A stretch of 64,000 nt of DNA from Alphaproteobacteria bacterium (GTDB lineage: Bacteria; Pseudomonadota; Alphaproteobacteria; UBA2966), in contig JABIFY010000075.1 of the NCBI GenBank assembly GCA_018650465.1, forward strand, positions 62,001-126,000, given 5' to 3'. Positions within the stretch are counted from its first letter, which is position 1; every line of letters starts with the position of its first letter. Of the stretch, positions 1 to 64,000 are shown piece by piece. The position numbers were made by a program, and so were the translations under genes. The notes below the pieces were generated by a model that saw only the letters and a list, made by a program, of their open reading frames with translations, searched no databases and was not told the origin of the DNA.

Positions 1-1
1 T

Positions 2-1129
2 GACAAGGACCACTTTGGCAACACCTTCCATCGCCAGTGCAATATGTCAGCCCAGGGCATCCCGCAAATCTCCGCCGTCTTTGGTGGCTGCACGGCAGGC
101 GGGGCCTATATCCCGGCCTTGTCGGATGAAACCGTCATGGTACGCGGCAATGCCCGCATTCACCTGGGCGGACCCAGCATCGTCAAGGCCGCCATCAATG
201 AAGACATCGACGGCGAAAGCCTGGGCGGGGCCGAAATGCACACGCGCGTTTCCGGCGTGTCGGACTATCTGGCAGAGGACGAGCCGCACGCCCTGGCCAT
301 CCTGCGCGATATTATCGCCAACCTGAATTACAAACGCCGTAAGGTCGAAGACCTGAAAGGCTTTGAGTCGCCTAAATATGATCCAGCCGAGATCGCCGGG
401 GTGATCAGCAAGGATCGTAAAATTCCCTATGATGTTCGCGAGATCATCGCCCGACTGGTAGATGCCAGTGCCTTCCGTGAATTCAAGCCAGACTATGGTG
501 AAAGCATGGTTTGCGGCACGGCCCACATTCACGGCCATGCGGTTGGCATTCTCGGCAACAACGGGGCGCTGTTTTCTGAAAGCTCATTGAAGGCCGCACA
601 TTTTATTGAGCTTTGTAACCAGCGCCAAATTCCTTTGCTGTTCCTGCATAATATCACCGGTTTCATGGTCGGGCGGGATGCCGAACGCGGTGGCATTGCC
701 AAGAACAGCGCCAAGATGGTTTATGCCATGTCGACAGCACGGGTGCCGCGCTTCTCGGTGATTGTCGGCGGGTCTTACGGGGCCGGAAATTATGGCATGT
801 GCGGTCGCGGTTTCTGGCCGCACTTTCTGTTTGCCTGGCCCACAGCAGAATGCGCCACCATGAGCGCCGACATCGCCTCAAACGTCATGCTGACCCTGCG
901 CGAGGGCAGCCTGAAAGCAGGCCCCGCCACGCAAGAGGAACTGGACGGCATAGAAAAGGGTGTGCGCGATCAATATGGCGAACAAAGCGATCCTTATTAT
1001 GCCACCTCGCGATTATGGGACGACGGTATCATCGAGCCGGCTCAAACACGCGACGTTCTGGGCCTGTGTCTGGCGGTTACCATGACGACGCCGGAGCCCA
1101 CCGGTTTCTCACCTGTGTTCAGGATGTAA
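2..1129 (+). CDS. Acyl-CoA carboxylase, carboxyltransferase (beta) subunit, 5' truncated by window edge
   Basis: The frame is open from base 2, so the true start lies upstream; 375 residues of the C-terminal part are visible. The family transfers a carboxyl group from carboxybiotin to an acyl-CoA. The visible part carries the crotonase-fold motifs of methylcrotonyl/geranyl-CoA carboxylase beta subunits: a GGCTAGGAYIPAL oxyanion-type loop near the start, and later a GAGNYGMCGRGFWP segment typical of MCC-beta. It stops 4 bp before the biotin carboxylase gene and an acyl-CoA dehydrogenase follows, an arrangement like the liu (leucine) or atu (acyclic terpene) clusters. Which acyl-CoA is used (3-methylcrotonyl, geranyl or other) cannot be settled from this fragment. 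Family call secure, substrate uncertain. Confidence 0.9.
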   Translation, partial: DKDHFGNTFHRQCNMSAQGIPQISAVFGGCTAGGAYIPALSDETVMVRGNARIHLGGPSIVKAAINEDIDGESLGGAEMHTRVSGVSDYLAEDEPHALAILRDIIANLNYKRRKVEDLKGFESPKYDPAEIAGVISKDRKIPYDVREIIARLVDASAFREFKPDYGESMVCGTAHIHGHAVGILGNNGALFSESSLKAAHFIELCNQRQIPLLFLHNITGFMVGRDAERGGIAKNSAKMVYAMSTARVPRFSVIVGGSYGAGNYGMCGRGFWPHFLFAWPTAECATMSADIASNVMLTLREGSLKAGPATQEELDGIEKGVRDQYGEQSDPYYATSRLWDDGIIEPAQTRDVLGLCLAVTMTTPEPTGFSPVFRM

Positions 1130-1133
1130 GCTG

Positions 1134-3020
1134 ATGTTCAAATCAATACTTGTGGCCAATCGCGGCGAAATTGCCTGCCGCATCATGCGCACTTGCAAAC
1201 ATATGGGCATTCGCACAATTGCCGTTTATTCAGAGGCAGACCGAGATGCCTTGTTTGTACAAATGGCTGACGACGCGGTCCTGATCGGCCCGGCGGAAGC
1301 ACGCCTGAGTTATCTGAAAGCGGATGCCATCCTGAAGGCGGCCCGACAAACGGGCGCCGAGGCTGTGCATCCGGGTTACGGTTTCCTTTCTGAAAATGCT
1401 GATTTCGCGGACGCCTGCGCAAAAGCCAAAATCACATTCATCGGCCCCGACGCCAATGCGATTCGACGCATGGGTTCAAAAATCGAAGCCAAGAAAATTG
1501 CCCGTGATGCAGGGGTGCCGGTGGTGCCAGGCTATGACGGGGCAGAGCAGACGTTGGCTGTGCTGACAGCGGAAGCTGAAAAAATACCTCTGCCCCTGAT
1601 CATCAAGGCCAGTGCCGGTGGCGGTGGCCGCGGCATGCGCCGGGTCAATCTCATGAGCGACTTCGCCGAGGCCCTGAAATCTGCGCAAAAAGAAGCCCTG
1701 AGCGCCTTTGGCAGCGATGCCGTGTTGCTGGAAAAATACATCGAGCGCCCGCGGCATGTGGAAGTGCAGGTCTTGTGCGACAGCCATGGCGCGGCCCTGC
1801 ACTTGTATGAGCGTGACTGTTCAGTACAGCGCAATCATCAAAAGCTTATCGAAGAAGCCCCTGCCCCGGACCTTGATCCCGCCACCCGACAGCGCCTGAC
1901 CGACAGCGCCCTGAAGCTGGCCAAAATTATTAATTACACCTCAGCCGGGACCGTGGAATTTATTCTCGACCGCGACAGTAACGAGGTTTATTTTCTGGAG
2001 ATGAACACCCGCCTGCAAGTAGAGCATCCGGTCACCGAAATGATTACCGGCATTGATCTGGTGGAACAGCAAATCCGCGTCGCCGCCGGTGAAGCCCTTG
2101 TCTTTGATCAAGACGATATCCAGATCAACGGCTGGGCCATAGAGGCACGTGTCGCTGCCGAAGATCCGGCGCAGAATTATTTACCGCAGACCGGCATCAT
2201 CTCATATTGCCAGGAGCCGACCGGCGATAATATGCGCTGTGATAGTGGCGTGACTGCTGGCAGCACCATCAGCCCCTGGTATGATTCCATGATGGCCAAG
2301 GTTATCACCCGCGGGGACGACCGTGGCCAGGCCATCGACAATTTGTTGGGTGCGATGGATGGTTATCACCTGGCCGGCGTCGGGCATAACATGCCTTTTC
2401 TGTATGACATTGTTGACCAGCAGGCGTTCCGTGAAGCCAATATCGATACGACCTTTCTGGATCGTGTATTTCCCGATGGCTGGCAAGTGCCAGACAACAA
2501 GGCCGGAGAGATTGCAGCATCAGCCTGGCGTGGAAACCAGGCAACTTCAGCCTCACCGTGGCAAGCCCTGGGACCCTGGCGACTGACAGGTACGCCTGCC
2601 AGTTACGTTTATGTGCGCGAAAATGACGAGGAACCCGTTGAAGTTCAGATCACAAGTCCTGCCGATACGTCCTCAGCGGCAATGCTTCCTGATGGTCGGG
2701 TTCTGGTGTCATCGGGCAGTGCGCGAAATCATGTCTTCGAAGTTCTGTTGTCAGAGCAGGCCTTGCTGGACCGACAAAGTACCACGGCACATTCGGACGA
2801 ACCCGGCATTCGTGCTCCCATGCCTGGCCTGATCAGTGAAATCCGCTCAGGTCTCGGCGATACGGTCAATGCCGGTGATACCATCGTCGTGCTGGAAGCT
2901 ATGAAGCTGATGCAAAATCTGGCGGCCCCCATTAGCGGTACAATATCGGCCATTCATTGCAAGGCGGGCGAGACCGTCAACGGCAATGACCTTTTAATTG
3001 AAATTTCAAACGAAGAGTAG
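1134..3020 (+). CDS. Acyl-CoA carboxylase alpha subunit (biotin carboxylase + biotin carrier)
   Basis: This 628-residue protein carboxylates biotin with ATP and bicarbonate and presents it to the beta subunit encoded just upstream. The N-terminal biotin carboxylase domain starts KSILVANRGEIACRI; the ATP-grasp glycine loop GGGGRGM is at residues 162-168, followed by RNHQKLIEEAPAP and EMNTRLQVEHPVTE. The C-terminal biotinyl domain (about residues 555-628) contains EAMKLM, with the biotinylated lysine at about residue 591. The length is close to that of MccA/LiuD-type subunits (about 650). The 4-bp gap to the beta gene indicates translational coupling. It belongs with the following acyl-CoA dehydrogenase in one operon; methylcrotonyl-CoA or geranyl-CoA carboxylase are the two likeliest identities. 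Confidence 0.93.
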   Translation: MFKSILVANRGEIACRIMRTCKHMGIRTIAVYSEADRDALFVQMADDAVLIGPAEARLSYLKADAILKAARQTGAEAVHPGYGFLSENADFADACAKAKITFIGPDANAIRRMGSKIEAKKIARDAGVPVVPGYDGAEQTLAVLTAEAEKIPLPLIIKASAGGGGRGMRRVNLMSDFAEALKSAQKEALSAFGSDAVLLEKYIERPRHVEVQVLCDSHGAALHLYERDCSVQRNHQKLIEEAPAPDLDPATRQRLTDSALKLAKIINYTSAGTVEFILDRDSNEVYFLEMNTRLQVEHPVTEMITGIDLVEQQIRVAAGEALVFDQDDIQINGWAIEARVAAEDPAQNYLPQTGIISYCQEPTGDNMRCDSGVTAGSTISPWYDSMMAKVITRGDDRGQAIDNLLGAMDGYHLAGVGHNMPFLYDIVDQQAFREANIDTTFLDRVFPDGWQVPDNKAGEIAASAWRGNQATSASPWQALGPWRLTGTPASYVYVRENDEEPVEVQITSPADTSSAAMLPDGRVLVSSGSARNHVFEVLLSEQALLDRQSTTAHSDEPGIRAPMPGLISEIRSGLGDTVNAGDTIVVLEAMKLMQNLAAPISGTISAIHCKAGETVNGNDLLIEISNEE

Positions 3021-3024
3021 CCCC

Positions 3025-4170
3025 ATGCAAAACAGTATCTATAACTCAGAAGAATTGGTCCTGTTCCGGGATCAGCTGCGCAAATATATCGAAAGCGAAA
3101 TCGTACCGCACGGCGATGAATGGGAAAAAATCGGCAAAGTCCCGCGTGAAGTTTTCACCAAGATGGGTGAGTTGGGGTTTCTCGGCCTGCGGTATGGCGA
3201 ACAATATGGCGGCTCGGAACTGGATACAGTAGCAACCGCTGTTCTCGCGGAAGAGTTGGGCCGCTCTACCTTCAGCGGCTTTGCGATCTCTGTTCTGGTG
3301 CATACAGACATGGCCTCACCACATCTGAACAACGCCGGCAACGACGACCAGCGGGCAAAATATATGCCGGGCATCATCACCGGCGAGACCGTTACCGCCG
3401 TCGCCGTCACCGAACCGGACGCCGGTTCAGACGTGGCCGGGATCAAGACCCGTGCCATCAAAGATGGTGATGACTGGGTGTTGAATGGCAGTAAAATGTT
3501 CATCACCAATGGCGTGCACGGCGATGTCTATTTTGTTGCCGCCAAGACCGACCCCGACGTTAAAGGGTCGCGCGGCATCACCATCTTCATCGTCGAAAAA
3601 GACACACCGGGTTTCACCGTTGGTCGCGCCCTGGACAAAATGGGCTGGCGTTGTTCCGACACGGCTGAGCTGATCTTTGACAACTGCCGGGTGCCTGCGG
3701 AAAATATCCTGGGTGAAGTCAATCGCGGCTTTTATGCCATCATGCAAAACTTCCAGAACGAACGCACCGTCATCGGGGCCATGGCCATTGGCGAATCGCA
3801 AAAAGCCCTCGACCTGACGCTTGAATACGTCAAGGACCGCAAGGCCTTTGGCGCGACCCTGTGGGATAAACAGGCCATCCGCCAACGCCTCGCCATGCGC
3901 CAGGCCGAGGTCGAAGCGGGTCGCCAGTTGGTTTACCATGCCGCCTGGATGGATGCGCAAGGCCTGGACTGCGTTGTCGAGGTTTCCGCCGTCAAAGCCT
4001 ATTGTGGTGAATTGGTCAACAAAGTCATGTATGACTGCCTGCAATTCCATGGTGGCTCAGGCTATTTACGTGAGACCCCTATCGAGCGCATGACCCGCGA
4101 CGCCCGCGTCCAGTCCATCGGCGGTGGCGCCACCGAAGTCATGCTGGAAGAAATCGCCAAGCGAATTTAA
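3025..4170 (+). CDS. Acyl-CoA dehydrogenase
   Basis: A 381-residue FAD enzyme expected to oxidise an acyl-CoA to the 2,3-enoyl-CoA and pass electrons to ETF. The ATG at 3025 is chosen over a TTG at 2998 because it follows GAAGAG and sits just after the upstream stop codon; the TTG would overlap that gene. Family signatures are visible: AVTEPDAGSDVAGI (flavin/substrate loop), KMFITNGVHGDVYFV, the segment DRKAFGATLWDKQAIRQRLA, and the C-terminal QFHGGSGYLRETPIERMTRD. In liu and atu clusters an isovaleryl- or citronellyl-CoA dehydrogenase precedes the carboxylase step, which suits this neighbour. The exact substrate is inference. Confidence 0.93.
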   Translation: MQNSIYNSEELVLFRDQLRKYIESEIVPHGDEWEKIGKVPREVFTKMGELGFLGLRYGEQYGGSELDTVATAVLAEELGRSTFSGFAISVLVHTDMASPHLNNAGNDDQRAKYMPGIITGETVTAVAVTEPDAGSDVAGIKTRAIKDGDDWVLNGSKMFITNGVHGDVYFVAAKTDPDVKGSRGITIFIVEKDTPGFTVGRALDKMGWRCSDTAELIFDNCRVPAENILGEVNRGFYAIMQNFQNERTVIGAMAIGESQKALDLTLEYVKDRKAFGATLWDKQAIRQRLAMRQAEVEAGRQLVYHAAWMDAQGLDCVVEVSAVKAYCGELVNKVMYDCLQFHGGSGYLRETPIERMTRDARVQSIGGGATEVMLEEIAKRI

Positions 4171-4192
4171 GAAGGGGCATCAACCAAAACAT

Positions 4193-4282
4193 CGTCGTGC
4201 CCGTGCTCGACACGGGTATCCACGTCTTAAAGCACTGGCCCAAAAGACGAGGGTACGCGGGTCAAGCCCGCGCATGACAACG
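4193..4282. repeat. Dispersed palindromic repeat, copy R1
   Basis: A roughly 90-bp intergenic element with two hairpin arms: 4193-4228 contains CCCGTGCTCGACACGGG, and 4245-4282 contains GCGGGTCAAGCCCGC. The outer ends (CGTCGTGCC and CATGACAACG) are imperfectly complementary, so the whole can fold into one long palindrome. It resembles the copies at 11641-11737, 21265-21295 and 60961-61040. It lies directly after the acyl-CoA dehydrogenase and may also act as a transcription end. Confidence 0.75.
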
Positions 4283-4351
4283 TGAAAAAACAGTTCCCGT
4301 TTTGCGCCAAACCTCCTCGCCACGCTGCCCGGAACAGCTTATAACGATCCC

Positions 4352-5620
4352 ATGTTGCCAACTCTCTGCCGGGACTGCCTGACCCCCATCAACACGGGCG
4401 CCGACGTCTGCGCCACTTGTGGTTCAACGCGCTTTGTCCGCCATGCAGAACTGGACGAGCCGTCTTCAAACAACAGCAAACAAACTGCTCAGTCAGTCCT
4501 GTCAGCTATTTCTTCTGCCGACGAACTGCTCGCCGATATCATCAATACACCAGGCGTGGGCGTGCTGGTACACCGGGACAACAAGATCCTGTTTGCCAAC
4601 AAGACATTTACAGATATGAACCGAATGTCAGAGGAAGAAATAGAGGATGGTACCCTGTCGGCCCGGATTATCGAAACGCGCCGACTGGAAGCAGACGTTT
4701 ACTCGGCAACAACAGTTCAGGTAGCGAATGATCTAAGTGTGGAGGGTGAATTTGAAGCCATTGTGGAGAGAACTGACGGTTCCAGATACTGGGTCAAAAT
4801 AAATACCAAAAACATAACATGGCAAGGCAAACCGGCACGATTGAATATTTCCTCCAGCATTGATATGCGTATCAGAATTGAGGAAGAATTGATCGCAACG
4901 CAAGCGCAACTCAAACAAGCCAATCAGGCAAAGTCTGAATTTCTGGCCCAAATGAGCCATGAATTACGCACACCACTGAATGCCATTATTGGTTTTTCCG
5001 AACTAATGTCATCGGGTATTGGCGGTGAAGTGGCGGAAAATCATATTGAATATTTGCGTGATATCAACCAGTCGGGCTTGCATTTGTTGTCCCTGATTAT
5101 CGATGTGCTTGATTTGTCCAAAATTGAAGCGGGCAAGCTCGAGCTGTATGAGGAAAATTTCAATCTCGGCGATGAAATACGCCGGGGCCTGGTCTTCGTG
5201 CGGGAGCAGGCTCGCAATTCAAAAATCCGAATTTTCGAAGATTTCCAGGACGACTGTCCTGACATTCATGGCGACCGTCGTCTGGTTTTGCAAATAGTCG
5301 TAAACCTCCTGACGAACGCTATCAAATATAACGTTGAGGACGGCGAAATGCGCATTGATGGAGGTATCTCTGAAACTGGTTGTCCCTGGTTTTCAGTTGC
5401 CGACACCGGCGTTGGAATTGCTGAGGATGAAATCGAAAATGTGCTCAACCCTTATAGCCGCACCGGCGATCAGGATTCTACCGAGGGAACGGGCCTTGGC
5501 TTGCTACTGGTCAGCAAAATGGCTGAATTACATGACGCTGACGTTGCACTGACAAGTACCCTGGGTGTGGGGACTTCAGTCTGCGTCACTTTCCCGGCAG
5601 ATCGACTGGCGGCAAGCTAA
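4352..5620 (+). CDS. PAS-domain sensor histidine kinase with N-terminal zinc-ribbon leader shared with DinB
   Basis: A 422-residue soluble histidine kinase with no membrane segment. Residues 1-36 form a CxxC...CxxC ribbon (C6, C9, C20, C23) nearly identical to the start of the downstream DinB. A PAS domain follows (about 55-170), then a short coiled coil (175-195), the H-box MSHELRTPLN with phospho-acceptor H203, an N-box around N322, DTGVGI with D351 and the GTGLGL ATP-lid motif at 379-384. No receiver domain is fused and no response regulator gene is nearby. The kinase body looks more AT-rich than its neighbours, while bases 4361-4459 match dinB 5715-5813 at 87 of 99 positions. Captured or duplicated 5' end of dinB is the likely origin. 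Signal and partner are unknown. No strong ribosome binding site precedes the ATG. Confidence 0.9.
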   Translation: MLPTLCRDCLTPINTGADVCATCGSTRFVRHAELDEPSSNNSKQTAQSVLSAISSADELLADIINTPGVGVLVHRDNKILFANKTFTDMNRMSEEEIEDGTLSARIIETRRLEADVYSATTVQVANDLSVEGEFEAIVERTDGSRYWVKINTKNITWQGKPARLNISSSIDMRIRIEEELIATQAQLKQANQAKSEFLAQMSHELRTPLNAIIGFSELMSSGIGGEVAENHIEYLRDINQSGLHLLSLIIDVLDLSKIEAGKLELYEENFNLGDEIRRGLVFVREQARNSKIRIFEDFQDDCPDIHGDRRLVLQIVVNLLTNAIKYNVEDGEMRIDGGISETGCPWFSVADTGVGIAEDEIENVLNPYSRTGDQDSTEGTGLGLLLVSKMAELHDADVALTSTLGVGTSVCVTFPADRLAAS

Positions 5621-5630
5621 GCGCTATAAT
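5602..5630 (+). promoter_or_regulatory. Candidate sigma-70 promoter of dinB
   Basis: A perfect -10 hexamer TATAAT is at 5625-5630, with TCGACT (4 of 6 matches to TTGACA) 17 bp upstream at 5602-5607. The -35 lies inside the end of the histidine kinase gene. The LexA box begins 2 bp after the -10, so LexA would cover the transcription start. Assigned by eye. Confidence 0.6.
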
Positions 5631-5632
5631 TT

Positions 5633-5647
5633 GTTCATGAAACGTTC
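5633..5647 (+). promoter_or_regulatory. LexA box (GTTC-N7-GTTC) upstream of dinB
   Basis: The sequence GTTCATGAAACGTTC is an exact match to the direct-repeat LexA operator known from alphaproteobacteria. It lies 46 bp before the dinB start and just after the TATAAT hexamer, the position expected for SOS repression. Confidence 0.85.
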
Positions 5648-5693
5648 GCGTATTTACTCGTAATGTCAGGCCCGACGCTATAAACTTGCTTTC

Positions 5694-6878
5694 ATGTCTA
5701 CAACCCTCACCCCCACCCTCTGCCGGGACTGTCTGACCCATATCAACACCGACGCACAAATCTGCGCCACTTGTGGTTCAACGCGCCTTGTCCACCATGC
5801 AGAACTGGACGAGCTGGATATCGCCCATGTGGATTGCGATGCCTTTTATGCCTCGGTAGAAAAGCGCGATGATCCGTCTTTGCGCGACAAACCCCTGATC
5901 GTCGGCCATCCCGGCGGACGTGGTGTAGTGACAACCGCCTGTTACATCGCCCGTAAATTTGGCCCGCGCTCTGCCATGCCCATGTTCAAGGCCATGGAGA
6001 TGTGCCCCGACGCCGTCGTCGTTAAACCGAACATGGCGAAATACAAAGAAGTCAGCCAGCAAATACGTGCCATCTTCCTGGAAGCCACGCCGGTCATCGA
6101 GCCGGTCTCCATGGATGAAGCTTATCTGGATTTATCGGCAGACACCCGCGGCGATGGCCTGACCCCCGCCTGGCATCTGGCCCGCATTTCCCGACGCATC
6201 GAAACCGACGTCGGTATCTCCGTTTCCATCGGGCTTTCCTATAACCGTTTTTTGGCCAAGCTGGCCTCGGATATGGAAAAACCACGTGGCTATTCGATCA
6301 TCCCACGGGTCGGCGTGCGTGAATTCCTGGCCCCCTTGCCTGTGCGCAAGATCAATGGTGTGGGCGAGGCCACGGCCAAAAAGATGGATGCCGACGGCAT
6401 TGTCACCATTGGCGATCTACAAGCCCTGCCCGAAGCGCAACTGGTGACGCGTTACGGCAAGTTCGGCAATCGCCTGGTGCAATATGCCAAAGGCGAAGGC
6501 AGCCGCCGTATCACATCGTCGCGGGCCAGCAAAAGCATCTCGGCAGAAAACACCTTTCGCCGTGATACGTCTTCTTTCGATGTCCTGTGCGAGGCCATCG
6601 AGCCCATGTGCGAAACCGTGGCCAACCGCATGGTGCGCAGCAAACTGGCCGGCGGCACCGTTGTCGTCAAATTGAAAACCGGCGATTTTCAAACCCTGAC
6701 CCGTAACCGCAAGCTGGCCAACCCCACCCAACGCGCCGATATCCTGTACCAATCCGCCCGCCAGATGATCGAAAAAGAAGCCAACGGCCGCGCCTTCCGC
6801 CTCATCGGTGTTGGCGTTGCAGACCTCTGCTCAGCAACAGAAGCCGACCCACCCGATTTATTTGGCGGGTTAGCGTAA
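5694..6878 (+). CDS. dinB: DNA polymerase IV (Y-family translesion polymerase)
   Basis: A 394-residue error-prone polymerase that copies past damaged bases. An N-terminal ribbon (C10, C13, C24, C27), common in alphaproteobacterial DinB, precedes the catalytic core. The first metal-binding motif is IAHVDCDAFYASVE with D47; the second is SMDEAYLD with D141/E142. A thumb helix-hairpin-helix (KINGVGEATAKKM) and a little-finger domain follow. The C-terminal DPPDLFGG is a plausible beta-clamp-binding peptide. The ATG at 5694 is the one that includes the ribbon. A LexA box and a TATAAT promoter lie immediately upstream, so SOS induction is expected. The first 120 bp are duplicated at the start of the upstream histidine kinase. 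Confidence 0.96.
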   Translation: MSTTLTPTLCRDCLTHINTDAQICATCGSTRLVHHAELDELDIAHVDCDAFYASVEKRDDPSLRDKPLIVGHPGGRGVVTTACYIARKFGPRSAMPMFKAMEMCPDAVVVKPNMAKYKEVSQQIRAIFLEATPVIEPVSMDEAYLDLSADTRGDGLTPAWHLARISRRIETDVGISVSIGLSYNRFLAKLASDMEKPRGYSIIPRVGVREFLAPLPVRKINGVGEATAKKMDADGIVTIGDLQALPEAQLVTRYGKFGNRLVQYAKGEGSRRITSSRASKSISAENTFRRDTSSFDVLCEAIEPMCETVANRMVRSKLAGGTVVVKLKTGDFQTLTRNRKLANPTQRADILYQSARQMIEKEANGRAFRLIGVGVADLCSATEADPPDLFGGLA

Positions 6879-6905
6879 GCCCCCTCTTTCAGGTACGCTC
6901 CTGGA

Positions 6906-7805
6906 ATGATTTACGTATTTGGCTCTCTCAATGTCGACTTTTTTATGAATGTCGACAAATTGCCCGCCCCTGGCGAGACCGTTATTGGTGGGGATTATTT
7001 TACAGCACCTGGAGGCAAAGGGGCGAACCAGGCGGCGGCAGCTGCCAGGTCGGCCAAGTCTGGTGGTGTGGTCGCTATGTTTGGTCTGGTCGGTGATGAC
7101 GAATGGGCAGCAACGCCTCTGAACGCCTTGCAAGAATTTGGCGTTGATGTGTCAGGCGTAGGCAGGACAACCGAAGCCGGGACCGGATATGCCTCCATCA
7201 TGATTGATGCGCAGGGTGAAAATACAATTGCCGTGGCCAGTGGAGCAAATTTGAAGGCGTCAGCCAATGGTCTAAAGAATGGGGGCATCACGGAAGATGA
7301 TTTCCTGATCCTGCAGATGGAAGTCGACAGCCACGCTAACTGGCAAGCCCTGGAAATTGCCAAGTCGGCGGGTGCGACAACGATTTTAAATGTGGCTCCG
7401 GCAGCGCCGGTACCGGATACGGCCCTGGCCTTGGTGGATTACCTCGTGGTCAATGAAATTGAGGCCCGGACCGTAGCGCAGTCACTGGCAACCGATGATA
7501 TCGAGGCCATGGCCAAAGCACTAAGCCGGAAGCATAAACTAACAACAATCGTCACGCTCGGGTCCGATGGTGCCTTGGCTACGTCAGGTGATGAAATCAT
7601 TCGCGTGCCTGCCATGGCGGTCACCGCCGTCGATACCACGGGTGCAGGTGACGCCTTTATCGGCACCCTGGCGGCAGGTTTAACGGAAGGGCTGGACCTG
7701 GAAGCCGCCATGAAACGTGGCTGTATCGGGGCGGCCCTGGCCTGTACCAAACCCGGCGCTATGCCGAGCTACGCCAGTCGGCAGGAAATTCTGACCCTAA
7801 CCTGA
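6906..7805 (+). CDS. PfkB-family sugar kinase, ribokinase-like
   Basis: A 299-residue kinase expected to phosphorylate ribose or a related sugar with ATP. The N-terminal signature FGSLNVDFFMNVDKLPAPGE and the substrate loop APGGKGANQAAAAAR are ribokinase-like. The C-terminal PfkB signature VDTTGAGDAFIGTLAAGL holds the anion-hole glycines and the catalytic aspartate (GAGD). The start follows dinB by 27 bp, possibly in the same transcript. No ribose transporter or RbsD gene is present, so the sugar substrate is not fixed. The 3' end overlaps the convergent AbrB-family gene by 9 bp. Confidence 0.88.
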   Translation: MIYVFGSLNVDFFMNVDKLPAPGETVIGGDYFTAPGGKGANQAAAAARSAKSGGVVAMFGLVGDDEWAATPLNALQEFGVDVSGVGRTTEAGTGYASIMIDAQGENTIAVASGANLKASANGLKNGGITEDDFLILQMEVDSHANWQALEIAKSAGATTILNVAPAAPVPDTALALVDYLVVNEIEARTVAQSLATDDIEAMAKALSRKHKLTTIVTLGSDGALATSGDEIIRVPAMAVTAVDTTGAGDAFIGTLAAGLTEGLDLEAAMKRGCIGAALACTKPGAMPSYASRQEILTLT

Positions 7806-8843
7806 TCTTGCCGTCAGCCATTTGGCCACGATGGGCGCCAGCAAAATGATTTCGAATATTCGCACCAGATGATGCAGAGCGACAAAGCCCGGATCAACAT
7901 CCATAGCAATGGCGATCAGGCTCATTTCTGCCACACCGCCCGGCGCAAAGGCCAGCATGGTGGCAAGAAAATCGAGGCCTGTGAAATACGAGACTGCATA
8001 GGCGCACATGGCTGAAACGAAAATGATCAAAGCGACTGAACCCAGGGCATAGATCGCAATACGTCCGATCTCTGTAGGGCTAACGCGGGAAAAACGGCTG
8101 CCAATAGAGGAGCCCAACACCACCAGAGCCACATTCAACAGCCAACGTGGCGGCAAACCCTGAACAACGCCCGTCATATAAAGGGCCGCCACGGCAAACA
8201 TGGCCCCGGTCATATAGGGCGAGGGTAAACCGATACGTTTGGCGATCTGCGGACCGAGCAAGGCGGCACCGAACAACATCAGGGCTTCCTGAATATTCAG
8301 GGTCTCGGCCCCTTCCGGGCCTGTTCGCGTAGGCACAACACCGGTCACCCCGGCAATGATCAAGGGGATGGCAAAAACCAGCATCATGATGCGCAGGCTG
8401 TGTACCAGGGCAATTTTTTGTTCGTCCCCGCCTGCTTCAGTCCCCAGTATGGTCAAGGTCGTTAACCCACCGGGGGCCGAACAAAATACTGATGTCACCT
8501 GATCAAAGCCTGCCACACGGCGATAATAGACCATCACAACCAGGGTCACGACCGGCACATATAACAGAACAGCGATCAGGCTTATGGGCCAGACAGCAGC
8601 ATTATCCAAGAGGTCCGGCTGAAAGGCTGTGCCGAGATAAATTCCGATGATCGACAGCATGACTGTGCGGATATTCATGGGTACGGCAACTTTGGCTCGC
8701 ATCAAAGCGGCGATCAGGTTGGCCGTCATAGGCCCCAACATCCAGGCCAGAGGGAAATTGATGGCATTAAATATAACACCGCCCGCCAGGCCGATCAGCA
8801 AAGACAAAATTATTTGTGGCAACAGCGCCTTGAAATCGGACAC
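7797..8843 (-). CDS. AbrB-family integral membrane protein
   Basis: A 348-residue protein with about ten hydrophobic segments, arranged as two similar halves (LPLAWMLGPMTANLIAA early, and LPSPYMTGAMFAVAA in the second half). This is the architecture of the AbrB/GntP-like family often mislabelled as ammonia monooxygenase. In E. coli the founding member was named as a regulator, but the fold suggests a transporter. No substrate can be read from the sequence or the neighbours. It is divergent from the unknown gene at 8924 and convergent with the kinase gene. Confidence 0.85.
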   Translation of the reverse strand: MSDFKALLPQIILSLLIGLAGGVIFNAINFPLAWMLGPMTANLIAALMRAKVAVPMNIRTVMLSIIGIYLGTAFQPDLLDNAAVWPISLIAVLLYVPVVTLVVMVYYRRVAGFDQVTSVFCSAPGGLTTLTILGTEAGGDEQKIALVHSLRIMMLVFAIPLIIAGVTGVVPTRTGPEGAETLNIQEALMLFGAALLGPQIAKRIGLPSPYMTGAMFAVAALYMTGVVQGLPPRWLLNVALVVLGSSIGSRFSRVSPTEIGRIAIYALGSVALIIFVSAMCAYAVSYFTGLDFLATMLAFAPGGVAEMSLIAIAMDVDPGFVALHHLVRIFEIILLAPIVAKWLTARSG

Positions 8844-8923
8844 GTTTTTCCCTGTATTAGGACCTGACAGTCGGCAACGTCTGGCGACAGCAGTTTACGC
8901 GCTACGTGGTTGAGGGAAAAGGC

Positions 8924-9664
8924 ATGGAAGACAAATCAAAGGAGGCCGATACTGACAGCAAGGACGCGTCTCCTTTGGCCGACGTGTTCTTTTCCCTGCG
9001 CCAGGAATATCTGGAGGGCATCGAGACGGGCACCATCCGCAGCCTGACCGGGTTTCAACGTGGCGTGCACAAAGTGCCGGATGCCTTGAGTGATAAAAAC
9101 AGCGCCTTTGTTAATCGCCTGATGAGCGACAATGTCGAGGCTGAGCTGGAAGATTTTTACAAACGCAGCAAGAAAGCCACCCGCCTGCGCCGCCGCGATA
9201 TGCAGGTGGGGTCGGAATTTGGTGATGGTGACCTGGATACGCCGAAATTTCGCTATTCCGTGCAAACCCGCCAAAGCCCCGACAACCCGGCCCGTTATGA
9301 AATTGTGCGCAGGTTGGAGTTGAAAGTTGGTTGGCGCAGTCAGCGCGACGCCATCAATTTGATCTTTGCCGAAGACTATGAACGCCTGGTGTTTGAAACC
9401 AATGCAACTGATCTGGACTATGACGACCTGGTTGAGCGACTGGAAGATATCGAGGAAAAACACGGCGGCCATGTGGATGAAGAGCCCGGGCTTCAGCGTG
9501 TCAGCTGGGCTGCCCCCGACAAGGCCCGCCTGACGTTTGATTTGAAAGTCGGTCGTCTGGAAATGTCTTTTGGCCAACGCGGCGGCCTTGACTTGATTGA
9601 TGCGGCGCAATCTTTGAAGCCAAATCTGGGTGGCAAAGCAAGCGCCCTGTTCAAGGACGACTGA
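8924..9664 (+). CDS. Uncharacterised soluble protein, 246 residues
   Basis: I do not recognise this family. The ATG at 8924 is preferred over a GTG at 8906 because GAGGGAAAAGG lies just before it. The protein has an acidic, polar N-terminus, a basic patch (KRSKKATRLRRRD around residue 85-95), then alternating strands and acidic helices (DLVERLEDIEEK). There is no signal peptide, membrane segment, cysteine cluster or nucleotide motif. The composition suggests a folded cytosolic protein. It stands between the divergent AbrB gene and otnK, 40 bp before the latter, so co-transcription with the otnK-otnC pair is possible. The coding frame is convincing; the function is unknown. Confidence 0.75.
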   Translation: MEDKSKEADTDSKDASPLADVFFSLRQEYLEGIETGTIRSLTGFQRGVHKVPDALSDKNSAFVNRLMSDNVEAELEDFYKRSKKATRLRRRDMQVGSEFGDGDLDTPKFRYSVQTRQSPDNPARYEIVRRLELKVGWRSQRDAINLIFAEDYERLVFETNATDLDYDDLVERLEDIEEKHGGHVDEEPGLQRVSWAAPDKARLTFDLKVGRLEMSFGQRGGLDLIDAAQSLKPNLGGKASALFKDD

Positions 9665-9704
9665 GCTTTCTATGATGTGCTTTTTTCAAACAGGAAGCGG
9701 ATAG

Positions 9705-11000
9705 ATGTCGATTTTGCTGGGGGCCATTGCCGATGATTTTACCGGGGCCACGGACCTTGCCAACAATCTTGTTAAACAGGGCATGCGCACCATTCAGTTG
9801 ATCGGTGTGCCTGACGCTGGTTTGCCCGTACCTGATGCGGATGCTGTTATTATCGCCCTGAAGTCCCGCACCATCCCGGCTGCCGAGGCCGTGGCGGAAT
9901 CACTGGCGGCGTTAGAATGGCTGCAATCGCACGGCACGCAGCAGTTTTATTTCAAATATTGTTCAACCTTTGATTCCACAGATGCGGGCAACATTGGCCC
10001 AGTGGCCGACGCCCTGCTGGACGCGCTCGACAGTAATTTTACCATCGCCTGCCCGGCCTTCCCGACCAACGCCCGCACAGTTTTCAAGGGCCATTTGTTT
10101 GTAGGCGATATCTTGCTGAACCAGTCCGGTATGCAGAACCATCCCCTGACACCCATGACCGATGCCAATCTGGTCAATGTCCTGGCCTGCCAAACGCCTT
10201 TCAAGGTGGGGTTGGTTCCGGAAGAAACCGTTGTCAAAGGGGCCGCGGCTATTCGCCGGGCCTTTGATGATCTGGTTGAAAGCGGCTATCGCCACGCCAT
10301 TGTTGATGCCATCAATGATGACGACCTGATGCAGATCGGCAAGGCCTTGGCAAACGTAAAACTGATCACAGGTGGTTCCGGCATTGCCATTGGCTTGCCT
10401 GAAAATTTCCGCAAACAAGGCGCCTTAAAGGAAGGCATCGCCCCCACATGGCCCGAGGTTGGCGGTGGTGCGGCGATCCTTGCAGGCAGTTGTTCCATTC
10501 GCACCCGTGAACAAGTCGCTGCCTGGAAAAAAAACCGTCCAGCCCTGGAAGTTGACCCCTATGCCATCTCAAAAGGTGAAGATGTTGTCGCACTTGCCCT
10601 GGCTTGGGCCGCCGACAAAATCAGTGGCGGACCTGTGTTAATCTATTCCTCCGCCGATCCGGCAGATGTTAGCCGCGTACAAGACGAACTGGGCCGGGAA
10701 GAAGCGGGCAGCATGGTCGAGGATACCCTTGGCCGCATCGCCAAAGGCCTGGTTGAAGCAGGGGTGCGAAAGATGGTCGTGGCAGGCGGTGAAACCTCAG
10801 GCGCTGTGGTCAATGCCCTGGACGTCAAAGCCTTGGCCATTGGTCCAGAAATCGATCCGGGTGTACCCTGGACATCTGCAAATACGGTTACGACGGCAGG
10901 TCCTACTGAAATCGCGCTGGCTTTGAAGTCGGGCAATTTTGGTGACATTGATTTTTTCCAACGCGCCCTGGATTTGTTGCCCGGAAGTTCAAACACATGA
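9705..11000 (+). CDS. otnK: Four-carbon acid sugar kinase family protein (3-oxo-tetronate kinase type)
   Basis: A 431-residue member of the DUF1537/four-carbon acid sugar kinase family. Known OtnK enzymes phosphorylate 3-oxo-tetronate at O4 using ATP. The N-terminal substrate domain starts LGAIADDFTGATDLANNL, the family hallmark with DDFTGATD. The C-terminal nucleotide domain has MVVAGGETSGAVVNAL and the closing GNFGDIDFF segment. An AGGAAG ribosome binding site precedes the ATG. The gene overlaps the class II aldolase gene by ATGA, the usual OtnK-OtnC pairing. OtnK rather than D-threonate kinase (DtnK) is chosen because the partner is an aldolase and not a PdxA2-type dehydrogenase. Confidence 0.9.
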   Translation: MSILLGAIADDFTGATDLANNLVKQGMRTIQLIGVPDAGLPVPDADAVIIALKSRTIPAAEAVAESLAALEWLQSHGTQQFYFKYCSTFDSTDAGNIGPVADALLDALDSNFTIACPAFPTNARTVFKGHLFVGDILLNQSGMQNHPLTPMTDANLVNVLACQTPFKVGLVPEETVVKGAAAIRRAFDDLVESGYRHAIVDAINDDDLMQIGKALANVKLITGGSGIAIGLPENFRKQGALKEGIAPTWPEVGGGAAILAGSCSIRTREQVAAWKKNRPALEVDPYAISKGEDVVALALAWAADKISGGPVLIYSSADPADVSRVQDELGREEAGSMVEDTLGRIAKGLVEAGVRKMVVAGGETSGAVVNALDVKALAIGPEIDPGVPWTSANTVTTAGPTEIALALKSGNFGDIDFFQRALDLLPGSSNT

Positions 11001-11626
11001 GCACAGAAAACAAGATCCGAGACGACATCGCCCGTCTGGCTAAATCCATCTTTGACCGCGGCCTGACCTTTGGATCCTCCGGTAATATCAGTGTGCGTCT
11101 GGAAGATGGCTGGTTGATGACGCCCACGGGGTCGACCATGGGCAACATCGATCCGGCGCGCATATCAAAACTGGATAATGCGGGTCAGCATATCTCGGGC
11201 GACAAACCCACCAAGGAAACGTTCCTGCATGTGGCCATGTATGAGACACGCCCGGCAACAGGTGCCGTGGTGCATTTGCATTCCACCCATTCCGTTGCCG
11301 TTAGTTGCCTGGCTGATATTGATCCTGCCAATGTGCTGCCGCCGATCACCGCCTATTACGTCATGAAAATCGGCAAGCTGCCACTGGTGCCCTATTTCCC
11401 GCCAGGAGACCTGGACCTGGCGAAGGCCGTGCGTGAAATGGCGTCCGATCATCACGCCGTCCTGCTGGCAAATCACGGCCCTGTGGTCGCCGGAAAATCC
11501 CTGGAAGATGCGGTTTATGCCACCGAGGAACTGGAGGAAACAGCCAAACTGTTCCTGATGCTGAAGGACAAGGCGACCCGGTTCCTGACAGATGAACAGG
11601 TCAAGGCTTTAGAGCAAAAGTACTAG
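10997..11626 (+). CDS. otnC: Class II aldolase family, 3-oxo-tetronate 4-phosphate decarboxylase type
   Basis: A 209-residue metal-dependent class II aldolase/adducin-family protein. OtnC decarboxylates 3-oxo-tetronate 4-phosphate to dihydroxyacetone phosphate. Features seen are the SSGNISVRL substrate loop, the catalytic-region KETFLHVAMYETRP, the metal site HLHSTHS and a third histidine in ANHGPVVAGKS. Its ATG overlaps the otnK stop (ATGA), so the two are translationally coupled. The isomerase OtnI is not next to it. A related sugar-phosphate aldolase is the main alternative, but the pairing with OtnK favours this call. Confidence 0.88.
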   Translation: MSTENKIRDDIARLAKSIFDRGLTFGSSGNISVRLEDGWLMTPTGSTMGNIDPARISKLDNAGQHISGDKPTKETFLHVAMYETRPATGAVVHLHSTHSVAVSCLADIDPANVLPPITAYYVMKIGKLPLVPYFPPGDLDLAKAVREMASDHHAVLLANHGPVVAGKSLEDAVYATEELEETAKLFLMLKDKATRFLTDEQVKALEQKY

Positions 11627-11640
11627 CCACACACGTCAAC

Positions 11641-11737
11641 GTCACCCCGCACTTGATGCGGGGTCTACGCTTCTGCCTTAATGTTCAGCCCATCCAATTG
11701 GAGAACCGCATGGACCCCGCATCAAGTGCGGGGTGAC
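11641..11737. repeat. Dispersed palindromic repeat, copy R2 (perfect 25-bp arms)
   Basis: The arms 11641-11665 and 11713-11737 are perfect inverted copies of each other. Each arm is itself a hairpin (CCCCGCACTTGATGCGGGG). A 47-bp spacer separates them. The right arm with its flank (11708-11741) matches 61007-61040 on the opposite strand at 33 of 34 bases. It lies right after otnC and could end transcription there. The rest of the gap up to recQ (11742-11876) is AT-rich leader with no other feature seen. Confidence 0.85.
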
Positions 11738-11876
11738 GGCGTGTTTTTGGTTGGGAAGATCAATATCTACCCATAAATATGCCATATCCACCCTGAATTA
11801 GTGCAATATCTTGTGTCTGACTGGCAAACCCGCTAGATATTGAGGCCTGATTTCCCCCACGCCCCGGACCTGTATT

Positions 11877-13703
11877 TTGACCTCTGTCGGCCCTGAAGTT
11901 CTGCATTTGCTGAAGTCGAAATTCGGCTATGACAGCTTTCGGCCAGGCCAGGAGGATGTCATTTCATCTCTGCTGGGCGGGCGTAATGTGCTGGCCGTGA
12001 TGCCCACGGGGTCCGGTAAATCCATGTGCTTTCAGATCCCTGCCTTGATCCGCGATGGCCTGACAGTTGTCGTCTCACCACTGGTGGCCCTGATGGAAGA
12101 CCAGGTGGCTGCTCTGCGTCTGGCGGGCATTGAGGCAGGCACCATTAATTCATCGCGCCACCGGGAAGACAATATACAAACCTGGCGCGACGTGGCTGCT
12201 GGTGTGGTGCGTTTGTTATATATCGCCCCCGAACGATTGATGACCGAGCGCATGCTCGGGGCCTTGCAAAAATTACCTGTCAGCATGATTGCCGTTGATG
12301 AAGCCCACTGCATTTCGCGCTGGGGTCCGTCCTTCCGGCCAGACTATGAAAACCTGGGCAGCTTGCGCGTTCATTTCCCGGAAGTTCCCATGGCGGCACT
12401 GACCGCAACGGCGGACGAAGCCACGCGCAACGATATTCATGACAAACTGTTCGGCGGAGACGGCAATGTCTATGTCACGGGCTTTGACAGACCCAATATT
12501 CGCTTAGGCGTGACACCGCGCAGTGCCTGGAAAAAACAGTTGCTGTCCTTTGTCGAAGCCCGCGCCGAACAAAGCGGCATCATCTATTGCCTGTCGCGCA
12601 AAAAGACCGAAGAAACCGCCAAGCTGTTGTGCGACAATGGCTACAACGCCTTGCCCTATCATGCGGGGATGGATGCCGGGACCCGCCGGACCAATCAAGA
12701 TACGTTCATGACGGACAGCAATGTCATCATGGTGGCAACCATCGCTTTCGGTATGGGAATCGACAAACCAGACGTGCGCTATGTCTTCCACACCAACCTG
12801 CCCGCCTCTATGGAAGCCTATTATCAGGAGATAGGGCGTGCCGGGCGCGATGGTCTGGCAGCCGAAGCCTTCATGTTATATGGCCTGGATGACCTGCGCT
12901 TGCGCCGCATGTTTATCGATCAGGAAAATGGCAGTGCAGATCACAAACGACGCGAACACAAACGCCTGGATACTTTGGTGGCCTTTTGCGAAACCCCGGA
13001 ATGCCGCCGCCAATCATTGTTGGTTTATTTTGGCGAAAACCCGGAACCATGTGGCAACTGTGATGTCTGTATTGATCCGCCGGAACTGGTTGAAGGCTCT
13101 GAACTTGCCCGCCTTGCTTGCGGTGCCGTGGATGCCACAGGCCAGGTCTTTGGCGCAGCCCACATCATCGACGTGCTGCGCGGGGCCGACACGGAAAAAG
13201 TCCGTAAATTCAATCACCAGGATGTCGGCGCCTATGGCATGGGCAAAGTCTGGTCACTGGATGACTGGCGCAGTTTGTTACGCCAACTGGTGGCGGCGGG
13301 TTTTCTCGCCCTGGATGTAGCCGGGCATGGTGGCTTGAGTTTAACGCCCAAGGGCTGGAGCCTGGTGCAGGGATCAGAGGATTTCTTTTACCGAAAAGAT
13401 TCCGTTGGCAATGAAGCCCGGGGCCGCAAGGCAAAAGCAAAAACGGCACGGGCAGATATCGAATTGCCGGACGAAGATGTTGATTTATACGAAGCCCTGA
13501 AACGTTGCCGCCGTCGCCTGGCCGCCGAACAAAAGGTGCCGGCCTATGTTATTTTTCCAGACAAATCCCTGGTCGACATGGCGGCGAAAAAACCGGCATC
13601 CGTGTCTGAATTTGCAGGCATTCACGGCGTTGGCGATGCCAAACTAAAAAAGTTTTCCTCGGCCTTCATCGCCGAAATTTCCAATTGGCAACAGTCTGCC
13701 TGA
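11877..13703 (+). CDS. recQ: ATP-dependent DNA helicase RecQ
   Basis: A 608-residue 3'-5' helicase acting in recombination and fork repair. Domains in order: RecA-like lobe 1 with Walker A MPTGSGKS and motif II DEAH; lobe 2 with the IGRAGRDG arginine-finger region; a zinc-binding part of the RQC domain with four cysteines (CETPEC ... CGNCDVC); a winged helix; and a C-terminal HRDC domain (last 80 residues). The loop after DEAH reads HCISRWGPSFRPDY, where the usual form is ISQWGHDFRPEY. A TTG at 11877 is the best start, since it leaves the usual short N-terminus before FGYDSFRPGQ; no ATG fits. No LexA box was seen upstream. Confidence 0.94.
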   Translation: MTSVGPEVLHLLKSKFGYDSFRPGQEDVISSLLGGRNVLAVMPTGSGKSMCFQIPALIRDGLTVVVSPLVALMEDQVAALRLAGIEAGTINSSRHREDNIQTWRDVAAGVVRLLYIAPERLMTERMLGALQKLPVSMIAVDEAHCISRWGPSFRPDYENLGSLRVHFPEVPMAALTATADEATRNDIHDKLFGGDGNVYVTGFDRPNIRLGVTPRSAWKKQLLSFVEARAEQSGIIYCLSRKKTEETAKLLCDNGYNALPYHAGMDAGTRRTNQDTFMTDSNVIMVATIAFGMGIDKPDVRYVFHTNLPASMEAYYQEIGRAGRDGLAAEAFMLYGLDDLRLRRMFIDQENGSADHKRREHKRLDTLVAFCETPECRRQSLLVYFGENPEPCGNCDVCIDPPELVEGSELARLACGAVDATGQVFGAAHIIDVLRGADTEKVRKFNHQDVGAYGMGKVWSLDDWRSLLRQLVAAGFLALDVAGHGGLSLTPKGWSLVQGSEDFFYRKDSVGNEARGRKAKAKTARADIELPDEDVDLYEALKRCRRRLAAEQKVPAYVIFPDKSLVDMAAKKPASVSEFAGIHGVGDAKLKKFSSAFIAEISNWQQSA

Positions 13704-13707
13704 GCCG

Positions 13708-14568
13708 TTAACTCTTGCCTCGAATCATCACGGTCATTTCACCGATGCCCTCAATTGCGCAAACCAGTCGATCGCCAGCTTGCACCGGACCGACACCCTC
13801 AGGTGTGCCTGTTAAAATCACATCTCCGACGTCCAGTGTGTAATGACGCGACGCATAGGAAACCAGGCGGGCAATCCCGTAAATCAGCGCGTTTGTGTTC
13901 GATTTCTGGCGCACCGCATTGTTTACCCTGAGTTCCAGGTCAAGATTATCCGGATCAGCGATTTCATCAGCGCTGACAAACCAGGGGCCGAGCAGAGCAA
14001 AACTGTCCAGTGATTTTCGTAAACTGCGGTCTTCGGTGCCGCGAATGGTCATATCCAGGCCAATGCAATATCCAGCGATATGATCCAGGGCGTCCGCTTG
14101 CGGGATATCACGCCCGCCCTGGCCAATGATCATCGCCAGTTCTATTTCGTGATCGGTGCGCCGGTCTTCATGGGCGATAACGACCCCCTCGCCCGCTCCC
14201 ACCAAGGCACTGCCTGCCTTCAGAAACAGGCCCAGATCGTCGATGGTTTTCACGGGCAGGCCAAAATTCAGTTCCGCATCCTTGTTGGCTTCATCCTGGT
14301 GCAGCAAATAATTCACCGGTGCGCCGATAATTTTGCCGGGATTGGCGACAGGGGAAAGCAAACAAACATCGGTTAATGCCAGGCAGGCCGCATCGGGCCG
14401 CAAACGCTGCATCTCTGTCTTCATCAAATCCAGATGCGCAAAAAACACATCACCGCGCGGCAAAGGCCAGCGCAGATCAGGCAGCACGGCCGTTGCCGCC
14501 GTCACATCATAGACCAGGTCCCCTTCGACCAGACCCAGCCTGTCGTCATTAAATCGACAAAACTTCAT
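13708..14568 (-). CDS. Fumarylacetoacetate hydrolase (FAH) family protein
   Basis: A 286-residue protein of the FAH family, whose members hydrolyse or decarboxylate 2-oxo or 1,3-diketo acids in aromatic and sugar-acid catabolism. The metal-site region is visible as DHEIELAMIIG and GYCIGLDMTIRG, followed by KSLDSFALLGPWF and the conserved DVILTGTPEGVGPV near the C-terminus. It is divergent from an SDR gene with a 94-bp AT-rich gap that probably holds both promoters. The pairing with an SDR suggests a catabolic role for a hydroxy- or oxo-acid. The 3' end lies 4 bp from recQ, convergent. Confidence 0.88.
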   Translation of the reverse strand: MKFCRFNDDRLGLVEGDLVYDVTAATAVLPDLRWPLPRGDVFFAHLDLMKTEMQRLRPDAACLALTDVCLLSPVANPGKIIGAPVNYLLHQDEANKDAELNFGLPVKTIDDLGLFLKAGSALVGAGEGVVIAHEDRRTDHEIELAMIIGQGGRDIPQADALDHIAGYCIGLDMTIRGTEDRSLRKSLDSFALLGPWFVSADEIADPDNLDLELRVNNAVRQKSNTNALIYGIARLVSYASRHYTLDVGDVILTGTPEGVGPVQAGDRLVCAIEGIGEMTVMIRGKS

Positions 14569-14662
14569 GGCGGCCCCTTTGCTTTTGCTTTTAACTGATC
14601 AGCATAGCTAATTATAATATTCACGAGATATCTACAATTTTCAGGCATATAAGGAAATAATA

Positions 14663-15421
14663 ATGGCTCAATTAGACGGACGCGTCGCCATTGTGACCGG
14701 CGGTGCCATCAGCATCGGCAAGGCCTTTGCCCGCACCCTGGCCGCAGAAGGCGCATCGATTGCCATTGCCGATGTGGCCGACGGCAGTGATGCGGCGGCA
14801 GAGATTCAAAAAGAATTTGGCGTAACCGCCCAGGCCTTCAAGGTTGATGTCAGCGACGAACACCAGGTGTCGAAATTTGTTGATCAGGTCATGGAGACAT
14901 TTGGCAAGATCGACATTTTGGTCAATAACGCCGCCCTGTTTGCCACCCTGCCAACCCAGCCCCTTACAGATCACAGCGTTGATTTGTGGGACAAGGTGAT
15001 GGCCGTGAATGTACGTGGGCCGTTCCTGATGGCCAAACATATCACACCGCATATGCAGACGGCGGGTTATGGCAAGATCATCAATATCGGTTCCGGGACG
15101 GCCAACAAGGGCATGCCCAATATGCTTGCCTATGTGACCTCAAAAGGGGCGATCCTTGCTTTTACCAGATCCCTGTCACGTGAAGTTGGCCCACACGGCA
15201 TTTGCGTGAACACCCTGTCGCCCGGCCTGATCGAAAGCCCGTCGGTGATGGAAAACCCGCAACACCTGGGCTTTACCGACCGTGTGCTTGCCAGCCGCGC
15301 CATCCCGCGCACCGCCACACCTGATGATCTATTGGGTGCCCTGGTATTCCTGGCCAGCCCCGCCAGTGACTTTGTCACCGGCCAGACCCTTGCCGTGGAT
15401 GGCGGGTCCGTGAATACCTGA
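14663..15421 (+). CDS. Short-chain dehydrogenase/reductase (SDR)
   Basis: A 252-residue classical SDR, NAD(P)-dependent. The cofactor loop is a variant TGGAISIGKAFA (TGxxxGxG expected as TGGxxGIG), then NNAA, and the catalytic Ser region GSGT with Y-x3-K in AYVTSKGA. The C-terminal half carries the usual SPGLIES and GQTLAVDGGS signatures. A TAAGGAAATAATA leader gives a ribosome binding site. It is divergent from the FAH-family gene, so both may serve one pathway. The substrate cannot be named. Confidence 0.92.
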   Translation: MAQLDGRVAIVTGGAISIGKAFARTLAAEGASIAIADVADGSDAAAEIQKEFGVTAQAFKVDVSDEHQVSKFVDQVMETFGKIDILVNNAALFATLPTQPLTDHSVDLWDKVMAVNVRGPFLMAKHITPHMQTAGYGKIINIGSGTANKGMPNMLAYVTSKGAILAFTRSLSREVGPHGICVNTLSPGLIESPSVMENPQHLGFTDRVLASRAIPRTATPDDLLGALVFLASPASDFVTGQTLAVDGGSVNT

Positions 15422-15438
15422 GGGGTTTGCATAAAAAA

Positions 15439-15475
15439 TGGCTGCCACAAACTTCTTAGGGAAGTTGTGACAGCC
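15439..15475. terminator. Bidirectional hairpin terminator between SDR and DEAD-box helicase genes
   Basis: The arms TGGCTGCCACAAACTTC and GAAGTTGTGACAGCCA form a 16-bp near-perfect stem with a short loop. On the minus strand it is followed by a run of T (ATTTTTTAT), so it would end the helicase transcript; it can also stop the convergent SDR transcript. Confidence 0.8.
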
Positions 15476-15503
15476 ACTTGTTTGTCGCCTCCTGGTTCGT
15501 TGA

Positions 15504-17204
15504 TCAGGCGGCTTGTTTTTTCTTTTGGCCTTTGAAACGACGTGGGCCAAGCTTTCGGGCTGGTTTGCCGGACTTGTCAAACTTGCCAGCCTTGTTGAAT
15601 TTGGCACCTTTTTCAGTAAAAGGTTTGCCGGTCTTCTTGGGCTTGGCGGGCGTGTCGCTGTTGTTGGCCGCTTTGGACTTCAGGCTGTTGATGGCCATCG
15701 GATCGACATCAAACACCTCATCGAAGTTTTTAGGGCCCTTGCGCTTCTTCGGGGCCGGGGCCTGCCAGGCCTTGGCTTTCACGTTCTTTTCTGAACGATT
15801 AGGCTGGTTCTCTGAACGATTGGGACGGTTTTCAGTACGATCGGGTCGGAATTTGCGATCTGGCTTGCTGGCAAGCTTAAGACCATCGTTTGCCCCAGCT
15901 TTGTCACCGCCTCTGGCCTCTTCCTTCACAAACTCGCCGCCAAACTTTTTGTTGGGGTTGTAGTTGTTGTCAGAAGATGGCTCGTGTTTGCTGTACGAGG
16001 TACCGCCACCAAACTTGCGTCCGGTTTTGCCTTTGCCTTTTTTGCCGCCGTTTGACCGTCCACCGGATTCGTCATGCCATGGGTGGTCCATGTCGACGTC
16101 AATTTTTTGCTTCAACAAACGCTCAACACCAAACAACAGGTTTGTGTCCGTATTGCTGCAGATGGACAGGGCAACACCCTTGGCACCAGCGCGACCAGTA
16201 CGGCCCACCCGGTGAATATAGGCATCGGCTTCCATTGGCATGTCAAAGTTGATGACGTGTGAGATGTCTTTTACATCCAGGCCACGGGCGGCCACATCGG
16301 TGGCCACCAGAACATTGAATTTGCCGTTGGTGAAATTACGCAGAACTTTCTGGCGAATATTTTGTTTACGATCGCCATGGATCGAATCAGCCTTGTAGCC
16401 AAGTCCCTGCAAATCTTCGGCGATGGTATCGGTCATGGATCTGGTGCGCACAAAAATCAGGGCGCGGGTATAATCTTCGCGCTCCAGAAGGCGTGTCAGC
16501 AAGCGGCGCTTGTCGGCATGTTTAACCCGCAGAACTCGGTGGTCCACATCGGCAGCTACTGAATTTTCCTTGGCCACTTCGACAAAAACCGGATCACGCA
16601 GCAGGCTGGCGGAAAGTTTTTTGACGCCGGGGTTCATGGTCGCAGAGAACATGACCGTCTGGCGTTCCTTGGGCATCGAAGCCGCTACTTTGCGGACTTC
16701 ATCGACAAAACCCATGTCCAGCATGCGGTCACATTCGTCCAGCACAAAAGTGGTGATCTTGTCCATGCGCAGGGAGCCACGATCAATGTGGTCATGCATA
16801 CGACCCGGCGTGGCGATAACAATATCGACACCACGGCGCAGATCAAACAATTGTTTGTTGTACGGCGCGCCACCATAGATGACGGTATAAAAAAGTTTTG
16901 AGCCTTGTTTGAAGGCGCGAACGGTATCACCAATTTGCTGAGCCAGTTCGCGCGTCGGGGCGAGGATCAGAACTTTGGGAGAGCCAGGTACCGGGCGCTC
17001 GTTTTCTTCGATTAGTTTGTTCAGTATCGGCAGCAGGAAAGCAGCGGTCTTGCCGCCACCGGTTTGCGCCGCACCCATCAGGTCTTTGCCTTCCATCAAA
17101 GATGGAATGGCATCAGTTTGAATATCGGTCGGGGCTGTGAAGCCTTGCGCGTCGATGGCAGATAGAAGCGGAGCGCACAGGTTAAGTGCGGCAAACGTTG
17201 TCAT
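15504..17204 (-). CDS. DEAD-box RNA helicase, RhlE-like, with DECD motif II and long basic tail
   Basis: A 566-residue RNA helicase. The core (about residues 1-375) has the F-x-APTDIQTDAIP Q-motif, AQTGGGKTAAF Walker A, PTRELAQQI, motif II as LDECDRMLDMGF (DECD in place of DEAD), MFSATM and HRVGRTGRAG. The tail (about 375-566) is rich in K, R, G and N, with a repeated NRPNRSENQPNRSE segment, typical of RNA-binding extensions. Such helicases act in ribosome assembly and RNA decay, often at low temperature. A long leader of up to 290 bp separates it from the divergent monooxygenase gene. Confidence 0.93.
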   Translation of the reverse strand: MTTFAALNLCAPLLSAIDAQGFTAPTDIQTDAIPSLMEGKDLMGAAQTGGGKTAAFLLPILNKLIEENERPVPGSPKVLILAPTRELAQQIGDTVRAFKQGSKLFYTVIYGGAPYNKQLFDLRRGVDIVIATPGRMHDHIDRGSLRMDKITTFVLDECDRMLDMGFVDEVRKVAASMPKERQTVMFSATMNPGVKKLSASLLRDPVFVEVAKENSVAADVDHRVLRVKHADKRRLLTRLLEREDYTRALIFVRTRSMTDTIAEDLQGLGYKADSIHGDRKQNIRQKVLRNFTNGKFNVLVATDVAARGLDVKDISHVINFDMPMEADAYIHRVGRTGRAGAKGVALSICSNTDTNLLFGVERLLKQKIDVDMDHPWHDESGGRSNGGKKGKGKTGRKFGGGTSYSKHEPSSDNNYNPNKKFGGEFVKEEARGGDKAGANDGLKLASKPDRKFRPDRTENRPNRSENQPNRSEKNVKAKAWQAPAPKKRKGPKNFDEVFDVDPMAINSLKSKAANNSDTPAKPKKTGKPFTEKGAKFNKAGKFDKSGKPARKLGPRRFKGQKKKQAA

Positions 17205-17494
17205 GTCGTTACCCTTGCGGTTATGGGACCAGCCAATTCGACCGATCCGAATTCCGCAATGACGTTGGGCCTAAATACCCTTATATGACCGATACCCTGG
17301 CCACATTTTTCACGACGGAACACGTTACAAAAAAATCTCGCCAAAAGGCACGACAACAATCGCGCCAGCGAGAAGCGTGCTATATCGTAGGTTTTCCAGG
17401 CTAAGTCAAGCAAAACAAGTAATCGCAACAAATGCACAGATATGATGGGGATTGCGCAATCAATCGCCAAATTCAGGAAAGACGGTAACCTTTT
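17205..17494. other. 290-bp divergent intergenic region
   Basis: This gap must hold the promoters of the DEAD-box helicase (minus) and the flavin monooxygenase (plus). I see no inverted repeat, terminator or recognised operator in it. The helicase may have a long untranslated leader, as cold-regulated helicases often do, but nothing in the sequence proves it. Confidence 0.4.
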
Positions 17495-18511
17495 ATGACA
17501 ATCCTCTCCGTATTGGATCAATCGCCAGTGCAGGCCGGTGGGACGCCAGAGACCGCCATCCTTGAAACTGTCAAACTGGCACAACTGGCCGACAGGCTGG
17601 GTTACCGGCGCTATTGGGTCGCAGAACATCATGCCTCTGATGGCCTGGCAGGCGCGTCACCAGAGATGCTTATCGGCCAGATCGCTGCCCGCACGGAAAC
17701 CATCAAGGTGGGGTCCGGTGGGGTGATGCTGTCTCACTATTCACCCTTAAAAGTGGCCGAGAGCTTTCGGTTGCTGGAAACCTTTTATCCTGGCCGCATT
17801 GATTTGGGCATTGGCCGCGCGCCTGGCAGTGACCAGCGCACGGCCCAGGCCCTGGCCTATGGTCAACAACCCCGCGGCCCGGATATTTATCCCAACCAGG
17901 TACAAGACCTGATTGCCTTGCTGGGTGATGGCCTGCCCGCCGATCATCCCTTCGCCGGTATTCATGCCTCACCGCAAATGAGCCGCAGGCCAGAATTGTG
18001 GATGCTGGGTTCCAGCGATCAGTCGGCGCAACTGGCGGCACATTTTGGCGTGCCATATTCCTTTGCCCATTTCATAACGGATGAAAGCGGCCCGGCCATG
18101 ATGCGGTCCTATCAGATGCGCTTTCAGCCATCTGAATTATTGGCCGAACCACAGGGTAGCATCGGTGTCTTTGTGATCTGCGCCGACACCGAAGAAGAAG
18201 CCCAACGCCTGGGCGCCAGTCGGGACTTGTGGCGGGTCCGCTTGGACATGGGCCAAATCGGGCCGGTACCCACGGTCGAAGAAGCCCTGGCCTATGAGTA
18301 CAGCGACATCGAATTGCAGCGCCGGGATTACCATCGTCGCCGCAATATTGTCGGCGCACCCGAACAGGTCAAAAGGGACCTGGAAGAAGTGCTGGCAAAA
18401 TACCGTGTGGATGAAGCCGTCGTCGTGACCATCACCCACGATTACCTGGCCCGCGCCAGGTCTTACGAATTATTGGCTGAAGTCTTCAAATCTGATCCAG
18501 AAAACGGATGA
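17495..18511 (+). CDS. LLM-class flavin-dependent oxidoreductase
   Basis: A 338-residue luciferase-like monooxygenase of the YhbW/MsnO8 type, expected to use reduced FMN and oxygen. Family features are the start LSVLDQSPVQAG, RYWVAEHH, a GSGGVMLSHYSPLKVAE strand-turn, and GRIDLGIGRAPGSD. The YVAEHH-like motif and the GIGRAPG turn are usual in this subfamily. Substrate unknown. Its end overlaps the convergent alpha/beta hydrolase gene by 26 bp. Confidence 0.9.
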   Translation: MTILSVLDQSPVQAGGTPETAILETVKLAQLADRLGYRRYWVAEHHASDGLAGASPEMLIGQIAARTETIKVGSGGVMLSHYSPLKVAESFRLLETFYPGRIDLGIGRAPGSDQRTAQALAYGQQPRGPDIYPNQVQDLIALLGDGLPADHPFAGIHASPQMSRRPELWMLGSSDQSAQLAAHFGVPYSFAHFITDESGPAMMRSYQMRFQPSELLAEPQGSIGVFVICADTEEEAQRLGASRDLWRVRLDMGQIGPVPTVEEALAYEYSDIELQRRDYHRRRNIVGAPEQVKRDLEEVLAKYRVDEAVVVTITHDYLARARSYELLAEVFKSDPENG

Positions 18512-19295
18512 TGTCCGGGTTCACGAGATCAGGTTTGCTGACAATTGCCATATGACCACCCTCAGGTGTTTCAACAAATGAAAGACCAGGCAAGTGCTCC
18601 CGCATCTGGTCGCGAATGCGTTTGACAGACAAGCGAGTATCAGCCGAGGTGATCAACAATGTGCGCGCGGCCATATCAGACCAGGTTTCTACGGGGACCG
18701 GATCATACATCAAACCGTCCCAGGCGCCGCGAATGGTCGGCATCATGCCTGAAATACTCGCCTGACGTTTTTCCCCCATGGCCTGCCAGCTGCCAGTTCC
18801 AAACCAGTAATCGATAAAATGCACGCCCATCTCTGACCAGCGATCCTCTGCGGCCAGACGTTGAAAGGGTTCAGCCATAATATCAATATCGGCACGCCCG
18901 TCTTCATAGCCCGGGCGATTGAGCAGAAAAAATGGATTGGGTTCAACCAGAACCATTTTGTTGATCTGCACGGATGTCGTTTGCGCGACCTTCATGGCAA
19001 TGGTGGCACCATAGGAGTGCCCGACCAACGACACAGGTTCGCCGACAAGTTCGGCCAGGGCTTCTATCAATTGGGTCTGTGCGGACAGTGGTTGTGGTTT
19101 GGCAAGTGCCCAGGGTGACGTCTTGCCTGTGCCACGCAGATTAACTGCCAGAACCCGGTAGCGGTCCTTCAATTGACCGATCAGGGGTTCCCACTGGCGA
19201 TAGTTACTGGCACCGCCGTGGATCAAAATAACAGCGGGGCCTTGTCCGTCGTCGGTATAGTCGACGTCAAGGCCCCGCCAGTTGAGGATGCTCAT
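18486..19295 (-). CDS. Alpha/beta hydrolase
   Basis: A 269-residue alpha/beta-hydrolase-fold protein. HGGASNYRQWEPL forms the oxyanion region, the nucleophile elbow is LVGHSYGATIAM, and the late histidine is in EGGHMAIV. No lid insertion or signal peptide is evident. The family covers esterases, epoxide hydrolases and C-C hydrolases, so the substrate stays open. It lies 39 bp downstream of the MddA-like gene on the same strand and could be co-transcribed. Confidence 0.88.
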   Translation of the reverse strand: MSILNWRGLDVDYTDDGQGPAVILIHGGASNYRQWEPLIGQLKDRYRVLAVNLRGTGKTSPWALAKPQPLSAQTQLIEALAELVGEPVSLVGHSYGATIAMKVAQTTSVQINKMVLVEPNPFFLLNRPGYEDGRADIDIMAEPFQRLAAEDRWSEMGVHFIDYWFGTGSWQAMGEKRQASISGMMPTIRGAWDGLMYDPVPVETWSDMAARTLLITSADTRLSVKRIRDQMREHLPGLSFVETPEGGHMAIVSKPDLVNPDIIRFLDQI

Positions 19296-19334
19296 TATTG
19301 AAACCGGTCTCCGATTAATCTGGCTTTCAATATA

Positions 19335-20096
19335 TCAGCTTTGATCTCCGAAAACATAGGTCTTGCGACGACGCCGTCCCAAAGGCAGGATTTTTGGTAC
19401 CTGGCGCTGATAGACCCGATAGCGGTCGCCCAGGGCTGTAACCAGGTCACGTTCTTCGAACCACATGCCAATGAAGATATAGACCGTGATGGCGACCGAC
19501 AGGAAAAGATGGCTGACGGACATATGCTGGGTTGCCCAGAAAACCACCAGAAAACCAAACATCATGGGGTGGCGGCACAACTTATACATGGCGGGCGTTT
19601 TGAAGGCCATTTTCGGGGCGGTGGTGCCACGGAAATTGTTCCAGACCTGTTGCAGACCAAACAGCTCAAAATGATTGATCTGGAAGGTCGCCCACAAGAA
19701 GATCGCCCAGCCGACAAAGTTGATCGCCATCAGCACATTGCCAAAGACCGTGCCACGTACATCCCAGACGGTACCGGGAATGGGCTGCCAGAAATAAAGG
19801 ATCAGGCTTAGGGCAACGGTTGAGGCCAGGACAAAGACCGAACGTTCCAGATGCTTCGGGACATAATTTGTCCACCACTTTTTGAAAGCCGGGCGCGCCA
19901 TGATCGTATGTTGCACGACAAAAAGCGCCAGAAAGATGACATTGGTGAAGACGGCGATAAAGACACTGACAGTTGTTGCCGTATCAACCGATTTTGGAAC
20001 AAAAAGATTTTCCTCAAAACCGACGGCATAGCCCACAGATGCAAGGGCGACGACATAGCAAAATCCCCCGAAAAAAATTGAAAAATACTTGATCAT
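19335..20096 (-). CDS. Membrane methyltransferase, MddA-like (methanethiol S-methyltransferase candidate)
   Basis: A 253-residue integral membrane protein with about five hydrophobic segments. The ATG at 20096 is chosen because AAGGGGAA lies 8 bp upstream; an open frame further upstream is spurious. It belongs to the isoprenylcysteine-methyltransferase-like/NnrU-like group. The C-terminal region has YKLCRHPMMFGFLVVFWATQ, the SAM-binding RHP motif, and FEERDLVTALGDRYRVYQRQVP, as in MddA, which methylates methanethiol to dimethyl sulfide. MddA is the best call; a general ICMT-family methyltransferase is the alternative. It is divergent from the LtnD-like gene across an operator-like array. Confidence 0.72.
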   Translation of the reverse strand: MIKYFSIFFGGFCYVVALASVGYAVGFEENLFVPKSVDTATTVSVFIAVFTNVIFLALFVVQHTIMARPAFKKWWTNYVPKHLERSVFVLASTVALSLILYFWQPIPGTVWDVRGTVFGNVLMAINFVGWAIFLWATFQINHFELFGLQQVWNNFRGTTAPKMAFKTPAMYKLCRHPMMFGFLVVFWATQHMSVSHLFLSVAITVYIFIGMWFEERDLVTALGDRYRVYQRQVPKILPLGRRRRKTYVFGDQS

Positions 20097-20182
20097 AATA
20101 ATTCCCCTTGGTTCAACCGGGGCAGCTGGCTGCCGTCCCTGACCCCGATATAAGAAACAATTGTCAGGCATCCAATAGACCG

Positions 20183-20257
20183 GAAACAACTGAAACCATT
20201 GAAACGTTTCAACAACCAAAATCATGGAAACGTTTGAAACGTTTCAAGGATCGAAAC
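20183..20257. promoter_or_regulatory. Array of GAAAC half-sites with two TTGAAACGTTTCAA palindromes (LacI-type operator candidate)
   Basis: GAAAC occurs at 20183, 20192, 20201, 20227, 20236 and 20253, mostly 9 bp apart. Two sites are perfect 14-bp palindromes TTGAAACGTTTCAA (20199-20212 and 20234-20247) with the central CG typical of LacI-family operators such as those of RbsR and PurR. The array sits between the divergent MddA-like and LtnD-like genes, 69-143 bp before the latter. No LacI-family gene is in the window. Confidence 0.65.
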
Positions 20258-20325
20258 ACTGGTCTGTTTACAAGATTACGGTTATCTATGGATCAATCAT
20301 TTACCCTTTTCAGGAAATACAGCCG

Positions 20326-21240
20326 ATGACACCTCCTACTTCTTCACGGCCCACAGTGGGTGTATTTGGTCTTGGCTCCATGGGCTTTGGCATGGCTGCA
20401 TCGCTGCTGAAAGCGCAACTGCCAACGGCCGGGTTTGATATCTCCGCCGATCAAGAAAAAGCATTTGCAGATCAGGGCGGCAAGGATCTGGGCAGTCGTA
20501 GCCAAGCGGCGGTCCAACTGGACGTCGCTGTTATTGTCGTTGTGAACGCTGCTCAGACAGAAGATGTCTTGTTTGGTGCAGATGGCATTGCGGCTGACCT
20601 GAAGGCCGGGGCATTGGTCATGTCTTGTGCCACCGTTGATCCGGACTTCGCCCGCCAGATGGAAGCCCGCCTAGCCGACCAAGGCATACTATTCCTCGAC
20701 AGCCCGATTAGTGGCGGGGCCATCAAGGCCGCCGACGGCGCCCTCAGTATCATGGCCTCAGGCACACCGGCGGCCTTCGAGGCGGCTGAACCTGCTCTTG
20801 AGGCCATGGCGGAAACAGTTTTCCGCCTGGGCGATGTTGCCGGTCCTGGTTCTGCCATGAAAATTGTCAATCAGTTGCTGGCCGGGGTGCACATCGCCGC
20901 CGCTGCCGAGGCTGTCACCTTTGGCCTGTCGCAGGGTGTGGATGCGCAATCAGTTTATGAAGTGATCAGCAAATGTGCCGGCACATCCTGGATGTTTGAA
21001 AACCGGGTCCCGCATATTCTGGAAGACGATTATGCCCCGCGCTCAGCCGTTGATATATTCGTCAAGGATTTGGGCATCGTCGCCGATGCGGCCCGCAAAC
21101 AAAAGTTCGCGGCGCCTCTGGCCTCAACCGCCCTTGATCAGTTTGTCATGGCCAGTGGGTCAGGATATGGCAAGGAGGACGACGCCGCCGTCGCCAAAGT
21201 CTATGCCGCACGGGCGGGTCTTGAGTTGCCGAAGAAATAG
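20326..21240 (+). CDS. NAD-dependent beta-hydroxyacid dehydrogenase, LtnD-like (L-threonate dehydrogenase candidate)
   Basis: A 304-residue dehydrogenase of the 3-hydroxyisobutyrate dehydrogenase family. The ATG at 20326 follows CAGGAAATACAGCCG; an upstream extension runs through the operator array and is rejected. VGVFGLGSMGFGMA is the Rossmann loop, DSPISGGAIKAADG the substrate loop, and KIVNQLLAGVHIAAAAEA holds the catalytic lysine. The segments SWMFENRVPHIL and SAVDIFVKDLGIVADAAR closely resemble LtnD/YgbJ. LtnD oxidises L-threonate, which fits the otnK-otnC pair 9 kb upstream. Other hydroxyacid substrates remain possible. Confidence 0.8.
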   Translation: MTPPTSSRPTVGVFGLGSMGFGMAASLLKAQLPTAGFDISADQEKAFADQGGKDLGSRSQAAVQLDVAVIVVVNAAQTEDVLFGADGIAADLKAGALVMSCATVDPDFARQMEARLADQGILFLDSPISGGAIKAADGALSIMASGTPAAFEAAEPALEAMAETVFRLGDVAGPGSAMKIVNQLLAGVHIAAAAEAVTFGLSQGVDAQSVYEVISKCAGTSWMFENRVPHILEDDYAPRSAVDIFVKDLGIVADAARKQKFAAPLASTALDQFVMASGSGYGKEDDAAVAKVYAARAGLELPKK

Positions 21241-21264
21241 GGCGAGGCCAAATTTGAGACGCTT

Positions 21265-21295
21265 CAGAGACTCCGGATCAAGTCCGGAGTCTCTG
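21265..21295. repeat. Short palindromic repeat, copy R3
   Basis: A perfect 13-bp stem (CAGAGACTCCGGA / TCCGGAGTCTCTG) with a TCAAG loop. The core GGATCAAGTCC matches the single-arm core of R1, R2 and R4. Located between the LtnD-like gene and the convergent RidA gene, it could also stop transcription. Confidence 0.75.
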
Positions 21296-21330
21296 GTAAC
21301 TCTGGTTCTTGCAATGCGCAGGAAGAAAAA

Positions 21331-21678
21331 CTACTTCGCAGCAATAATGCCGATTTCGACCTTGAATTCTGGCAGGGCAAGTTTGCTTTCGACGCAGGCG
21401 CGCACAGGAGGGTTGTCGGTGTCGACCCAGGCATCCCAGACGCCGTTCATTTCATTGAAAGCCGAGATATCTGACATCCAGATCGTCGCGGACAGGACTT
21501 TTGATTTGTCGCTGCCAGCTTCGGCCAGCAAAGCATCCAGCTTGGCGAGGATTTGCGACGTCTGGCCTGCCACATCGGCTGTGCGATCGTCGGCCACCTG
21601 GCCTGCGGTATAAATGGTGTCGCCGTGCACAACGCACTGGCTCATGCGGGGACCGGGATTGATGCGTGTAATGCTCAT
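21331..21678 (-). CDS. RidA family protein
   Basis: A 115-residue YjgF/YER057c/UK114 protein. Family members trimerise and either deaminate reactive imines or act in specific catabolic pathways. The start SITRINPGPRMSQCVVHGDTIYTAGQVADD is typical, as is the late segment PPVRACVESKLALPEFKVEIGIIAA, whose arginine (PVRACV) aligns with the catalytic Arg105 of RidA. It is the last gene of the minus-strand sugar operon, 79 bp after the Gfo/Idh/MocA gene, or a separate unit. Confidence 0.93.
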   Translation of the reverse strand: MSITRINPGPRMSQCVVHGDTIYTAGQVADDRTADVAGQTSQILAKLDALLAEAGSDKSKVLSATIWMSDISAFNEMNGVWDAWVDTDNPPVRACVESKLALPEFKVEIGIIAAK

Positions 21679-21757
21679 ATCATTTTCCTGAAAGTGAAAT
21701 TGAAAATCGAGGCATCATGACAATCGGACCAAGGCGTGGCAATACCGTGAGCAATCA

Positions 21758-22663
21758 TCAAGCCGTTTTTTGTTCAAACTGGGCCAGCAGCCGGATGACT
21801 TCAACGGCCAGTGCCGCGTCCGAAGTATCTGGATTACCCAGCCGAATGGCTTGAGCGAAACGTTCCGTTTGCGCTGTCAGGGCCGGGGTGTTGGCATAGG
21901 TCAAGGGCTTGCCGTCACGTGTGGCCTTGGCGTCAACGTCATCGTCATAACGCAAGACCTGGCCCGTACTGGCTATTTCCATCCAGCGCCGTCGCCGGTC
22001 ACCACCGTTGCCAAAGCGCAAATCGACCTCAATGCCGTTCACGTTGCCCTGCACAACAAACATCTTGCCTTCACCCACAATATCGACACTCACGTCCAGC
22101 TCGATATTCGCCAAACCGGCCACCGCCAGACAACAGGCCAGGGGGTGCGGTCCCCAGTCCCAAAGGGGGGTGGCGTCATCCCGCCACGGACCGGCATTGG
22201 ACCAGTTGCCGGAAATTCGTTGAATGTCAGACTGTTGTGGTCGTTCAGCCATCACGGCCACCAGGGCCGGGTTTTGCAAATCGATGTGCCCCACATGCAC
22301 AATTGCCGATTTTGATTTGGCAAGTTCAAGCAGGTCTTCGGCATCCGAGGGCGTTAGCGTCACTGGTTTCTCCACCAGGATGGCCAGCCCGGCTTCAAGG
22401 GCGGCACGGGCAATTTCCCAATGAGTCTCTGGCGGGGTGGCAATGATCAAACCATCAAGCCCCATATCCAGATCCAACGGGCCCAACAGGTCGCGCCAAT
22501 CAGTATGGCCGGTCACACTATCGGGCAAGGTTTTGGTTGCGACGTGCGGGCTGGCGATATGGGCCAGTGTCACACCCGACGCTTCATCGGCAGCGGCAAG
22601 GTATTTCATGCCCCAGGCCCCGGTGCCCACCAGCCCCAGTTTTATGCCCGCATTTGCCTGCAT
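21758..22663 (-). CDS. Gfo/Idh/MocA family oxidoreductase
   Basis: A 301-residue NAD(P)-dependent sugar oxidoreductase. The Rossmann loop is LGLVGTGAWGMKYLAAA, and the signature LVEKPVTLTPSDAEDLLELA contains the EKP motif. HVGHIDLQNPALVAV and DWGPHPLACCLAV lie in the substrate domain. It starts 9 bp after the epimerase gene. With that epimerase, a C-methyltransferase and a cupin it probably helps build a nucleotide-activated sugar, acting as a keto-reductase or dehydrogenase. Confidence 0.9.
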   Translation of the reverse strand: MQANAGIKLGLVGTGAWGMKYLAAADEASGVTLAHIASPHVATKTLPDSVTGHTDWRDLLGPLDLDMGLDGLIIATPPETHWEIARAALEAGLAILVEKPVTLTPSDAEDLLELAKSKSAIVHVGHIDLQNPALVAVMAERPQQSDIQRISGNWSNAGPWRDDATPLWDWGPHPLACCLAVAGLANIELDVSVDIVGEGKMFVVQGNVNGIEVDLRFGNGGDRRRRWMEIASTGQVLRYDDDVDAKATRDGKPLTYANTPALTAQTERFAQAIRLGNPDTSDAALAVEVIRLLAQFEQKTA

Positions 22664-22672
22664 GTCAGTCTG

Positions 22673-23737
22673 CTATTCTTCACCATTGTAGGTCTCGTCG
22701 GTCCAGTCGAAAAACCGCTTGAGGCCATCTTCGATGGTTATCACCGGATTGTAGTCGAGCTGACGCCGCGCCTTGACGATATTGGGGCAGCGCCGATTAG
22801 GCTCATCCGCCGGATAGCTGTCGGGATATTCGATAACTTCCTTGTCGATGGATTTGCCCAGAACCTTTTCGATCTCGTCGACCAGTTCGAAGACCGAAAT
22901 CTCTGGTGTGGGATTGCCAATGTTATAGGCTTCCCCGGGCACACCACGGGCAATCACGCGCAGGAAACCATTGATGGCATCTGTCACATAACAAAAAGTC
23001 CGGGTCTGGTTGCCGGTGCCGTAGACTTTGAGCGTGCGTTCGCCCTTGATGCAGCTGGCAAAGTTCGGCAACACGCGATAGTCAGCTTCCTGCATGCCTG
23101 GCCCATAGACATTGAAGGGTCGGATGGTGTTGGTCGGGATGCCGTGTTTGTCGTGATAGATGTAACAAAGGGTCTCACCCAGACGCTTGCTCTCGTCGTA
23201 ACAGGCGCGTGGCCCCTGGCAGGAGACATTGCCGCGATAACTTTCCGGAGTCGGAATATGCTTGGCATCCGGGTCGCCATAAATTTCGCTGGAACTGAAG
23301 AAGGTAAAGCGCGCACCTTTGTCACGGGCCATTTCCAGCAAATGCCGGGTCCCGTTCACCGCCACATCCAGGGTTTCAACCGGATAGGCCCGGTAATAAT
23401 AAGGGCTGGCAATTCCGGCCAGGTTAATGATGAAATCAACCGGGCCGTCGACCTCAAAGCCCTGGGAGATATCTTCCTGGCGAAATTCAAAATTGTCAGA
23501 CTCTGTCAGTGCTTCACCGGCCTTGCCCGCTGTGATCAGATTGTCAGCAATGATCAAGCGACAGGGATCGGCCAGTACATTTGTATTCAGATATTCAAAT
23601 ACGCCCTGAAAATAACGCCCGAGAAAGCCCATGCCACCGGCCATGACAATTGTTTTGCCAGAAAAATCGCTGGCCACGTCACCCAGCATTTCAGCGATTT
23701 CCTTGGCGTCACGGGGCAGGCAGGGTGAAGTACTCAT
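22673..23737 (-). CDS. NAD-dependent epimerase/dehydratase, UDP-glucuronate decarboxylase-like
   Basis: A 354-residue extended SDR acting on a nucleotide sugar. Cofactor loop GGMGFLGRYFQGVF; catalytic YDESKR (Y-x3-K); NTIRPFNVYGPGM and the late YNIGNPTPEISVFELVDEI are like UDP-xylose synthases and related dehydratases. An N-terminal extension of about 25 residues precedes the Rossmann fold. It lies 22 bp after the C-methyltransferase gene. The exact reaction (decarboxylation, epimerisation or dehydration) is not fixed by sequence. Confidence 0.88.
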   Translation of the reverse strand: MSTSPCLPRDAKEIAEMLGDVASDFSGKTIVMAGGMGFLGRYFQGVFEYLNTNVLADPCRLIIADNLITAGKAGEALTESDNFEFRQEDISQGFEVDGPVDFIINLAGIASPYYYRAYPVETLDVAVNGTRHLLEMARDKGARFTFFSSSEIYGDPDAKHIPTPESYRGNVSCQGPRACYDESKRLGETLCYIYHDKHGIPTNTIRPFNVYGPGMQEADYRVLPNFASCIKGERTLKVYGTGNQTRTFCYVTDAINGFLRVIARGVPGEAYNIGNPTPEISVFELVDEIEKVLGKSIDKEVIEYPDSYPADEPNRRCPNIVKARRQLDYNPVITIEDGLKRFFDWTDETYNGEE

Positions 23738-23759
23738 AGGTTGGTCCGATCAAAAACGG

Positions 23760-25013
23760 TTAGATGACTTTGAGGTCTGGCACGGGCACAACAAAATGTC
23801 CGCCATTGTCCAGCACCTGTTGATTATTCCTGATAATGGGTTCGGCAAAATTCCAGGCCAGGATCAACAGGTAATCCACTGGTGCCGCGTCCATATGTTC
23901 TTTTGGTACCACCGGGATATGCAGGCCCGGCGAATATAGTCCCTGTTTCAGGGGGCTGTCATCGACGATGTAGGCTATTTCGGACTGATCCAGGCCAAAG
24001 CGATACATCAGGGTCGTAGCCTTGGCGGGTGCGCCGAACCCGGCAACCGTCTTGCCTTGCGCTTTGATGTCATCCAGCAAGGCCCGCAGATCAGTTCCCA
24101 GTTTGTCGATCTGGTCTGAAAACTCTTGATAACGCTTGAGCTGGTAAAGACCGGCCTCTTCTTCCACGGCGATCAGTTCTGCGACCGAAGCCTTGACTGG
24201 CCGCGCACCGTCGGATCGTTGGGCAAAGCCGCGCAGGCTGCCGCCATGGGTGGACACACGTTCCACATCAATCAAGGTCATGTCGTTGGCATCGAAAAAT
24301 GCCTGCAACGGTTTAACGGCATGATAATCAAGATGTTCGTGATAGATCGTATCGAACAGAGTATCTTCCAGCACATCCAGCCGGTAGGACACTTCAAAGG
24401 CAAAAACGCCGTCCGGGGCCAGCATCAAACGAATACCCTTGACGATTTCCGCCAGATCATCGATATGGGCAAAAACGTTATTGGCCGTGACGCACTGGGC
24501 TGCGCCATGGGACTGACGAATGTCTTCCGCCAGACTTGAATCAAAAAACCGGTTCAGGGTTTCGATGCCTGATGCCGTCGCCGCAGCGGATATGTCCTTT
24601 GCCGGATCTATACCCAACACCTGGAGACCGAGGTCCTTGAACTGCGCCAATAAGGTACCATCGTTGGAACCGATATCGACGACCAAACCACCCGGTTTCA
24701 AATCAAAGGACTGAACAATATGTTCTGCATAGTCCCTGAAATGTTTGACAAAGGCCGGCGAGGTACCGGAGACATAAACATAGTTTTCGAACAAGACGGA
24801 TGGATCAACCACATCCAGCAACTGCAAATGACCACAGGCCCCACAATACCAAAGATCGAGCGGGAAGGTCTGCTGGGGCTGGTCCAGTTGCTCTGCCGGG
24901 ATGAAGGCATTGGCGGGCGGTGTCGCCGGGATCGTCAGAACCCTGATCAGGTCTGGTGATGCACACAGACGGCACGTATCGCGGTGGAAATATGAGGGTT
25001 CACCTGAAGTCAC
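23760..25013 (-). CDS. Class I SAM methyltransferase of the sugar C-methyltransferase (NovU/TylC3) type
   Basis: A 417-residue three-part enzyme: an N-terminal zinc-binding domain (CRLCASPDL ... LWYCGACGHLQL), a central SAM-binding domain (VDIGSNDGTLLAQFKDLG), and a C-terminal domain with KTVAGFGAPAKATTLMYRFGL and the HIPVVPKEHM segment. This order is that of C-methyltransferases that methylate dTDP-4-keto-deoxysugars at C3 or C5. The catalytic-region YHEHLDYHAVKPLQAFF is present. Its place between a cupin and an epimerase gene supports a role in a branched sugar. Confidence 0.9.
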   Translation of the reverse strand: MTSGEPSYFHRDTCRLCASPDLIRVLTIPATPPANAFIPAEQLDQPQQTFPLDLWYCGACGHLQLLDVVDPSVLFENYVYVSGTSPAFVKHFRDYAEHIVQSFDLKPGGLVVDIGSNDGTLLAQFKDLGLQVLGIDPAKDISAAATASGIETLNRFFDSSLAEDIRQSHGAAQCVTANNVFAHIDDLAEIVKGIRLMLAPDGVFAFEVSYRLDVLEDTLFDTIYHEHLDYHAVKPLQAFFDANDMTLIDVERVSTHGGSLRGFAQRSDGARPVKASVAELIAVEEEAGLYQLKRYQEFSDQIDKLGTDLRALLDDIKAQGKTVAGFGAPAKATTLMYRFGLDQSEIAYIVDDSPLKQGLYSPGLHIPVVPKEHMDAAPVDYLLILAWNFAEPIIRNNQQVLDNGGHFVVPVPDLKVI

Positions 25014-25027
25014 AGCGGGTATAGGCC

Positions 25028-25474
25028 TTACGGATTGTCAGGGTCAAACAGGGAAATGCGTTCGACGTCGGCTTCGTAGACGGCTTGTTCCCGTGAGTTC
25101 CGCCCCAGGGTCAGGAAGGTCGTATCGACACTGAAATGCATGGCGTGATCAACCATGGGCGGGGTGAAAAACAACTCGCCCTTTTTGACGGTGACTTTTT
25201 CTGCTTCCTGGTCGCTACCGGTCGGACGATGGTAATAGTCGATTTCGCCCTCGATAACGTAACAATAGTGCCAGTCGGTTTTGTGATAATGATTGGCCCG
25301 CACAGCCCCTTTTTTAGAGACAATCATCACAGCGCTCTCCATGGCCGTGTCCACCAGGGGGATGATCGAGCCCCGTTCGTCGTCAAAGGAATCCTTCAGG
25401 GCAATGATCACTTCTTTGGGGAAATTGGCGACTTCCTCGTCGGTGATAGGTCGAATGACAGGCGTTTCAGTCAT
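25028..25474 (-). CDS. Cupin-domain protein, possibly sugar-nucleotide modifying
   Basis: A 148-residue single-cupin protein. The metal/active site motif reads RANHYHKTDWHYCYVIEGE, followed by a second half with KKGELFFTPPMVDHAMHF. The HYHK-x2-W-H pattern resembles cupins encoded in surface-sugar clusters (WxcM/FdtA-type isomerases and related proteins). It is 14 bp upstream of the C-methyltransferase gene in the same operon. Isomerase or epimerase activity on a keto-sugar is inferred from context only. Confidence 0.82.
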   Translation of the reverse strand: MTETPVIRPITDEEVANFPKEVIIALKDSFDDERGSIIPLVDTAMESAVMIVSKKGAVRANHYHKTDWHYCYVIEGEIDYYHRPTGSDQEAEKVTVKKGELFFTPPMVDHAMHFSVDTTFLTLGRNSREQAVYEADVERISLFDPDNP

Positions 25475-25562
25475 TTATCGGGGCTCCTTGAACTTAACGT
25501 GACTTGAATATGGCCCTGTTTAGAGCAGAACCGGCCCAAATTGAAGGTTTGAATTGAAGGTT

Positions 25563-26999
25563 TCAGATTGTTTTATTCCTGAGTCCGGAAAATATTCGCT
25601 GCCAGACAAACAATGCCCCCATCAAACCTGCCGCCAGTACCGCGGGCAGGAAGCGGTCGACCATGTGGATCATGGCAAGCCCAAAGGAATAAGCGAAATA
25701 GAGGCCCCAGCAGTAGAAAATAGCCAGAATATGCGACGAGCCAAAAGTTCCGGCGCGCAATGCCCGGATCACCAGGGCCGGCACACCCAGCAACAAGACC
25801 AGAAACGACGACCAGGCCACCAGGCGCAGGATGCCAAGACCCAAAATCAGGGCGATATCCAGGGGATTGGTTTCAGCCTTGACGCGTTGCCACAGCTTCT
25901 TCATGCCGGGCCAGGGTCGCTCTTCGGTGGCGAATTTCAGATAAACTTTGGCATTGTCCAGAACATTAAAGAACTGGTGTACGAGACCTTCTTCATAACT
26001 GCGCACACCATGATAAAGCACCGCACCGGGCTGGCTGGCGAGGACGCTGAAATATTTTTGACTGTGCATTTTGGCAGACTGGTAGGCGTTAATGCCATAT
26101 TCCGTGAACAGGCCCTCGGTGATCTGCACGGCTTCTTTATATTCGTACGTCTTGAGGTATTTCTGTGCCAGCTTGTCCAACGGTGTATCACCGGTAAAGA
26201 CTTTCGTGCCGCGCGCCTCGATTTTCACCAGAGGCTGGATCAAGACATATTGTGAACCGGTGGTATAAAACGTGTAGCCGGTGCGCCAGGTGTTCCAACC
26301 CATCACGCCGCCGATGATCACGACCAGGGGCAAGACCAGCAAAATCGCACGGCGCAATGAGGCGACAGAATTTTCATGGCTGACGACAAACCAGGCAACA
26401 TAGGCGGGCGTGAAAAAAACCAACACATAAATGCCAATGCCCCGCACCAGGCAGGCATAACCCAGCATCAGGCCTAATCCCAAAAGCAGCCACGGACCGG
26501 GGGGACGTTTTTGCACAAAGCCGATGAGAGGCACGGAAAATCCGATAACACAAAGCGCATTAAAAAGGCTGTCAGTCAGAATGTGCTGGTCATAGGTAAA
26601 GGTGACAGACAAGGCGTGGGCCGCAGCGGCCAACAGAGCCAGCGTTGAATTGCGCAACAGGGTCTGGCCCAGTCGATAGACCATCGCCGTGGCAAATAAC
26701 GACACAATGATCTGGAAGGCGACAACCAAATATAAAGCCGCCCCACTTTTGCCCGTAATCAGTCCAGCCGCCGCAATCAGGGCCGGATAACCAAAGGTCC
26801 GGAAAACGGTTTGCGGCACGGCGTAATCATTCATGCCGGCATTTGACAGCCAACCGGTGTCGCTAAGGATCGTGTGGGCATAGGCCAGATAAGAAATGCT
26901 ATCCGGTTGTTGCATAGGGCCAAAAAACATCAACCCTGACACTTTGGCGAGGGCGAGGGCCAGCAACAAAATACCTGGTAAGCGTGCGTTATCGGTCAT
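25563..26999 (-). CDS. Polytopic membrane protein, PMT/ArnT-like glycosyltransferase candidate
   Basis: A 478-residue protein with roughly ten to eleven hydrophobic segments. The N-terminal region (MFFGPMQQPDSISYLAYAHTILSDTGW) has the aspartate-containing first loop (PDS near residue 32) seen in GT-C fold lipid-linked sugar transferases. The conserved part around YDQHILTDSLFNALCVIGFSVPL and ARGTKVFTGDTPLDKLAQKY suggests the same class. It probably uses a polyprenyl-phosphate sugar, which the GT2-GtrA gene upstream could provide. Clear membrane protein; function by fold and context. Confidence 0.7.
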   Translation of the reverse strand: MTDNARLPGILLLALALAKVSGLMFFGPMQQPDSISYLAYAHTILSDTGWLSNAGMNDYAVPQTVFRTFGYPALIAAAGLITGKSGAALYLVVAFQIIVSLFATAMVYRLGQTLLRNSTLALLAAAAHALSVTFTYDQHILTDSLFNALCVIGFSVPLIGFVQKRPPGPWLLLGLGLMLGYACLVRGIGIYVLVFFTPAYVAWFVVSHENSVASLRRAILLVLPLVVIIGGVMGWNTWRTGYTFYTTGSQYVLIQPLVKIEARGTKVFTGDTPLDKLAQKYLKTYEYKEAVQITEGLFTEYGINAYQSAKMHSQKYFSVLASQPGAVLYHGVRSYEEGLVHQFFNVLDNAKVYLKFATEERPWPGMKKLWQRVKAETNPLDIALILGLGILRLVAWSSFLVLLLGVPALVIRALRAGTFGSSHILAIFYCWGLYFAYSFGLAMIHMVDRFLPAVLAAGLMGALFVWQRIFSGLRNKTI

Positions 27000-27045
27000 T
27001 CGATGCGTCCGTCATCATCTTCCAGGTAAGCTGGTTCAGACATGT

Positions 27046-27759
27046 TCAGGGGGCCTCCGCCGTGGCGATCAGCAACAGACCCATGTGGTCCACGATAAAC
27101 CGGGGCTCAAGTTTTTCAACAAAGTCTGCGAAGCGCCAACCCAGAGCCGCAGCAAAAGGCGCCGCGAACAGATAGGAGCGCACATTGATATTCTTGAAAC
27201 CAGCCGTTTCCAGGGTGGCGCGCAAACGCCGTTTGTTGAACTTGTTGATATGCTGATCTTCGTAGGAGACATCACCAACCCGGTTCAGTAACCACTCGAC
27301 CAGCGGCCAGACGCCCCCATAATCAGGGGTCGAAACAATAATGCGCCCTTGGTGCGTCATCACCCGTCGGGCTTCCGTCAGCAAGGCCGCGACGGCATCC
27401 TGTTCCAGATGTTCGATCAGTTCGATGCTGGTCACCGCATCAAAGCTGCCAGCCTCAAAAGGCATCTCGCCTGCTGATATGTGGCGAAATTGGGCATTAT
27501 TTGTGCCATAGGCATTTTTGGCGAAATCGATTTGCGGGGCGGCAATATCAACGCCCACGGAGGAAATGTTTTCCGCCAACGAGCCGATAAAAGTTCCCGG
27601 CCCACAAGCAATATCCAGATGTTTGACGGGCAGGGCCAGTTCCTGGCGAATGCGGTCAAATTTCAGTTGATGCCATTTGCTTTGCATGCCCTGGTTGCGA
27701 TGAAAAACCGCATCATAATAGCCCACATCAATCGAATCATAATCGTAGGCATCAGTCAT
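27046..27759 (-). CDS. Class I SAM-dependent methyltransferase
   Basis: A 237-residue methyltransferase. The ATG at 27759 is chosen over one at 27837, which would overlap the upstream gene by 43 bp. Motif I is LDIACGPGTFIGSLAE, with ISSVGVDIAAPQ as motif II and DAVTSIELIEHLEQD as the post-I strand; these resemble UbiE/UbiG-like enzymes. The target is unknown, but its place between a GT2-GtrA gene and a PMT-like gene suggests a lipid-linked or surface sugar. Confidence 0.85.
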   Translation of the reverse strand: MTDAYDYDSIDVGYYDAVFHRNQGMQSKWHQLKFDRIRQELALPVKHLDIACGPGTFIGSLAENISSVGVDIAAPQIDFAKNAYGTNNAQFRHISAGEMPFEAGSFDAVTSIELIEHLEQDAVAALLTEARRVMTHQGRIIVSTPDYGGVWPLVEWLLNRVGDVSYEDQHINKFNKRRLRATLETAGFKNINVRSYLFAAPFAAALGWRFADFVEKLEPRFIVDHMGLLLIATAEAP

Positions 27760-27794
27760 GGCTGCACCTGACCACTTGGACACCTGAGCACCTT

Positions 27795-28880
27795 TCAGGC
27801 CCGCCAGTTCAGGGTTGTATTGGTGGCATAGTTCCACACTGCCCCCACCACGGCACCCAGGAAACCGGCCAAAACCCAGGAACCAGCTGCGTCCACAACC
27901 CGTTCCGCCACCAGCACATTAAAGAACAGGCCAAAGGAGCAGAGCACATAAAACAACATCATGCCGGACATCAGGCGCAGGCCGGTGAGCTTTTTGTCAG
28001 AATAGGTAAAGGTATTATTGAGGAAAAAATTCACTGCCATGGCCGCCAGAGCGCCAATGATATGGCTGGTCATAAAGCCCAACATGCCACCGCCATACAG
28101 CACAGCAAGGATCGCCACATTCACGCCAGCCCCCACCAGTCCCATCATGATAAACATGATGAAGCGCAGCGGCAGGATTTTGCCAAAGCTTTTATCGGCC
28201 AGCAACGCCACATATTCCACCATGACCGTGCTGTTCAGTTTGCTCTCGCCCCATTGTCGGGTTTTAAATTCATAGGGCAGTTCCTTCATCTTGAAGTCTT
28301 TGCCCGCCGTACACAGGATATCCAGTAATATCTTGAAGCCCCGCCCCGACAGGTTCGGCACCACGTTTCGGAAAGACGTCCGGCGCACCATAAAAAAACC
28401 ACTCATGGGATCGGTGACTTTTTGCGGCACGACCAGGTAACTTAAGGATTTGGCAAAATTACTGGCGGCGATGCGCAATTTGCCCCAGTCTCCCAGGCCG
28501 CCGCCTTCCACAAAGCGGCTGCCGACAACGATGTCGAGGCTTGGGTCTTTGGCAAAGGCATCCAGCATTTGCGGCAGCACGCGTTCATCATGCTGCAAGT
28601 CCGCATCGATAACGGCCACATGTTCTGCCGATGACGACAAAAAACCCTCAATACAGGCCGATGACAGACCGCGCCGACCGACCCGTTCGATCAGCCGCAC
28701 GCGCGGATCATCGGCCGCACAAGCCATAACCTGATCTTGTGTGCCGTCCGTCGAATTGTCGTCGACAAAAATCACTTCCCAGCGACGCCCTGCCAGGGCG
28801 GCATCCAGCAATTCGATCAGTCGGGGAACATTTTCCCGCTCGTTCAGGGTGGGTGCAATTACTGAAATTTCAACAGTCAT
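27795..28880 (-). CDS. Glycosyltransferase family 2 fused to GtrA-like membrane domain
   Basis: A 361-residue protein. The first part (about 1-235) is a GT2 dolichyl/polyprenyl-phosphate-sugar synthase: SVIAPTLNERENVPRLIELL, FVDDNSTDGT and the DADLQHDE metal site (DxD). The second part (about 240-361) has four hydrophobic segments of the GtrA type. Such fusions transfer a sugar from a nucleotide to undecaprenyl phosphate and help flip it. The ATG at 28880 follows AAAGAGT; an ATG 42 bp upstream lacks this. It is the first gene of the minus-strand sugar operon. Confidence 0.92.
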   Translation of the reverse strand: MTVEISVIAPTLNERENVPRLIELLDAALAGRRWEVIFVDDNSTDGTQDQVMACAADDPRVRLIERVGRRGLSSACIEGFLSSSAEHVAVIDADLQHDERVLPQMLDAFAKDPSLDIVVGSRFVEGGGLGDWGKLRIAASNFAKSLSYLVVPQKVTDPMSGFFMVRRTSFRNVVPNLSGRGFKILLDILCTAGKDFKMKELPYEFKTRQWGESKLNSTVMVEYVALLADKSFGKILPLRFIMFIMMGLVGAGVNVAILAVLYGGGMLGFMTSHIIGALAAMAVNFFLNNTFTYSDKKLTGLRLMSGMMLFYVLCSFGLFFNVLVAERVVDAAGSWVLAGFLGAVVGAVWNYATNTTLNWRA

Positions 28881-28997
28881 CAACTCTTTGCCGGTCTGTA
28901 TGCCGCATTGGTTATTGCACATGGCGCGATTAGCATAGGCAATAGCACATCAGGCCCGGCCTTCATAGTCAGGACGGTTCAGGTATCCGGCACAATG

Positions 28998-29447
28998 TCA
29001 GGCAATAATCCCGGACACCGGCAGATAACTGCGCGCCTCCAGTTTCTGAATGAATTCAAGTACGTTTTTGTGGGCTTCGACCGGGTCATTGGCGGATTTT
29101 TCGTCGGCGATTTGCTGCACCAGCTGGTCGATCAGATCAACCGGTCGATTCAATTGCTCCTCAGACCAGGTATTGTTCGGTGAATTGGACAGATAATCCG
29201 CGCCATAGGTCAGCAATTCAAACATATCGCTGTCCGAAATCATCTGATGCAGCCGCAATTCCTTCGCCATAAGATCGATTTCACGGGGTGAAATGTTGCG
29301 AAGATCATATTTTGCCGCCACTTCGTGGGCCTTGTCGGCAGTTTCTGCCGTCTCCAGCGCCCCTGACAAGTCCGCCGCGGCTCCGGGCTTTATCGGGGTC
29401 GCAGGCGTGTAAAGCATTGATTTTGAAAATATATTTCCGATTATCAC
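28998..29447 (-). CDS. Uncharacterised small protein, 149 residues
   Basis: No known family is claimed. The start is either GTG at 29447 or ATG at 29417. The N-terminal 40 residues are low in structure (Pro/Ala rich). A predicted helical core begins at YDLRNISPREIDLMAKEL and continues HQMISDSDMFELLTYGADYL, followed by a long amphipathic C-terminal helix (LIDQLVQQIADEK, HKNVLEFIQKLEA). The core recalls small flagellar or Rhodospirillales-specific proteins with an ISPREM motif, but I cannot name it. It lies 118 bp upstream of the sugar operon on the same strand. Confidence 0.7.
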   Translation of the reverse strand: MIIGNIFSKSMLYTPATPIKPGAAADLSGALETAETADKAHEVAAKYDLRNISPREIDLMAKELRLHQMISDSDMFELLTYGADYLSNSPNNTWSEEQLNRPVDLIDQLVQQIADEKSANDPVEAHKNVLEFIQKLEARSYLPVSGIIA

Positions 29448-29530
29448 GGATGCCCCCGTCGAATTCCGACCCTGATTGCTGTCGGGTCAGAGAATTTCGA
29501 CGCAAGGTTCACGCCAGGGCCGCACCCTTT

Positions 29531-30583
29531 CTATGCCGGTTTCTCAACCATTATCACCGTAAACATGCCGCCAATCATATCGCGGTGAACTTCAACCAGA
29601 CCCGCATCCGCAATCAGTTTGTCCTGATCCGCCCGCGTGGGCACCACATTGCCCCAGGTCATTTCGTTGTAGCCGGTCAGCACGGGAAAGAAATATTCCG
29701 GTTTGCGTAAGTCCGAGGACTTCGCCGGATAGGTCTCGTCGATGATCAACAACTTGCCGCCGGGCTTCAGCGCCTTGGCGCAATTGGCCATGACCTGGTC
29801 CCGAACAGCAAGCGGCAGTTCATGCAACACTTCGAACATGGTCACGAGATCGAATTCGTTTTCGTGACCAATATCGCCGCCGTCCACCAGTTCCGCTGAT
29901 ACCCGCCCGACCATCCCGGCCCGATCGATTTCCAGGGCGGCCAGTTCGATGCCGTGGCCGTCCACATCAACACCAACACAGGTCATCGCCGGAAAGGCCC
30001 CTGCCAGGCGCAGCATCAAACCACCTGCCCCACAGCCCATATCCAGCACCTTCAGATCATCCTGCAAGCGCTGCCCGATATCCGGCAGTTTCGGCAACAC
30101 ATGATGCACCAGCACAGACTGTAGCCCACCCGTCAGGTCGGCAATACTGGCGGTGAAAGCTGGCCCATGTTCCTGATAGCTAAAGACGTCGCCGGTTTTG
30201 AAGAAATCGGGATGGCGTTCCAGATCGGCGTGGAAATGATCCGTGGTTGTCGTGCAATAATTCGCCAAGTGCCGTGGGTCCCCCGGACTGGCCAGGATCA
30301 GGTCAAAAAAGGGTGCCAGGCGATATGTTGTCGGATCGGTGCTGTCATCCCCGTCCAGAAAACCGAAAGCCCCGGCGGTTTTGCACCAGCCTGCCACATA
30401 AGGTGCATGAAGGTCATGAGCTGCTGCGAGGTCTTCTGCACTCAATCCTTCATCCGCTGCCTTCAGGCTGGCAAACAGGCCCAGCTTGTCACCGGTACTG
30501 ACCAGATGGACAGCGTGATAACCCTTGATATAGCCCCACAACTGGCCGATCTGGTCTTCGAATTTGGGTTCCTGTGCGCTCAT
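29531..30583 (-). CDS. Class I SAM methyltransferase with N-terminal winged-helix domain
   Basis: A 350-residue methyltransferase. An N-terminal helical part (about 1-95, HAVHLVSTGDKLGLFASLKA) resembles the dimerisation/winged-helix domain of small-molecule O- and N-methyltransferases. Motif I is VLDMGCGAGGLMLRLAGAFP, motif II is TCVGVDVDGHG, then EFDLVTMFEVLHELP and ALKPGGKLLIIDE. Substrate unknown. It is divergent from prfC, and the gap holds an 18-bp direct repeat. It is not clearly part of the sugar operon downstream. Confidence 0.88.
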   Translation of the reverse strand: MSAQEPKFEDQIGQLWGYIKGYHAVHLVSTGDKLGLFASLKAADEGLSAEDLAAAHDLHAPYVAGWCKTAGAFGFLDGDDSTDPTTYRLAPFFDLILASPGDPRHLANYCTTTTDHFHADLERHPDFFKTGDVFSYQEHGPAFTASIADLTGGLQSVLVHHVLPKLPDIGQRLQDDLKVLDMGCGAGGLMLRLAGAFPAMTCVGVDVDGHGIELAALEIDRAGMVGRVSAELVDGGDIGHENEFDLVTMFEVLHELPLAVRDQVMANCAKALKPGGKLLIIDETYPAKSSDLRKPEYFFPVLTGYNEMTWGNVVPTRADQDKLIADAGLVEVHRDMIGGMFTVIMVEKPA

Positions 30584-30618
30584 GATTTATCATCTTTCCC
30601 TGAAATTGCCTGCCCAAT

Positions 30619-30650
30619 GTAACAACTACCCTTAGTGTAGCAACTACCCT
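30619..30650. repeat. Direct repeat pair GTARCAACTACCCT, operator candidate
   Basis: GTAACAACTACCCT (30619-30632) and GTAGCAACTACCCT (30637-30650) repeat with an 18-bp period. The second unit contains GTAG-CAA-CTAC, a small palindrome. The pair is in the divergent gap between the methyltransferase and prfC genes, close to the methyltransferase start. Confidence 0.45.
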
Positions 30651-30748
30651 GAATTTGGCTATTGCCGCCCTTTTTCCCTGTTTTTCTCGACTTTTGGCCT
30701 GATCCCGGATAAGTCACTGGTCAACTCATTTCTCATACATCCCAGGCC

Positions 30749-32332
30749 ATGAACCAGACCGATCACTCCAGCGCGCCCCGGCGCAGCTTTGCCATTATTT
30801 CTCACCCGGATGCCGGTAAAACGACGCTGACCGAGAAAATGCTGTTGTTTGGTGGTGCCATTCAGATGGCGGGGGCTGTCAAGGCCAAGGCGAGCCAGCG
30901 CAATACGCGGTCGGACTGGATGAATATTGAGGCGGATCGCGGCATTTCCGTGATGACCTCGGTGATGACGTTTAATTATGCGGGCTGTGTCTTTAACCTG
31001 CTGGACACGCCGGGCCACGAAGATTTCTCGGAAGATACCTATCGGACCTTAAGCGCCGTCGACAGTGCCGTCATGGTCATCGACGCTGCCAAGGGTATCG
31101 AAGCCCGGACCCAGAAACTGTTCGAAGTGTGTCGCCTGCGCGATATTCCGATCATTACCTTCATCAACAAAATGGACCGCGAAGGCCGCGACCCCTTTGA
31201 TCTGTTGCAGGAAATTGAACAGACCCTGGCTCTGGACACCGCCCCCATCAACTGGCCCATTGGACGTGGCCGGTCCTTTGCCGGTGTTTATGATCTGGTT
31301 GGCAATCGCGTACGCCAACTGGATGCTGATGCCGATGGTTTTATCGTCGACGGGCCGGATGATGAGCGTGTTTCGGCCCTGCTGGATGTGCCGGAAAAAG
31401 ACGAACTGCTGGAAGAATTGATGCTGGCCAAGGAAGCCTGCCTGCCCTTTGACCTGGATGCCTTTAACGAAGGGCACCTGTCACCAGTGCTGTTTGGTAG
31501 TGCCTTGCGGGACTTTGGTGTGCGCGATCTGATTGATACCCTGGCTGAAATCGCCCCGCCGCCGCAGCCACAAATTGCCGATGTGCGCACGGTACAGCCG
31601 GACGAGCCTGGCATGACCGGCTTTGTCTTTAAAATCCAGGCCAACATGGATCCAAACCACCGGGATCGTATTGCCTTCTTGCGGGTTTGTTCCGGCAAAC
31701 TGACGCGCGGCATGCGGGCCAAACTGATGCGCACGGGCAAGCCCATGAGCATCAACACACCGCAGTTCTTTTTCGCCCAGGACCGCTCCCTGGCCGAAGA
31801 AGCCCTGGCTGGTGATGTGGTCGGCATTCCCAACCACGGCACACTGCGCATTGGCGACACCCTGACTGGTGGCGAAGACCTGGTCTTTCGCGGCGTGCCC
31901 AGTTTTGCCCCCGAAATTTTGCGACGTGTTCGCCTGCAAGATGCCATGAAGTCCAAGAAAATGCGCGAAGCCATGCAGCAAATGGCGGAAGAAGGTGTGG
32001 TACAGGTCTTCACACCGCTGGATGGCTCTCCCACCATCATCGGTGTGGTCGGATCGTTGCAGCTGGATGTGCTGATTGAACGTATGAAGGCGGAATATAA
32101 CCTGCCCATCGATTTCGAAATGTCGCGCTTTAATGTGGCCCGCTGGGTAGAGGCCAAAGACGAGGCCGAACTGGATCGTTTTACAGCCCGGCAAAAATCT
32201 TCCATGGCAAAAGACCTGGATGGGGCGCCAGTTTTCATGTCGGAAAGCCCGTTCATGCTGAACTATGAAATAGATCGCTGGCCCGATGTGACGTTCTCTG
32301 ACATCAAGGACTATCAACGCCAGGCTGAATAA
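30749..32332 (+). CDS. prfC: Peptide chain release factor 3
   Basis: A 527-residue translational GTPase that recycles release factors 1 and 2 from the ribosome. The GTPase motifs are clear: SHPDAGKTTLTEK (P-loop), RGISVMTSVMTF (switch I region), DTPGHEDFSEDTYR (switch II) and NKMDREGRDP. The beta-barrel and RF3-specific C-terminal region follow, ending VTFSDIKDYQRQAE. The length is that of E. coli RF3 (529). It is divergent from a methyltransferase gene and stands alone transcriptionally, with an unknown gene 89 bp downstream. Confidence 0.97.
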   Translation: MNQTDHSSAPRRSFAIISHPDAGKTTLTEKMLLFGGAIQMAGAVKAKASQRNTRSDWMNIEADRGISVMTSVMTFNYAGCVFNLLDTPGHEDFSEDTYRTLSAVDSAVMVIDAAKGIEARTQKLFEVCRLRDIPIITFINKMDREGRDPFDLLQEIEQTLALDTAPINWPIGRGRSFAGVYDLVGNRVRQLDADADGFIVDGPDDERVSALLDVPEKDELLEELMLAKEACLPFDLDAFNEGHLSPVLFGSALRDFGVRDLIDTLAEIAPPPQPQIADVRTVQPDEPGMTGFVFKIQANMDPNHRDRIAFLRVCSGKLTRGMRAKLMRTGKPMSINTPQFFFAQDRSLAEEALAGDVVGIPNHGTLRIGDTLTGGEDLVFRGVPSFAPEILRRVRLQDAMKSKKMREAMQQMAEEGVVQVFTPLDGSPTIIGVVGSLQLDVLIERMKAEYNLPIDFEMSRFNVARWVEAKDEAELDRFTARQKSSMAKDLDGAPVFMSESPFMLNYEIDRWPDVTFSDIKDYQRQAE

Positions 32333-32421
32333 ATCGCTGATTTTTTCAAACCGATTTTCACCTGTTCAACATGCACAGGTGCTGTAGTACAGTTCAGCGT
32401 ATCTATTTTGGAAATTTTTGA

Positions 32422-33168
32422 ATGACCGAAGCACCCGACGTTGTTGATATCAAGGATGATGCGGGCTACCGCGTGGCGATGGCGACGCTGAACAAACAGA
32501 GCCGCCCGCCTGTTGTCTTGCGCCTGCTGATGAGCGCCTTTGAAGCCTATCGTCAGTCCAGGCGCATTGGCTGGTCCAGGCCGTGGAACAAATATGGCAT
32601 CAATACCTTTCAAAGCTTCCGGCTCGCCTTTCCGGCTGATGACAATTTAATCGATTTGGCGCGGGCTGTGCTGGATTCTGAATGTGCCGATATCCCTGAG
32701 GACGCCGACAGTTTCATTCAGGATTTGTTGTCGGGCGATGACCTGATGGGGTTCGTTTTCGTGCATGAATTCGAAGAAGGCAGCAAACGTTTTGAAGGTG
32801 CCACACTCAGCTTTGGTCGCAAAACCCAACGACGCTATCGTGACCGCCTCGACCTGATCGTGGAAGCGCCTGTTGAAGGTGCTGGCATTGGAGAGATGTC
32901 TCGACTGCGAGTCTTTGTTGATCCTTATCGCGGCGTCAAACCACCGCTTTGGCAAACCTCAGTCAACGCTGCCAAGTCCGCTTCGGTCAAGACGTTGTAT
33001 GAGGAACTTGGGAAGCTGTCTCATGCCTGGGCCGGGGATACTGACAAACTTTGGGACCACTGGACGTCGCGTTATATTGACTATTTTGGCCCCCGCCGCT
33101 GGCCCTTGGGCAATACACCTTTTTATGTTGAAACCAGCGCCACACCATCTGCATTTACCCAGGACTAA
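32422..33168 (+). CDS. Uncharacterised protein, 248 residues
   Basis: I do not recognise it. There is no signal peptide, membrane segment, cysteine cluster or nucleotide motif. It begins with an acidic stretch, then a helical part containing RPPVVLRLLMSAFEAYRQSRR, an acidic middle (ECADIPEDADSFIQDLLSGDD), a basic strand-rich part (GRKTQRRYRDRLDLIVEAP), and ends with aromatic-rich FGPRRWPLGNTPFYVETS. It ends 6 bp before the AarF-family gene, so the two are likely co-transcribed and may cooperate. Coding is convincing from the codon pattern and tight spacing. Confidence 0.75.
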   Translation: MTEAPDVVDIKDDAGYRVAMATLNKQSRPPVVLRLLMSAFEAYRQSRRIGWSRPWNKYGINTFQSFRLAFPADDNLIDLARAVLDSECADIPEDADSFIQDLLSGDDLMGFVFVHEFEEGSKRFEGATLSFGRKTQRRYRDRLDLIVEAPVEGAGIGEMSRLRVFVDPYRGVKPPLWQTSVNAAKSASVKTLYEELGKLSHAWAGDTDKLWDHWTSRYIDYFGPRRWPLGNTPFYVETSATPSAFTQD

Positions 33169-33174
33169 ACGTCG

Positions 33175-34725
33175 GTGAATCTCGGAAAAAAAGCCCTGCA
33201 GGTCGCCAAAATTGGACTGGCAGCCCGGCGTATTAGCAAGGCGCGCACCGCGTCAGACAAGGCCCAGGCACGCGACGCCCTGGCGGCTTTGTTTTCCGAT
33301 GCCAAAGGCGTGACGATGAAGGTTGGCCAGTTACTGGCCGGCCATGGTGGCGACAATGAATTTACTGATCTGGTCACCAGTGTTGAACCATTACCTTTAG
33401 GTGAAATCGAACCTCTGGTGGCTGAAAGTCTGGGTCGTTCTGTAGATGACCTTTTTGTCGACATTGAGGAATCGCAGGCGGCAGCGTCTCTGGGTCAGGT
33501 TCACAAGGCCCATCTGAAGGATGGCCGCGAAGTGGCGGTCAAGGTGCGCTATCCCGGCATTGCCGACGCGGTTGATGCGGAACTAAAGCTGGCCGGATTA
33601 ATGCCCGGTTTGGGTCCGGTAAAAAAGTGGGGTTTTGATCTGGATGGTTATAAAACAACCCTGAAAGCCAATATGGACCGCGAACTGGATTATACCAGCG
33701 AAGCCCGGCGCCAAATCGAATTCGGCCAGCGCGTCAACGTGCCGGGCCTGGTGGTGCCAAAGGTCCATGAAGATGTTTTGTCGGACGGTGTGCTGGTCCA
33801 GGAATGGCAATCTGGTTTGCCGTTGTCGAAGATTTCCGGTTGGCCCGAAGCAGATCGTATGGCTGTCGCCCGGATCTTGCTGGGCACGTTGCTGAACAGT
33901 TTGTTTGAAGCCGGTCGGGTACACGGGGACCCACACCCCGGTAATAGCTATTATCGCAAAACCGCCCGCGGCCAGGCAGAAGTTGTCTTGATGGACTATG
34001 GCTGTATTGTCGATGTGGATGACACCGCCCGTCTGGCACTATTGAAAATGATTTTAGGTTTGCGTAAAGGTGAACCGGTAGACGCCTTGCAGGGTTTTTC
34101 TGCCATGGGCTTTGAGGCCGAAAAGCTGGCCCTGATCGCAGAACCCCTTGCCGCTGTGACAAATGTATTACTGTTGCCCTTTTTGCACGACGGCGACTTT
34201 GATTTCGCCGACTGGAGTCTGAAGAACAGGTTTGAAGCCTTGCTGGGAGAAAATCGCTGGTGGTTCCGGTCCGCCGGACCACCAACCTTGCTGTTATTAT
34301 TGCGAGCCTTCCAGGGACTGGTGCAACAACTGGAACAACTACAGGTCTCGATCAACTGGTGGCAGGTTCTGACAGACCACGTTACTGCGCAAACGCGCAA
34401 ACAAGCGGAAAATTTGAACCTGCCTGATTTACCTGAAGGCGTGATGCAGACCAACGTGGCGACCGATCTCTCAGCCAAGGCCGCACAACATTTAAAGGTC
34501 GTCGTAACGCGCGATGGTGAAAATGTCGTTGAAATTGCCATGCCGGGGCGGGCGGCGCGAAATATTGAAAACCTGATACCGGAAGATGTACTGGCCCAAA
34601 TTGAGGCGTCCGGCGAAGTTGATTTTGCGGCCATAAAGAAACACCTGGAGGAAACCGGCCTCAGCCCGCAGGATATTTTCACCTTTGATAATGGTGAAAA
34701 ACAGTACCGGGTCTGGCTGGAATAG
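33175..34725 (+). CDS. ABC1/AarF/UbiB-family atypical kinase
   Basis: A 516-residue ABC1-family protein with a GTG start 10 bp after AGGA. The family motifs are seen: TMKVGQLLAG (KxGQ), QAAASLGQVHKAHL (alanine-rich nucleotide loop), VAVKVRYPGI (VAxK lysine), HGDPHPGNSYY (catalytic loop) and MDYGCI (metal aspartate). ABC1 proteins support ubiquinone production or lipid handling; UbiB proper has C-terminal membrane helices, which are not evident here. Two cytochrome c genes follow, which suits a respiratory link but does not prove it. Confidence 0.88.
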   Translation: MNLGKKALQVAKIGLAARRISKARTASDKAQARDALAALFSDAKGVTMKVGQLLAGHGGDNEFTDLVTSVEPLPLGEIEPLVAESLGRSVDDLFVDIEESQAAASLGQVHKAHLKDGREVAVKVRYPGIADAVDAELKLAGLMPGLGPVKKWGFDLDGYKTTLKANMDRELDYTSEARRQIEFGQRVNVPGLVVPKVHEDVLSDGVLVQEWQSGLPLSKISGWPEADRMAVARILLGTLLNSLFEAGRVHGDPHPGNSYYRKTARGQAEVVLMDYGCIVDVDDTARLALLKMILGLRKGEPVDALQGFSAMGFEAEKLALIAEPLAAVTNVLLLPFLHDGDFDFADWSLKNRFEALLGENRWWFRSAGPPTLLLLLRAFQGLVQQLEQLQVSINWWQVLTDHVTAQTRKQAENLNLPDLPEGVMQTNVATDLSAKAAQHLKVVVTRDGENVVEIAMPGRAARNIENLIPEDVLAQIEASGEVDFAAIKKHLEETGLSPQDIFTFDNGEKQYRVWLE

Positions 34726-34738
34726 AGAGGGAACCTTG

Positions 34739-35206
34739 ATGCCTGATCCAGACCCATCCCGCCCGCCTGAGCCGCCTCAACATGAAGAGCCGGCCCAACA
34801 TGAAACAGTCAGCAACGGCCCCTTCTGGCTCATGGTCTTCGGCATCGTCGTGGCGTCATTCAGCGTTATGATCTATCAGCAATCAACGGTTCAGCGGTCC
34901 ATTGTAGTTCCGGATTTCAACGGTCTTGAACAACAGGGAGCAGGTATTTTTTCCGCCAACTGCAGTGGCTGCCATGGTGAAAATGCCGCAGGCAGTGGCA
35001 ATGGACCGACCTTGATTCATCGCTATTATGAGCCCGGTTTGCACGGTGATAGCACTTTTTATGATGCCATCACACACGGTGCCACTGGCCACCACTGGAA
35101 TTATGGAGATATGCCCCCGGTGGATAATCTGAAGAACGAAGAAATCGCTGCCATCGTCGCCTATATCAGAAAACTGCAAACAGCGAATGGCATTCACTGG
35201 CAATAG
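34739..35206 (+). CDS. Membrane-anchored cytochrome c (first of tandem pair)
   Basis: A 155-residue class I cytochrome c. A proline-rich cytosolic N-terminus is followed by one membrane anchor (about residues 28-46), and the heme site CSGCH is at 75-79. The axial methionine is probably in GDMPPV near residue 127. The ATG at 34739 follows AGAGGGAACC, 13 bp after the AarF-family gene. It resembles the next gene strongly in layout and in GKL/GAxIFSANC-type and HHW-x-YG segments, indicating tandem duplication. The electron partner is unknown. Confidence 0.9.
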   Translation: MPDPDPSRPPEPPQHEEPAQHETVSNGPFWLMVFGIVVASFSVMIYQQSTVQRSIVVPDFNGLEQQGAGIFSANCSGCHGENAAGSGNGPTLIHRYYEPGLHGDSTFYDAITHGATGHHWNYGDMPPVDNLKNEEIAAIVAYIRKLQTANGIHWQ

Positions 35207-35309
35207 CAGCCGGTAAATGTAACCTTGATGTTGCCGTGAATTCGGGTTCCTCCAGCCGGGAGCCTGATCTATCATCCTTTTTCCCCAATAATTTTTCGGA
35301 CAACTCGCC

Positions 35310-35780
35310 ATGCCTCAGTCACAAAAGCCCCGCAAAAAATCACCCGTCGCCCAAACGGATACGCCTGCCGGGGGGATATCGCCCAAGCTCTGGTTTTATG
35401 GCTTCATCGCCTTGATGATCATTGGTGGCGGCATATTGTTCCTGCAGGCCAAGCCAGAAACCAAAACCACACACCTGGATGTCTTTGCGCCTGAATTGCA
35501 AGGTATTGAAGTCAAAGGCGGAAAATTGTATGCCGCCAACTGCGCCGCTTGTCATGGCCCCAACGCCGCCGGCAGCGAAAAAGGCCCGCCCTTTGTGCAT
35601 AAGATCTATGCCAGGGATCACCACGTGGATGCTTCTTTCTACAATGCCGTCAAACGTGGCGTTCAGGCCCATCACTGGCCCTATGGCAATATGCCCGCGG
35701 TTGAGGGTGTCAGCGACGACGACGTTACCGCCATCATCGCTTATGTGCGCAAGGTCCAGGTCGCAAATGGCATGAAGTAA
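35310..35780 (+). CDS. Membrane-anchored cytochrome c (second of tandem pair)
   Basis: A 156-residue cytochrome c with a basic N-terminus, one membrane anchor (about 27-46) and heme site CAACH at 78-82. HHWPYGNMPAV provides the probable axial methionine, matching HHWNYGDMPPV in the preceding gene. The segments following CxxCH (HGPNAAGSEKGPP versus HGENAAGSGNGPT) are also alike. The 103-bp gap suggests it may have its own promoter. It probably arose from the first copy or vice versa. Confidence 0.9.
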   Translation: MPQSQKPRKKSPVAQTDTPAGGISPKLWFYGFIALMIIGGGILFLQAKPETKTTHLDVFAPELQGIEVKGGKLYAANCAACHGPNAAGSEKGPPFVHKIYARDHHVDASFYNAVKRGVQAHHWPYGNMPAVEGVSDDDVTAIIAYVRKVQVANGMK

Positions 35781-35785
35781 CCAGG

Positions 35786-35905
35786 GCGATTCCGGTTCAA
35801 ACGGAATCGCTTCTGCCTGGAGCAAATTCAGAGAAAATGCTCCGATTTGTTGACGCGCACCTTGGGATTGAGGCAACGCTGCGTTTCCGTGAAACCCGGA
35901 GACGC
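35786..35905. repeat. Mosaic hairpin element, copy M1
   Basis: Three short hairpins in a row: module A at 35786-35810 (GCGATTCCG / CGGAATCGC), an extra one at 35819-35843 (GGAGCA / TGCTCC), and module B at 35881-35905 (GCGTTTCC / GGAGACGC). Modules A and B recur at 43596-43620 and 43666-43690. It sits between the second cytochrome c and selD. Confidence 0.7.
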
Positions 35906-35982
35906 ACGGAAAGTTCATCCAACAGGCCTTGCCTGGCGGCGCGGAAAGTGGAAAAAGTCCAGTGAACAAAAGGAATACTTCC

Positions 35983-37029
35983 ATGGACGCCCAAAACATA
36001 CGACTGACAACACTTTCACACGGTGGCGGCTGCGGCTGTAAAATCGCGCCTGCCGTACTCAGCGAAATGTTGTCAACTTTGCCCACCGGCTTGCTGGACC
36101 CGAACCTGCTGGTGGGGAGGGAAAGTGGCGACGATGCCGCTGTCTACAAGATCAACGATACCCAAGCCATTGTCGCAACCACCGACTTTTTTATGCCTAT
36201 TGTCGATGACGCCTTTGATTTTGGCCGTATTGCCGCCACTAACGCCCTGTCGGATGTCTATGCCGTGGGCGGCAAGCCCTTCATGGCCCTGGCCCTTGTC
36301 GGCATGCCGCTGGATAAACTGCCGCTGGAACAAATGCAACAAATCCTGGCTGGTGGCACGGACGTCTGCCAATCCATCGGGATTATGGTTGGCGGTGGAC
36401 ATTCCATTGATGCGCCCGAGCCGATCTATGGCCTGGTCGCCCTTGGCCTGGTCGACCCCAACAAGATCAAGCGCAATGACACGGCGCAGGATGGTGACGT
36501 GCTGATCCTGGGTAAACCCCTGGGCGTTGGCATTCTGAGTGCGGCCTTGCAAAAGGGCGAACTGGATAACGCCGGTTATGCGGAAATGATTGCCGCCACC
36601 ACAAAGCTGAACACCGTGGGTGCTGACCTGGCTGAACTGGAGACCGTTCACGCCCTGACAGATGTCACGGGTTTTGGCTTGATGGGTCACTTGCTGGAGA
36701 TGTGCCGGGGATCAAACTTAAGCGCGTCCGTCACATTCGCGGACCTGCCTCTGTTGCCAACGGCACAGAAACTGGCGGAAGCCGGATTTAATACTGGTGC
36801 CGCAGGTCGCAACTGGGCCAGCTATGGCCACGAAGTCTCTGAGCCTGAAGGCTTGCCAGGCTGGCAGCATAATCTGATGGTCGATCCGCAAACAAGTGGC
36901 GGCCTGCTCGCCGCTTGTGCGCCTGAGGCCGTCAAAGAAGTTTTGGCTTTGTTCAAGTCCCAAGGGTTTGACGGTGCTGCTGTCATTGGCACGATGCAAA
37001 ATGGAGCGCCAACTGTTAAGGTGATTTAA
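35983..37029 (+). CDS. selD: Selenide, water dikinase (selenophosphate synthetase)
   Basis: A 348-residue enzyme making selenophosphate from selenide and ATP. The catalytic SHGGGCGCK places Cys17 and Lys20 exactly where E. coli SelD has them; the residue is Cys, not Sec. GRESGDDAAVY and VATTDFFMPIVDDAFDFGRIAATNALSDVYAVGG-like nucleotide sites follow. The ATG at 35983 has AAAGGAA upstream; an earlier in-frame ATG at 35929 would add residues before the conserved start. No selA, selB or ybbB is in the window, so whether selenophosphate feeds Sec or selenouridine is unknown. Confidence 0.96.
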   Translation: MDAQNIRLTTLSHGGGCGCKIAPAVLSEMLSTLPTGLLDPNLLVGRESGDDAAVYKINDTQAIVATTDFFMPIVDDAFDFGRIAATNALSDVYAVGGKPFMALALVGMPLDKLPLEQMQQILAGGTDVCQSIGIMVGGGHSIDAPEPIYGLVALGLVDPNKIKRNDTAQDGDVLILGKPLGVGILSAALQKGELDNAGYAEMIAATTKLNTVGADLAELETVHALTDVTGFGLMGHLLEMCRGSNLSASVTFADLPLLPTAQKLAEAGFNTGAAGRNWASYGHEVSEPEGLPGWQHNLMVDPQTSGGLLAACAPEAVKEVLALFKSQGFDGAAVIGTMQNGAPTVKVI

Positions 37030-37076
37030 AGACACCTTTGCCCCGCCACCCAAGGCTTGTATCCGGAGCGTAATTT

Positions 37077-37967
37077 ATGAATGACGACATACAGCTGCCG
37101 CCTCAAAAGGCGGCGCTGGCGATAGGTCTCGTCATTCTGATGGGTTTCATGCTGGCGACCATGGATAGTTTTGCCAAATATCTCAGCGTTGGCCATACGG
37201 TGTTTTTTATTCTCTGGGGACGCTATTTTTTCCATACCCTGCTGACATTTGGTTTTCTGGTCCGAAAGGGCTCCTTCCGGTTTTTGCGGGCGCGCCGGCC
37301 TGGTCTGCAAGTGCTACGGGCCCTGTTCCTGTTGGGGGCAACAGCCAATATGTATTGGGCCCTCAGCCACATGCCCCTGGGCGATGCCACCGCCATCATG
37401 TTCATGTCCCCCCTGATCATCACCGCCTTATCAGTGCCGGTGCTGAAAGAAAAAGTCGGCATCCGTCGCTGGCTGGCCGTTATTGTCGGCTTTGGCGGCA
37501 TCTTGCTGATCGCACAGCCCGGTTCAGACAGCATGAATGCCTATGCCATCTTTCCCTTTTTCACGGCCATCTCGGTCAGTTGCTATATGTTGACAACACG
37601 CATCCTGGCGGCTCACGATTCTGTGGAAACCACGACCTTCTTTGGTACCGCCCCGGCCGCCTTGCTGCTGACCCTGGCCCTGCCGTGGATCTGGGATGAT
37701 CTGAGTGTCCTTGAATGGGGCTTGATGGTTGCCATGGGTGGGGTTGGCGCGCTGGGGCATTTTGTCTTGATCGTTGCCTTCAGTTTGGCACCACCAGCCA
37801 TGCTGGCCCCCTTCAGTTATAGCCATTTAGTTGTCGCTGTGGGCCTCAGTTATTTTTTCTTCGGCGATGTGCCGACAGCCACAATGTTGATCGGTGCCGC
37901 CATTGTTGTCAGCAGCGGATTGTTTGTCTGGTACCGCGAAACATATGCAAAAATGGGCTCGACCTGA
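37077..37967 (+). CDS. DMT-superfamily (EamA) transporter
   Basis: A 296-residue membrane protein with ten hydrophobic segments and two EamA repeats. The first repeat has MDSFAKYLSVGHTVFFILWGRYFFHTL and ANMYWALSHMPLGDATAIMFMSPLI. The second ends with APFSYSHLVVAVGLSYFFFGDVPT. It lies 47 bp after selD. These transporters export or import small metabolites or amino acids; the substrate cannot be read. Confidence 0.92.
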   Translation: MNDDIQLPPQKAALAIGLVILMGFMLATMDSFAKYLSVGHTVFFILWGRYFFHTLLTFGFLVRKGSFRFLRARRPGLQVLRALFLLGATANMYWALSHMPLGDATAIMFMSPLIITALSVPVLKEKVGIRRWLAVIVGFGGILLIAQPGSDSMNAYAIFPFFTAISVSCYMLTTRILAAHDSVETTTFFGTAPAALLLTLALPWIWDDLSVLEWGLMVAMGGVGALGHFVLIVAFSLAPPAMLAPFSYSHLVVAVGLSYFFFGDVPTATMLIGAAIVVSSGLFVWYRETYAKMGST

Positions 37968-38047
37968 AAAAGACCTTGGCAATCGAAAGTCATTATTGTA
38001 AAAAAATTGCTCTGATTTGCCACGCCAACTGATCGAGACCCTTTGCC

Positions 38048-38539
38048 ATGTCCCAGACTGCGACCTGCGAATATTGCAGCGAAATATTTGAAGCGACCCG
38101 CGAATATTGCCCAAAATGCGGCAAACAATTGCCGCAAGAAATCAAGACCACCCTGGTTGTTGAACAATTCACGCCGGATTGTGGCAACTGCCACGGCCTG
38201 TGCTGCAAGGCCTTGGCTTTTGACTGGCCGCACTACAAAAAGCCGGCAGGCGAGCTCTGTAAATATTTGACGGATGAGTTCAAATGCGGAAATTGGGATA
38301 ATCTGGAAGCGGATGGTTTCACGGAATGCCGGTCATTTGATTGCTATGGTGCCGGCCAGACCGTGGCCAAATTCATGGAACAACAACACCCCACGACCTG
38401 GCGCACCGACGCCCGAATTCAGAACGGTGAATTCGCTGTGTTCCAGCAGGTCTATGCGGAACTATTCAAAGACATCAATGATGCGGCCCCCAAGGTTGGG
38501 GACCTGTCAAAGCTGATTCCAGAAAGCGACACCACATAA
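38048..38539 (+). CDS. Cysteine-rich protein with N-terminal zinc ribbon
   Basis: A 163-residue soluble protein. Residues 8-30 have CEYC...CPKC, a zinc-ribbon pattern. A second cysteine block follows: CGNCHGLCCKALAF, then CKYL, CGNW, ECRSFDCYGAG. This FxCRSFDCYGAGQ-type block resembles a domain found in some actinobacterial pentapeptide-repeat proteins, and could bind an Fe-S cluster or metal. No pentapeptide repeats are present. It has no signal peptide. Function unknown; a metal- or redox-related role is inferred from eleven or more cysteines. A hairpin follows its stop. Confidence 0.75.
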   Translation: MSQTATCEYCSEIFEATREYCPKCGKQLPQEIKTTLVVEQFTPDCGNCHGLCCKALAFDWPHYKKPAGELCKYLTDEFKCGNWDNLEADGFTECRSFDCYGAGQTVAKFMEQQHPTTWRTDARIQNGEFAVFQQVYAELFKDINDAAPKVGDLSKLIPESDTT

Positions 38540-38544
38540 AAAAA

Positions 38545-38573
38545 CGCCGCCAACCCTTTAGGGCGTAGCGGCG
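38545..38573. terminator. Hairpin terminator between convergent genes
   Basis: The arms CGCCGC and GCGGCG flank a 17-nt inner part, with A-rich sequence before and T-rich (ATTTCATTT) after. It sits between the Cys-rich gene and the convergent GST gene. Confidence 0.6.
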
Positions 38574-38595
38574 ATTTCATTTCCTGAAGCCAGGT

Positions 38596-39228
38596 TCAGG
38601 GCATGGGCATATCTGCGGTGTACTTCGGAATATCGTAGCCCCGCTGCACAGCTGGCCTGGCAGCAATGTCTTTGTACCAGCGCGTGACATTTTCAAATTC
38701 GGTCATGTCGATGGTCTGCCATTCAAAGCGCGATATCCACGGCCAGGTGGCCATGTCGGCAATACTGTAGTCATCGCCCGCCATGTAGGCATTATCGGCC
38801 AGGCGTTTATCCAGCACACCATACAAGCGCCGGCCTTCATTCAGATAACGCTCAGACGCGTATTCACTTTTGTCCGGATTGAATTTAACAAAATGATGGA
38901 CCTGGCCCAGCATGGGACCCGCACCACCCATCTGCCACATCAGCCATTCCAGACACCGCCAGCGGGCTTTTTCTTCTGTGGGTATAAACTTGCCGGTCTT
39001 TTCCGCCAGATACATCAGGATAGCACCTGATTCCATCAAGGACAGGCCTGTATCATGGTCATGAATGGCCGGGATTTTCTGGTTTGGTGAGACTGCCGTA
39101 AAGGCCTCGCTGCGCTGGTCCCCTTCAGTGATGTTGATGGAATGAGTGGTATATTCCAGTTCACATTCTTCCAGCATGATGGACACCTTGCGCCCGTTAG
39201 GCGTGGTCCAGGTATAAAAGTCGATCAT
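38596..39228 (-). CDS. Glutathione S-transferase family protein, YfcG-like
   Basis: A 210-residue GST. The ATG at 39228 follows AAGGGGAAG and gives the family's usual start IDFYTWTTPNGRKVSIMLEEC; a longer frame overlaps the SDR gene. The NQKIPAI and SLMESGAILMYLAEKTG segments form the glutathione site. The C-terminal helical domain contains YSIADMATWPWISRF. YfcG/YghU-type GSTs show disulfide-bond reductase activity. It is the last gene of a four-gene operon. Confidence 0.92.
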   Translation of the reverse strand: MIDFYTWTTPNGRKVSIMLEECELEYTTHSINITEGDQRSEAFTAVSPNQKIPAIHDHDTGLSLMESGAILMYLAEKTGKFIPTEEKARWRCLEWLMWQMGGAGPMLGQVHHFVKFNPDKSEYASERYLNEGRRLYGVLDKRLADNAYMAGDDYSIADMATWPWISRFEWQTIDMTEFENVTRWYKDIAARPAVQRGYDIPKYTADMPMP

Positions 39229-39265
39229 TTGCTTCCCCTTTGATGACGTAAGCTTAAGAGCAGAA

Positions 39266-40051
39266 TTATTTTTTGGACAAGGCCCCAACCGGTCCCAGAC
39301 GCACACCTGAATCGATAACCATCAATTCACCTGTCACCGGCGCTGATGTGGTCAACAGATACATAATTGGGTCCGCAATATCTTCCGGCGTACAGACCCG
39401 GCCCAAAGGCACGGTATCTTTATAGGACCCCGTAACCCTTTCGACCTTTTCAGAATCAAAATCACGCATCCATTCGCTGTCCACCAAACCAGGGCAAACC
39501 GCATTGACCGTAATTTCCGGCGCAAAGGCGCGGGCCAGACCCATGGTCATGGCGTTCAGCGCCCCTTTGGAGGCCGAATAGGCCAAAGACGATCCATTGC
39601 CCATGATACCGGCAATGGACGAAGTATTCACAATGCGACCGGCCCCGGCCTTTTGCATGGACGGAATGACCGCCCGCGCCATTTGAAAGGCCCCGACCAC
39701 ATTGGTTGCGTAGACGTTTTGAAAATCTTCCATCTGCAAACCGTCAAGATCGGTATGTTCGACAAACACGGTTGTACCGGCGTTGTTGACCAGCAGATCA
39801 ATACCGCCAAATTCATCCAGTGCAGCTTGGGCTATGGCCTGACAATCGGCATCGACCGCCACATCACCTTTGATAGCCGTGGCCTGACCACCCAGATCAC
39901 GGCATGCAATGGCGACCTTGTCGGCAGCCTCGGCACTTGAGCGATAGTTGATGACAACATTGGCACCCTCTTCGGCCAGCCGCTTGGCGGTTGCCGCCCC
40001 AATGCCCGTACCACCACCTGTGACGATGGCCGTTTTACCCTTTAACTTCAT
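39266..40051 (-). CDS. Short-chain dehydrogenase/reductase (SDR)
   Basis: A 261-residue classical SDR. TGGGTGIGAATAKRLAEEG is the cofactor loop, NNAGT follows, the catalytic serine lies in NTSSIAGIMG, and Y-x3-K in AYSASKGAL. NAVCPGLVDSEWM and a late GELMVIDSGVRLG replace the more usual DGG end. It is 11 bp downstream of the MetE-like gene and 37 bp before the GST gene in one operon. Substrate unknown. Confidence 0.92.
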   Translation of the reverse strand: MKLKGKTAIVTGGGTGIGAATAKRLAEEGANVVINYRSSAEAADKVAIACRDLGGQATAIKGDVAVDADCQAIAQAALDEFGGIDLLVNNAGTTVFVEHTDLDGLQMEDFQNVYATNVVGAFQMARAVIPSMQKAGAGRIVNTSSIAGIMGNGSSLAYSASKGALNAMTMGLARAFAPEITVNAVCPGLVDSEWMRDFDSEKVERVTGSYKDTVPLGRVCTPEDIADPIMYLLTTSAPVTGELMVIDSGVRLGPVGALSKK

Positions 40052-40062
40052 TTTTCGATTTC

Positions 40063-41166
40063 CTAACCCCAGACATCGCGGGCGACATCGACTATTATGG
40101 CAAGTTTTGCTTTTTCATCATCCACTGTTACCGGGTTTCCGGCAACTGTCGAGGCAAAACCACATTGTGGACTGAGCGACAACCGCGCCAGGTCGACGAA
40201 GCGAGCTGCATCATTGATGCGCGCCTTCAGGGCATCGGTATCCTCCAGTTCAGCATTCTTGGAACTAACCAGACCCAGTACCACATTTTTGTGGTCGGGC
40301 ACATATTTCAGAGCCTCGAAATCACCCGCGCGGGGGGTGTCATATTCGAGGAAAAAGGCATCCACATTAATACCCTGGAACAGCAGTTCCGCGACGGTCT
40401 CGTACCCGCCTTCCGACAGATAATGACCTTTGAAATTGCCTCGGCAGAGATGCATGCCGATCGTCATGCCCGCAGGCTTGTCATCAACACAGGCATTCAT
40501 CAAATCCACATAGGCCTGCATCAGGGCTTCCGGGTCATAGCCGATCTCTTGCGCCTTGGCCCGGACAGTGGGGTCGCACAGCATGGCGATAGGCACGTCA
40601 TCCAGTTGCACATATGTACATCCGGCCTCGGCCAGGGCGGCGATTTCTTCCCGGTAGACTTTCGACAGGTCGTCGAAAAAAGCCTGGTCGTTATCGTAAA
40701 GTCCTTCATCGATGCCCACACCCAGACGCCAGAAATGCATGGAGGGCGGCGACGGCAAGGTGATTTTCGGGGTTTTCGATGTCACGCTGCGGCTGAAGGC
40801 ATATTCATCTCCGGCCACCGACCGTGTGCGCCGCACCGGACCATCCACATGCGGGGCGGTGAAATCAACTTCGTGCCCGTGGTCATCGTGAAACTTGAAC
40901 GAGGCTTCACGCACAGCCAAACCGTCCACCAGTTCAACAAAGCGGGCCCAGTAGGACGGGCGACGGAATTCTCCATCCGTGACCAGTTCAAGGCCAACAT
41001 CTTCTTGCAACTTGATCACATCGCGAATGGCATCATCCTGGACGACGGTAAATTCATCGTCCGTGATCTTGCCATTACGATGGTCCTTGAAGGCGGCGGT
41101 TAGTTCTTTGGGGCGCAACAAACTGCCGACATGTTCGGCATGAAAGGGAGGTTTTTTTTCAGTCAT
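40063..41166 (-). CDS. MetE C-terminal-domain-like protein (cobalamin-independent methionine synthase family, YxjG type)
   Basis: A 367-residue protein with only the catalytic barrel of the MetE family. The ATG at 41166 is used; the frame extends 204 bp upstream into the M20 gene but begins with non-conserved sequence. Zinc ligands are apparent in MHLCRGN (His-x-Cys) and in SPQCGFAS (the second Cys), with ADLDDVPI-like YVQLDDVP in the core. The N-terminal HVGSLLRP is conserved in this group. Full MetE has two domains (about 750 residues); these short forms have roles that are often unknown and may handle other methyl donors or thiols. Confidence 0.87.
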   Translation of the reverse strand: MTEKKPPFHAEHVGSLLRPKELTAAFKDHRNGKITDDEFTVVQDDAIRDVIKLQEDVGLELVTDGEFRRPSYWARFVELVDGLAVREASFKFHDDHGHEVDFTAPHVDGPVRRTRSVAGDEYAFSRSVTSKTPKITLPSPPSMHFWRLGVGIDEGLYDNDQAFFDDLSKVYREEIAALAEAGCTYVQLDDVPIAMLCDPTVRAKAQEIGYDPEALMQAYVDLMNACVDDKPAGMTIGMHLCRGNFKGHYLSEGGYETVAELLFQGINVDAFFLEYDTPRAGDFEALKYVPDHKNVVLGLVSSKNAELEDTDALKARINDAARFVDLARLSLSPQCGFASTVAGNPVTVDDEKAKLAIIVDVARDVWG

Positions 41167-41203
41167 TGTAATCTCATTTTTTTGGGAGGGTCTTAAAGGT
41201 CGT

Positions 41204-42499
41204 TCAGGCGGGATTGAGGCCACACCATTCGGCAATAAACATGGCCATGGCCTGGGTGTTACGGCGTACACTTTCCAATGATACGCGTTCGTCAAAGCCG
41301 TGAATATTCTCGGCGATGGGGCCGTATACCAAGCCAGGTGTATCAGCATACAAGCCAAAGAAGCGGGCATCTGTGGTGGCCGTGGTGGCCAGTTCGGTCA
41401 GGTCTTCCCCATAGACCACTTTGTGGGCACGGTTGAGAATTTCTTCCGCCTCATCAGCACCGCTTAGCACATAACCCTCAGCCAGGAAGCCATGATAATC
41501 AACTTCCGGCGGGTTGTTGGCGAGGAACTTGTCGCCTTGGGCTGCACCCCGGATGGTATCTTCGATCTGGCGTCGGGCATCATCCAGGTCCTGACCGGGA
41601 TAGATCGCCACCCGCACATCAAAAGTACACCAGGCCGGCACACTGGAAGGCCAGTCGCCGCCTGCAATCCGACCCACATTCAAATTGATCGGGTGGTCCA
41701 CATGGGCATAAGCTTCGTGTTTGTTCTCATCCTTGTTCCACTGGTGCTCCAGCCCATGCAGGGCCTGAATGATGGGAAAGGCCGCCTCGATGGCATTGGC
41801 ACCTGAACCTGCTTCCAGCACATGCACAGGCCGTCCGCGTAACTTGACCTGAAACCAGATCACGCCGATCTGAGCCCGGACCAATTGCTCCCCCAGGGGT
41901 TCCGGGATCAGGGCCGCATCGGCCTTGTAGCCCCGTTGAAGACAGGCCAGTGCGCCATTGCCGGTACATTCTTCCTCGATTACCGACTGCACATAGACAT
42001 CGCCCGCCGGGGCATAACCCAGGCGCTTCAGGGCATCCATGGCATAGACACATTCAGCGATGCCCGCCTTCATGTCGCCACTGCCGCGGCCATAAAGCCA
42101 GTCGCCTTCCACATAAGGTTCGAACGGTGGCCGGGTCCACATATCAACCGGCCCCACCGGCACCACATCAATATGTCCGTTGAGGATCAGCGAATGACCT
42201 TTGGGGTTTTCACTGCGATAACTGCCAACTGTGTTGTAGGCATTGTCATAATTCACATGCACCGGCGAAAAGCCCGGCAAGTGGGCGATATCGTCCAACT
42301 CCACCTTCCAGCGATCCACGCCATAGCCCCGATCGCCCAGTTCATGAGCCATGAAGTCCTGGGCGGTTTGCTCGGCCCCGCGTACAGAAGGAAATTTCAC
42401 AAGTTCGGAGGTAAAATCGATCTGTTCATCGAAGCCTTCATCGACGGCGGTCATGATGGCAGTGCGGGTTTGATCGTCGAGGGGTGTTGCGTCAGACAT
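41204..42499 (-). CDS. M20-family amidohydrolase (ArgE/DapE type)
   Basis: A 431-residue zinc-dependent deacylase/peptidase. The first metal motif is LILNGHIDVVP; GRGSGDMKAGIAECVYA provides the bridging aspartate; EEECTGNGALACL has the catalytic Glu pair. The dimerisation domain (about 200-320) includes GRPVHVLEAGSGANAIEAA. The closing segment TTDARFFGLY holds a metal ligand. It is first in a four-gene operon (M20, MetE-like, SDR, GST), with a 37-bp gap to the next gene. It may release an acylated or amide-linked substrate for that pathway. Confidence 0.9.
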   Translation of the reverse strand: MSDATPLDDQTRTAIMTAVDEGFDEQIDFTSELVKFPSVRGAEQTAQDFMAHELGDRGYGVDRWKVELDDIAHLPGFSPVHVNYDNAYNTVGSYRSENPKGHSLILNGHIDVVPVGPVDMWTRPPFEPYVEGDWLYGRGSGDMKAGIAECVYAMDALKRLGYAPAGDVYVQSVIEEECTGNGALACLQRGYKADAALIPEPLGEQLVRAQIGVIWFQVKLRGRPVHVLEAGSGANAIEAAFPIIQALHGLEHQWNKDENKHEAYAHVDHPINLNVGRIAGGDWPSSVPAWCTFDVRVAIYPGQDLDDARRQIEDTIRGAAQGDKFLANNPPEVDYHGFLAEGYVLSGADEAEEILNRAHKVVYGEDLTELATTATTDARFFGLYADTPGLVYGPIAENIHGFDERVSLESVRRNTQAMAMFIAEWCGLNPA

Positions 42500-42586
42500 G
42501 AAAACGGTTTCTTTCGATGGAATATGTAGTGTACAGGAATTAATATTTTATTTTATAGGTCTATCAATTTATCACATTGTTGCCGC

Positions 42587-43459
42587 TTATCCCGAGCGCG
42601 TCAACTGAACCCCGGCCAAAACCACGACAGAAGCAACAACCTGAACCATATTAAAGTCTGCGCCAAAAGCCACAACTGAAACGATGATTGCAAAGACTGG
42701 AATCAGGTAGGAATAGACCATGGCGCGGGTGACGCCGAGGATGGCCACGCCCGCATACCACATGACAAAGGCCAGAGCCGCAGCGAGGGCCGCCGAAAAT
42801 GCCGTGCCCGTCCATAGAGCAGGCGTCATTTGTGCCCAGGGCTGGTTGGGAAAAATTGGCAGGGCAATCAAGGTCAGCACCAATGCACCCGACAACATGC
42901 CCCACGCCATGACCTTCAGCGCGCCGTATTTCTGCACCGGCTTGCCTGCCAGCCCCGAATAAACGGCCCAAACCGCCGAGCCCGCCATCATCAGCAGATC
43001 GCCCCATATGGTGCCGCCGCCGAGATTGAATTCAGTAATGCTGCCGTTAATCACCACGGAGACGGCTGCCAAGGAAACAATGATACCGGCCCAGGCCCGT
43101 AGCGACGGCCAGTTGCCTTGAAAACCCGCCAACAAAGCCCCGAAAACCGGTGCCGTCGATACCAGAATGGCTGCCTTGGGCGCCGTCGTCAGGTCCAGGC
43201 CATAGGCCCACAAGCCCTGAAATATGGTAATGCCTAAAAACCCGAGACCCGCCAGGGGCCAGAACTCGGCCCAGCTGATACGCAAACTGTTGCCGCGAAT
43301 CGCCATAACCGCCAGCAAGACCAGCGCCCCACTAAGATATCGGATCGACGAAAAAGCCACAGGATCAAGAACACCCAACACCTGCTTGGCCACCGGAAAA
43401 TTTACGCCCCAGATGACCGTCACACCAATGAGCAAGGCATCACCCCGCCCGAAGGCCAC
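42587..43459 (-). CDS. DMT-superfamily (EamA) transporter
   Basis: A 290-residue ten-helix protein with two EamA repeats. A GTG at 43459, after GAGG/CTGAG, is preferred: the frame extends to an ATG at 43588, but the added 43 residues are polar and not family-like. Segments seen: IGVTVIWGVNFPVAKQVLG, GLWAYGLDLTTAPKAAILVSTAPVFGALL, and the late SYLIPVFAIIVSVVAFG. It lies 87 bp downstream... upstream in transcription of the M20 operon and could supply its substrate or export a product. Confidence 0.88.
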   Translation of the reverse strand: MAFGRGDALLIGVTVIWGVNFPVAKQVLGVLDPVAFSSIRYLSGALVLLAVMAIRGNSLRISWAEFWPLAGLGFLGITIFQGLWAYGLDLTTAPKAAILVSTAPVFGALLAGFQGNWPSLRAWAGIIVSLAAVSVVINGSITEFNLGGGTIWGDLLMMAGSAVWAVYSGLAGKPVQKYGALKVMAWGMLSGALVLTLIALPIFPNQPWAQMTPALWTGTAFSAALAAALAFVMWYAGVAILGVTRAMVYSYLIPVFAIIVSVVAFGADFNMVQVVASVVVLAGVQLTRSG

Positions 43460-43778
43460 TTTGTTCTCAGTCCTCAATTGATGTCCCTGCGTATTATGTG
43501 TATTTGCGATGCAGTGTGCCTGAGCACCAGAATGTTGCAAGCGGTGCCACCAGGTTTCTCCCTTGCAACAAGGGATTACACCCACCATAGCCAGAGCTAT
43601 TCCGGTTTAGACGAAATAGCTTCTGCTCTTGTTATCGTTGCCCACAGTGAGTTTGCGGGAGCGCAGCGTTTCCTCCTTCGTCGGAAACGCGCTAGGCACA
43701 CCCTCGTGGTTTATGCTATGAACGCGCCAACGAAATCGCGCAGATACGCGCTTCATACAGATACAGACGGATAATATC
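43460..43778. other. 319-bp divergent intergenic region with mosaic element and short palindrome
   Basis: It contains a perfect TCCCTTG-CAA-CAAGGGA hairpin at 43559-43575 and the mosaic element M2 at 43596-43690. The promoters of the EamA gene (minus) and the TPR gene (plus) must lie here, but no clear hexamers were found. No coding sequence is supported. Confidence 0.55.
43596..43690. repeat. Mosaic hairpin element, copy M2
   Basis: Module A at 43596-43620 (GCTATTCCG / CGAAATAGC) and module B at 43666-43690 (GCGTTTCC / GGAAACGC, perfect). Both match the corresponding modules of M1 at 35786-35905, including the TTCTGC that follows module A. M2 lacks the middle hairpin of M1. Confidence 0.7.
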
Positions 43779-45956
43779 TTGAGCGATCAACAGTTTAGTG
43801 ACGGCAATGATGCGGAACAGGCTTCCGGTTCCGATACGGCCATGCAAGCCGCCCTCGATCATCACCGAGGTGGTGACCTGGTCGGAGCGAAGACGGCTTA
43901 TGAAGCCATTTTGGAGGCCGAACCTGATAATGCCCAGGCCTGGCAGATGCTGGGGCTGGTGGCCCACCAGGCGGGTGATGCGGAAACGGCGCTTGAGAAA
44001 CTGGCCCATGCGATTTCACTGCGGCCCGATAATGCCGATATCCACGTCAATATTGCGGAAGTTCTGCGCGGACAGGGCAATGCCGAAGAAGCCGTCGGGG
44101 CCTATCGGCGCGCCATTGCCATTGATCCCAACCACCAGGAAGCGCTGACCAATCTGGGTTTGCTGGCCCTGGAAAACCAGTATATTGGCGAAGGCGTCGA
44201 AGCTTTGCGCCGCAGTGCCATTTTACAGCCCGATAATCCGGCTGTGCAGACCAATCTGGGCTTGGCGCTGCGCGAAGTAGGTGATTTCGAAAATTGCCTG
44301 TTTGCCTTTGCCCGCGCCCTGATCATCGCGCCTGAACAGATCGCCTTTCGTCAGCACTTTATCGATACTCTGGATGGCGGCCCCTTTATCAAAGTACCGG
44401 ACGGTATCCGCCGTTTGCTGGAAGATGCTTATCTGACCGAAGGCCTGCACCACCAGTCCCTGGTTCCGGCCTGCATGGCCGTGCTGAAGCGGGAAGAAAT
44501 ATTCCAGGGTCTTTTGTCGCTGGCGCAAGACGAGGAACTGGGCGGCCTGTCTGCCGCCATGGAAGGTGGTCAATTTGACGTCTTTTTCACAGATTTCCTG
44601 GTGCGCGGCCTGATGACCAGAAGTCTGGTATGCGATGCCGAGTTCGAGACGGTCATGAATGCGGTGCGCCGTCTGATCTTGCAAGAAGGTGTCCCGCCAC
44701 AGTCGAGCGTGCCCATGGTGCAACGCCACCCCCAATTTGTAACGGCCTTGGGGATGCAGGCTTTCTCCGGCGGCTACACCTGGTCGATGACGTCCGATGA
44801 AGGCGCGTTGTCCGGTATTCTTGTGCGCGATACGATGAAGCAACTGGCAGACCTGGACGCCGACGCCAATATCGACGCCGCCGTCTGGAGCGGCCTGATG
44901 GTCGCATCCTGTTATCGCCCTATACACACCATGGTCGCCCCGGAAAAACTACTGTCGGGTGATGTTGCCGGGATGCCGTCATTTATTGTCAACCTGATCC
45001 GTCAACAGGTCGCCGAACCGGCTCTGGAAAGCGAAATGTTGACAAGTGTCGAAACCCTGGCCGGTGAAGCCGCCACAGCACCAGGCCCGGATGCTGAAAT
45101 GCCTGCCCCGGCCTGGAACACTCTGGCTGCGCGTCAGGAAATGACCTTGGGCGATATCATGCGCTCGCAAATTCCCGGCGCTGACGTGCCGCGTTTTGCA
45201 GAAGGACCGATCAATGCCCTGGTTGTGGGTTGTCGCACCGGCGAGGCCGTGATTGATCTGGCCCTGCAACATCCCCAATCCCGGATCATGGGGATCGATG
45301 AAGACACAGCCAATATCGCTTATGCCTGGCGGCAGGCCATGCAACGCGGCATCGCTAACTCGCGCTTTGTTGTTGGCGGCGTTGACGCTCTGGCCAGCCA
45401 TGAACAGAAATATCATTTGATCGGCGCGCCGGAAGTGATCAGCCAAAGTGCCAACGCATTGGCAACCATGCAAACCCTGGCAAATCTGCTGGAGCCAGGC
45501 GGTATCATAAAAATCGGCCTCTATAGCGAACCCGGACGGGTTGCTGTCGCGGCCGCCCGAGAGGCCATTGCTGCCGAAGGGCTGAAAGATGACACAGAAG
45601 GCCTGCGGGCCGCGCGCAGCCTGATCAGAGGCCTGGAAGATGGCCACGCTGCCAAAGGTGTTCTGGCTGCCAACTGGTTTTACACCCGTCAGGGCTGTCG
45701 CGATTTACTGTTTGCCCAAGAGCTTAGCCAGTTCACCGTCCCGGCCCTGGCCGCAACCCTGGCCCAGGCCGGTTTGACCTTCCTTGGCTTTCAGATCAGT
45801 GATCCGGCCCTGGTTGGTCATTATCTGGAATTGTTCCCGGAAGCCCAGAACCTGTCTGACCTGGACAAATGGCAGAAGGTCGAAGCGGAATACCCGGATG
45901 CCTTTTCCACACCAGAAAGCTATGGCACCTATCGTTTGTGGTGTCAGAAAAAGTAA
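43779..45956 (+). CDS. TPR protein with C-terminal methyltransferase-like domain
   Basis: A 725-residue protein with a TTG start after GGATAA. Residues about 25-195 form four to five tetratricopeptide repeats (AQAWQMLGLVAHQAGDAETAL and the like). A middle region (200-450) is helical and unassigned. The C-terminal part (about 470-725) has a Rossmann-like SAM-binding start, NALVVGCRTGEAVIDLALQ and IMGIDEDTANIAYAWRQ, then LLEPGGIIKIGLYSE. Similar TPR-methyltransferase proteins occur near glycosylation genes. The next gene encodes a TPR glycosyltransferase 8 bp downstream. Substrate unknown. Confidence 0.82.
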   Translation: MSDQQFSDGNDAEQASGSDTAMQAALDHHRGGDLVGAKTAYEAILEAEPDNAQAWQMLGLVAHQAGDAETALEKLAHAISLRPDNADIHVNIAEVLRGQGNAEEAVGAYRRAIAIDPNHQEALTNLGLLALENQYIGEGVEALRRSAILQPDNPAVQTNLGLALREVGDFENCLFAFARALIIAPEQIAFRQHFIDTLDGGPFIKVPDGIRRLLEDAYLTEGLHHQSLVPACMAVLKREEIFQGLLSLAQDEELGGLSAAMEGGQFDVFFTDFLVRGLMTRSLVCDAEFETVMNAVRRLILQEGVPPQSSVPMVQRHPQFVTALGMQAFSGGYTWSMTSDEGALSGILVRDTMKQLADLDADANIDAAVWSGLMVASCYRPIHTMVAPEKLLSGDVAGMPSFIVNLIRQQVAEPALESEMLTSVETLAGEAATAPGPDAEMPAPAWNTLAARQEMTLGDIMRSQIPGADVPRFAEGPINALVVGCRTGEAVIDLALQHPQSRIMGIDEDTANIAYAWRQAMQRGIANSRFVVGGVDALASHEQKYHLIGAPEVISQSANALATMQTLANLLEPGGIIKIGLYSEPGRVAVAAAREAIAAEGLKDDTEGLRAARSLIRGLEDGHAAKGVLAANWFYTRQGCRDLLFAQELSQFTVPALAATLAQAGLTFLGFQISDPALVGHYLELFPEAQNLSDLDKWQKVEAEYPDAFSTPESYGTYRLWCQKK

Positions 45957-45963
45957 CGGGTCG

Positions 45964-47724
45964 TTGCCAGAAACGGATATATCCCCCCTGGACAAAGCCC
46001 TGCAGCTGCACAAATCCGGCCAGCTGCAGGCCGCGGAAGCCGCCTATCGGCAAATTCTGCAAGACAATCCCGCTGACCGCGACGCCCTGAACAACCTGGG
46101 TATTTTGCTGCGCATGCAGGGGCGGCTGAATGAGGCTTTAATAGTTTTACAACAGCTCACATCGCTGAACCCGGATTTCCCCGAGGCGTGGAATTCTTAT
46201 GGTCGGGCGCTAACCGCTGCCGGGAGAACGCAAGAGGCCCTCACGGTTCTGAACAAAGCCCTGACCATCAATCCGGATTTAGTCGCTGTTCATTTAAATA
46301 TCGCCCACGCCCATGAAAGCAACGGCGACATCGACCAGGCCACAAAAGCCCTGCATCGCTATTTGAAAGTCGAGCCGGACAACCCGGAAGCCCTGGCCCG
46401 CCTGGGTTGTTATCTCTATGCCCTTGGTCATGGCAAAGACGCCTTACAGGCCTTGACCCGGTCCAATGATCTTGCCCCTGATAATGCCGATACACTGATT
46501 AACCTTGCCATGGTTCAAGAACAGCTTGGTCATTATGGCGAAGCGGTCGCAAGCCGGACACAAGCCTTGGGCATTAATCCACATGATGCGGAATGTTTCA
46601 GCGACCTGGCTATTTCGCTGGAGCGTCTGGGCCGGATTGAAGACGCCATAGCGGCCCGCCGGGAAGCTGTTGATCTCGCGCCGCAAGTTGCCGGCTTTAT
46701 GGGAGACCTCGGTCGATTACTGACTGAAAATGGTGCAGATGAAGAAGCCGGAATGTGGTTCGACAGGGCCCTGGCAGTCGACCCCCAGGCGGCGCGCGTG
46801 CATTTCAACAAGGCACTTTTTCTGTTGCGGCGCGGCGAGTTTGAAGCGGGCTGGGCCGAACATGAATGGCGACTGAAGTTTTCCAGCCTGGCCGACATCT
46901 TCCCTGAACATTCCCAACCCTATTGGGATGGTAGTGACCTTGCCGGAAAAACCATATTCCTGCATGGCGAACAGGGTTGGGGAGATACCATCCAGTGCGC
47001 GAGGTTTATCTACCAGGTTTCGCAACTGGCAGGCCGTGTGGTGTTGGGTATTCGCGAACCCCTGGCGCGGCTGTTTGAATGCCTGCCCGGCGTGGATCAA
47101 ATCATCACAGACCCCCTGGACCTGCCGCACTTTGATGTGCGCTGTTCGTTGCTCAGTCTGCCCTATTTCTTCAAGGCCGATCTTACATCCATTCCTGATA
47201 CGGAGCCTTATCTGACGGCACCCGGCAACAGGCCTGCATTTGTTGATAAGGACAACTTCAATATTGGTCTGGTCTGGGGCGGCAGTCCGACCCACAAAAA
47301 TGATCACAACCGGTCGGTCTCGCTATCTATTCTGAAACCCCTGCTGGACATCAAGGGCTGTGTTTTCCACAGCCTGCAAGTCGATGACCGTCGTCAGGAT
47401 ATTGGACGTGAAGGCCTGTCAGAACAAATTACGGACGCCGGTGCTGATCTGGTTGACCTGGCAGATACAGCCGATCTGATAATGGAACTGGACCTGGTGA
47501 TCACCGTCGATACCAGCGTGGCCCATCTGGCTGCAGCCCTGGGCAAGCCGGTCTGGATTATGCTGGCGGAGCCCGCCGACTGGCGTTGGTTACGGGACCG
47601 GGACGACAGCCCCTGGTATTCAGGTGTGCAGTTATTTCGGCAGACGAAGCGCGGTGAATGGGCTGATGTTATCGAACTTCTGGTTGCCAGGTTGCCGTCG
47701 CTTTTGGCTCATCAGGACGTTTAA
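45964..47724 (+). CDS. TPR protein with C-terminal glycosyltransferase domain
   Basis: About 586 residues if a TTG at 45964 is the start; the frame is open further upstream, inside the previous gene, but the sequence there is not protein-like. Residues about 10-310 hold around nine TPRs. The C-terminal domain contains FLHGEQGWGDTIQCARF, GLVWGGSPTHKNDHNRS and DLVITVDTSVAHLAAALGKPVWIML, as in the heptosyltransferase-like (GT9-like) domain of many TPR glycosyltransferases. Protein or surface O-glycosylation is likely; the acceptor is unknown. The end overlaps the convergent ABC permease gene by 56 bp. Confidence 0.85.
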   Translation: MPETDISPLDKALQLHKSGQLQAAEAAYRQILQDNPADRDALNNLGILLRMQGRLNEALIVLQQLTSLNPDFPEAWNSYGRALTAAGRTQEALTVLNKALTINPDLVAVHLNIAHAHESNGDIDQATKALHRYLKVEPDNPEALARLGCYLYALGHGKDALQALTRSNDLAPDNADTLINLAMVQEQLGHYGEAVASRTQALGINPHDAECFSDLAISLERLGRIEDAIAARREAVDLAPQVAGFMGDLGRLLTENGADEEAGMWFDRALAVDPQAARVHFNKALFLLRRGEFEAGWAEHEWRLKFSSLADIFPEHSQPYWDGSDLAGKTIFLHGEQGWGDTIQCARFIYQVSQLAGRVVLGIREPLARLFECLPGVDQIITDPLDLPHFDVRCSLLSLPYFFKADLTSIPDTEPYLTAPGNRPAFVDKDNFNIGLVWGGSPTHKNDHNRSVSLSILKPLLDIKGCVFHSLQVDDRRQDIGREGLSEQITDAGADLVDLADTADLIMELDLVITVDTSVAHLAAALGKPVWIMLAEPADWRWLRDRDDSPWYSGVQLFRQTKRGEWADVIELLVARLPSLLAHQDV

Positions 47725-48403
47725 GCTGCGGATTAAGCCTGCGTTCTGTCCAGGCAAAGCCCCGCGTAACAACAAATGTAATCAGCAGATAGATAATCGC
47801 GGCAGTAATGAAAATTTCGTAAGGCGCAAAGGTGCGCGAAACAATGACGCGGGCGACGCCTGTTAAATCCAGCAGCGTGATCGTGCTGGCCAGGGAACTG
47901 CTTTTCAGCATCAGGATCACTTCGTTGGAATAGGCCGGCAGGGCAAGACGAAAAGCGCTGGGCAAAATAATGCGTCGATATTGCAGGAAGCGCGACATAC
48001 CCACGGCCCGGGCGGCTTCAATTTCACCGTGCGGCACAGCCTGAATGGCACCCCTGAAAATCTCCGCCGTGTAAGCTGCCGTATTCAGGCTGAAGGCGAT
48101 GATGGCGCACCAGTAGGCCTCGCGGAAAATGGGCCAGAGAAAGCTTTCGCGCACGGCTTCAAATTGCCCAAGGCCATAATAGGTCAGGTAAATCTGAACA
48201 AGTAATGGCGTGCCGCGAAAATAGAAAATGTAGCCATAAGCCGGCCCCCACAAAAATGGATTTTTGGCTGTTCGCATCAACGCTACAGGCACGGCCAGGA
48301 TAAACCCGATAACCAGGGCAAGGATGATCAATTCAAGTGTCAGGAAAGCCCCGTCCAGCAACTTGGGCAGGCTATCCCACATGAGGTTCAAGGCTTCACC
48401 CAT
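47669..48403 (-). CDS. Polar amino acid ABC transporter permease, HisM-like
   Basis: A 244-residue inner-membrane permease with about five helices. The cytoplasmic EAA loop is EAARAVGMSRFLQYRRIILPSA. Upstream segments YFRGTPLLVQIYLTYYGLGQF resemble HisM/ArtM. It is 3 bp from the HisQ-like gene, completing a heteromeric permease. Its substrate class would be histidine, lysine, arginine or ornithine, inferred from the HisJ-like binding protein. Confidence 0.92.
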   Translation of the reverse strand: MGEALNLMWDSLPKLLDGAFLTLELIILALVIGFILAVPVALMRTAKNPFLWGPAYGYIFYFRGTPLLVQIYLTYYGLGQFEAVRESFLWPIFREAYWCAIIAFSLNTAAYTAEIFRGAIQAVPHGEIEAARAVGMSRFLQYRRIILPSAFRLALPAYSNEVILMLKSSSLASTITLLDLTGVARVIVSRTFAPYEIFITAAIIYLLITFVVTRGFAWTERRLNPQLKRPDEPKATATWQPEVR

Positions 48404-48406
48404 CGA

Positions 48407-49120
48407 TCAGGACCGCCTTACGCCACGGTTCAGTCGCTTTTCAGCGGTCTGAAAGACAATCATGGAAATAGCCGTCAGGGCCAGGTAGATGAAGGCGGCA
48501 AAGGCAAAGAATGTAAAAGGGTCCTGGGTAGAGCCTGCTGCCACATAGGTCTTGCGCATCAATTCATCCAGGCCGATGACAGAAATAAGGGCTGTATCCT
48601 TCAACAGAACCAGCCAGAGATTACCAATACCCGGCAGGGCGAAGCGCCAGACCTGGGGCAACATAATGCGATTGAATACCTGCCAACGGTTCATGCCGAT
48701 GGCCTGGGCCGCTTCGATTTGACCCTTATGGATAGAAATAATTGCGCCGCGAAAAACCTCGGTCGCATAGGCCCCGAAAACAAACCCCAGGGTCAGCACA
48801 CCCGCTGTGAAGGCGTCGATTTCGACATAACCGATCTCACCAATCAGCGCCACGAAAGTTTCACTGCTATCGAGCAAACCAACGACATACTGGACGAAGA
48901 TGCTGCCGCCATAAAACAGGATCAGCAACAAGATCAGTTCCGGAATCCCGCGTACAATGGTCGTGTAGGCATCCGCCAGTTTGCGGGCCACTGGATTGCG
49001 CGACAATTTGGCGGTCGCCCCCAGCATACCAAGGACCAGCCCCACCAGAACCGACAAGGATGCAACGCCGATGGTCATTTGCAGGCCAACCCAGAGCTGA
49101 GCTTCGTAGCCGTGCAACAT
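48407..49120 (-). CDS. Polar amino acid ABC transporter permease, HisQ-like
   Basis: A 237-residue permease. The EAA loop reads EAAQAIGMNRWQVFNRIMLPQVWR. The N-terminal region MLHGYEAQLWVGLQMTIGVASLSVLVGLVLGMLGA and IVRGIPELILLLILFYGG match HisQ. It is between the binding protein gene (98 bp upstream, with a hairpin in the gap) and the HisM-like gene. No ATP-binding HisP gene accompanies it in the window. Confidence 0.92.
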   Translation of the reverse strand: MLHGYEAQLWVGLQMTIGVASLSVLVGLVLGMLGATAKLSRNPVARKLADAYTTIVRGIPELILLLILFYGGSIFVQYVVGLLDSSETFVALIGEIGYVEIDAFTAGVLTLGFVFGAYATEVFRGAIISIHKGQIEAAQAIGMNRWQVFNRIMLPQVWRFALPGIGNLWLVLLKDTALISVIGLDELMRKTYVAAGSTQDPFTFFAFAAFIYLALTAISMIVFQTAEKRLNRGVRRS

Positions 49121-49142
49121 CAGGCCATGGCCCCAAACAAAA

Positions 49143-49172
49143 CGCCGCCAACCCCGGAAAGGATCGGCGGCG
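49143..49172 (-). terminator. Hairpin in the hisJ-hisQ gap, partial terminator candidate
   Basis: The arms CGCCGCC and GGCGGCG form a GC-rich stem; on the minus strand GTTTTGTTT follows. It lies after the binding protein gene and before the permease genes, where a leaky terminator would keep the binding protein in excess. Confidence 0.65.
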
Positions 49173-49217
49173 AAATTGTTTCAAACGTCATTTGTAGTGA
49201 CAGATAAAACGGCAGGC

Positions 49218-50000
49218 TTATTTGCCGTAGACGTCGAACTTGAAGTATTTGGCGTTAATCGTTTGGTAAACGCCGCTGGCGCGAATACCGGCGATGGCAG
49301 CAGTAAACTTGGCGGCCAGATCAGCGTCGGCCTTGCGCACTGCAATACCAGCGCCATCACCAAACCATTTTTTGTCGGTGAAATCAGGGCCAACAAATTC
49401 AGCATCGGCACCGTTGGCTGTGTCCAGGAAACCTTCTTTCAGGGCAACGCTGTCGGCCAGCAACAGGTCCAGACGACCGGCCTTGAAATCAAGATAGGCT
49501 TCATCCTGGGTGGCGTAGGATTTCACGTCCATGATCTTGCCATAGTTGTCGGTGACAAAGTTGGCGTGAATGGTGGCGCGCTGGACACCAACCGTCTTGC
49601 CTTTCAGGCTGGCTGCATTGATTTCAATGCCGGAGCCCTTTTTGCGCACAAACTTGGCAGGCGTTGTGTAATATTTGCCAGAGAATGAAACCTTCTTTTT
49701 GCGCTCTTCCGTGATCGACATGGAAGCAATAACGGCGTCGAACTTTTTGGCATTCAGGGCAGGAATAATACCGTCCCAATCCTGGGCCACAATTGTGCAA
49801 GAGGCTTTCATTTGTGCACAAAGGGCATTGGCAATATCCACGTCAAAGCCCTGCAACTTGCCAGCCTTGTCAGTGAAGTTGAAGGGAGGATAAGCGCCTT
49901 CTGTAGCGATGCGGATTTTACCCCAGTCCTTGGCCAGAACCGGTGACGTGGCAACCGCCAGAACAACAGCCGAGACAGCTGCGAGCATGAGTTTTTTCAT
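49218..50000 (-). CDS. Periplasmic polar amino acid-binding protein, HisJ/ArgT-like
   Basis: A 260-residue solute-binding protein. The signal peptide is MKKLMLAAVSAVVLAVATSPVLA, cleaved near residue 23. The mature start KIRIATEGAYPPFNFTDKAGKLQGFDVDIANALCAQM is characteristic, with PPFNF and GFDVD lining the ligand pocket. A C-terminal MYFKFDVYG end is usual. The family binds lysine, arginine, ornithine or histidine. It is the first gene of this transporter operon. Confidence 0.93.
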   Translation of the reverse strand: MKKLMLAAVSAVVLAVATSPVLAKDWGKIRIATEGAYPPFNFTDKAGKLQGFDVDIANALCAQMKASCTIVAQDWDGIIPALNAKKFDAVIASMSITEERKKKVSFSGKYYTTPAKFVRKKGSGIEINAASLKGKTVGVQRATIHANFVTDNYGKIMDVKSYATQDEAYLDFKAGRLDLLLADSVALKEGFLDTANGADAEFVGPDFTDKKWFGDGAGIAVRKADADLAAKFTAAIAGIRASGVYQTINAKYFKFDVYGK

Positions 50001-50253
50001 TTTGGATCCCTGTATCTTTATGGCGTCACCCTTATTGCATTGCCGAAACGGCGTTGCAGGGGTGCGCTTGTTTTTAATATATACTTGAGTGACCCGTAGC
50101 CTCTCTCGTTTGCAGCCCGCCCGTCAAGTATTTGCTGCGTATTTTTGACTATTTTGCCGTTTGTTTGCGGCGCATTTGGCCCCGACTATGCCTTGCCCGG
50201 CAAATGCCCCCAAGTCTATGCTGTTCATTCCAAATCATGAACAGGAGACCGAC

Positions 50254-50859
50254 TTGGCCCGCCTCGAATTCTTTTTTGATATTTCCAGCCCCTGGACTTA
50301 CCTCGCCTTTGAAAATATTCAACCTCTGGCGGCTGAAACCGGCACGGAAATCAGTTGGCGCCCCTTTATGGTGGGTGGCCTGTTCAACACGATCAACCCA
50401 AGTGTCTATGAAATGCGCGCCAACCCGGTGCCCGCCAAGTGGGACTATATGACCAAGGACCTGGCCGACTGGGCCACATGGTCAGGCCTGAAGATCAAGT
50501 GGCAACCAACGGTCTTTCCGGTCAATTCCGTCAAGGTCATGCGTGCCTGCCTGGTGGCCATCGACAACGACAAACTGGTCCCCTTCGCCCGCGCCTGCTT
50601 CGAACTGTATTGGGGTGAAGACAAAGACATCAGCCAGAACGATGTCGTCGCCGAGGCCTGCCAGCGCGCTGGCCTGGACCCGACCGGCGTCGGCGAGGCC
50701 ATTCAACAGCCCGCCCTCAAACAACGCCTGATCGCCAATTCAGAAGAACTGATCGAGCGCGGCGGCTTTGGCACACCGACAATCTATCTCAACAAAACCG
50801 ACATGTATTTCGGCAACGACCGCCTGCCTTTAATCAAGGCAGCGATTGAAAAAGGATAA
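50254..50859 (+). CDS. 2-hydroxychromene-2-carboxylate isomerase / DsbA-family protein
   Basis: A 201-residue thioredoxin-fold (DsbA-like) protein of the HCCA isomerase group, which is glutathione-dependent in aromatic breakdown. A TTG at 50254 follows AGGAGAC and gives the conserved start LEFFFDISSPWTYLAFENI; the SPWTYL segment takes the active-site serine position. ERGGFGTPTIYLNKTDMYFGNDRL closes the protein. No naphthalene pathway is nearby, so the true substrate is unknown. It overlaps nothing and sits 4 bp before the MTA/SAH nucleosidase. Confidence 0.87.
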   Translation: MARLEFFFDISSPWTYLAFENIQPLAAETGTEISWRPFMVGGLFNTINPSVYEMRANPVPAKWDYMTKDLADWATWSGLKIKWQPTVFPVNSVKVMRACLVAIDNDKLVPFARACFELYWGEDKDISQNDVVAEACQRAGLDPTGVGEAIQQPALKQRLIANSEELIERGGFGTPTIYLNKTDMYFGNDRLPLIKAAIEKG

Positions 50860-50863
50860 CATT

Positions 50864-51631
50864 ATGCTTGGTGTCATTGGGGCGATGACGGAAGAAGTGC
50901 AGTTGATGCGGGCGCAGATGACGGACGTGACGACGTCCACTCATGCCCAGACGGAATTTATGCAAGGGACCTACAAAGGTACGGAGATTGCGCTGGCTCA
51001 GTCCGGCATTGGCAAGGTTAACGCGACGATCTGCACACAGATCATGATTGATCTGTTCAAACCCAAAAAAATGGTTTTCAGTGGGGTCGCCGGTGGCCTG
51101 TTACCGAACATGCGGGTTGGGGACATCATCGTGGCCAGCCATGTGGTGCAATATGATATGGACCTGACGGCCTTTGGTCGGCGACACGGCGAATCACCTG
51201 GACGGGACCGGCTTATTGAATGCGATCCTGATCTGGTTGGTCGCGCCACGGCCGCGTTTGATGCGGCCTATGATACCGTGCTGACGAACAATGACTTCCA
51301 GCCACCAAGTCTGATGCTGGGCACGGTGGCGTCAGGAGACCGGTTTGTCCAGGACACGGACACTCTTCGGTGGCTGCAACGGGAATTTGCGGCTCTTGCA
51401 ACCGAAATGGAGGGTGCCGCTTTTGGCTATACTTGCCACCTTAACGGCTTACCGTTCGCGGTGATCCGCGCCCTGTCGGACGGGGCCAGTGAAACGGCAA
51501 CCGGTGATTTTGAAGATAATTTGCACAAGGCCTGTCAGAACTCATTTCATCTCATGGACAAACTAATTCCGGCCTCCATGTCGGAACGCCGCAGCGGCGA
51601 ACGTCGCGGGCCCGAATTTCGCGTCGCCTGA
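50864..51631 (+). CDS. mtnN: 5'-Methylthioadenosine/S-adenosylhomocysteine nucleosidase
   Basis: A 255-residue nucleosidase that splits MTA and SAH to adenine and a thioribose product, feeding methionine salvage and methyl recycling. The ATG at 50864 follows AAAGGATAAC. Hallmarks are LGVIGAMTEEV, ATICTQIMIDLFKPKKMVFSGVAGGL, EMEGAAFGYTCH (catalytic Glu region) and RALSDGASE with the catalytic Asp. The last 30 residues (MSERRSGERRGPEFRVA) form a basic tail beyond the usual end. Confidence 0.93.
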   Translation: MLGVIGAMTEEVQLMRAQMTDVTTSTHAQTEFMQGTYKGTEIALAQSGIGKVNATICTQIMIDLFKPKKMVFSGVAGGLLPNMRVGDIIVASHVVQYDMDLTAFGRRHGESPGRDRLIECDPDLVGRATAAFDAAYDTVLTNNDFQPPSLMLGTVASGDRFVQDTDTLRWLQREFAALATEMEGAAFGYTCHLNGLPFAVIRALSDGASETATGDFEDNLHKACQNSFHLMDKLIPASMSERRSGERRGPEFRVA

Positions 51632-51632
51632 T

Positions 51633-51956
51633 ATGGCCCAGCCCTGGTTGTCCGATCTTCAGGCACTGGCTGACACCTTGGCTCTTCATGGTGACATCAC
51701 CTGCAAACACTTTTTCAGTGGCGCGGCAGCCTATAAAGATGGACAGATATTCATGAGCCTGTCGCCCGCAGGCCTCGCCCTGAAACTGCCAGAGCAGACG
51801 TGCGCTGACCTGATCAGCAAGGGGGCAAAGCCGCTTAAGTATTTTGCTAATTCGCCGGCAAAAAAAGGCTATGCTGTCCTGCCGGATAATATCTGCGAAG
51901 ATGATAAAGCCTTGCACAAATTGATCTCACTTAGCCTGGAATATATTGGCCAATAA
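51633..51956 (+). CDS. TfoX N-terminal-domain-like protein
   Basis: A 107-residue protein that starts 1 bp after the nucleosidase stop. DITCKHFFSGAAAYKDGQIFMSL and GLALKLPEQT resemble the TfoX/Sxy N-terminal domain, where the pattern is V(T/V)xRxMFGGxxxYxxGxxFA. A short C-terminal part (KKGYAVLPDNICEDDKALHKLISLSLEYI) matches the same fold. TfoX regulates competence in some bacteria, but single-domain versions are mostly uncharacterised. Another, more canonical one is at 57289. Confidence 0.72.
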   Translation: MAQPWLSDLQALADTLALHGDITCKHFFSGAAAYKDGQIFMSLSPAGLALKLPEQTCADLISKGAKPLKYFANSPAKKGYAVLPDNICEDDKALHKLISLSLEYIGQ

Positions 51957-51994
51957 TCCTTCAATTGCTTTCGAAAACCCCCGGGGAAGACACC

Positions 51995-52354
51995 ATGAAT
52001 TCTGGACAATCCATACCTGAACGCACAATCAATTATATCGAGTTCAATGTCACAGACATCTCGCGCGCCAAGGACTTTTACGGTCAGGCATTTGACTGGA
52101 CATTCACCGATTTTGGTCCGGACTATTGTGAATTCAACGACGGCCATATGAAGGGCGGCTTTGATACGACCGGACCGGTAACAAGCGGTGGTCCTCTGGT
52201 GGTTCTCTACAGCGCCGATCTGGAGGACACGCGCGCCCGGATCGAAAAAGCAGGTGGTCTCATCTGCAAACAAATATTTGAATTTCCCGGCGGACGCCGC
52301 TTTCATTTTACTGATCCGGAAGGATATGAGCTTGCGGTTTGGAGCTTGTCATAA
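51995..52354 (+). CDS. VOC-superfamily protein (glyoxalase/bleomycin resistance fold)
   Basis: A 119-residue single-domain VOC protein. The ATG at 51995 follows GGGGAAGAC. INYIEFNVTDISRAKDFYGQAFDWTF opens the fold and GGRRFHFTDPEGYELAVWSLS closes it; the glutamate in GYELAVW is a usual metal ligand. No substrate can be assigned. It is 38 bp from the TfoX-like gene and may share its transcript. Confidence 0.9.
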   Translation: MNSGQSIPERTINYIEFNVTDISRAKDFYGQAFDWTFTDFGPDYCEFNDGHMKGGFDTTGPVTSGGPLVVLYSADLEDTRARIEKAGGLICKQIFEFPGGRRFHFTDPEGYELAVWSLS

Positions 52355-52483
52355 TGCCGGGCATTCAGCCCTGACAATCTTCTTCCACCCAAGTCATTCT
52401 CACAAGTAACAGGGTAATTAATACTTGAAATTTAGTATTTTTGCTTGTATTTCTTCACAAATAATTCAATGTTCGGGCGGAAA

Positions 52484-53230
52484 ATGAAAATCAACACCAG
52501 CACTTTATTTGCAGCTGCCGTACTGAGTTGCCTGCCTTTTTCCAGCGCCAATTCAGCAGATATCGACTGGCTGGTACACGAACGCCCACCCTTCAGGATG
52601 TGGATTGACGATACCACCGTGACAGGGCTGTTTGTTGAACAGGCCGCAAAGGTGTTTCGCGAAGCCGGTGTTTCTTTTGAATGGCGACGTTCCTCTGCCT
52701 CACGCACCCAAACATTGCTGGAAAAAAACCGTGGAGCCATATGCAGCACTGGTTGGTTCAAAACAGAGAAACGCCAGGCTTATGCAAAATTCAGCAAACC
52801 CTTTTATCAAGGTAATGGTACCGGTGCACTGGTTCGAAACGATCATACAGAGGTCTTGTTATACAAAACCTTTGAGGAATTGCTGGCCGATAAACATCTG
52901 TCGGTTGGTGTGAGACGCAAATGGTCCTACGGCAAATATTTTGATGCTCTGCTGGAGAAAAATGGTACGAAGAAGGTTGTTCATGACCAGACAAATGCCG
53001 GGTCCATTGCCATGTTGGCAGCAGGTCGTTTTGACTATCTGCTGATCTCTGTGGACACTTCTGATTTTCTGATGAATTCAGTAGACAGGGCCAAGGGGAA
53101 GCTGAAGGTATTGAAAATGACGGACGCACCAGCGGGGGACTTGCGCTATATTATGTGCAGTAACAATGTCAGCGATGAAATCATGGGTCGTCTGAACGAT
53201 GCCATTGATCGTCTGAAATTGGTCAAATAG
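52484..53230 (+). CDS. Periplasmic substrate-binding protein (type 2 fold), orphan
   Basis: A 248-residue protein. MKINTSTLFAAAVLSCLPFSSANS is a signal peptide, cleaved near residue 24. The mature part starts ADIDWLVHERPPFRMWIDDTTVTGLFVEQA, typical of amino-acid-type extracellular binding domains. Later KAKGKLKVLKMTDAP and YIMCSNNV fit the second lobe. No permease or ATPase genes are adjacent, and the composition is more AT-rich than its neighbours. It may serve as a sensor-like or stand-alone binding protein. Confidence 0.82.
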   Translation: MKINTSTLFAAAVLSCLPFSSANSADIDWLVHERPPFRMWIDDTTVTGLFVEQAAKVFREAGVSFEWRRSSASRTQTLLEKNRGAICSTGWFKTEKRQAYAKFSKPFYQGNGTGALVRNDHTEVLLYKTFEELLADKHLSVGVRRKWSYGKYFDALLEKNGTKKVVHDQTNAGSIAMLAAGRFDYLLISVDTSDFLMNSVDRAKGKLKVLKMTDAPAGDLRYIMCSNNVSDEIMGRLNDAIDRLKLVK

Positions 53231-53248
53231 TCCTGTCGGCTTCGTCAA

Positions 53249-53833
53249 CTATTCCTGTTTTCGGGCCCAGTCTTCGCGGTTGATCGTTAACACGGGCAGC
53301 TTACCCAGGCCTCGCGCAACTGAACCCCACAAATCCAGGTGGCGACTGTAAGTCAGACCAATGGTTTCCAATATCCTTTTCGATCCTTCGTTGCCAGGGT
53401 CATAACAGGCATAAAACCGATCGTGCCCGCCCGCACCGAAATACCAGGCCGTGGCATGGCTTGCAGCCTCCAGGCCCAGGCCCTTGCCCCAATAGGCCTG
53501 ACCATAACCATAACCGATCTCGGCCCCCTCACCTTCAATCTGGCCGCGCTCAAATCCGCAGAAGCCGAGCAGCGTGCCAGTTGGTGCCAGATCATCCGTT
53601 CGCGCCGTGACGGCCCAGCCGCCATAACCTTTCTGTGCCCAGGGTTCAGAATAACAATCGATATACTGGGCCGCGCAGGCTTGCTCTTCTGCCAGAGTTT
53701 GTGGCTGTAACGACAAGGTGGCCATCACTTCGGGATCATGCATGATTGTGCGCCACAGATCGTCCACATCCTCCGGCACAAATGGCCGCAAGATCAAGCG
53801 CCCGGTCGACAATGTGGGTGGCGTTCGGCTCAT
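53249..53833 (-). CDS. GNAT-family N-acetyltransferase, RimJ-like
   Basis: A 194-residue acetyltransferase. TLSTGRLILRPFVPEDVDDLWR is the usual start of RimJ/RimL-type enzymes. GEGAEIGYGYGQAYWGKGLGLEAASHATAWYF contains the acetyl-CoA loop (QAYWGKGLGLEA). The late CYDPGNEGSKRILETIGL is also typical. The substrate (protein N-terminus, amino acid or drug) is unknown. Confidence 0.92.
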   Translation of the reverse strand: MSRTPPTLSTGRLILRPFVPEDVDDLWRTIMHDPEVMATLSLQPQTLAEEQACAAQYIDCYSEPWAQKGYGGWAVTARTDDLAPTGTLLGFCGFERGQIEGEGAEIGYGYGQAYWGKGLGLEAASHATAWYFGAGGHDRFYACYDPGNEGSKRILETIGLTYSRHLDLWGSVARGLGKLPVLTINREDWARKQE

Positions 53834-53957
53834 GTTTCCATGCCCTCGGTAAACCCGATTTTCATACGGCGATTATGTCGACCCTTGTTGTCCATTTTCA
53901 GCACGTTCTGATTGTCCTGGCAAAAAGGTCTGAAAAAAAGATTACCGATCTGTGGCG

Positions 53958-54305
53958 TCATTGGTCGTGGAAGCGCACGCTGTCGTCCGGTGCCGCATCG
54001 TGGTCGGACAAGGTATAGTCCCGCGTGACAGATGCCACCCGCAGGCGGTAATCCAGAAACAGGCCATCCCGACCCTTTGTCTGGGCGGACCGATGTTGTT
54101 CAACATTGCGCCACGCCTGCACGGCGGCTTCGTCCCGCCAGTAAGAAAGGGACACAAACTTGCCGGGACTTGTCACGCTTTCGAAGCGTTCGATGGAAAT
54201 AAATCCGTCACGCTCTTCCAGCAGCGGCCTTAGTTTGGCTGCGACATCGAAGTACTCATCTTTTTGCGCCGGGTCAGGCTCAAATTCAAAAATAACGGCA
54301 ATCAT
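53958..54305 (-). CDS. Antibiotic biosynthesis monooxygenase (ABM) domain protein
   Basis: A 115-residue ferredoxin-like-fold protein. IAVIFEFEPDPAQKDEYFDVAAKLRPLLEERDGFISIERFES and SLSYWRDEAAVQAWRNVEQHRSAQ are typical of ABM/EthD-like proteins, which act as cofactorless monooxygenases or heme-degrading enzymes. It is 21 bp upstream of nothing it pairs with: the PDH-E1-like gene lies on the same strand before it, so it may be the last gene of that transcript. Confidence 0.9.
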   Translation of the reverse strand: MIAVIFEFEPDPAQKDEYFDVAAKLRPLLEERDGFISIERFESVTSPGKFVSLSYWRDEAAVQAWRNVEQHRSAQTKGRDGLFLDYRLRVASVTRDYTLSDHDAAPDDSVRFHDQ

Positions 54306-54326
54306 GATTTCCCCGATATTACAATA

Positions 54327-56702
54327 TTACGTGTCGAATCGTGACGCTGCACGCTCGATCGCATCTTCATTGATATCATAGTGCCGGTAAATATCTATTG
54401 TGTCGCCGCTTTGACCAAATTCGCGCACACCCAAAGGCGAGACCGCATGACCTCGCACCCCACCCAGCCAGGCCAGCGAAGCGGGATGACCATCAATCAC
54501 TGTTACCAGGCGGGCATTAGCCGCCAGCGGTTCCATCAAATCTTCCACATGGGCCATTTCGCCCGCGTCCGTGCCATGCAGGCGTTTGCGTTCCAGCTGT
54601 TGCCAGTCATTGTACAGACGGTCCGTTGAGGTCACGACCAGCAGACCTGCATCAGGGTGTTTTTCCAGTAATCGCGCATGGGCCGTGATGGCCTCAGTGG
54701 TCAGAGCGCCTGTGCAAATAATGGCAATGCTACCCTCGGCGCCCGGTTTATGCAGCCAGTAACCGCCATGGATAACCTGGTGTTTCAGGTCATCATCGAG
54801 CGTACGGCTTAACTGTTTCACCGGGCGGGTCGACAGACGCAAGTAAACCGCGCCGCCGTCTGCCTCGTCCTGCATATGTTCGAACGACCAGCGCATGATC
54901 TCGCCCACCTCGTCGGCAAAAGCGGGCTCGAACGAGGTCAGGCCGGGCTGCCCCATGCCGATCATGGGCGTGGAAATGGACTGGTGCGCGCCGCCTTCCG
55001 GGGCCAGGGTGACACCCGACGGCGTGCCCACAATCATGAAGCGGGCATTTTGATAGCAGGCATAATTAAGGCTATCGAGACCACGGGCGATGAAGGGATC
55101 ATAGACCGTACCGATGGGCAACAGGCGCACACCAAACAGGCTGTCGGCCATACCAAAAGCCGCCAGGTTCAGGAACAGATCACTTTCCGCGATGCCCAGT
55201 TCGATATGCTGACCTTCTGGTGACCTGATCCACTTCTGTACTGAAGGTACCTTGCGGTTACGAAACTCATCATCATGTTTTTCGCGCCCGAACAGGCCGC
55301 GCTGATTTACCCAGCCGCCCAGATTTGTTGACTGCGTCACATCCGGCGAAGTTGTCACGATGCGGTCGGCGAACTCTCCACCCGTTTTGGCGATGTCGTT
55401 GAGAATGCGTCCAAAGGCCTCCTGGGTGGATCCCTTCTCCACAAGTTCCAGTGACAGTTCAGCAGGGATTTCAATGCGCGGGGCAGACTTCTTGCGACTG
55501 CCTTCGTGGTTAAAGGGCACGGACTTCAGGAAGTTTTCCAGGTCACCTGGCTCCAGCCCCAAACCAGAAGTCAGGTCCCATTCCTGGCCGGGCGAAATAC
55601 CGTTCTGGACACGATATTCATCCATCTGCTGGTCATTCATGATACCGGCGTGATTGTCCTTGTGACCTTGTAAAGGTGTGCCATGGCCCTTGACCGTGTA
55701 ACAGATAAAGCAGGTCGGCTTGTCATCGGGCACGGTTTCAAATGCATTGATCAGGGCTTCCAGACAATGGCCACCCAGGTCGGTCATGACCTCATGCAAT
55801 TCCTCATCGTTATAGCTGTCGATCAGGACATGCAAAGCCGGATCATCTGGCAGGTCCGTCTTGATCTGTTTGCGCCAGGCGGCACCGCCCTGAAAGGCCA
55901 GAGCCGAGAAAATGTCATTTTCACAATCGTTGAACCAACCGCGCAGGGCCTTGCCGCCCGGACGCTGGAAAGCATTGTAGAGCTTGCGGCCATATTTGAC
56001 CGTAACCACATTCCAGCCCACAGCCCGGAAAAACCGGCCGATCAGGCGAAACAGTTGTTCGTTGATCATGCCGTCCAGACTCTGGCGGTTATAATCAATG
56101 ACCCACCAGACATCGCGCAGGTCATGTTTCCAGGTATCCAGCAAGGCCTCGTAGATATTGCCTTCATCCAGTTCGGCATCGCCGACCAGGGCCACCATGC
56201 GGCCTGGCTTTTCCGGTGTCTCGATCAGGCCTTTGGTTTGCAGGTAATCCTGGGTCAGGGCCGCAAAGTTGGTCAGGGCCGCCCCAAGGCCTACTGAACC
56301 CGTCGAAAAATCCACTTCGTCGCCGTCCTTGGTGCGCGACGGATAGGATTGCGCCCCACCCAGGGCACGGAAATTCTGTAAATTGTCCAACGACTGTTTG
56401 CCAAACATATAATTGATCGCATGAAACACCGGACTGGCATGGGGCTTCACCGCCACACGGTCTTCCGGCTTCAGCACCCGGCCATACAAGGCCGTCATGA
56501 TGGTGTTGATCGAGGCACAACTGGCCTGGTGCCCCCCGACCTTGACGCCATCACGGTTGGGCCGGATGTGATTGGCATGATGGATCGTCCAGGACGACAG
56601 CCAGCGCACCTTTTTTTCCATGGCACTGAGGATCGCCAGTTCGTTGGCAGGCACGGGATTTACAGGGGCGATAGTGAATTCAGGCTCGGTCAACATGGTC
56701 AT
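54327..56702 (-). CDS. Pyruvate dehydrogenase E1-like 2-oxoacid dehydrogenase (MdeB-like candidate)
   Basis: A 791-residue homodimeric-type E1, about 100 residues shorter than AceE (887). The thiamine diphosphate motif is GDAELDEGN at 174-182 with N205 in IDYNRQSLDG. HASPVFHAINYMFG and YPSRTKDGDEVDFSTGSVGLG precede it; the C-terminal transketolase-like domain ends EFGQSGDTIDIYRHYDI. No E2/E3 genes are near, but an Lrp-family regulator is divergently encoded. Pseudomonas MdeB, an alpha-ketobutyrate dehydrogenase homologous to E1, has just such a regulator (MdeR). Pyruvate or 2-oxobutyrate are both plausible substrates. Confidence 0.88.
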   Translation of the reverse strand: MTMLTEPEFTIAPVNPVPANELAILSAMEKKVRWLSSWTIHHANHIRPNRDGVKVGGHQASCASINTIMTALYGRVLKPEDRVAVKPHASPVFHAINYMFGKQSLDNLQNFRALGGAQSYPSRTKDGDEVDFSTGSVGLGAALTNFAALTQDYLQTKGLIETPEKPGRMVALVGDAELDEGNIYEALLDTWKHDLRDVWWVIDYNRQSLDGMINEQLFRLIGRFFRAVGWNVVTVKYGRKLYNAFQRPGGKALRGWFNDCENDIFSALAFQGGAAWRKQIKTDLPDDPALHVLIDSYNDEELHEVMTDLGGHCLEALINAFETVPDDKPTCFICYTVKGHGTPLQGHKDNHAGIMNDQQMDEYRVQNGISPGQEWDLTSGLGLEPGDLENFLKSVPFNHEGSRKKSAPRIEIPAELSLELVEKGSTQEAFGRILNDIAKTGGEFADRIVTTSPDVTQSTNLGGWVNQRGLFGREKHDDEFRNRKVPSVQKWIRSPEGQHIELGIAESDLFLNLAAFGMADSLFGVRLLPIGTVYDPFIARGLDSLNYACYQNARFMIVGTPSGVTLAPEGGAHQSISTPMIGMGQPGLTSFEPAFADEVGEIMRWSFEHMQDEADGGAVYLRLSTRPVKQLSRTLDDDLKHQVIHGGYWLHKPGAEGSIAIICTGALTTEAITAHARLLEKHPDAGLLVVTSTDRLYNDWQQLERKRLHGTDAGEMAHVEDLMEPLAANARLVTVIDGHPASLAWLGGVRGHAVSPLGVREFGQSGDTIDIYRHYDINEDAIERAASRFDT

Positions 56703-56826
56703 AAAGGGAAGTCCTGTCAGGGGTAATAACTAGCGCCATTATGGCAAATCATATCCTGCTGTGTATTGCCTATTTGCTCTACTATTTGCTATATCTTGGT
56801 ATATTCTGCTAATTTTGGAGACTTTT
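56703..56826. promoter_or_regulatory. AT-rich divergent control region with repeated TATTTGCT-like motifs
   Basis: TATCCTGCT (ending 56760), TATTTGCT (56771-56778 and 56783-56790) and TATTCTGCT (ending 56810) recur in the gap between the E1-like gene and the Lrp-family gene. Lrp-type regulators bind degenerate AT-rich repeats, so this is the probable binding region for autoregulation and control of the E1-like gene. Confidence 0.45.
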
Positions 56827-57285
56827 ATGGCATTTGATAGCGTTGATCGGCGTATCGTGCATGAATTGCAGGCAGATGGCCGCCTGACAAATGCCGAGCT
56901 TTCCAAGCGCGTTAACCTCTCGCCCTCCCCCTGTTTGCGCCGGGTCAAAAACCTGGAAGAACAAGGCATCATCACCGGCTATACAGCCAATGTGGATCAG
57001 GACAAGTTTGGTTTGCCCATCAGCATCTTTGTCTCTGTTAAACTGGAAAAACAGACAGAAGAAATGCTGCGCACCTTCGAGGCCGAAATCGGCAAGATTG
57101 ATGAAATCGTCGAATGTTATCTGATGACCGGCGGCTTTGATTATTTGTTGAGGATTATCACGGATAGTCTGAATAGTTATCAAAACGTGCTCACCAAACG
57201 CATCACCCACATTCCCGGCATCGCTTCCATCGAATCAAGTTTTGCGCTGGGTATTATCAAACAAAGCAAGATTTATCCGGGGTGA
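56827..57285 (+). CDS. Lrp/AsnC-family transcriptional regulator
   Basis: A 152-residue regulator. The ATG at 56827 follows TTTTGGAG; an upstream in-frame extension is AT-rich and unlike the family. The helix-turn-helix is at about 20-42 (LTNAELSKRVNLSPSPCLRRVKNLEEQGII). The C-terminal RAM domain contains ECYLMTGGFDYLLRIITDSL, which forms the amino-acid-binding region. It is divergent from the E1-like gene and likely controls it in response to an amino acid. Confidence 0.95.
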   Translation: MAFDSVDRRIVHELQADGRLTNAELSKRVNLSPSPCLRRVKNLEEQGIITGYTANVDQDKFGLPISIFVSVKLEKQTEEMLRTFEAEIGKIDEIVECYLMTGGFDYLLRIITDSLNSYQNVLTKRITHIPGIASIESSFALGIIKQSKIYPG

Positions 57286-57288
57286 ATA

Positions 57289-57603
57289 TTACTTCTTCGC
57301 CGTTCGCATGGCCGCGCCAACTGCGCCTTCGGCCCAGGGCTGCATTTGAGTCCAACCCTCCAGGGCCTCGGGTGGGACGGCGTAATAGGGCATCTTGCCG
57401 TGGGTCGTTGAGCCCTGGTCGATGAAGGCCTGTTTGTTCTGGTCGTCAGCTTTCAGGAATAGTTCCTCGGCCTTGTTCACCAGGGCAAACATTTTGGCAT
57501 CGAGGAAAATGCCATAACCACCGAACATCCTTTTTGTTATGACGTCGCCAAGGGGGCTGAGGATTTCCAGCACGTTGTTCATGAATTCACTTTGTTCGGT
57601 CAT
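57289..57603 (-). CDS. TfoX N-terminal-domain protein
   Basis: A 104-residue single-domain TfoX/Sxy N-terminal protein. The ATG at 57603 follows AGGACAAAACC; a TTG at 57618 would overlap the dnaE2 stop. VITKRMFGGYGIFLDAKMFALV is the hallmark, and MPYYAVPPEALEG the second conserved block. It begins 11 bp after the dnaE2 stop on the same strand, so it is probably the last gene of the SOS mutasome transcript. It converges with the Lrp-family gene. Confidence 0.9.
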   Translation of the reverse strand: MTEQSEFMNNVLEILSPLGDVITKRMFGGYGIFLDAKMFALVNKAEELFLKADDQNKQAFIDQGSTTHGKMPYYAVPPEALEGWTQMQPWAEGAVGAAMRTAKK

Positions 57604-57614
57604 TGGTTTTGTCC

Positions 57615-60600
57615 TCAATGAAAATCACGTGACGGGAAATGCCTGGGGTCAGCCTGGGCTTTGCCGGTCTCGGGGGCTTCGTCCAGTTCGTCCAGCAAGT
57701 AACTGTAATCCCCCAGGTGCCGGGCGATGACGTGGATGACGCGGCCTTCGCGTTGCACCACGCCGGTAATGCCCAATAACCTGGATCGCAAGACGACCTT
57801 GCGGAATTTTTCGAAAACCTTGGGCCATATGATGATGTTGGCGATACCGGTTTCGTCTTCCAGGGTGGCGAAGATCACACCGCTGGCGGTGCCGGGGCGC
57901 TGGCGGGAAATGACCAGACCGGCGAGGCGCACGGCACTGTCGGGATCGACCGTGGGCAGGGCTTCGTTGCTGATGAAACCACGATGCTGGAAACGTCGAC
58001 GCAGCAGTTTTAACGGATGGGCCTTGAGGCTGAGGCGGGTGGCGGCGTAATCATCAATGACCTGCTCCCCCAGTTGGGCCAGCGGCAGGGTGACATCTGG
58101 TTCAATCTGGAAATTGCCTCCAGGCCCGGAACTTTCAGGCCTCGAATTTTGACGCTGCTTTGCTTCCCGCGCTTCGGCAGCGGCAAACAGAGGCAAGACC
58201 GTATCGCCCAGCCCCTTCACCGCCCACAAGGCATCACGGCGATTAAGCTGCATGGAAGCAAAAGCATCTGCCCGGGCCAGACGATCAAGCACCTTTGGGC
58301 CCAAGCCACTGCGATGCCAAAGATCAGAAACATCGGCATAATCCTGCCCCCGATGGGCCACGAGAGTTTGCGCATCGGCCTCCCGCAGGCCCTTGATCTG
58401 GCGCAGGCCCAGGCGCAGGGCCACACGACCACTCCCCGGCTGTTCCGGCTTGCGCCCCTTGCCACGATGGCGCACAGGCGGCTTATGAAAATCGTGAGGT
58501 TCCAGCGTACAATCCCAATTCGAATGATTAACATCCACTGGCCGCACCACGGCACCATGTTCACGGGCATCGCGCACGATCTGGGCCGGGGCATAAAACC
58601 CCATGGGTTGACTGTTCAGCAAAGCTGCTGCAAAGGCCGACGGGTAATGGCATTTCAGCCAGGCAGAGACATAAACCAACAAGGCAAAGCTGGCGGCATG
58701 GGATTCGGGGAAACCATATTCGCCAAAGCCTTCGATCTGTTTAAAACACCGCGTGGCAAATTCCTCGTCATAGCCTTTTTCAAGCATACCGCCGACAAAG
58801 CGCTCACCATAACCATGGATCTTGCCGGTCTTGCGGAAGGTGGCCATGGCCCGGCGCAGGCCATCGGCTTCGGAGGGCGTGAAGCCCGCCCCCACCACGG
58901 CGATCTTCATGGCCTGTTCCTGGAACAAGGGCACGCCCAGGGTTTTGCCCAGCACGGCCTCCAGTTCCTTTGAGGGATAGTTCACCTCTTCCTCGCCATT
59001 ACGGCGGCGCAGGTAGGGATGCACCATATCGCCCTGGATGGGACCGGGCCGCACGATGGCGACCTCAATCACCAGGTCATAGAAATTACGTGGTTTGAGG
59101 CGTGGCAGCATGGACATCTGGGCCCGGCTTTCCACCTGGAAGACACCCACAGAATCGCCCTTGCACAACATGTCATAAACGCGGGGGTCTTCGGCAGGTA
59201 CCGTCGCCAAAGTGAGGCTGCGGCCATGGTGCTTTTCGATGAAGGAGAAGGCCCGGCGAATGCAGCTGAGCATGCCCAAGGCCAGCACATCAACTTTCAG
59301 AATCCCCAGCGTGTCCAGATCATCCTTGTCCCATTCGATCACCGTGCGGTCTTCCATGGCCGCGTTGGCGATGGGCACCACTGACGACAAGGCGTTCCGG
59401 GTTATGACAAAGCCACCGGTATGCTGCGACAGATGACGCGGGAAACCACGAATTTGCGTGGCCAGATCCAGTGCCTGGGCAAGGCGCGGATCGGTGGGAT
59501 CAAGCCCGGCTTCCCGCACCCGGTCATCAAGGAATTCACCGTCTTTGCTGGAACCCCAGCCCATGCCGGAGAGAGCCGCGCCCACATCTTCCGACAACCC
59601 CAGAGCCTTGGCTATTTCACGTACCGCACTTTTGGTCCGATAGGTCACCACGGTCGCGGTCAGGGCGGCTCGCTCACGACCATATTTTTGATAGATATAC
59701 TGGATCACTTCTTCCCGGCGTTCATGTTCAAAATCTACATCGATATCCGGCGGCTCGTTGCGCTCTGCCGAGATAAAACGTTCGAACAACAAATCCACCC
59801 GGTCCGGATCAACCGCCGTAATACCAAGGCAATAACAAACCGCCGAATTGGCCGCCGAGCCCCGCCCCTGGCATAGAATACCCCGGGCCCGTGCAAAGCA
59901 GACAATGTCATGCACGGTCAAAAAATAGGGCGCGTATTTCAAATCCCCGACCAGGGTCAGTTCATGTTCGACGGCCTTGCGGATTTTGGCCGGAATGCCA
60001 TCGGGATAACGCCGCTCAGCCCCCTCCCAGGTCAGCTTCTCCAACTCGCTTTGCGGGGTTTCACCCGGCGAGATGGTTTCTTCCAGATATTCGTAGGCCA
60101 ACTCTTCCAGACTGAAATCACACAGGCCCGGCAGCTGGGCACTGCGGGCCACGGCCTCTTCGTAATTGGCAAACAGGCGGGCCATTTCGGCAGGCGATTT
60201 CAAATGCCGCTCGCCATTGCCCTGCAGGCGGAACCCGGCTTCGGCCACAATGGTATGTTCGCGAATACAGGTCAGCACATCCTGCAAAGCCCGGCGGTGC
60301 GGGTCATGGGCATGCACATCGTTGGTGGCCACCAATGGTGTGCCTGCATCGATTGCCATGATCTCGAGGCGTGCCAGGCGGGCGTCATCATCCCCACGAT
60401 AGAGATGCCGGGCCGCCAACCAGATCACCGCATCCTTATGGGCCCGACGACGCAGAGTCTTGAGGGTTTTGGCAAAGGCGGCCTCGGCTTTTGTTGTTGG
60501 CATTTCAGGTGGCACCACCACCAGCACCTGGTCGCGCCCGGCCCCGAAAACCGGCCCGAAAAGATCATCCAGATCAAACCAGCACTCGCCTTTGGGTGCC

Positions 60601-60917
60601 CGCCGGTTGCCCAATGTCAGCAATTGCGACAGTCGCCCGTACGCCGCCCGGTCACGCGGAAAGGTCAGAATATCCGGCCCGCCTTCATGTCCATAGTCCG
60701 GCACCAGCCGACAGCCCGGCACAAAGGGCAACTCACTTTGTTTCGCCGCCGCATGTCCGCGCACTACCCCCGCCAGGGTATTACGATCCGCCACCACCGC
60801 CCCGCAATGCCCCAACACCGCCGCCCGCGTCACCAGTTCCTCGGCATGGGACGCACCCCGCAAAAAGCTGAAGTTCGTCGTGGTTTCCAGTTCCATATAG
60901 GCGATGTTGTTACTCAT
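57615..60917 (-). CDS. dnaE2: Error-prone DNA polymerase III alpha (DnaE2/ImuC)
   Basis: A 1100-residue C-family polymerase for mutagenic lesion bypass. The PHP domain opens the protein (YMELETTTNFSFLRGASHAEELV). Catalytic aspartates lie in PDIDVDFEHERREEVI; the GRGSAANSAVCYCLGI loop precedes them. Near the end SAVRLAGLVISRQRPGTASGVIFATLEDETG is the OB fold. It lacks the long C-terminal part of the replicative DnaE1 (about 1160). It is the catalytic partner of ImuA and ImuB, with a GIY-YIG gene and a palindromic repeat separating it from imuB. Confidence 0.95.
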   Translation of the reverse strand: MSNNIAYMELETTTNFSFLRGASHAEELVTRAAVLGHCGAVVADRNTLAGVVRGHAAAKQSELPFVPGCRLVPDYGHEGGPDILTFPRDRAAYGRLSQLLTLGNRRAPKGECWFDLDDLFGPVFGAGRDQVLVVVPPEMPTTKAEAAFAKTLKTLRRRAHKDAVIWLAARHLYRGDDDARLARLEIMAIDAGTPLVATNDVHAHDPHRRALQDVLTCIREHTIVAEAGFRLQGNGERHLKSPAEMARLFANYEEAVARSAQLPGLCDFSLEELAYEYLEETISPGETPQSELEKLTWEGAERRYPDGIPAKIRKAVEHELTLVGDLKYAPYFLTVHDIVCFARARGILCQGRGSAANSAVCYCLGITAVDPDRVDLLFERFISAERNEPPDIDVDFEHERREEVIQYIYQKYGRERAALTATVVTYRTKSAVREIAKALGLSEDVGAALSGMGWGSSKDGEFLDDRVREAGLDPTDPRLAQALDLATQIRGFPRHLSQHTGGFVITRNALSSVVPIANAAMEDRTVIEWDKDDLDTLGILKVDVLALGMLSCIRRAFSFIEKHHGRSLTLATVPAEDPRVYDMLCKGDSVGVFQVESRAQMSMLPRLKPRNFYDLVIEVAIVRPGPIQGDMVHPYLRRRNGEEEVNYPSKELEAVLGKTLGVPLFQEQAMKIAVVGAGFTPSEADGLRRAMATFRKTGKIHGYGERFVGGMLEKGYDEEFATRCFKQIEGFGEYGFPESHAASFALLVYVSAWLKCHYPSAFAAALLNSQPMGFYAPAQIVRDAREHGAVVRPVDVNHSNWDCTLEPHDFHKPPVRHRGKGRKPEQPGSGRVALRLGLRQIKGLREADAQTLVAHRGQDYADVSDLWHRSGLGPKVLDRLARADAFASMQLNRRDALWAVKGLGDTVLPLFAAAEAREAKQRQNSRPESSGPGGNFQIEPDVTLPLAQLGEQVIDDYAATRLSLKAHPLKLLRRRFQHRGFISNEALPTVDPDSAVRLAGLVISRQRPGTASGVIFATLEDETGIANIIIWPKVFEKFRKVVLRSRLLGITGVVQREGRVIHVIARHLGDYSYLLDELDEAPETGKAQADPRHFPSRDFH

Positions 60918-60960
60918 GGTTTTTCCTTATTTTCGCGCCGTGCCTGATCCAGCCGCGTAG

Positions 60961-61040
60961 ATGCCGGATCGGGGTCCGGCATGACGGAGTGAGAAATTCG
61001 TATGCTCTCCGTCACCCCGCACTTGATGCGGGGTCCATGC
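60961..61040. repeat. Dispersed palindromic repeat, copy R4
   Basis: Two hairpin units, GCCGGATCGGGGTCCGGC (from about 60963) and CCCCGCACTTGATGCGGGG (within 61007-61040), flanked by complementary CGGAG/CTCCG. The second unit and its flank match R2 (11708-11741) at 33 of 34 bases. It lies in the gap between the GIY-YIG gene and dnaE2, that is, inside the mutasome operon. Confidence 0.85.
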
Positions 61041-61050
61041 TTCGAATACT

Positions 61051-61365
61051 TCAAACATCCGGTTGTCCATCTGGCTGGCCCAGAATGTCGCCATACAAAT
61101 CACGCCAGTTCGGGTTGAACTCTGAAATCAGCTCGGCCTTCCACGATCTTCGCCACTTCTTCAGAACCTTCTCACGGATAATGGCGTTGGCTATATCTTC
61201 AAAACATTCGTAATAAACCAGAGACTTGATGCCGTAACGGGCAGTAAATCCATCCGTTACCCGGCTCTTGTGTTGCCAGGTTCGCCTGATCAAGTCTGAC
61301 GTGACACCCACATAGAATGTGCCCTTCCGCTTGTTAGCCATAATGTAAATATAAGCCCCCCTCAT
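61051..61365 (-). CDS. Small GIY-YIG nuclease-family protein inside the imu operon
   Basis: A 104-residue single-domain protein. AYIYIMANKRKGTFYVGVTSDLIRRTWQHK carries the GIY (YIY at 5-7) and YIG (YVG at 18-20) elements, the conserved arginine (R27) and H32; IREKVLKKW has the probable metal-binding E65. Its ATG overlaps the imuB stop (ATGA, 61362-61365), so translation is coupled. The last residues (ILGQPDGQPDV) run toward the palindromic repeat R4. Such small GIY-YIG proteins are widespread in alphaproteobacteria, usually outside repair operons, and their role is unknown. Confidence 0.88.
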   Translation of the reverse strand: MRGAYIYIMANKRKGTFYVGVTSDLIRRTWQHKSRVTDGFTARYGIKSLVYYECFEDIANAIIREKVLKKWRRSWKAELISEFNPNWRDLYGDILGQPDGQPDV

Positions 61366-63059
61366 GCGAACACTCCATGCAAAAACCACCGGGGTACACG
61401 CGGCGGCGGCGGGACAGCACCGGGCATAGTGGGCAAGTCATAAAGTCCCTCACGATAGAGCCAGAAGCGATGGCCGTCGGTGTCTTCGATACGGTAATAA
61501 TCGCGGGTCAGGTGGCTGCGATCTTCGCCGGGTGGGGCGGTGTCGCGCCACCATTCCGGGGCGATGCGTTCCGGCCCTTCAGCGTGTATGACCTTGTGCA
61601 GCAAACGCCGCCAGCGAAACATCACTGGCGGACCGTCAGGCACTTCGGCCATGGCGTCGATGACTTGTGGTTGGGGAAACAGACGTAAAGGCCGGGCACC
61701 ACCAGGGGCGGCGGGCATAGGCCGTCCATCAGTGGTTTGATGATCGAGAGCCGGGGCCATATCCTGGCCATGCCGGAGATCGGCCCGGTTATCAAGGGCC
61801 GAGACGGCAAGGCCAGCCCGTTCCGGGACATGACTGGCCCGGCTTTCCAGACGCACCACACTGCCCCGCCCCAAACGCATTTCCAGGCGGTCAATCAAGG
61901 GACCCAGTTGGGCTGTTTGTTCATCTGCGGCCAGGTCATGGGACAGGTTCACCTGGGTCGCATCCATGGCTTCAACAACAGGGGCCGCGATGGTCATGAC
62001 CTCGACCCCGAAGCCAAGATCAAGTTTATCCAGACGATCTGCAAACAGGCGGGCAATGTGCGCCACATCACGCACCGGACGGCTGGTGCCAACAACCGCA
62101 CGGGCAACACCACCATCCACCCGGTAAAGTGTCAGTTCGGCCCGCCGCAGGCCAAGGCGTTCATCAGCCAGGCGCTGGCGCAAACGATCCAGCAGGCGGT
62201 GCAAACCGGCGGCCACATCATCCAGATGACCGATGGCTTCGGGGAAAGAGAGACGAACCCGGTACGGCGTGATGCTACTGCGTGGCGAGACCGGTTCGGC
62301 CACCCGGCCCAGGGCCTGGTCCAGACGCAGGGCGAGGTCTTGCCCAAAGCGGGCCACCAGAGGTGCGCGGGGCAAATCATAGAGATCGCCGATTCGGCGC
62401 AGGCCCAGACGATCCAGGCCATCCACAACGGTAGTGGCAAGGCGCAAGGCAGCCACCGGCAAAACCTTCAGGGCCAGACGATGACCGCCGGGCGTAACAA
62501 TTTCAGGTTCGCCAGGTTTTTTCGAGACACCAAATCGGGCAAGCGCCCAGGCTGCACCCGGTGTATCGGCGAGGGCCACACGGGCATGGAAGCCCTGGCG
62601 TTTGATGTTGCGCAATAAATCTTTCAGCAAGGCCCCTTCGCCGTCAAACAGATGAGCGCAGCCGGTGATATCCAGCCACACGCCAGATCCGTTGGCTGCC
62701 CCGTTGACAGACAAGCCCAGGGGTTCCGGCGATGTCCACGGCGTATAACGCCCGCACCAGTCGGCAATGCGTGAGAGGGTTTCCGCATCGCGGTGAGGGT
62801 CGGCTTCAACCGTTTCCAGGCCGGGCAACACGGCCCGGGCTGCGGCCAGAGTCAGGCCAGGTTCCAGCCCCGCCGTTGCCGCCGCCGGGTTCACCGCCGC
62901 CAGCCGGATGCCGCCATGAGATGCCATGACGACCGCCATGGGATCAGACCGCCAGGCCGGGTTCTGTCGGGTAACGCGATCGCTGGCCAGCTTCGGCAGC
63001 CACAGTGAAACGACGCGGCGCTGTCCTGATCCGGTTCCGGCTGTCGTGTAAACGTCCAT
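61362..63059 (-). CDS. imuB: ImuB, inactive Y-family polymerase-like protein
   Basis: About 565 residues from an ATG at 63059 (GTGGAG upstream); the exact start is uncertain, and it would lie 116 bp inside imuA. RRVVSLWLPKLASDRV replaces the DxDAFFAxVE metal site of active Y-polymerases, so the protein is catalytically dead as expected for ImuB. The palm/finger-like part continues with TPEPLGLSVNGAANGSGVWLDITGCAHLF. ImuB bridges DnaE2 to the beta clamp and ImuA. The stop overlaps the GIY-YIG gene by 4 bp. Confidence 0.93.
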   Translation of the reverse strand: MDVYTTAGTGSGQRRVVSLWLPKLASDRVTRQNPAWRSDPMAVVMASHGGIRLAAVNPAAATAGLEPGLTLAAARAVLPGLETVEADPHRDAETLSRIADWCGRYTPWTSPEPLGLSVNGAANGSGVWLDITGCAHLFDGEGALLKDLLRNIKRQGFHARVALADTPGAAWALARFGVSKKPGEPEIVTPGGHRLALKVLPVAALRLATTVVDGLDRLGLRRIGDLYDLPRAPLVARFGQDLALRLDQALGRVAEPVSPRSSITPYRVRLSFPEAIGHLDDVAAGLHRLLDRLRQRLADERLGLRRAELTLYRVDGGVARAVVGTSRPVRDVAHIARLFADRLDKLDLGFGVEVMTIAAPVVEAMDATQVNLSHDLAADEQTAQLGPLIDRLEMRLGRGSVVRLESRASHVPERAGLAVSALDNRADLRHGQDMAPALDHQTTDGRPMPAAPGGARPLRLFPQPQVIDAMAEVPDGPPVMFRWRRLLHKVIHAEGPERIAPEWWRDTAPPGEDRSHLTRDYYRIEDTDGHRFWLYREGLYDLPTMPGAVPPPPRVPRWFLHGVFA

Positions 63060-63795
63060 CCCGCCACTCCACCTGCCAGTCCTCGAGCTGGCTGTCTGCT
63101 GTTGCCCCGCGACAGCGCAACAGGTTGAGTTTCCATCGCATGTCATATCCCGCCGTCACATTTGTGGCAGGCGTCACCTTCCAGCGCGTCTGGGCCGCAC
63201 TCACCGCATGGCTCTGGCTGTTATGGCGTAACACCAGGGCAGGCACCCCGCGAGCTTCGGCGGCCAGTTGCAAACGACGGCTGGCGGTAAAGCTGAGATC
63301 ACTGACCTCGCCCAGCACGGCGCACAAGGCGGTGCTTTGCAGGCCTTCTTCCAGGGCCCACAGAATGTCATGATCGCGCCCGGCCCGGACCTCCAGCAAA
63401 CGTTCAGGCCCCAGACCGAAGGCAGCCAGACCCGGACCATAGAGTTCGCCATTTTCCTGGCCGTCATAATGACGCCGGCACCACAGCACCACGCCGCCCC
63501 CTGAATCAGATATGTCTTTTGCTGCCAGCCCCATCAAAGCCGCAGCAAATCCCGCAGCGGCCCCCTGGGCACCCGGTGGTCCTACAACTTCGTGCAGGGC
63601 GCCACGCGCCAGGCCGCCATCAGGCAGAATCGCATCCAGATCAGGGGTCAGGGCCAAAGGTGTCGTGCTGACAGCACCACCCAGCTTGCCCACCTTTTCA
63701 ATGGCCCCGATTTTGGCCCGCAAAGTCGCAAGGACTTGATCCTTCAGAGGCAAGTCTTCATCCACCTTCTGTATAGCCTTCACCTCAGAAGCCAT
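62944..63795 (-). CDS. imuA: ImuA, RecA-like SOS mutasome protein
   Basis: A 283-residue protein first in the mutasome operon. LTPDLDAILPDGGLARGALHEVVGPPGAQGAAAGFAAAL is the RecA-like core start, with a degenerate P-loop (GPPGAQGAAAG). GPGLAAFGLGPERLLEVRAGRDHDILWALEEGL and a basic C-terminus with HDSRNRIRTAPRRF follow. ImuA inhibits RecA filament formation in related bacteria and supports DnaE2-dependent mutagenesis. The ATG is 58 bp from a LexA box. Confidence 0.93.
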   Translation of the reverse strand: MASEVKAIQKVDEDLPLKDQVLATLRAKIGAIEKVGKLGGAVSTTPLALTPDLDAILPDGGLARGALHEVVGPPGAQGAAAGFAAALMGLAAKDISDSGGGVVLWCRRHYDGQENGELYGPGLAAFGLGPERLLEVRAGRDHDILWALEEGLQSTALCAVLGEVSDLSFTASRRLQLAAEARGVPALVLRHNSQSHAVSAAQTRWKVTPATNVTAGYDMRWKLNLLRCRGATADSQLEDWQVEWRDGRLHDSRNRIRTAPRRFTVAAEAGQRSRYPTEPGLAV

Positions 63796-63852
63796 TGCTG
63801 GTTCTCCCGTCTTCTTTGTCAGGGAATATGTCCCATTTGATATACAAGAAAT

Positions 63853-63867
63853 GTTCTTGTTTTGTTC
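63853..63867 (-). promoter_or_regulatory. LexA box (GTTC-N7-GTTC) upstream of imuA
   Basis: On the plus strand the sequence is GTTCTTGTTTTGTTC, an exact alphaproteobacterial LexA operator. It overlaps the candidate -10 of the imuA promoter, placing the imuA-imuB-GIY-YIG-dnaE2 unit under SOS control. Confidence 0.87.
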
Positions 63868-63892
63868 TATTCCGACTCAGGCACAGAGTCAA
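63864..63892 (-). promoter_or_regulatory. Candidate sigma-70 promoter of the imuA operon
   Basis: On the minus strand TTGACT (63887-63892) is followed after 17 bp by TAGAAC (63864-63869). The spacing is optimal, and the -10 overlaps the LexA box. Assigned by eye. Confidence 0.6.
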
Positions 63893-63969
63893 GCTTCACG
63901 TTCAAGGTCTTGGCAGGACTGTATAAGTTGCTACGCTGCTCCATTAAAATGCAAAGCCAGGAGGCCCCC

Positions 63970-64000
63970 ATGCCAAATGATGCCGTTCTCTATAACGTCA
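63970..64000 (+). CDS. Start of a gene cut by the window edge
   Basis: An ATG at 63970 follows CAGGAGGCCCC, a strong ribosome binding site, and opens MPNDAVLYNV before the window ends. Only ten codons are visible. The start resembles that of enoyl-CoA hydratase/isomerase genes (NDAVLYEV...), but this is a guess. It is divergent from imuA. Confidence 0.55.
   Translation, partial: MPNDAVLYNV

Follow-up and report, generated by a model that had tools for sequence, protein, structure and literature searches.

In the 64,000-nucleotide stretch of alphaproteobacterial DNA that we analysed (the window), a histidine kinase gene opens with a copy of the 5' end of its neighbor dinB. We consider it likely that a kinase body captured this 5' end, that the end was duplicated in the process so that dinB was left intact, and that the putative zinc ribbon it encodes is most likely a passenger on the kinase. 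At the level of sequence, four observations establish the arrangement: the kinase begins at what aligns as the ancestral dinB ATG, its body has no dinB homology, dinB has a predicted LexA box of its own, and a sister genome has the same locus free of the insert. The ribbon-kinase is thus a real, lineage-specific fusion that most likely arose by accidental rearrangement of DNA.

A dinB leader on a histidine kinase gene

Window positions 4361 to 4459 and 5715 to 5813 are identical at 87 of 99 positions without a gap, and the ungapped repeat extends over 4358 to 4460 and 5712 to 5814 (103 nt, 87%). Within it lies an exact 26-bp block (4407 to 4432, equal to 5761 to 5786) bounded by mismatches at 4406 and 4433. 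The initial annotation had reported the 87 of 99 matches and the 26-bp block, and every one of its numbers is exact. Because no further repeat of similar length was found in the 4-kb region, the leader repeat is not attributable to chance. Both reading frames carry the CxxC...CxxC pattern with which the two proteins had been said to open, at C6, C9, C20, and C23 in the kinase and at C10, C13, C24, and C27 in DinB. The repeat is in frame at both gene starts, which supports the claim of a common duplicated leader. According to the repeat and the sister-genome alignment, leader copy 1 (4352 to 4459, plus strand) holds the start codon of the ancestral dinB together with its zinc-ribbon codons and now encodes the kinase N terminus. 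Leader copy 2 (5712 to 5814, plus strand), delimited by the repeat alignment, holds the zinc-ribbon codons of dinB. At 5694 to 5720, the start of the protein with the second leader copy reads MSTTLTPTL versus MLPTL, which has the appearance of a 12-nt in-frame expansion (ACCCCCACCCTC); allowing for it, the dinB ATG at 5694 is probably the counterpart of the ancestral one.

The chimeric kinase gene (4352 to 5620, plus strand) lies next to dinB on the same strand. It is intact and encodes 422 amino acids arranged as ribbon, linker, PAS, HisKA, and HATPase_c. The HisKA (residues 193 to 261, 69 bits) and HATPase_c (residues 307 to 417, 78 bits) matches are both above the gathering score, and the H-box is SHELRTPLNAIIG, with His203 as the predicted phosphoacceptor. 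Residues 62 to 160 match Pfam PAS weakly (20.5 bits, below the gathering score of 22.6), and the best kinase profile matches, PdhS, TorS, and DivJ, all fall under their cut-offs. When compared with the PRK02794 profile of DinB, the kinase matches over only its first ~36 residues and lacks the IMS polymerase domains. No response regulator gene adjoins it.

The part of the kinase gene without dinB homology (4461 to 5620, plus strand) has a low GC3 of 0.50, which is lower than that of every one of 36 window open reading frames (0.617 +/- 0.029). The closest relative found is a paralog, 42% identical, on another contig of the source genome (C55); this paralog begins at the PAS domain and has no ribbon. 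The first methionine past the joint falls within the PAS region of the kinase, and therefore the captured leader provides the kinase start. No ortholog or donor of the kinase body was found in the class, the phylum, plasmids, or viral contigs. The C55 paralog (locus L033, G000 contig C55, 4122 to 5255, minus strand) is a stand-alone PAS-HisKA-HATPase kinase with a GC3 of 0.47. Adjoining it is a 400-amino-acid membrane protein that, by eye, resembles an ACR3-type transporter.

No other ribbon-kinase turned up in 385 genomes of the class in searches with the leader by itself, a 36-row leader profile, or the PAS-linker. Moreover, the DNA around dinB at 80 further loci held no kinase of this type (0 of 80), and no ribbon-kinase was found elsewhere in the family. 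The view that the architecture is unusual holds up, as the source genome alone has it among the genomes searched. The initial annotation had also proposed looking for further kinases that always sit beside dinB; none turned up, and kinase and dinB are not co-conserved. On its sequence, this kinase is an intact orphan chimera confined to one genome among those searched.

The putative zinc ribbon as a DinB N terminus

The dinB gene (5694 to 6878, plus strand) encodes a DNA polymerase IV of 394 amino acids assigned by profile matches. It scores 564 bits against PRK02794 (NCBIfam NF002751), above the NCBIfam cut-off of 371, with residues 6 to 390 aligned to profile positions 4 to 386. The ribbon is covered by this match, and the protein is a full PRK02794 member with its N-terminal ribbon included. 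A query consisting of the leader and the first polymerase residues found matches in 168 of 385 alphaproteobacterial genomes, and a leader-only profile of 36 rows found matches in 181 of the 385. The 36 leaders compared show little or no variation at the four ribbon cysteines, and the leader of the kinase most resembles the dinB leaders of its own genus (84% and 76%, versus at most 58% for the other leaders). Those extra or long-frame leader matches that were opened (G273, G375, G212, G289, and G188) are DinB genes. One genome (G375, contig C46, L128) has a second dinB copy at 331 to 576 on the minus strand that is apparently truncated, with an open frame of ~114 residues.

The PRK02794 coverage and the class-wide occurrence together indicate that the ribbon belongs to DinB and that the kinase holds a copy. 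As judged from these profile and leader comparisons, the CxxC-CxxC ribbon is the ordinary N terminus of alphaproteobacterial DinB and not a novelty shared by the two proteins. Nor is it common in unrelated proteins of the source genome, a finding that the initial annotation would have taken against its reading; a ribbon search there gave two matches only, the kinase and dinB copies. Among the solved polymerases that were matched, none aligns ahead of query residue 34, which leaves the ribbon uncovered, and no solved Pol IV structure that was found includes it. A literature search for a DinB zinc ribbon gave no paper on such a module. This widespread N-terminal ribbon of alphaproteobacterial Pol IV is apparently uncharacterised.

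We call the module a putative zinc ribbon on the basis of its two-CxxC pattern and the high-confidence short strands in structure models of both proteins. In the DinB model, it is a confident small beta module. In the kinase model, the ribbon residues have pLDDT values of 92 to 97 and the same strand pattern as in DinB; the body of that model is unusable (mean pLDDT of 53, with no homologue rows for the body), and only the ribbon was interpreted. Judging from the models, the ribbon is probably able to fold when attached to the kinase.

Synteny and predicted SOS control

The same-genus comparison is with one genome, G001 (MAG SI054_bin61, contig JABILA010000075.1), in which the gene order is carboxylase, ACAD, dinB, and ribokinase, with no kinase. 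Window positions 2 to 4458 and 5712 to 9351 align to G001 in two collinear blocks, whose overlap is confined to the ribbon codons. The first block runs unbroken through ACAD into dinB, the alignment breaks exactly at both ribbon copies, and the segment from 4461 to 5711 is an extra piece relative to G001. It follows from this two-block alignment that the kinase ATG (4352) and the sequence upstream of it are the original dinB start; by alignment, the kinase sits on the original upstream region and ATG of dinB. Disruption of the kinase gene in all close relatives had been named as evidence against the initial reading. In G001, the one close relative compared, the gene is absent and not disrupted.

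The alphaproteobacterial LexA box is GTTC-N7-GTTC (PMC3323433, PMC8565304). This motif occurs close upstream of dinB and not of the kinase. The intact box of dinB, GTTCATGAAACGTTC (5633 to 5647, plus strand), lies 61 bp before its ATG. The box before the kinase, GTTCCCGTTTTGCGC (4293 to 4307, plus strand), lies 59 bp before the ATG and is degenerate, with its second half-site lost. Collinear with this degenerate box, G001 has an intact one, GTTCATGTTTTGTTC, 59 bp before dinB. An intact motif is also found upstream of 36 of the 80 dinB loci, mostly within about 20 to 75 bp, and lexA carries the box in both the source genome and G001. As an internal control, imuA has an intact box, GTTCTTGTTTTGTTC, at 63853 to 63867, 58 bp before the gene. 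The imuA-imuB-dnaE2 SOS mutagenesis cassette itself occupies 57615 to 63795 on the minus strand, ~57 kb from dinB. Over the 64 kb, the box occurs at chance level (2 found, 1.65 expected), and therefore its weight rests on position and conservation.

A candidate sigma-70-like promoter, TCGACT-17-TATAAT (5602 to 5630, plus strand; a consensus match only), lies in the 3' end of the kinase gene just before the dinB LexA box. Beyond the box, promoter-region homology is weak (z of 2.3 for dinB versus G001 and of 1.8 for dinB versus the kinase), and the dinB promoter region is less similar to that of G001 than the kinase's is. Because the box before the kinase is degenerate and that of dinB is intact, predicted SOS control appears to have been kept by dinB and lost by the kinase.

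Origin of the fusion and its relation to known systems

Capture of the 5' end of dinB, which the initial annotation had offered as a fallback, fits the synteny with G001. In such a capture, a kinase body would have been fused in frame to the first ~36 dinB codons at the original dinB locus. A second dinB 5' end downstream, consisting of at least the ribbon codons and probably the SOS promoter too, would have allowed dinB to stay intact. We infer that a recombination event or a partial duplication at dinB imported a low-GC kinase body, presumably related to the stand-alone PAS kinase of the source genome. The captured 5' end would give this body its missing start codon and translation start, and the kinase would have gained expression signals from dinB with the ribbon carried along. 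The operator before the kinase would then have decayed while dinB retained SOS control. On the kinase, the ribbon most likely forms a separately folding knob at the N terminus, where it is most likely a passenger or has at most a tuning effect on stability or PAS input.

The leaders bear on when this took place. Over 93 nt, the kinase and dinB copies differ at 11 sites, the kinase and G001 dinB copies at 11, and the two dinB copies at 12, and the site patterns (6/6/5) form a star. From this three-way equidistance, the duplication dates to about the time of the species split or, if the copies have changed faster, to a later time. The initial annotation had called the copy recent because synonymous sites are conserved; in fact, the copies are as distant from each other as from the dinB of the sister species, and a recent origin is not supported. 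The order of events could have been one in which G001 carried the kinase and then lost it when the 103-bp repeats recombined. A ribbon-kinase older than the species split would differ from our preferred account in timing only. It agrees with the equidistance (11/11/12 of 93), and direct repeats 1,354 bp apart permit clean excision. We nonetheless find it doubtful, if credible, as six sites common to both window copies versus G001 suggest common ancestry after the split, or conversion, and the family is otherwise without a ribbon-kinase.

The leaders also bear on the source. The copies differ more in their 5' half (10 of 46) than in their 3' half (2 of 53; Fisher P of 0.011 at a breakpoint picked post hoc). 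This skew, the low GC3 of the kinase body, and a dinB promoter region less sister-like than that of the kinase would be consistent with a block from a diverged strain, containing the kinase and an SOS-promoter dinB, that entered the resident dinB by recombination in the leader. However, a leader mosaic was rejected, since a permutation-corrected breakpoint scan was not significant (P of 0.086). In addition, the donor arrangement was not found at the 80 dinB loci or in the kinase-body donor search, and the joint at 4460/4461 would still require illegitimate recombination. We regard this variant of the capture as unlikely.

The initial annotation had also raised the idea that both ribbons dock on one partner, linking signalling to lesion bypass. 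Both ribbons would then be functional, and the partner could be, for example, a replisome or clamp-associated protein. The kinase retains all four cysteines and the LCRDCL and CATCGS cores, its ribbon is modelled with high confidence, and it adjoins dinB on the same strand. Even so, no second example was found in the 385 class genomes or at the 80 dinB loci, and G001 has no kinase. The kinase copy has only about five changes of its own, most of them residue altering, and its cysteine retention is therefore near chance expectation. With the kinase LexA box broken, co-induction with DinB is not predicted. Although all four cysteines are kept, too few changes have accumulated for this to be informative, making it weak evidence either way for a functional or a passenger ribbon. 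With a ribbon native to the DinB of the class, no other ribbon-kinase found, no co-conservation, and a kinase box degenerate where that of dinB is intact, a shared partner is not supported; the ribbon is probably not a shared docking tag, and we hold the docking of two functional ribbons to be improbable. Slightly more remote is the specific case of a DinB ribbon that truly serves as an interaction module and is used by the kinase to reach, or compete at, the partner of DinB. A signal sensed by PAS would then, if this is true, act via the ribbon on the machinery of lesion bypass.

Two further accounts are very improbable. Direct repeats flank the insert, as they would after insertion of a transposon or mobile element with an unusually long target-site duplication, but the 1.25-kb insert has neither terminal inverted repeats nor a transposase or integrase gene and had no match among viral contigs or plasmids. 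Two loci might also have been joined in error, as the sequence comes from a draft assembly in 163 contigs, but the repeat copies (87% identical, longest exact match of 26 bp) offer too little to collapse in assembly, the flanks on both sides are collinear with G001, and the joint is in frame in an intact kinase.

Taken together, these results favor capture of the dinB 5' end and would offer a snapshot of gene birth, in which a kinase body takes over the promoter region, the start codon, and the N-terminal domain of its neighbor, and the donor dinB retains a working copy and its SOS operator. They also point to a widespread and apparently uncharacterised putative zinc ribbon fronting the Pol IV of Alphaproteobacteria, the function of which lends itself to direct testing.

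Among known systems, dinB is a full member of the PRK02794/NF002751 Pol IV family with its ribbon, and the kinase leader copies that N terminus; in the kinase, however, the ribbon is cut after ~36 codons and set before a PAS-HisKA-HATPase body. With soluble PAS-HisKA-HATPase_c kinases, the protein shares an intact H-box and ATPase domain, a PAS-like input, and a paralog at 42% identity, whereas it differs in its added DinB ribbon, its want of a paired response regulator, and the failure to find an ortholog. The dinB, imuA, and lexA genes of this lineage carry the box of the alphaproteobacterial SOS regulon (PMC3323433, PMC8565304), whereas that of the kinase is degenerate even though it stands at the original promoter site of dinB. 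Domain shuffling of the input domains of two-component kinases is a known process (e.g., PMC4603909), and the gain of a new N-terminal module in one lineage resembles it. Here, however, the donor is the adjacent gene, and the captured piece includes a promoter region and a start codon. The ribbon-kinase is therefore a small new variant of known kinase-input shuffling.
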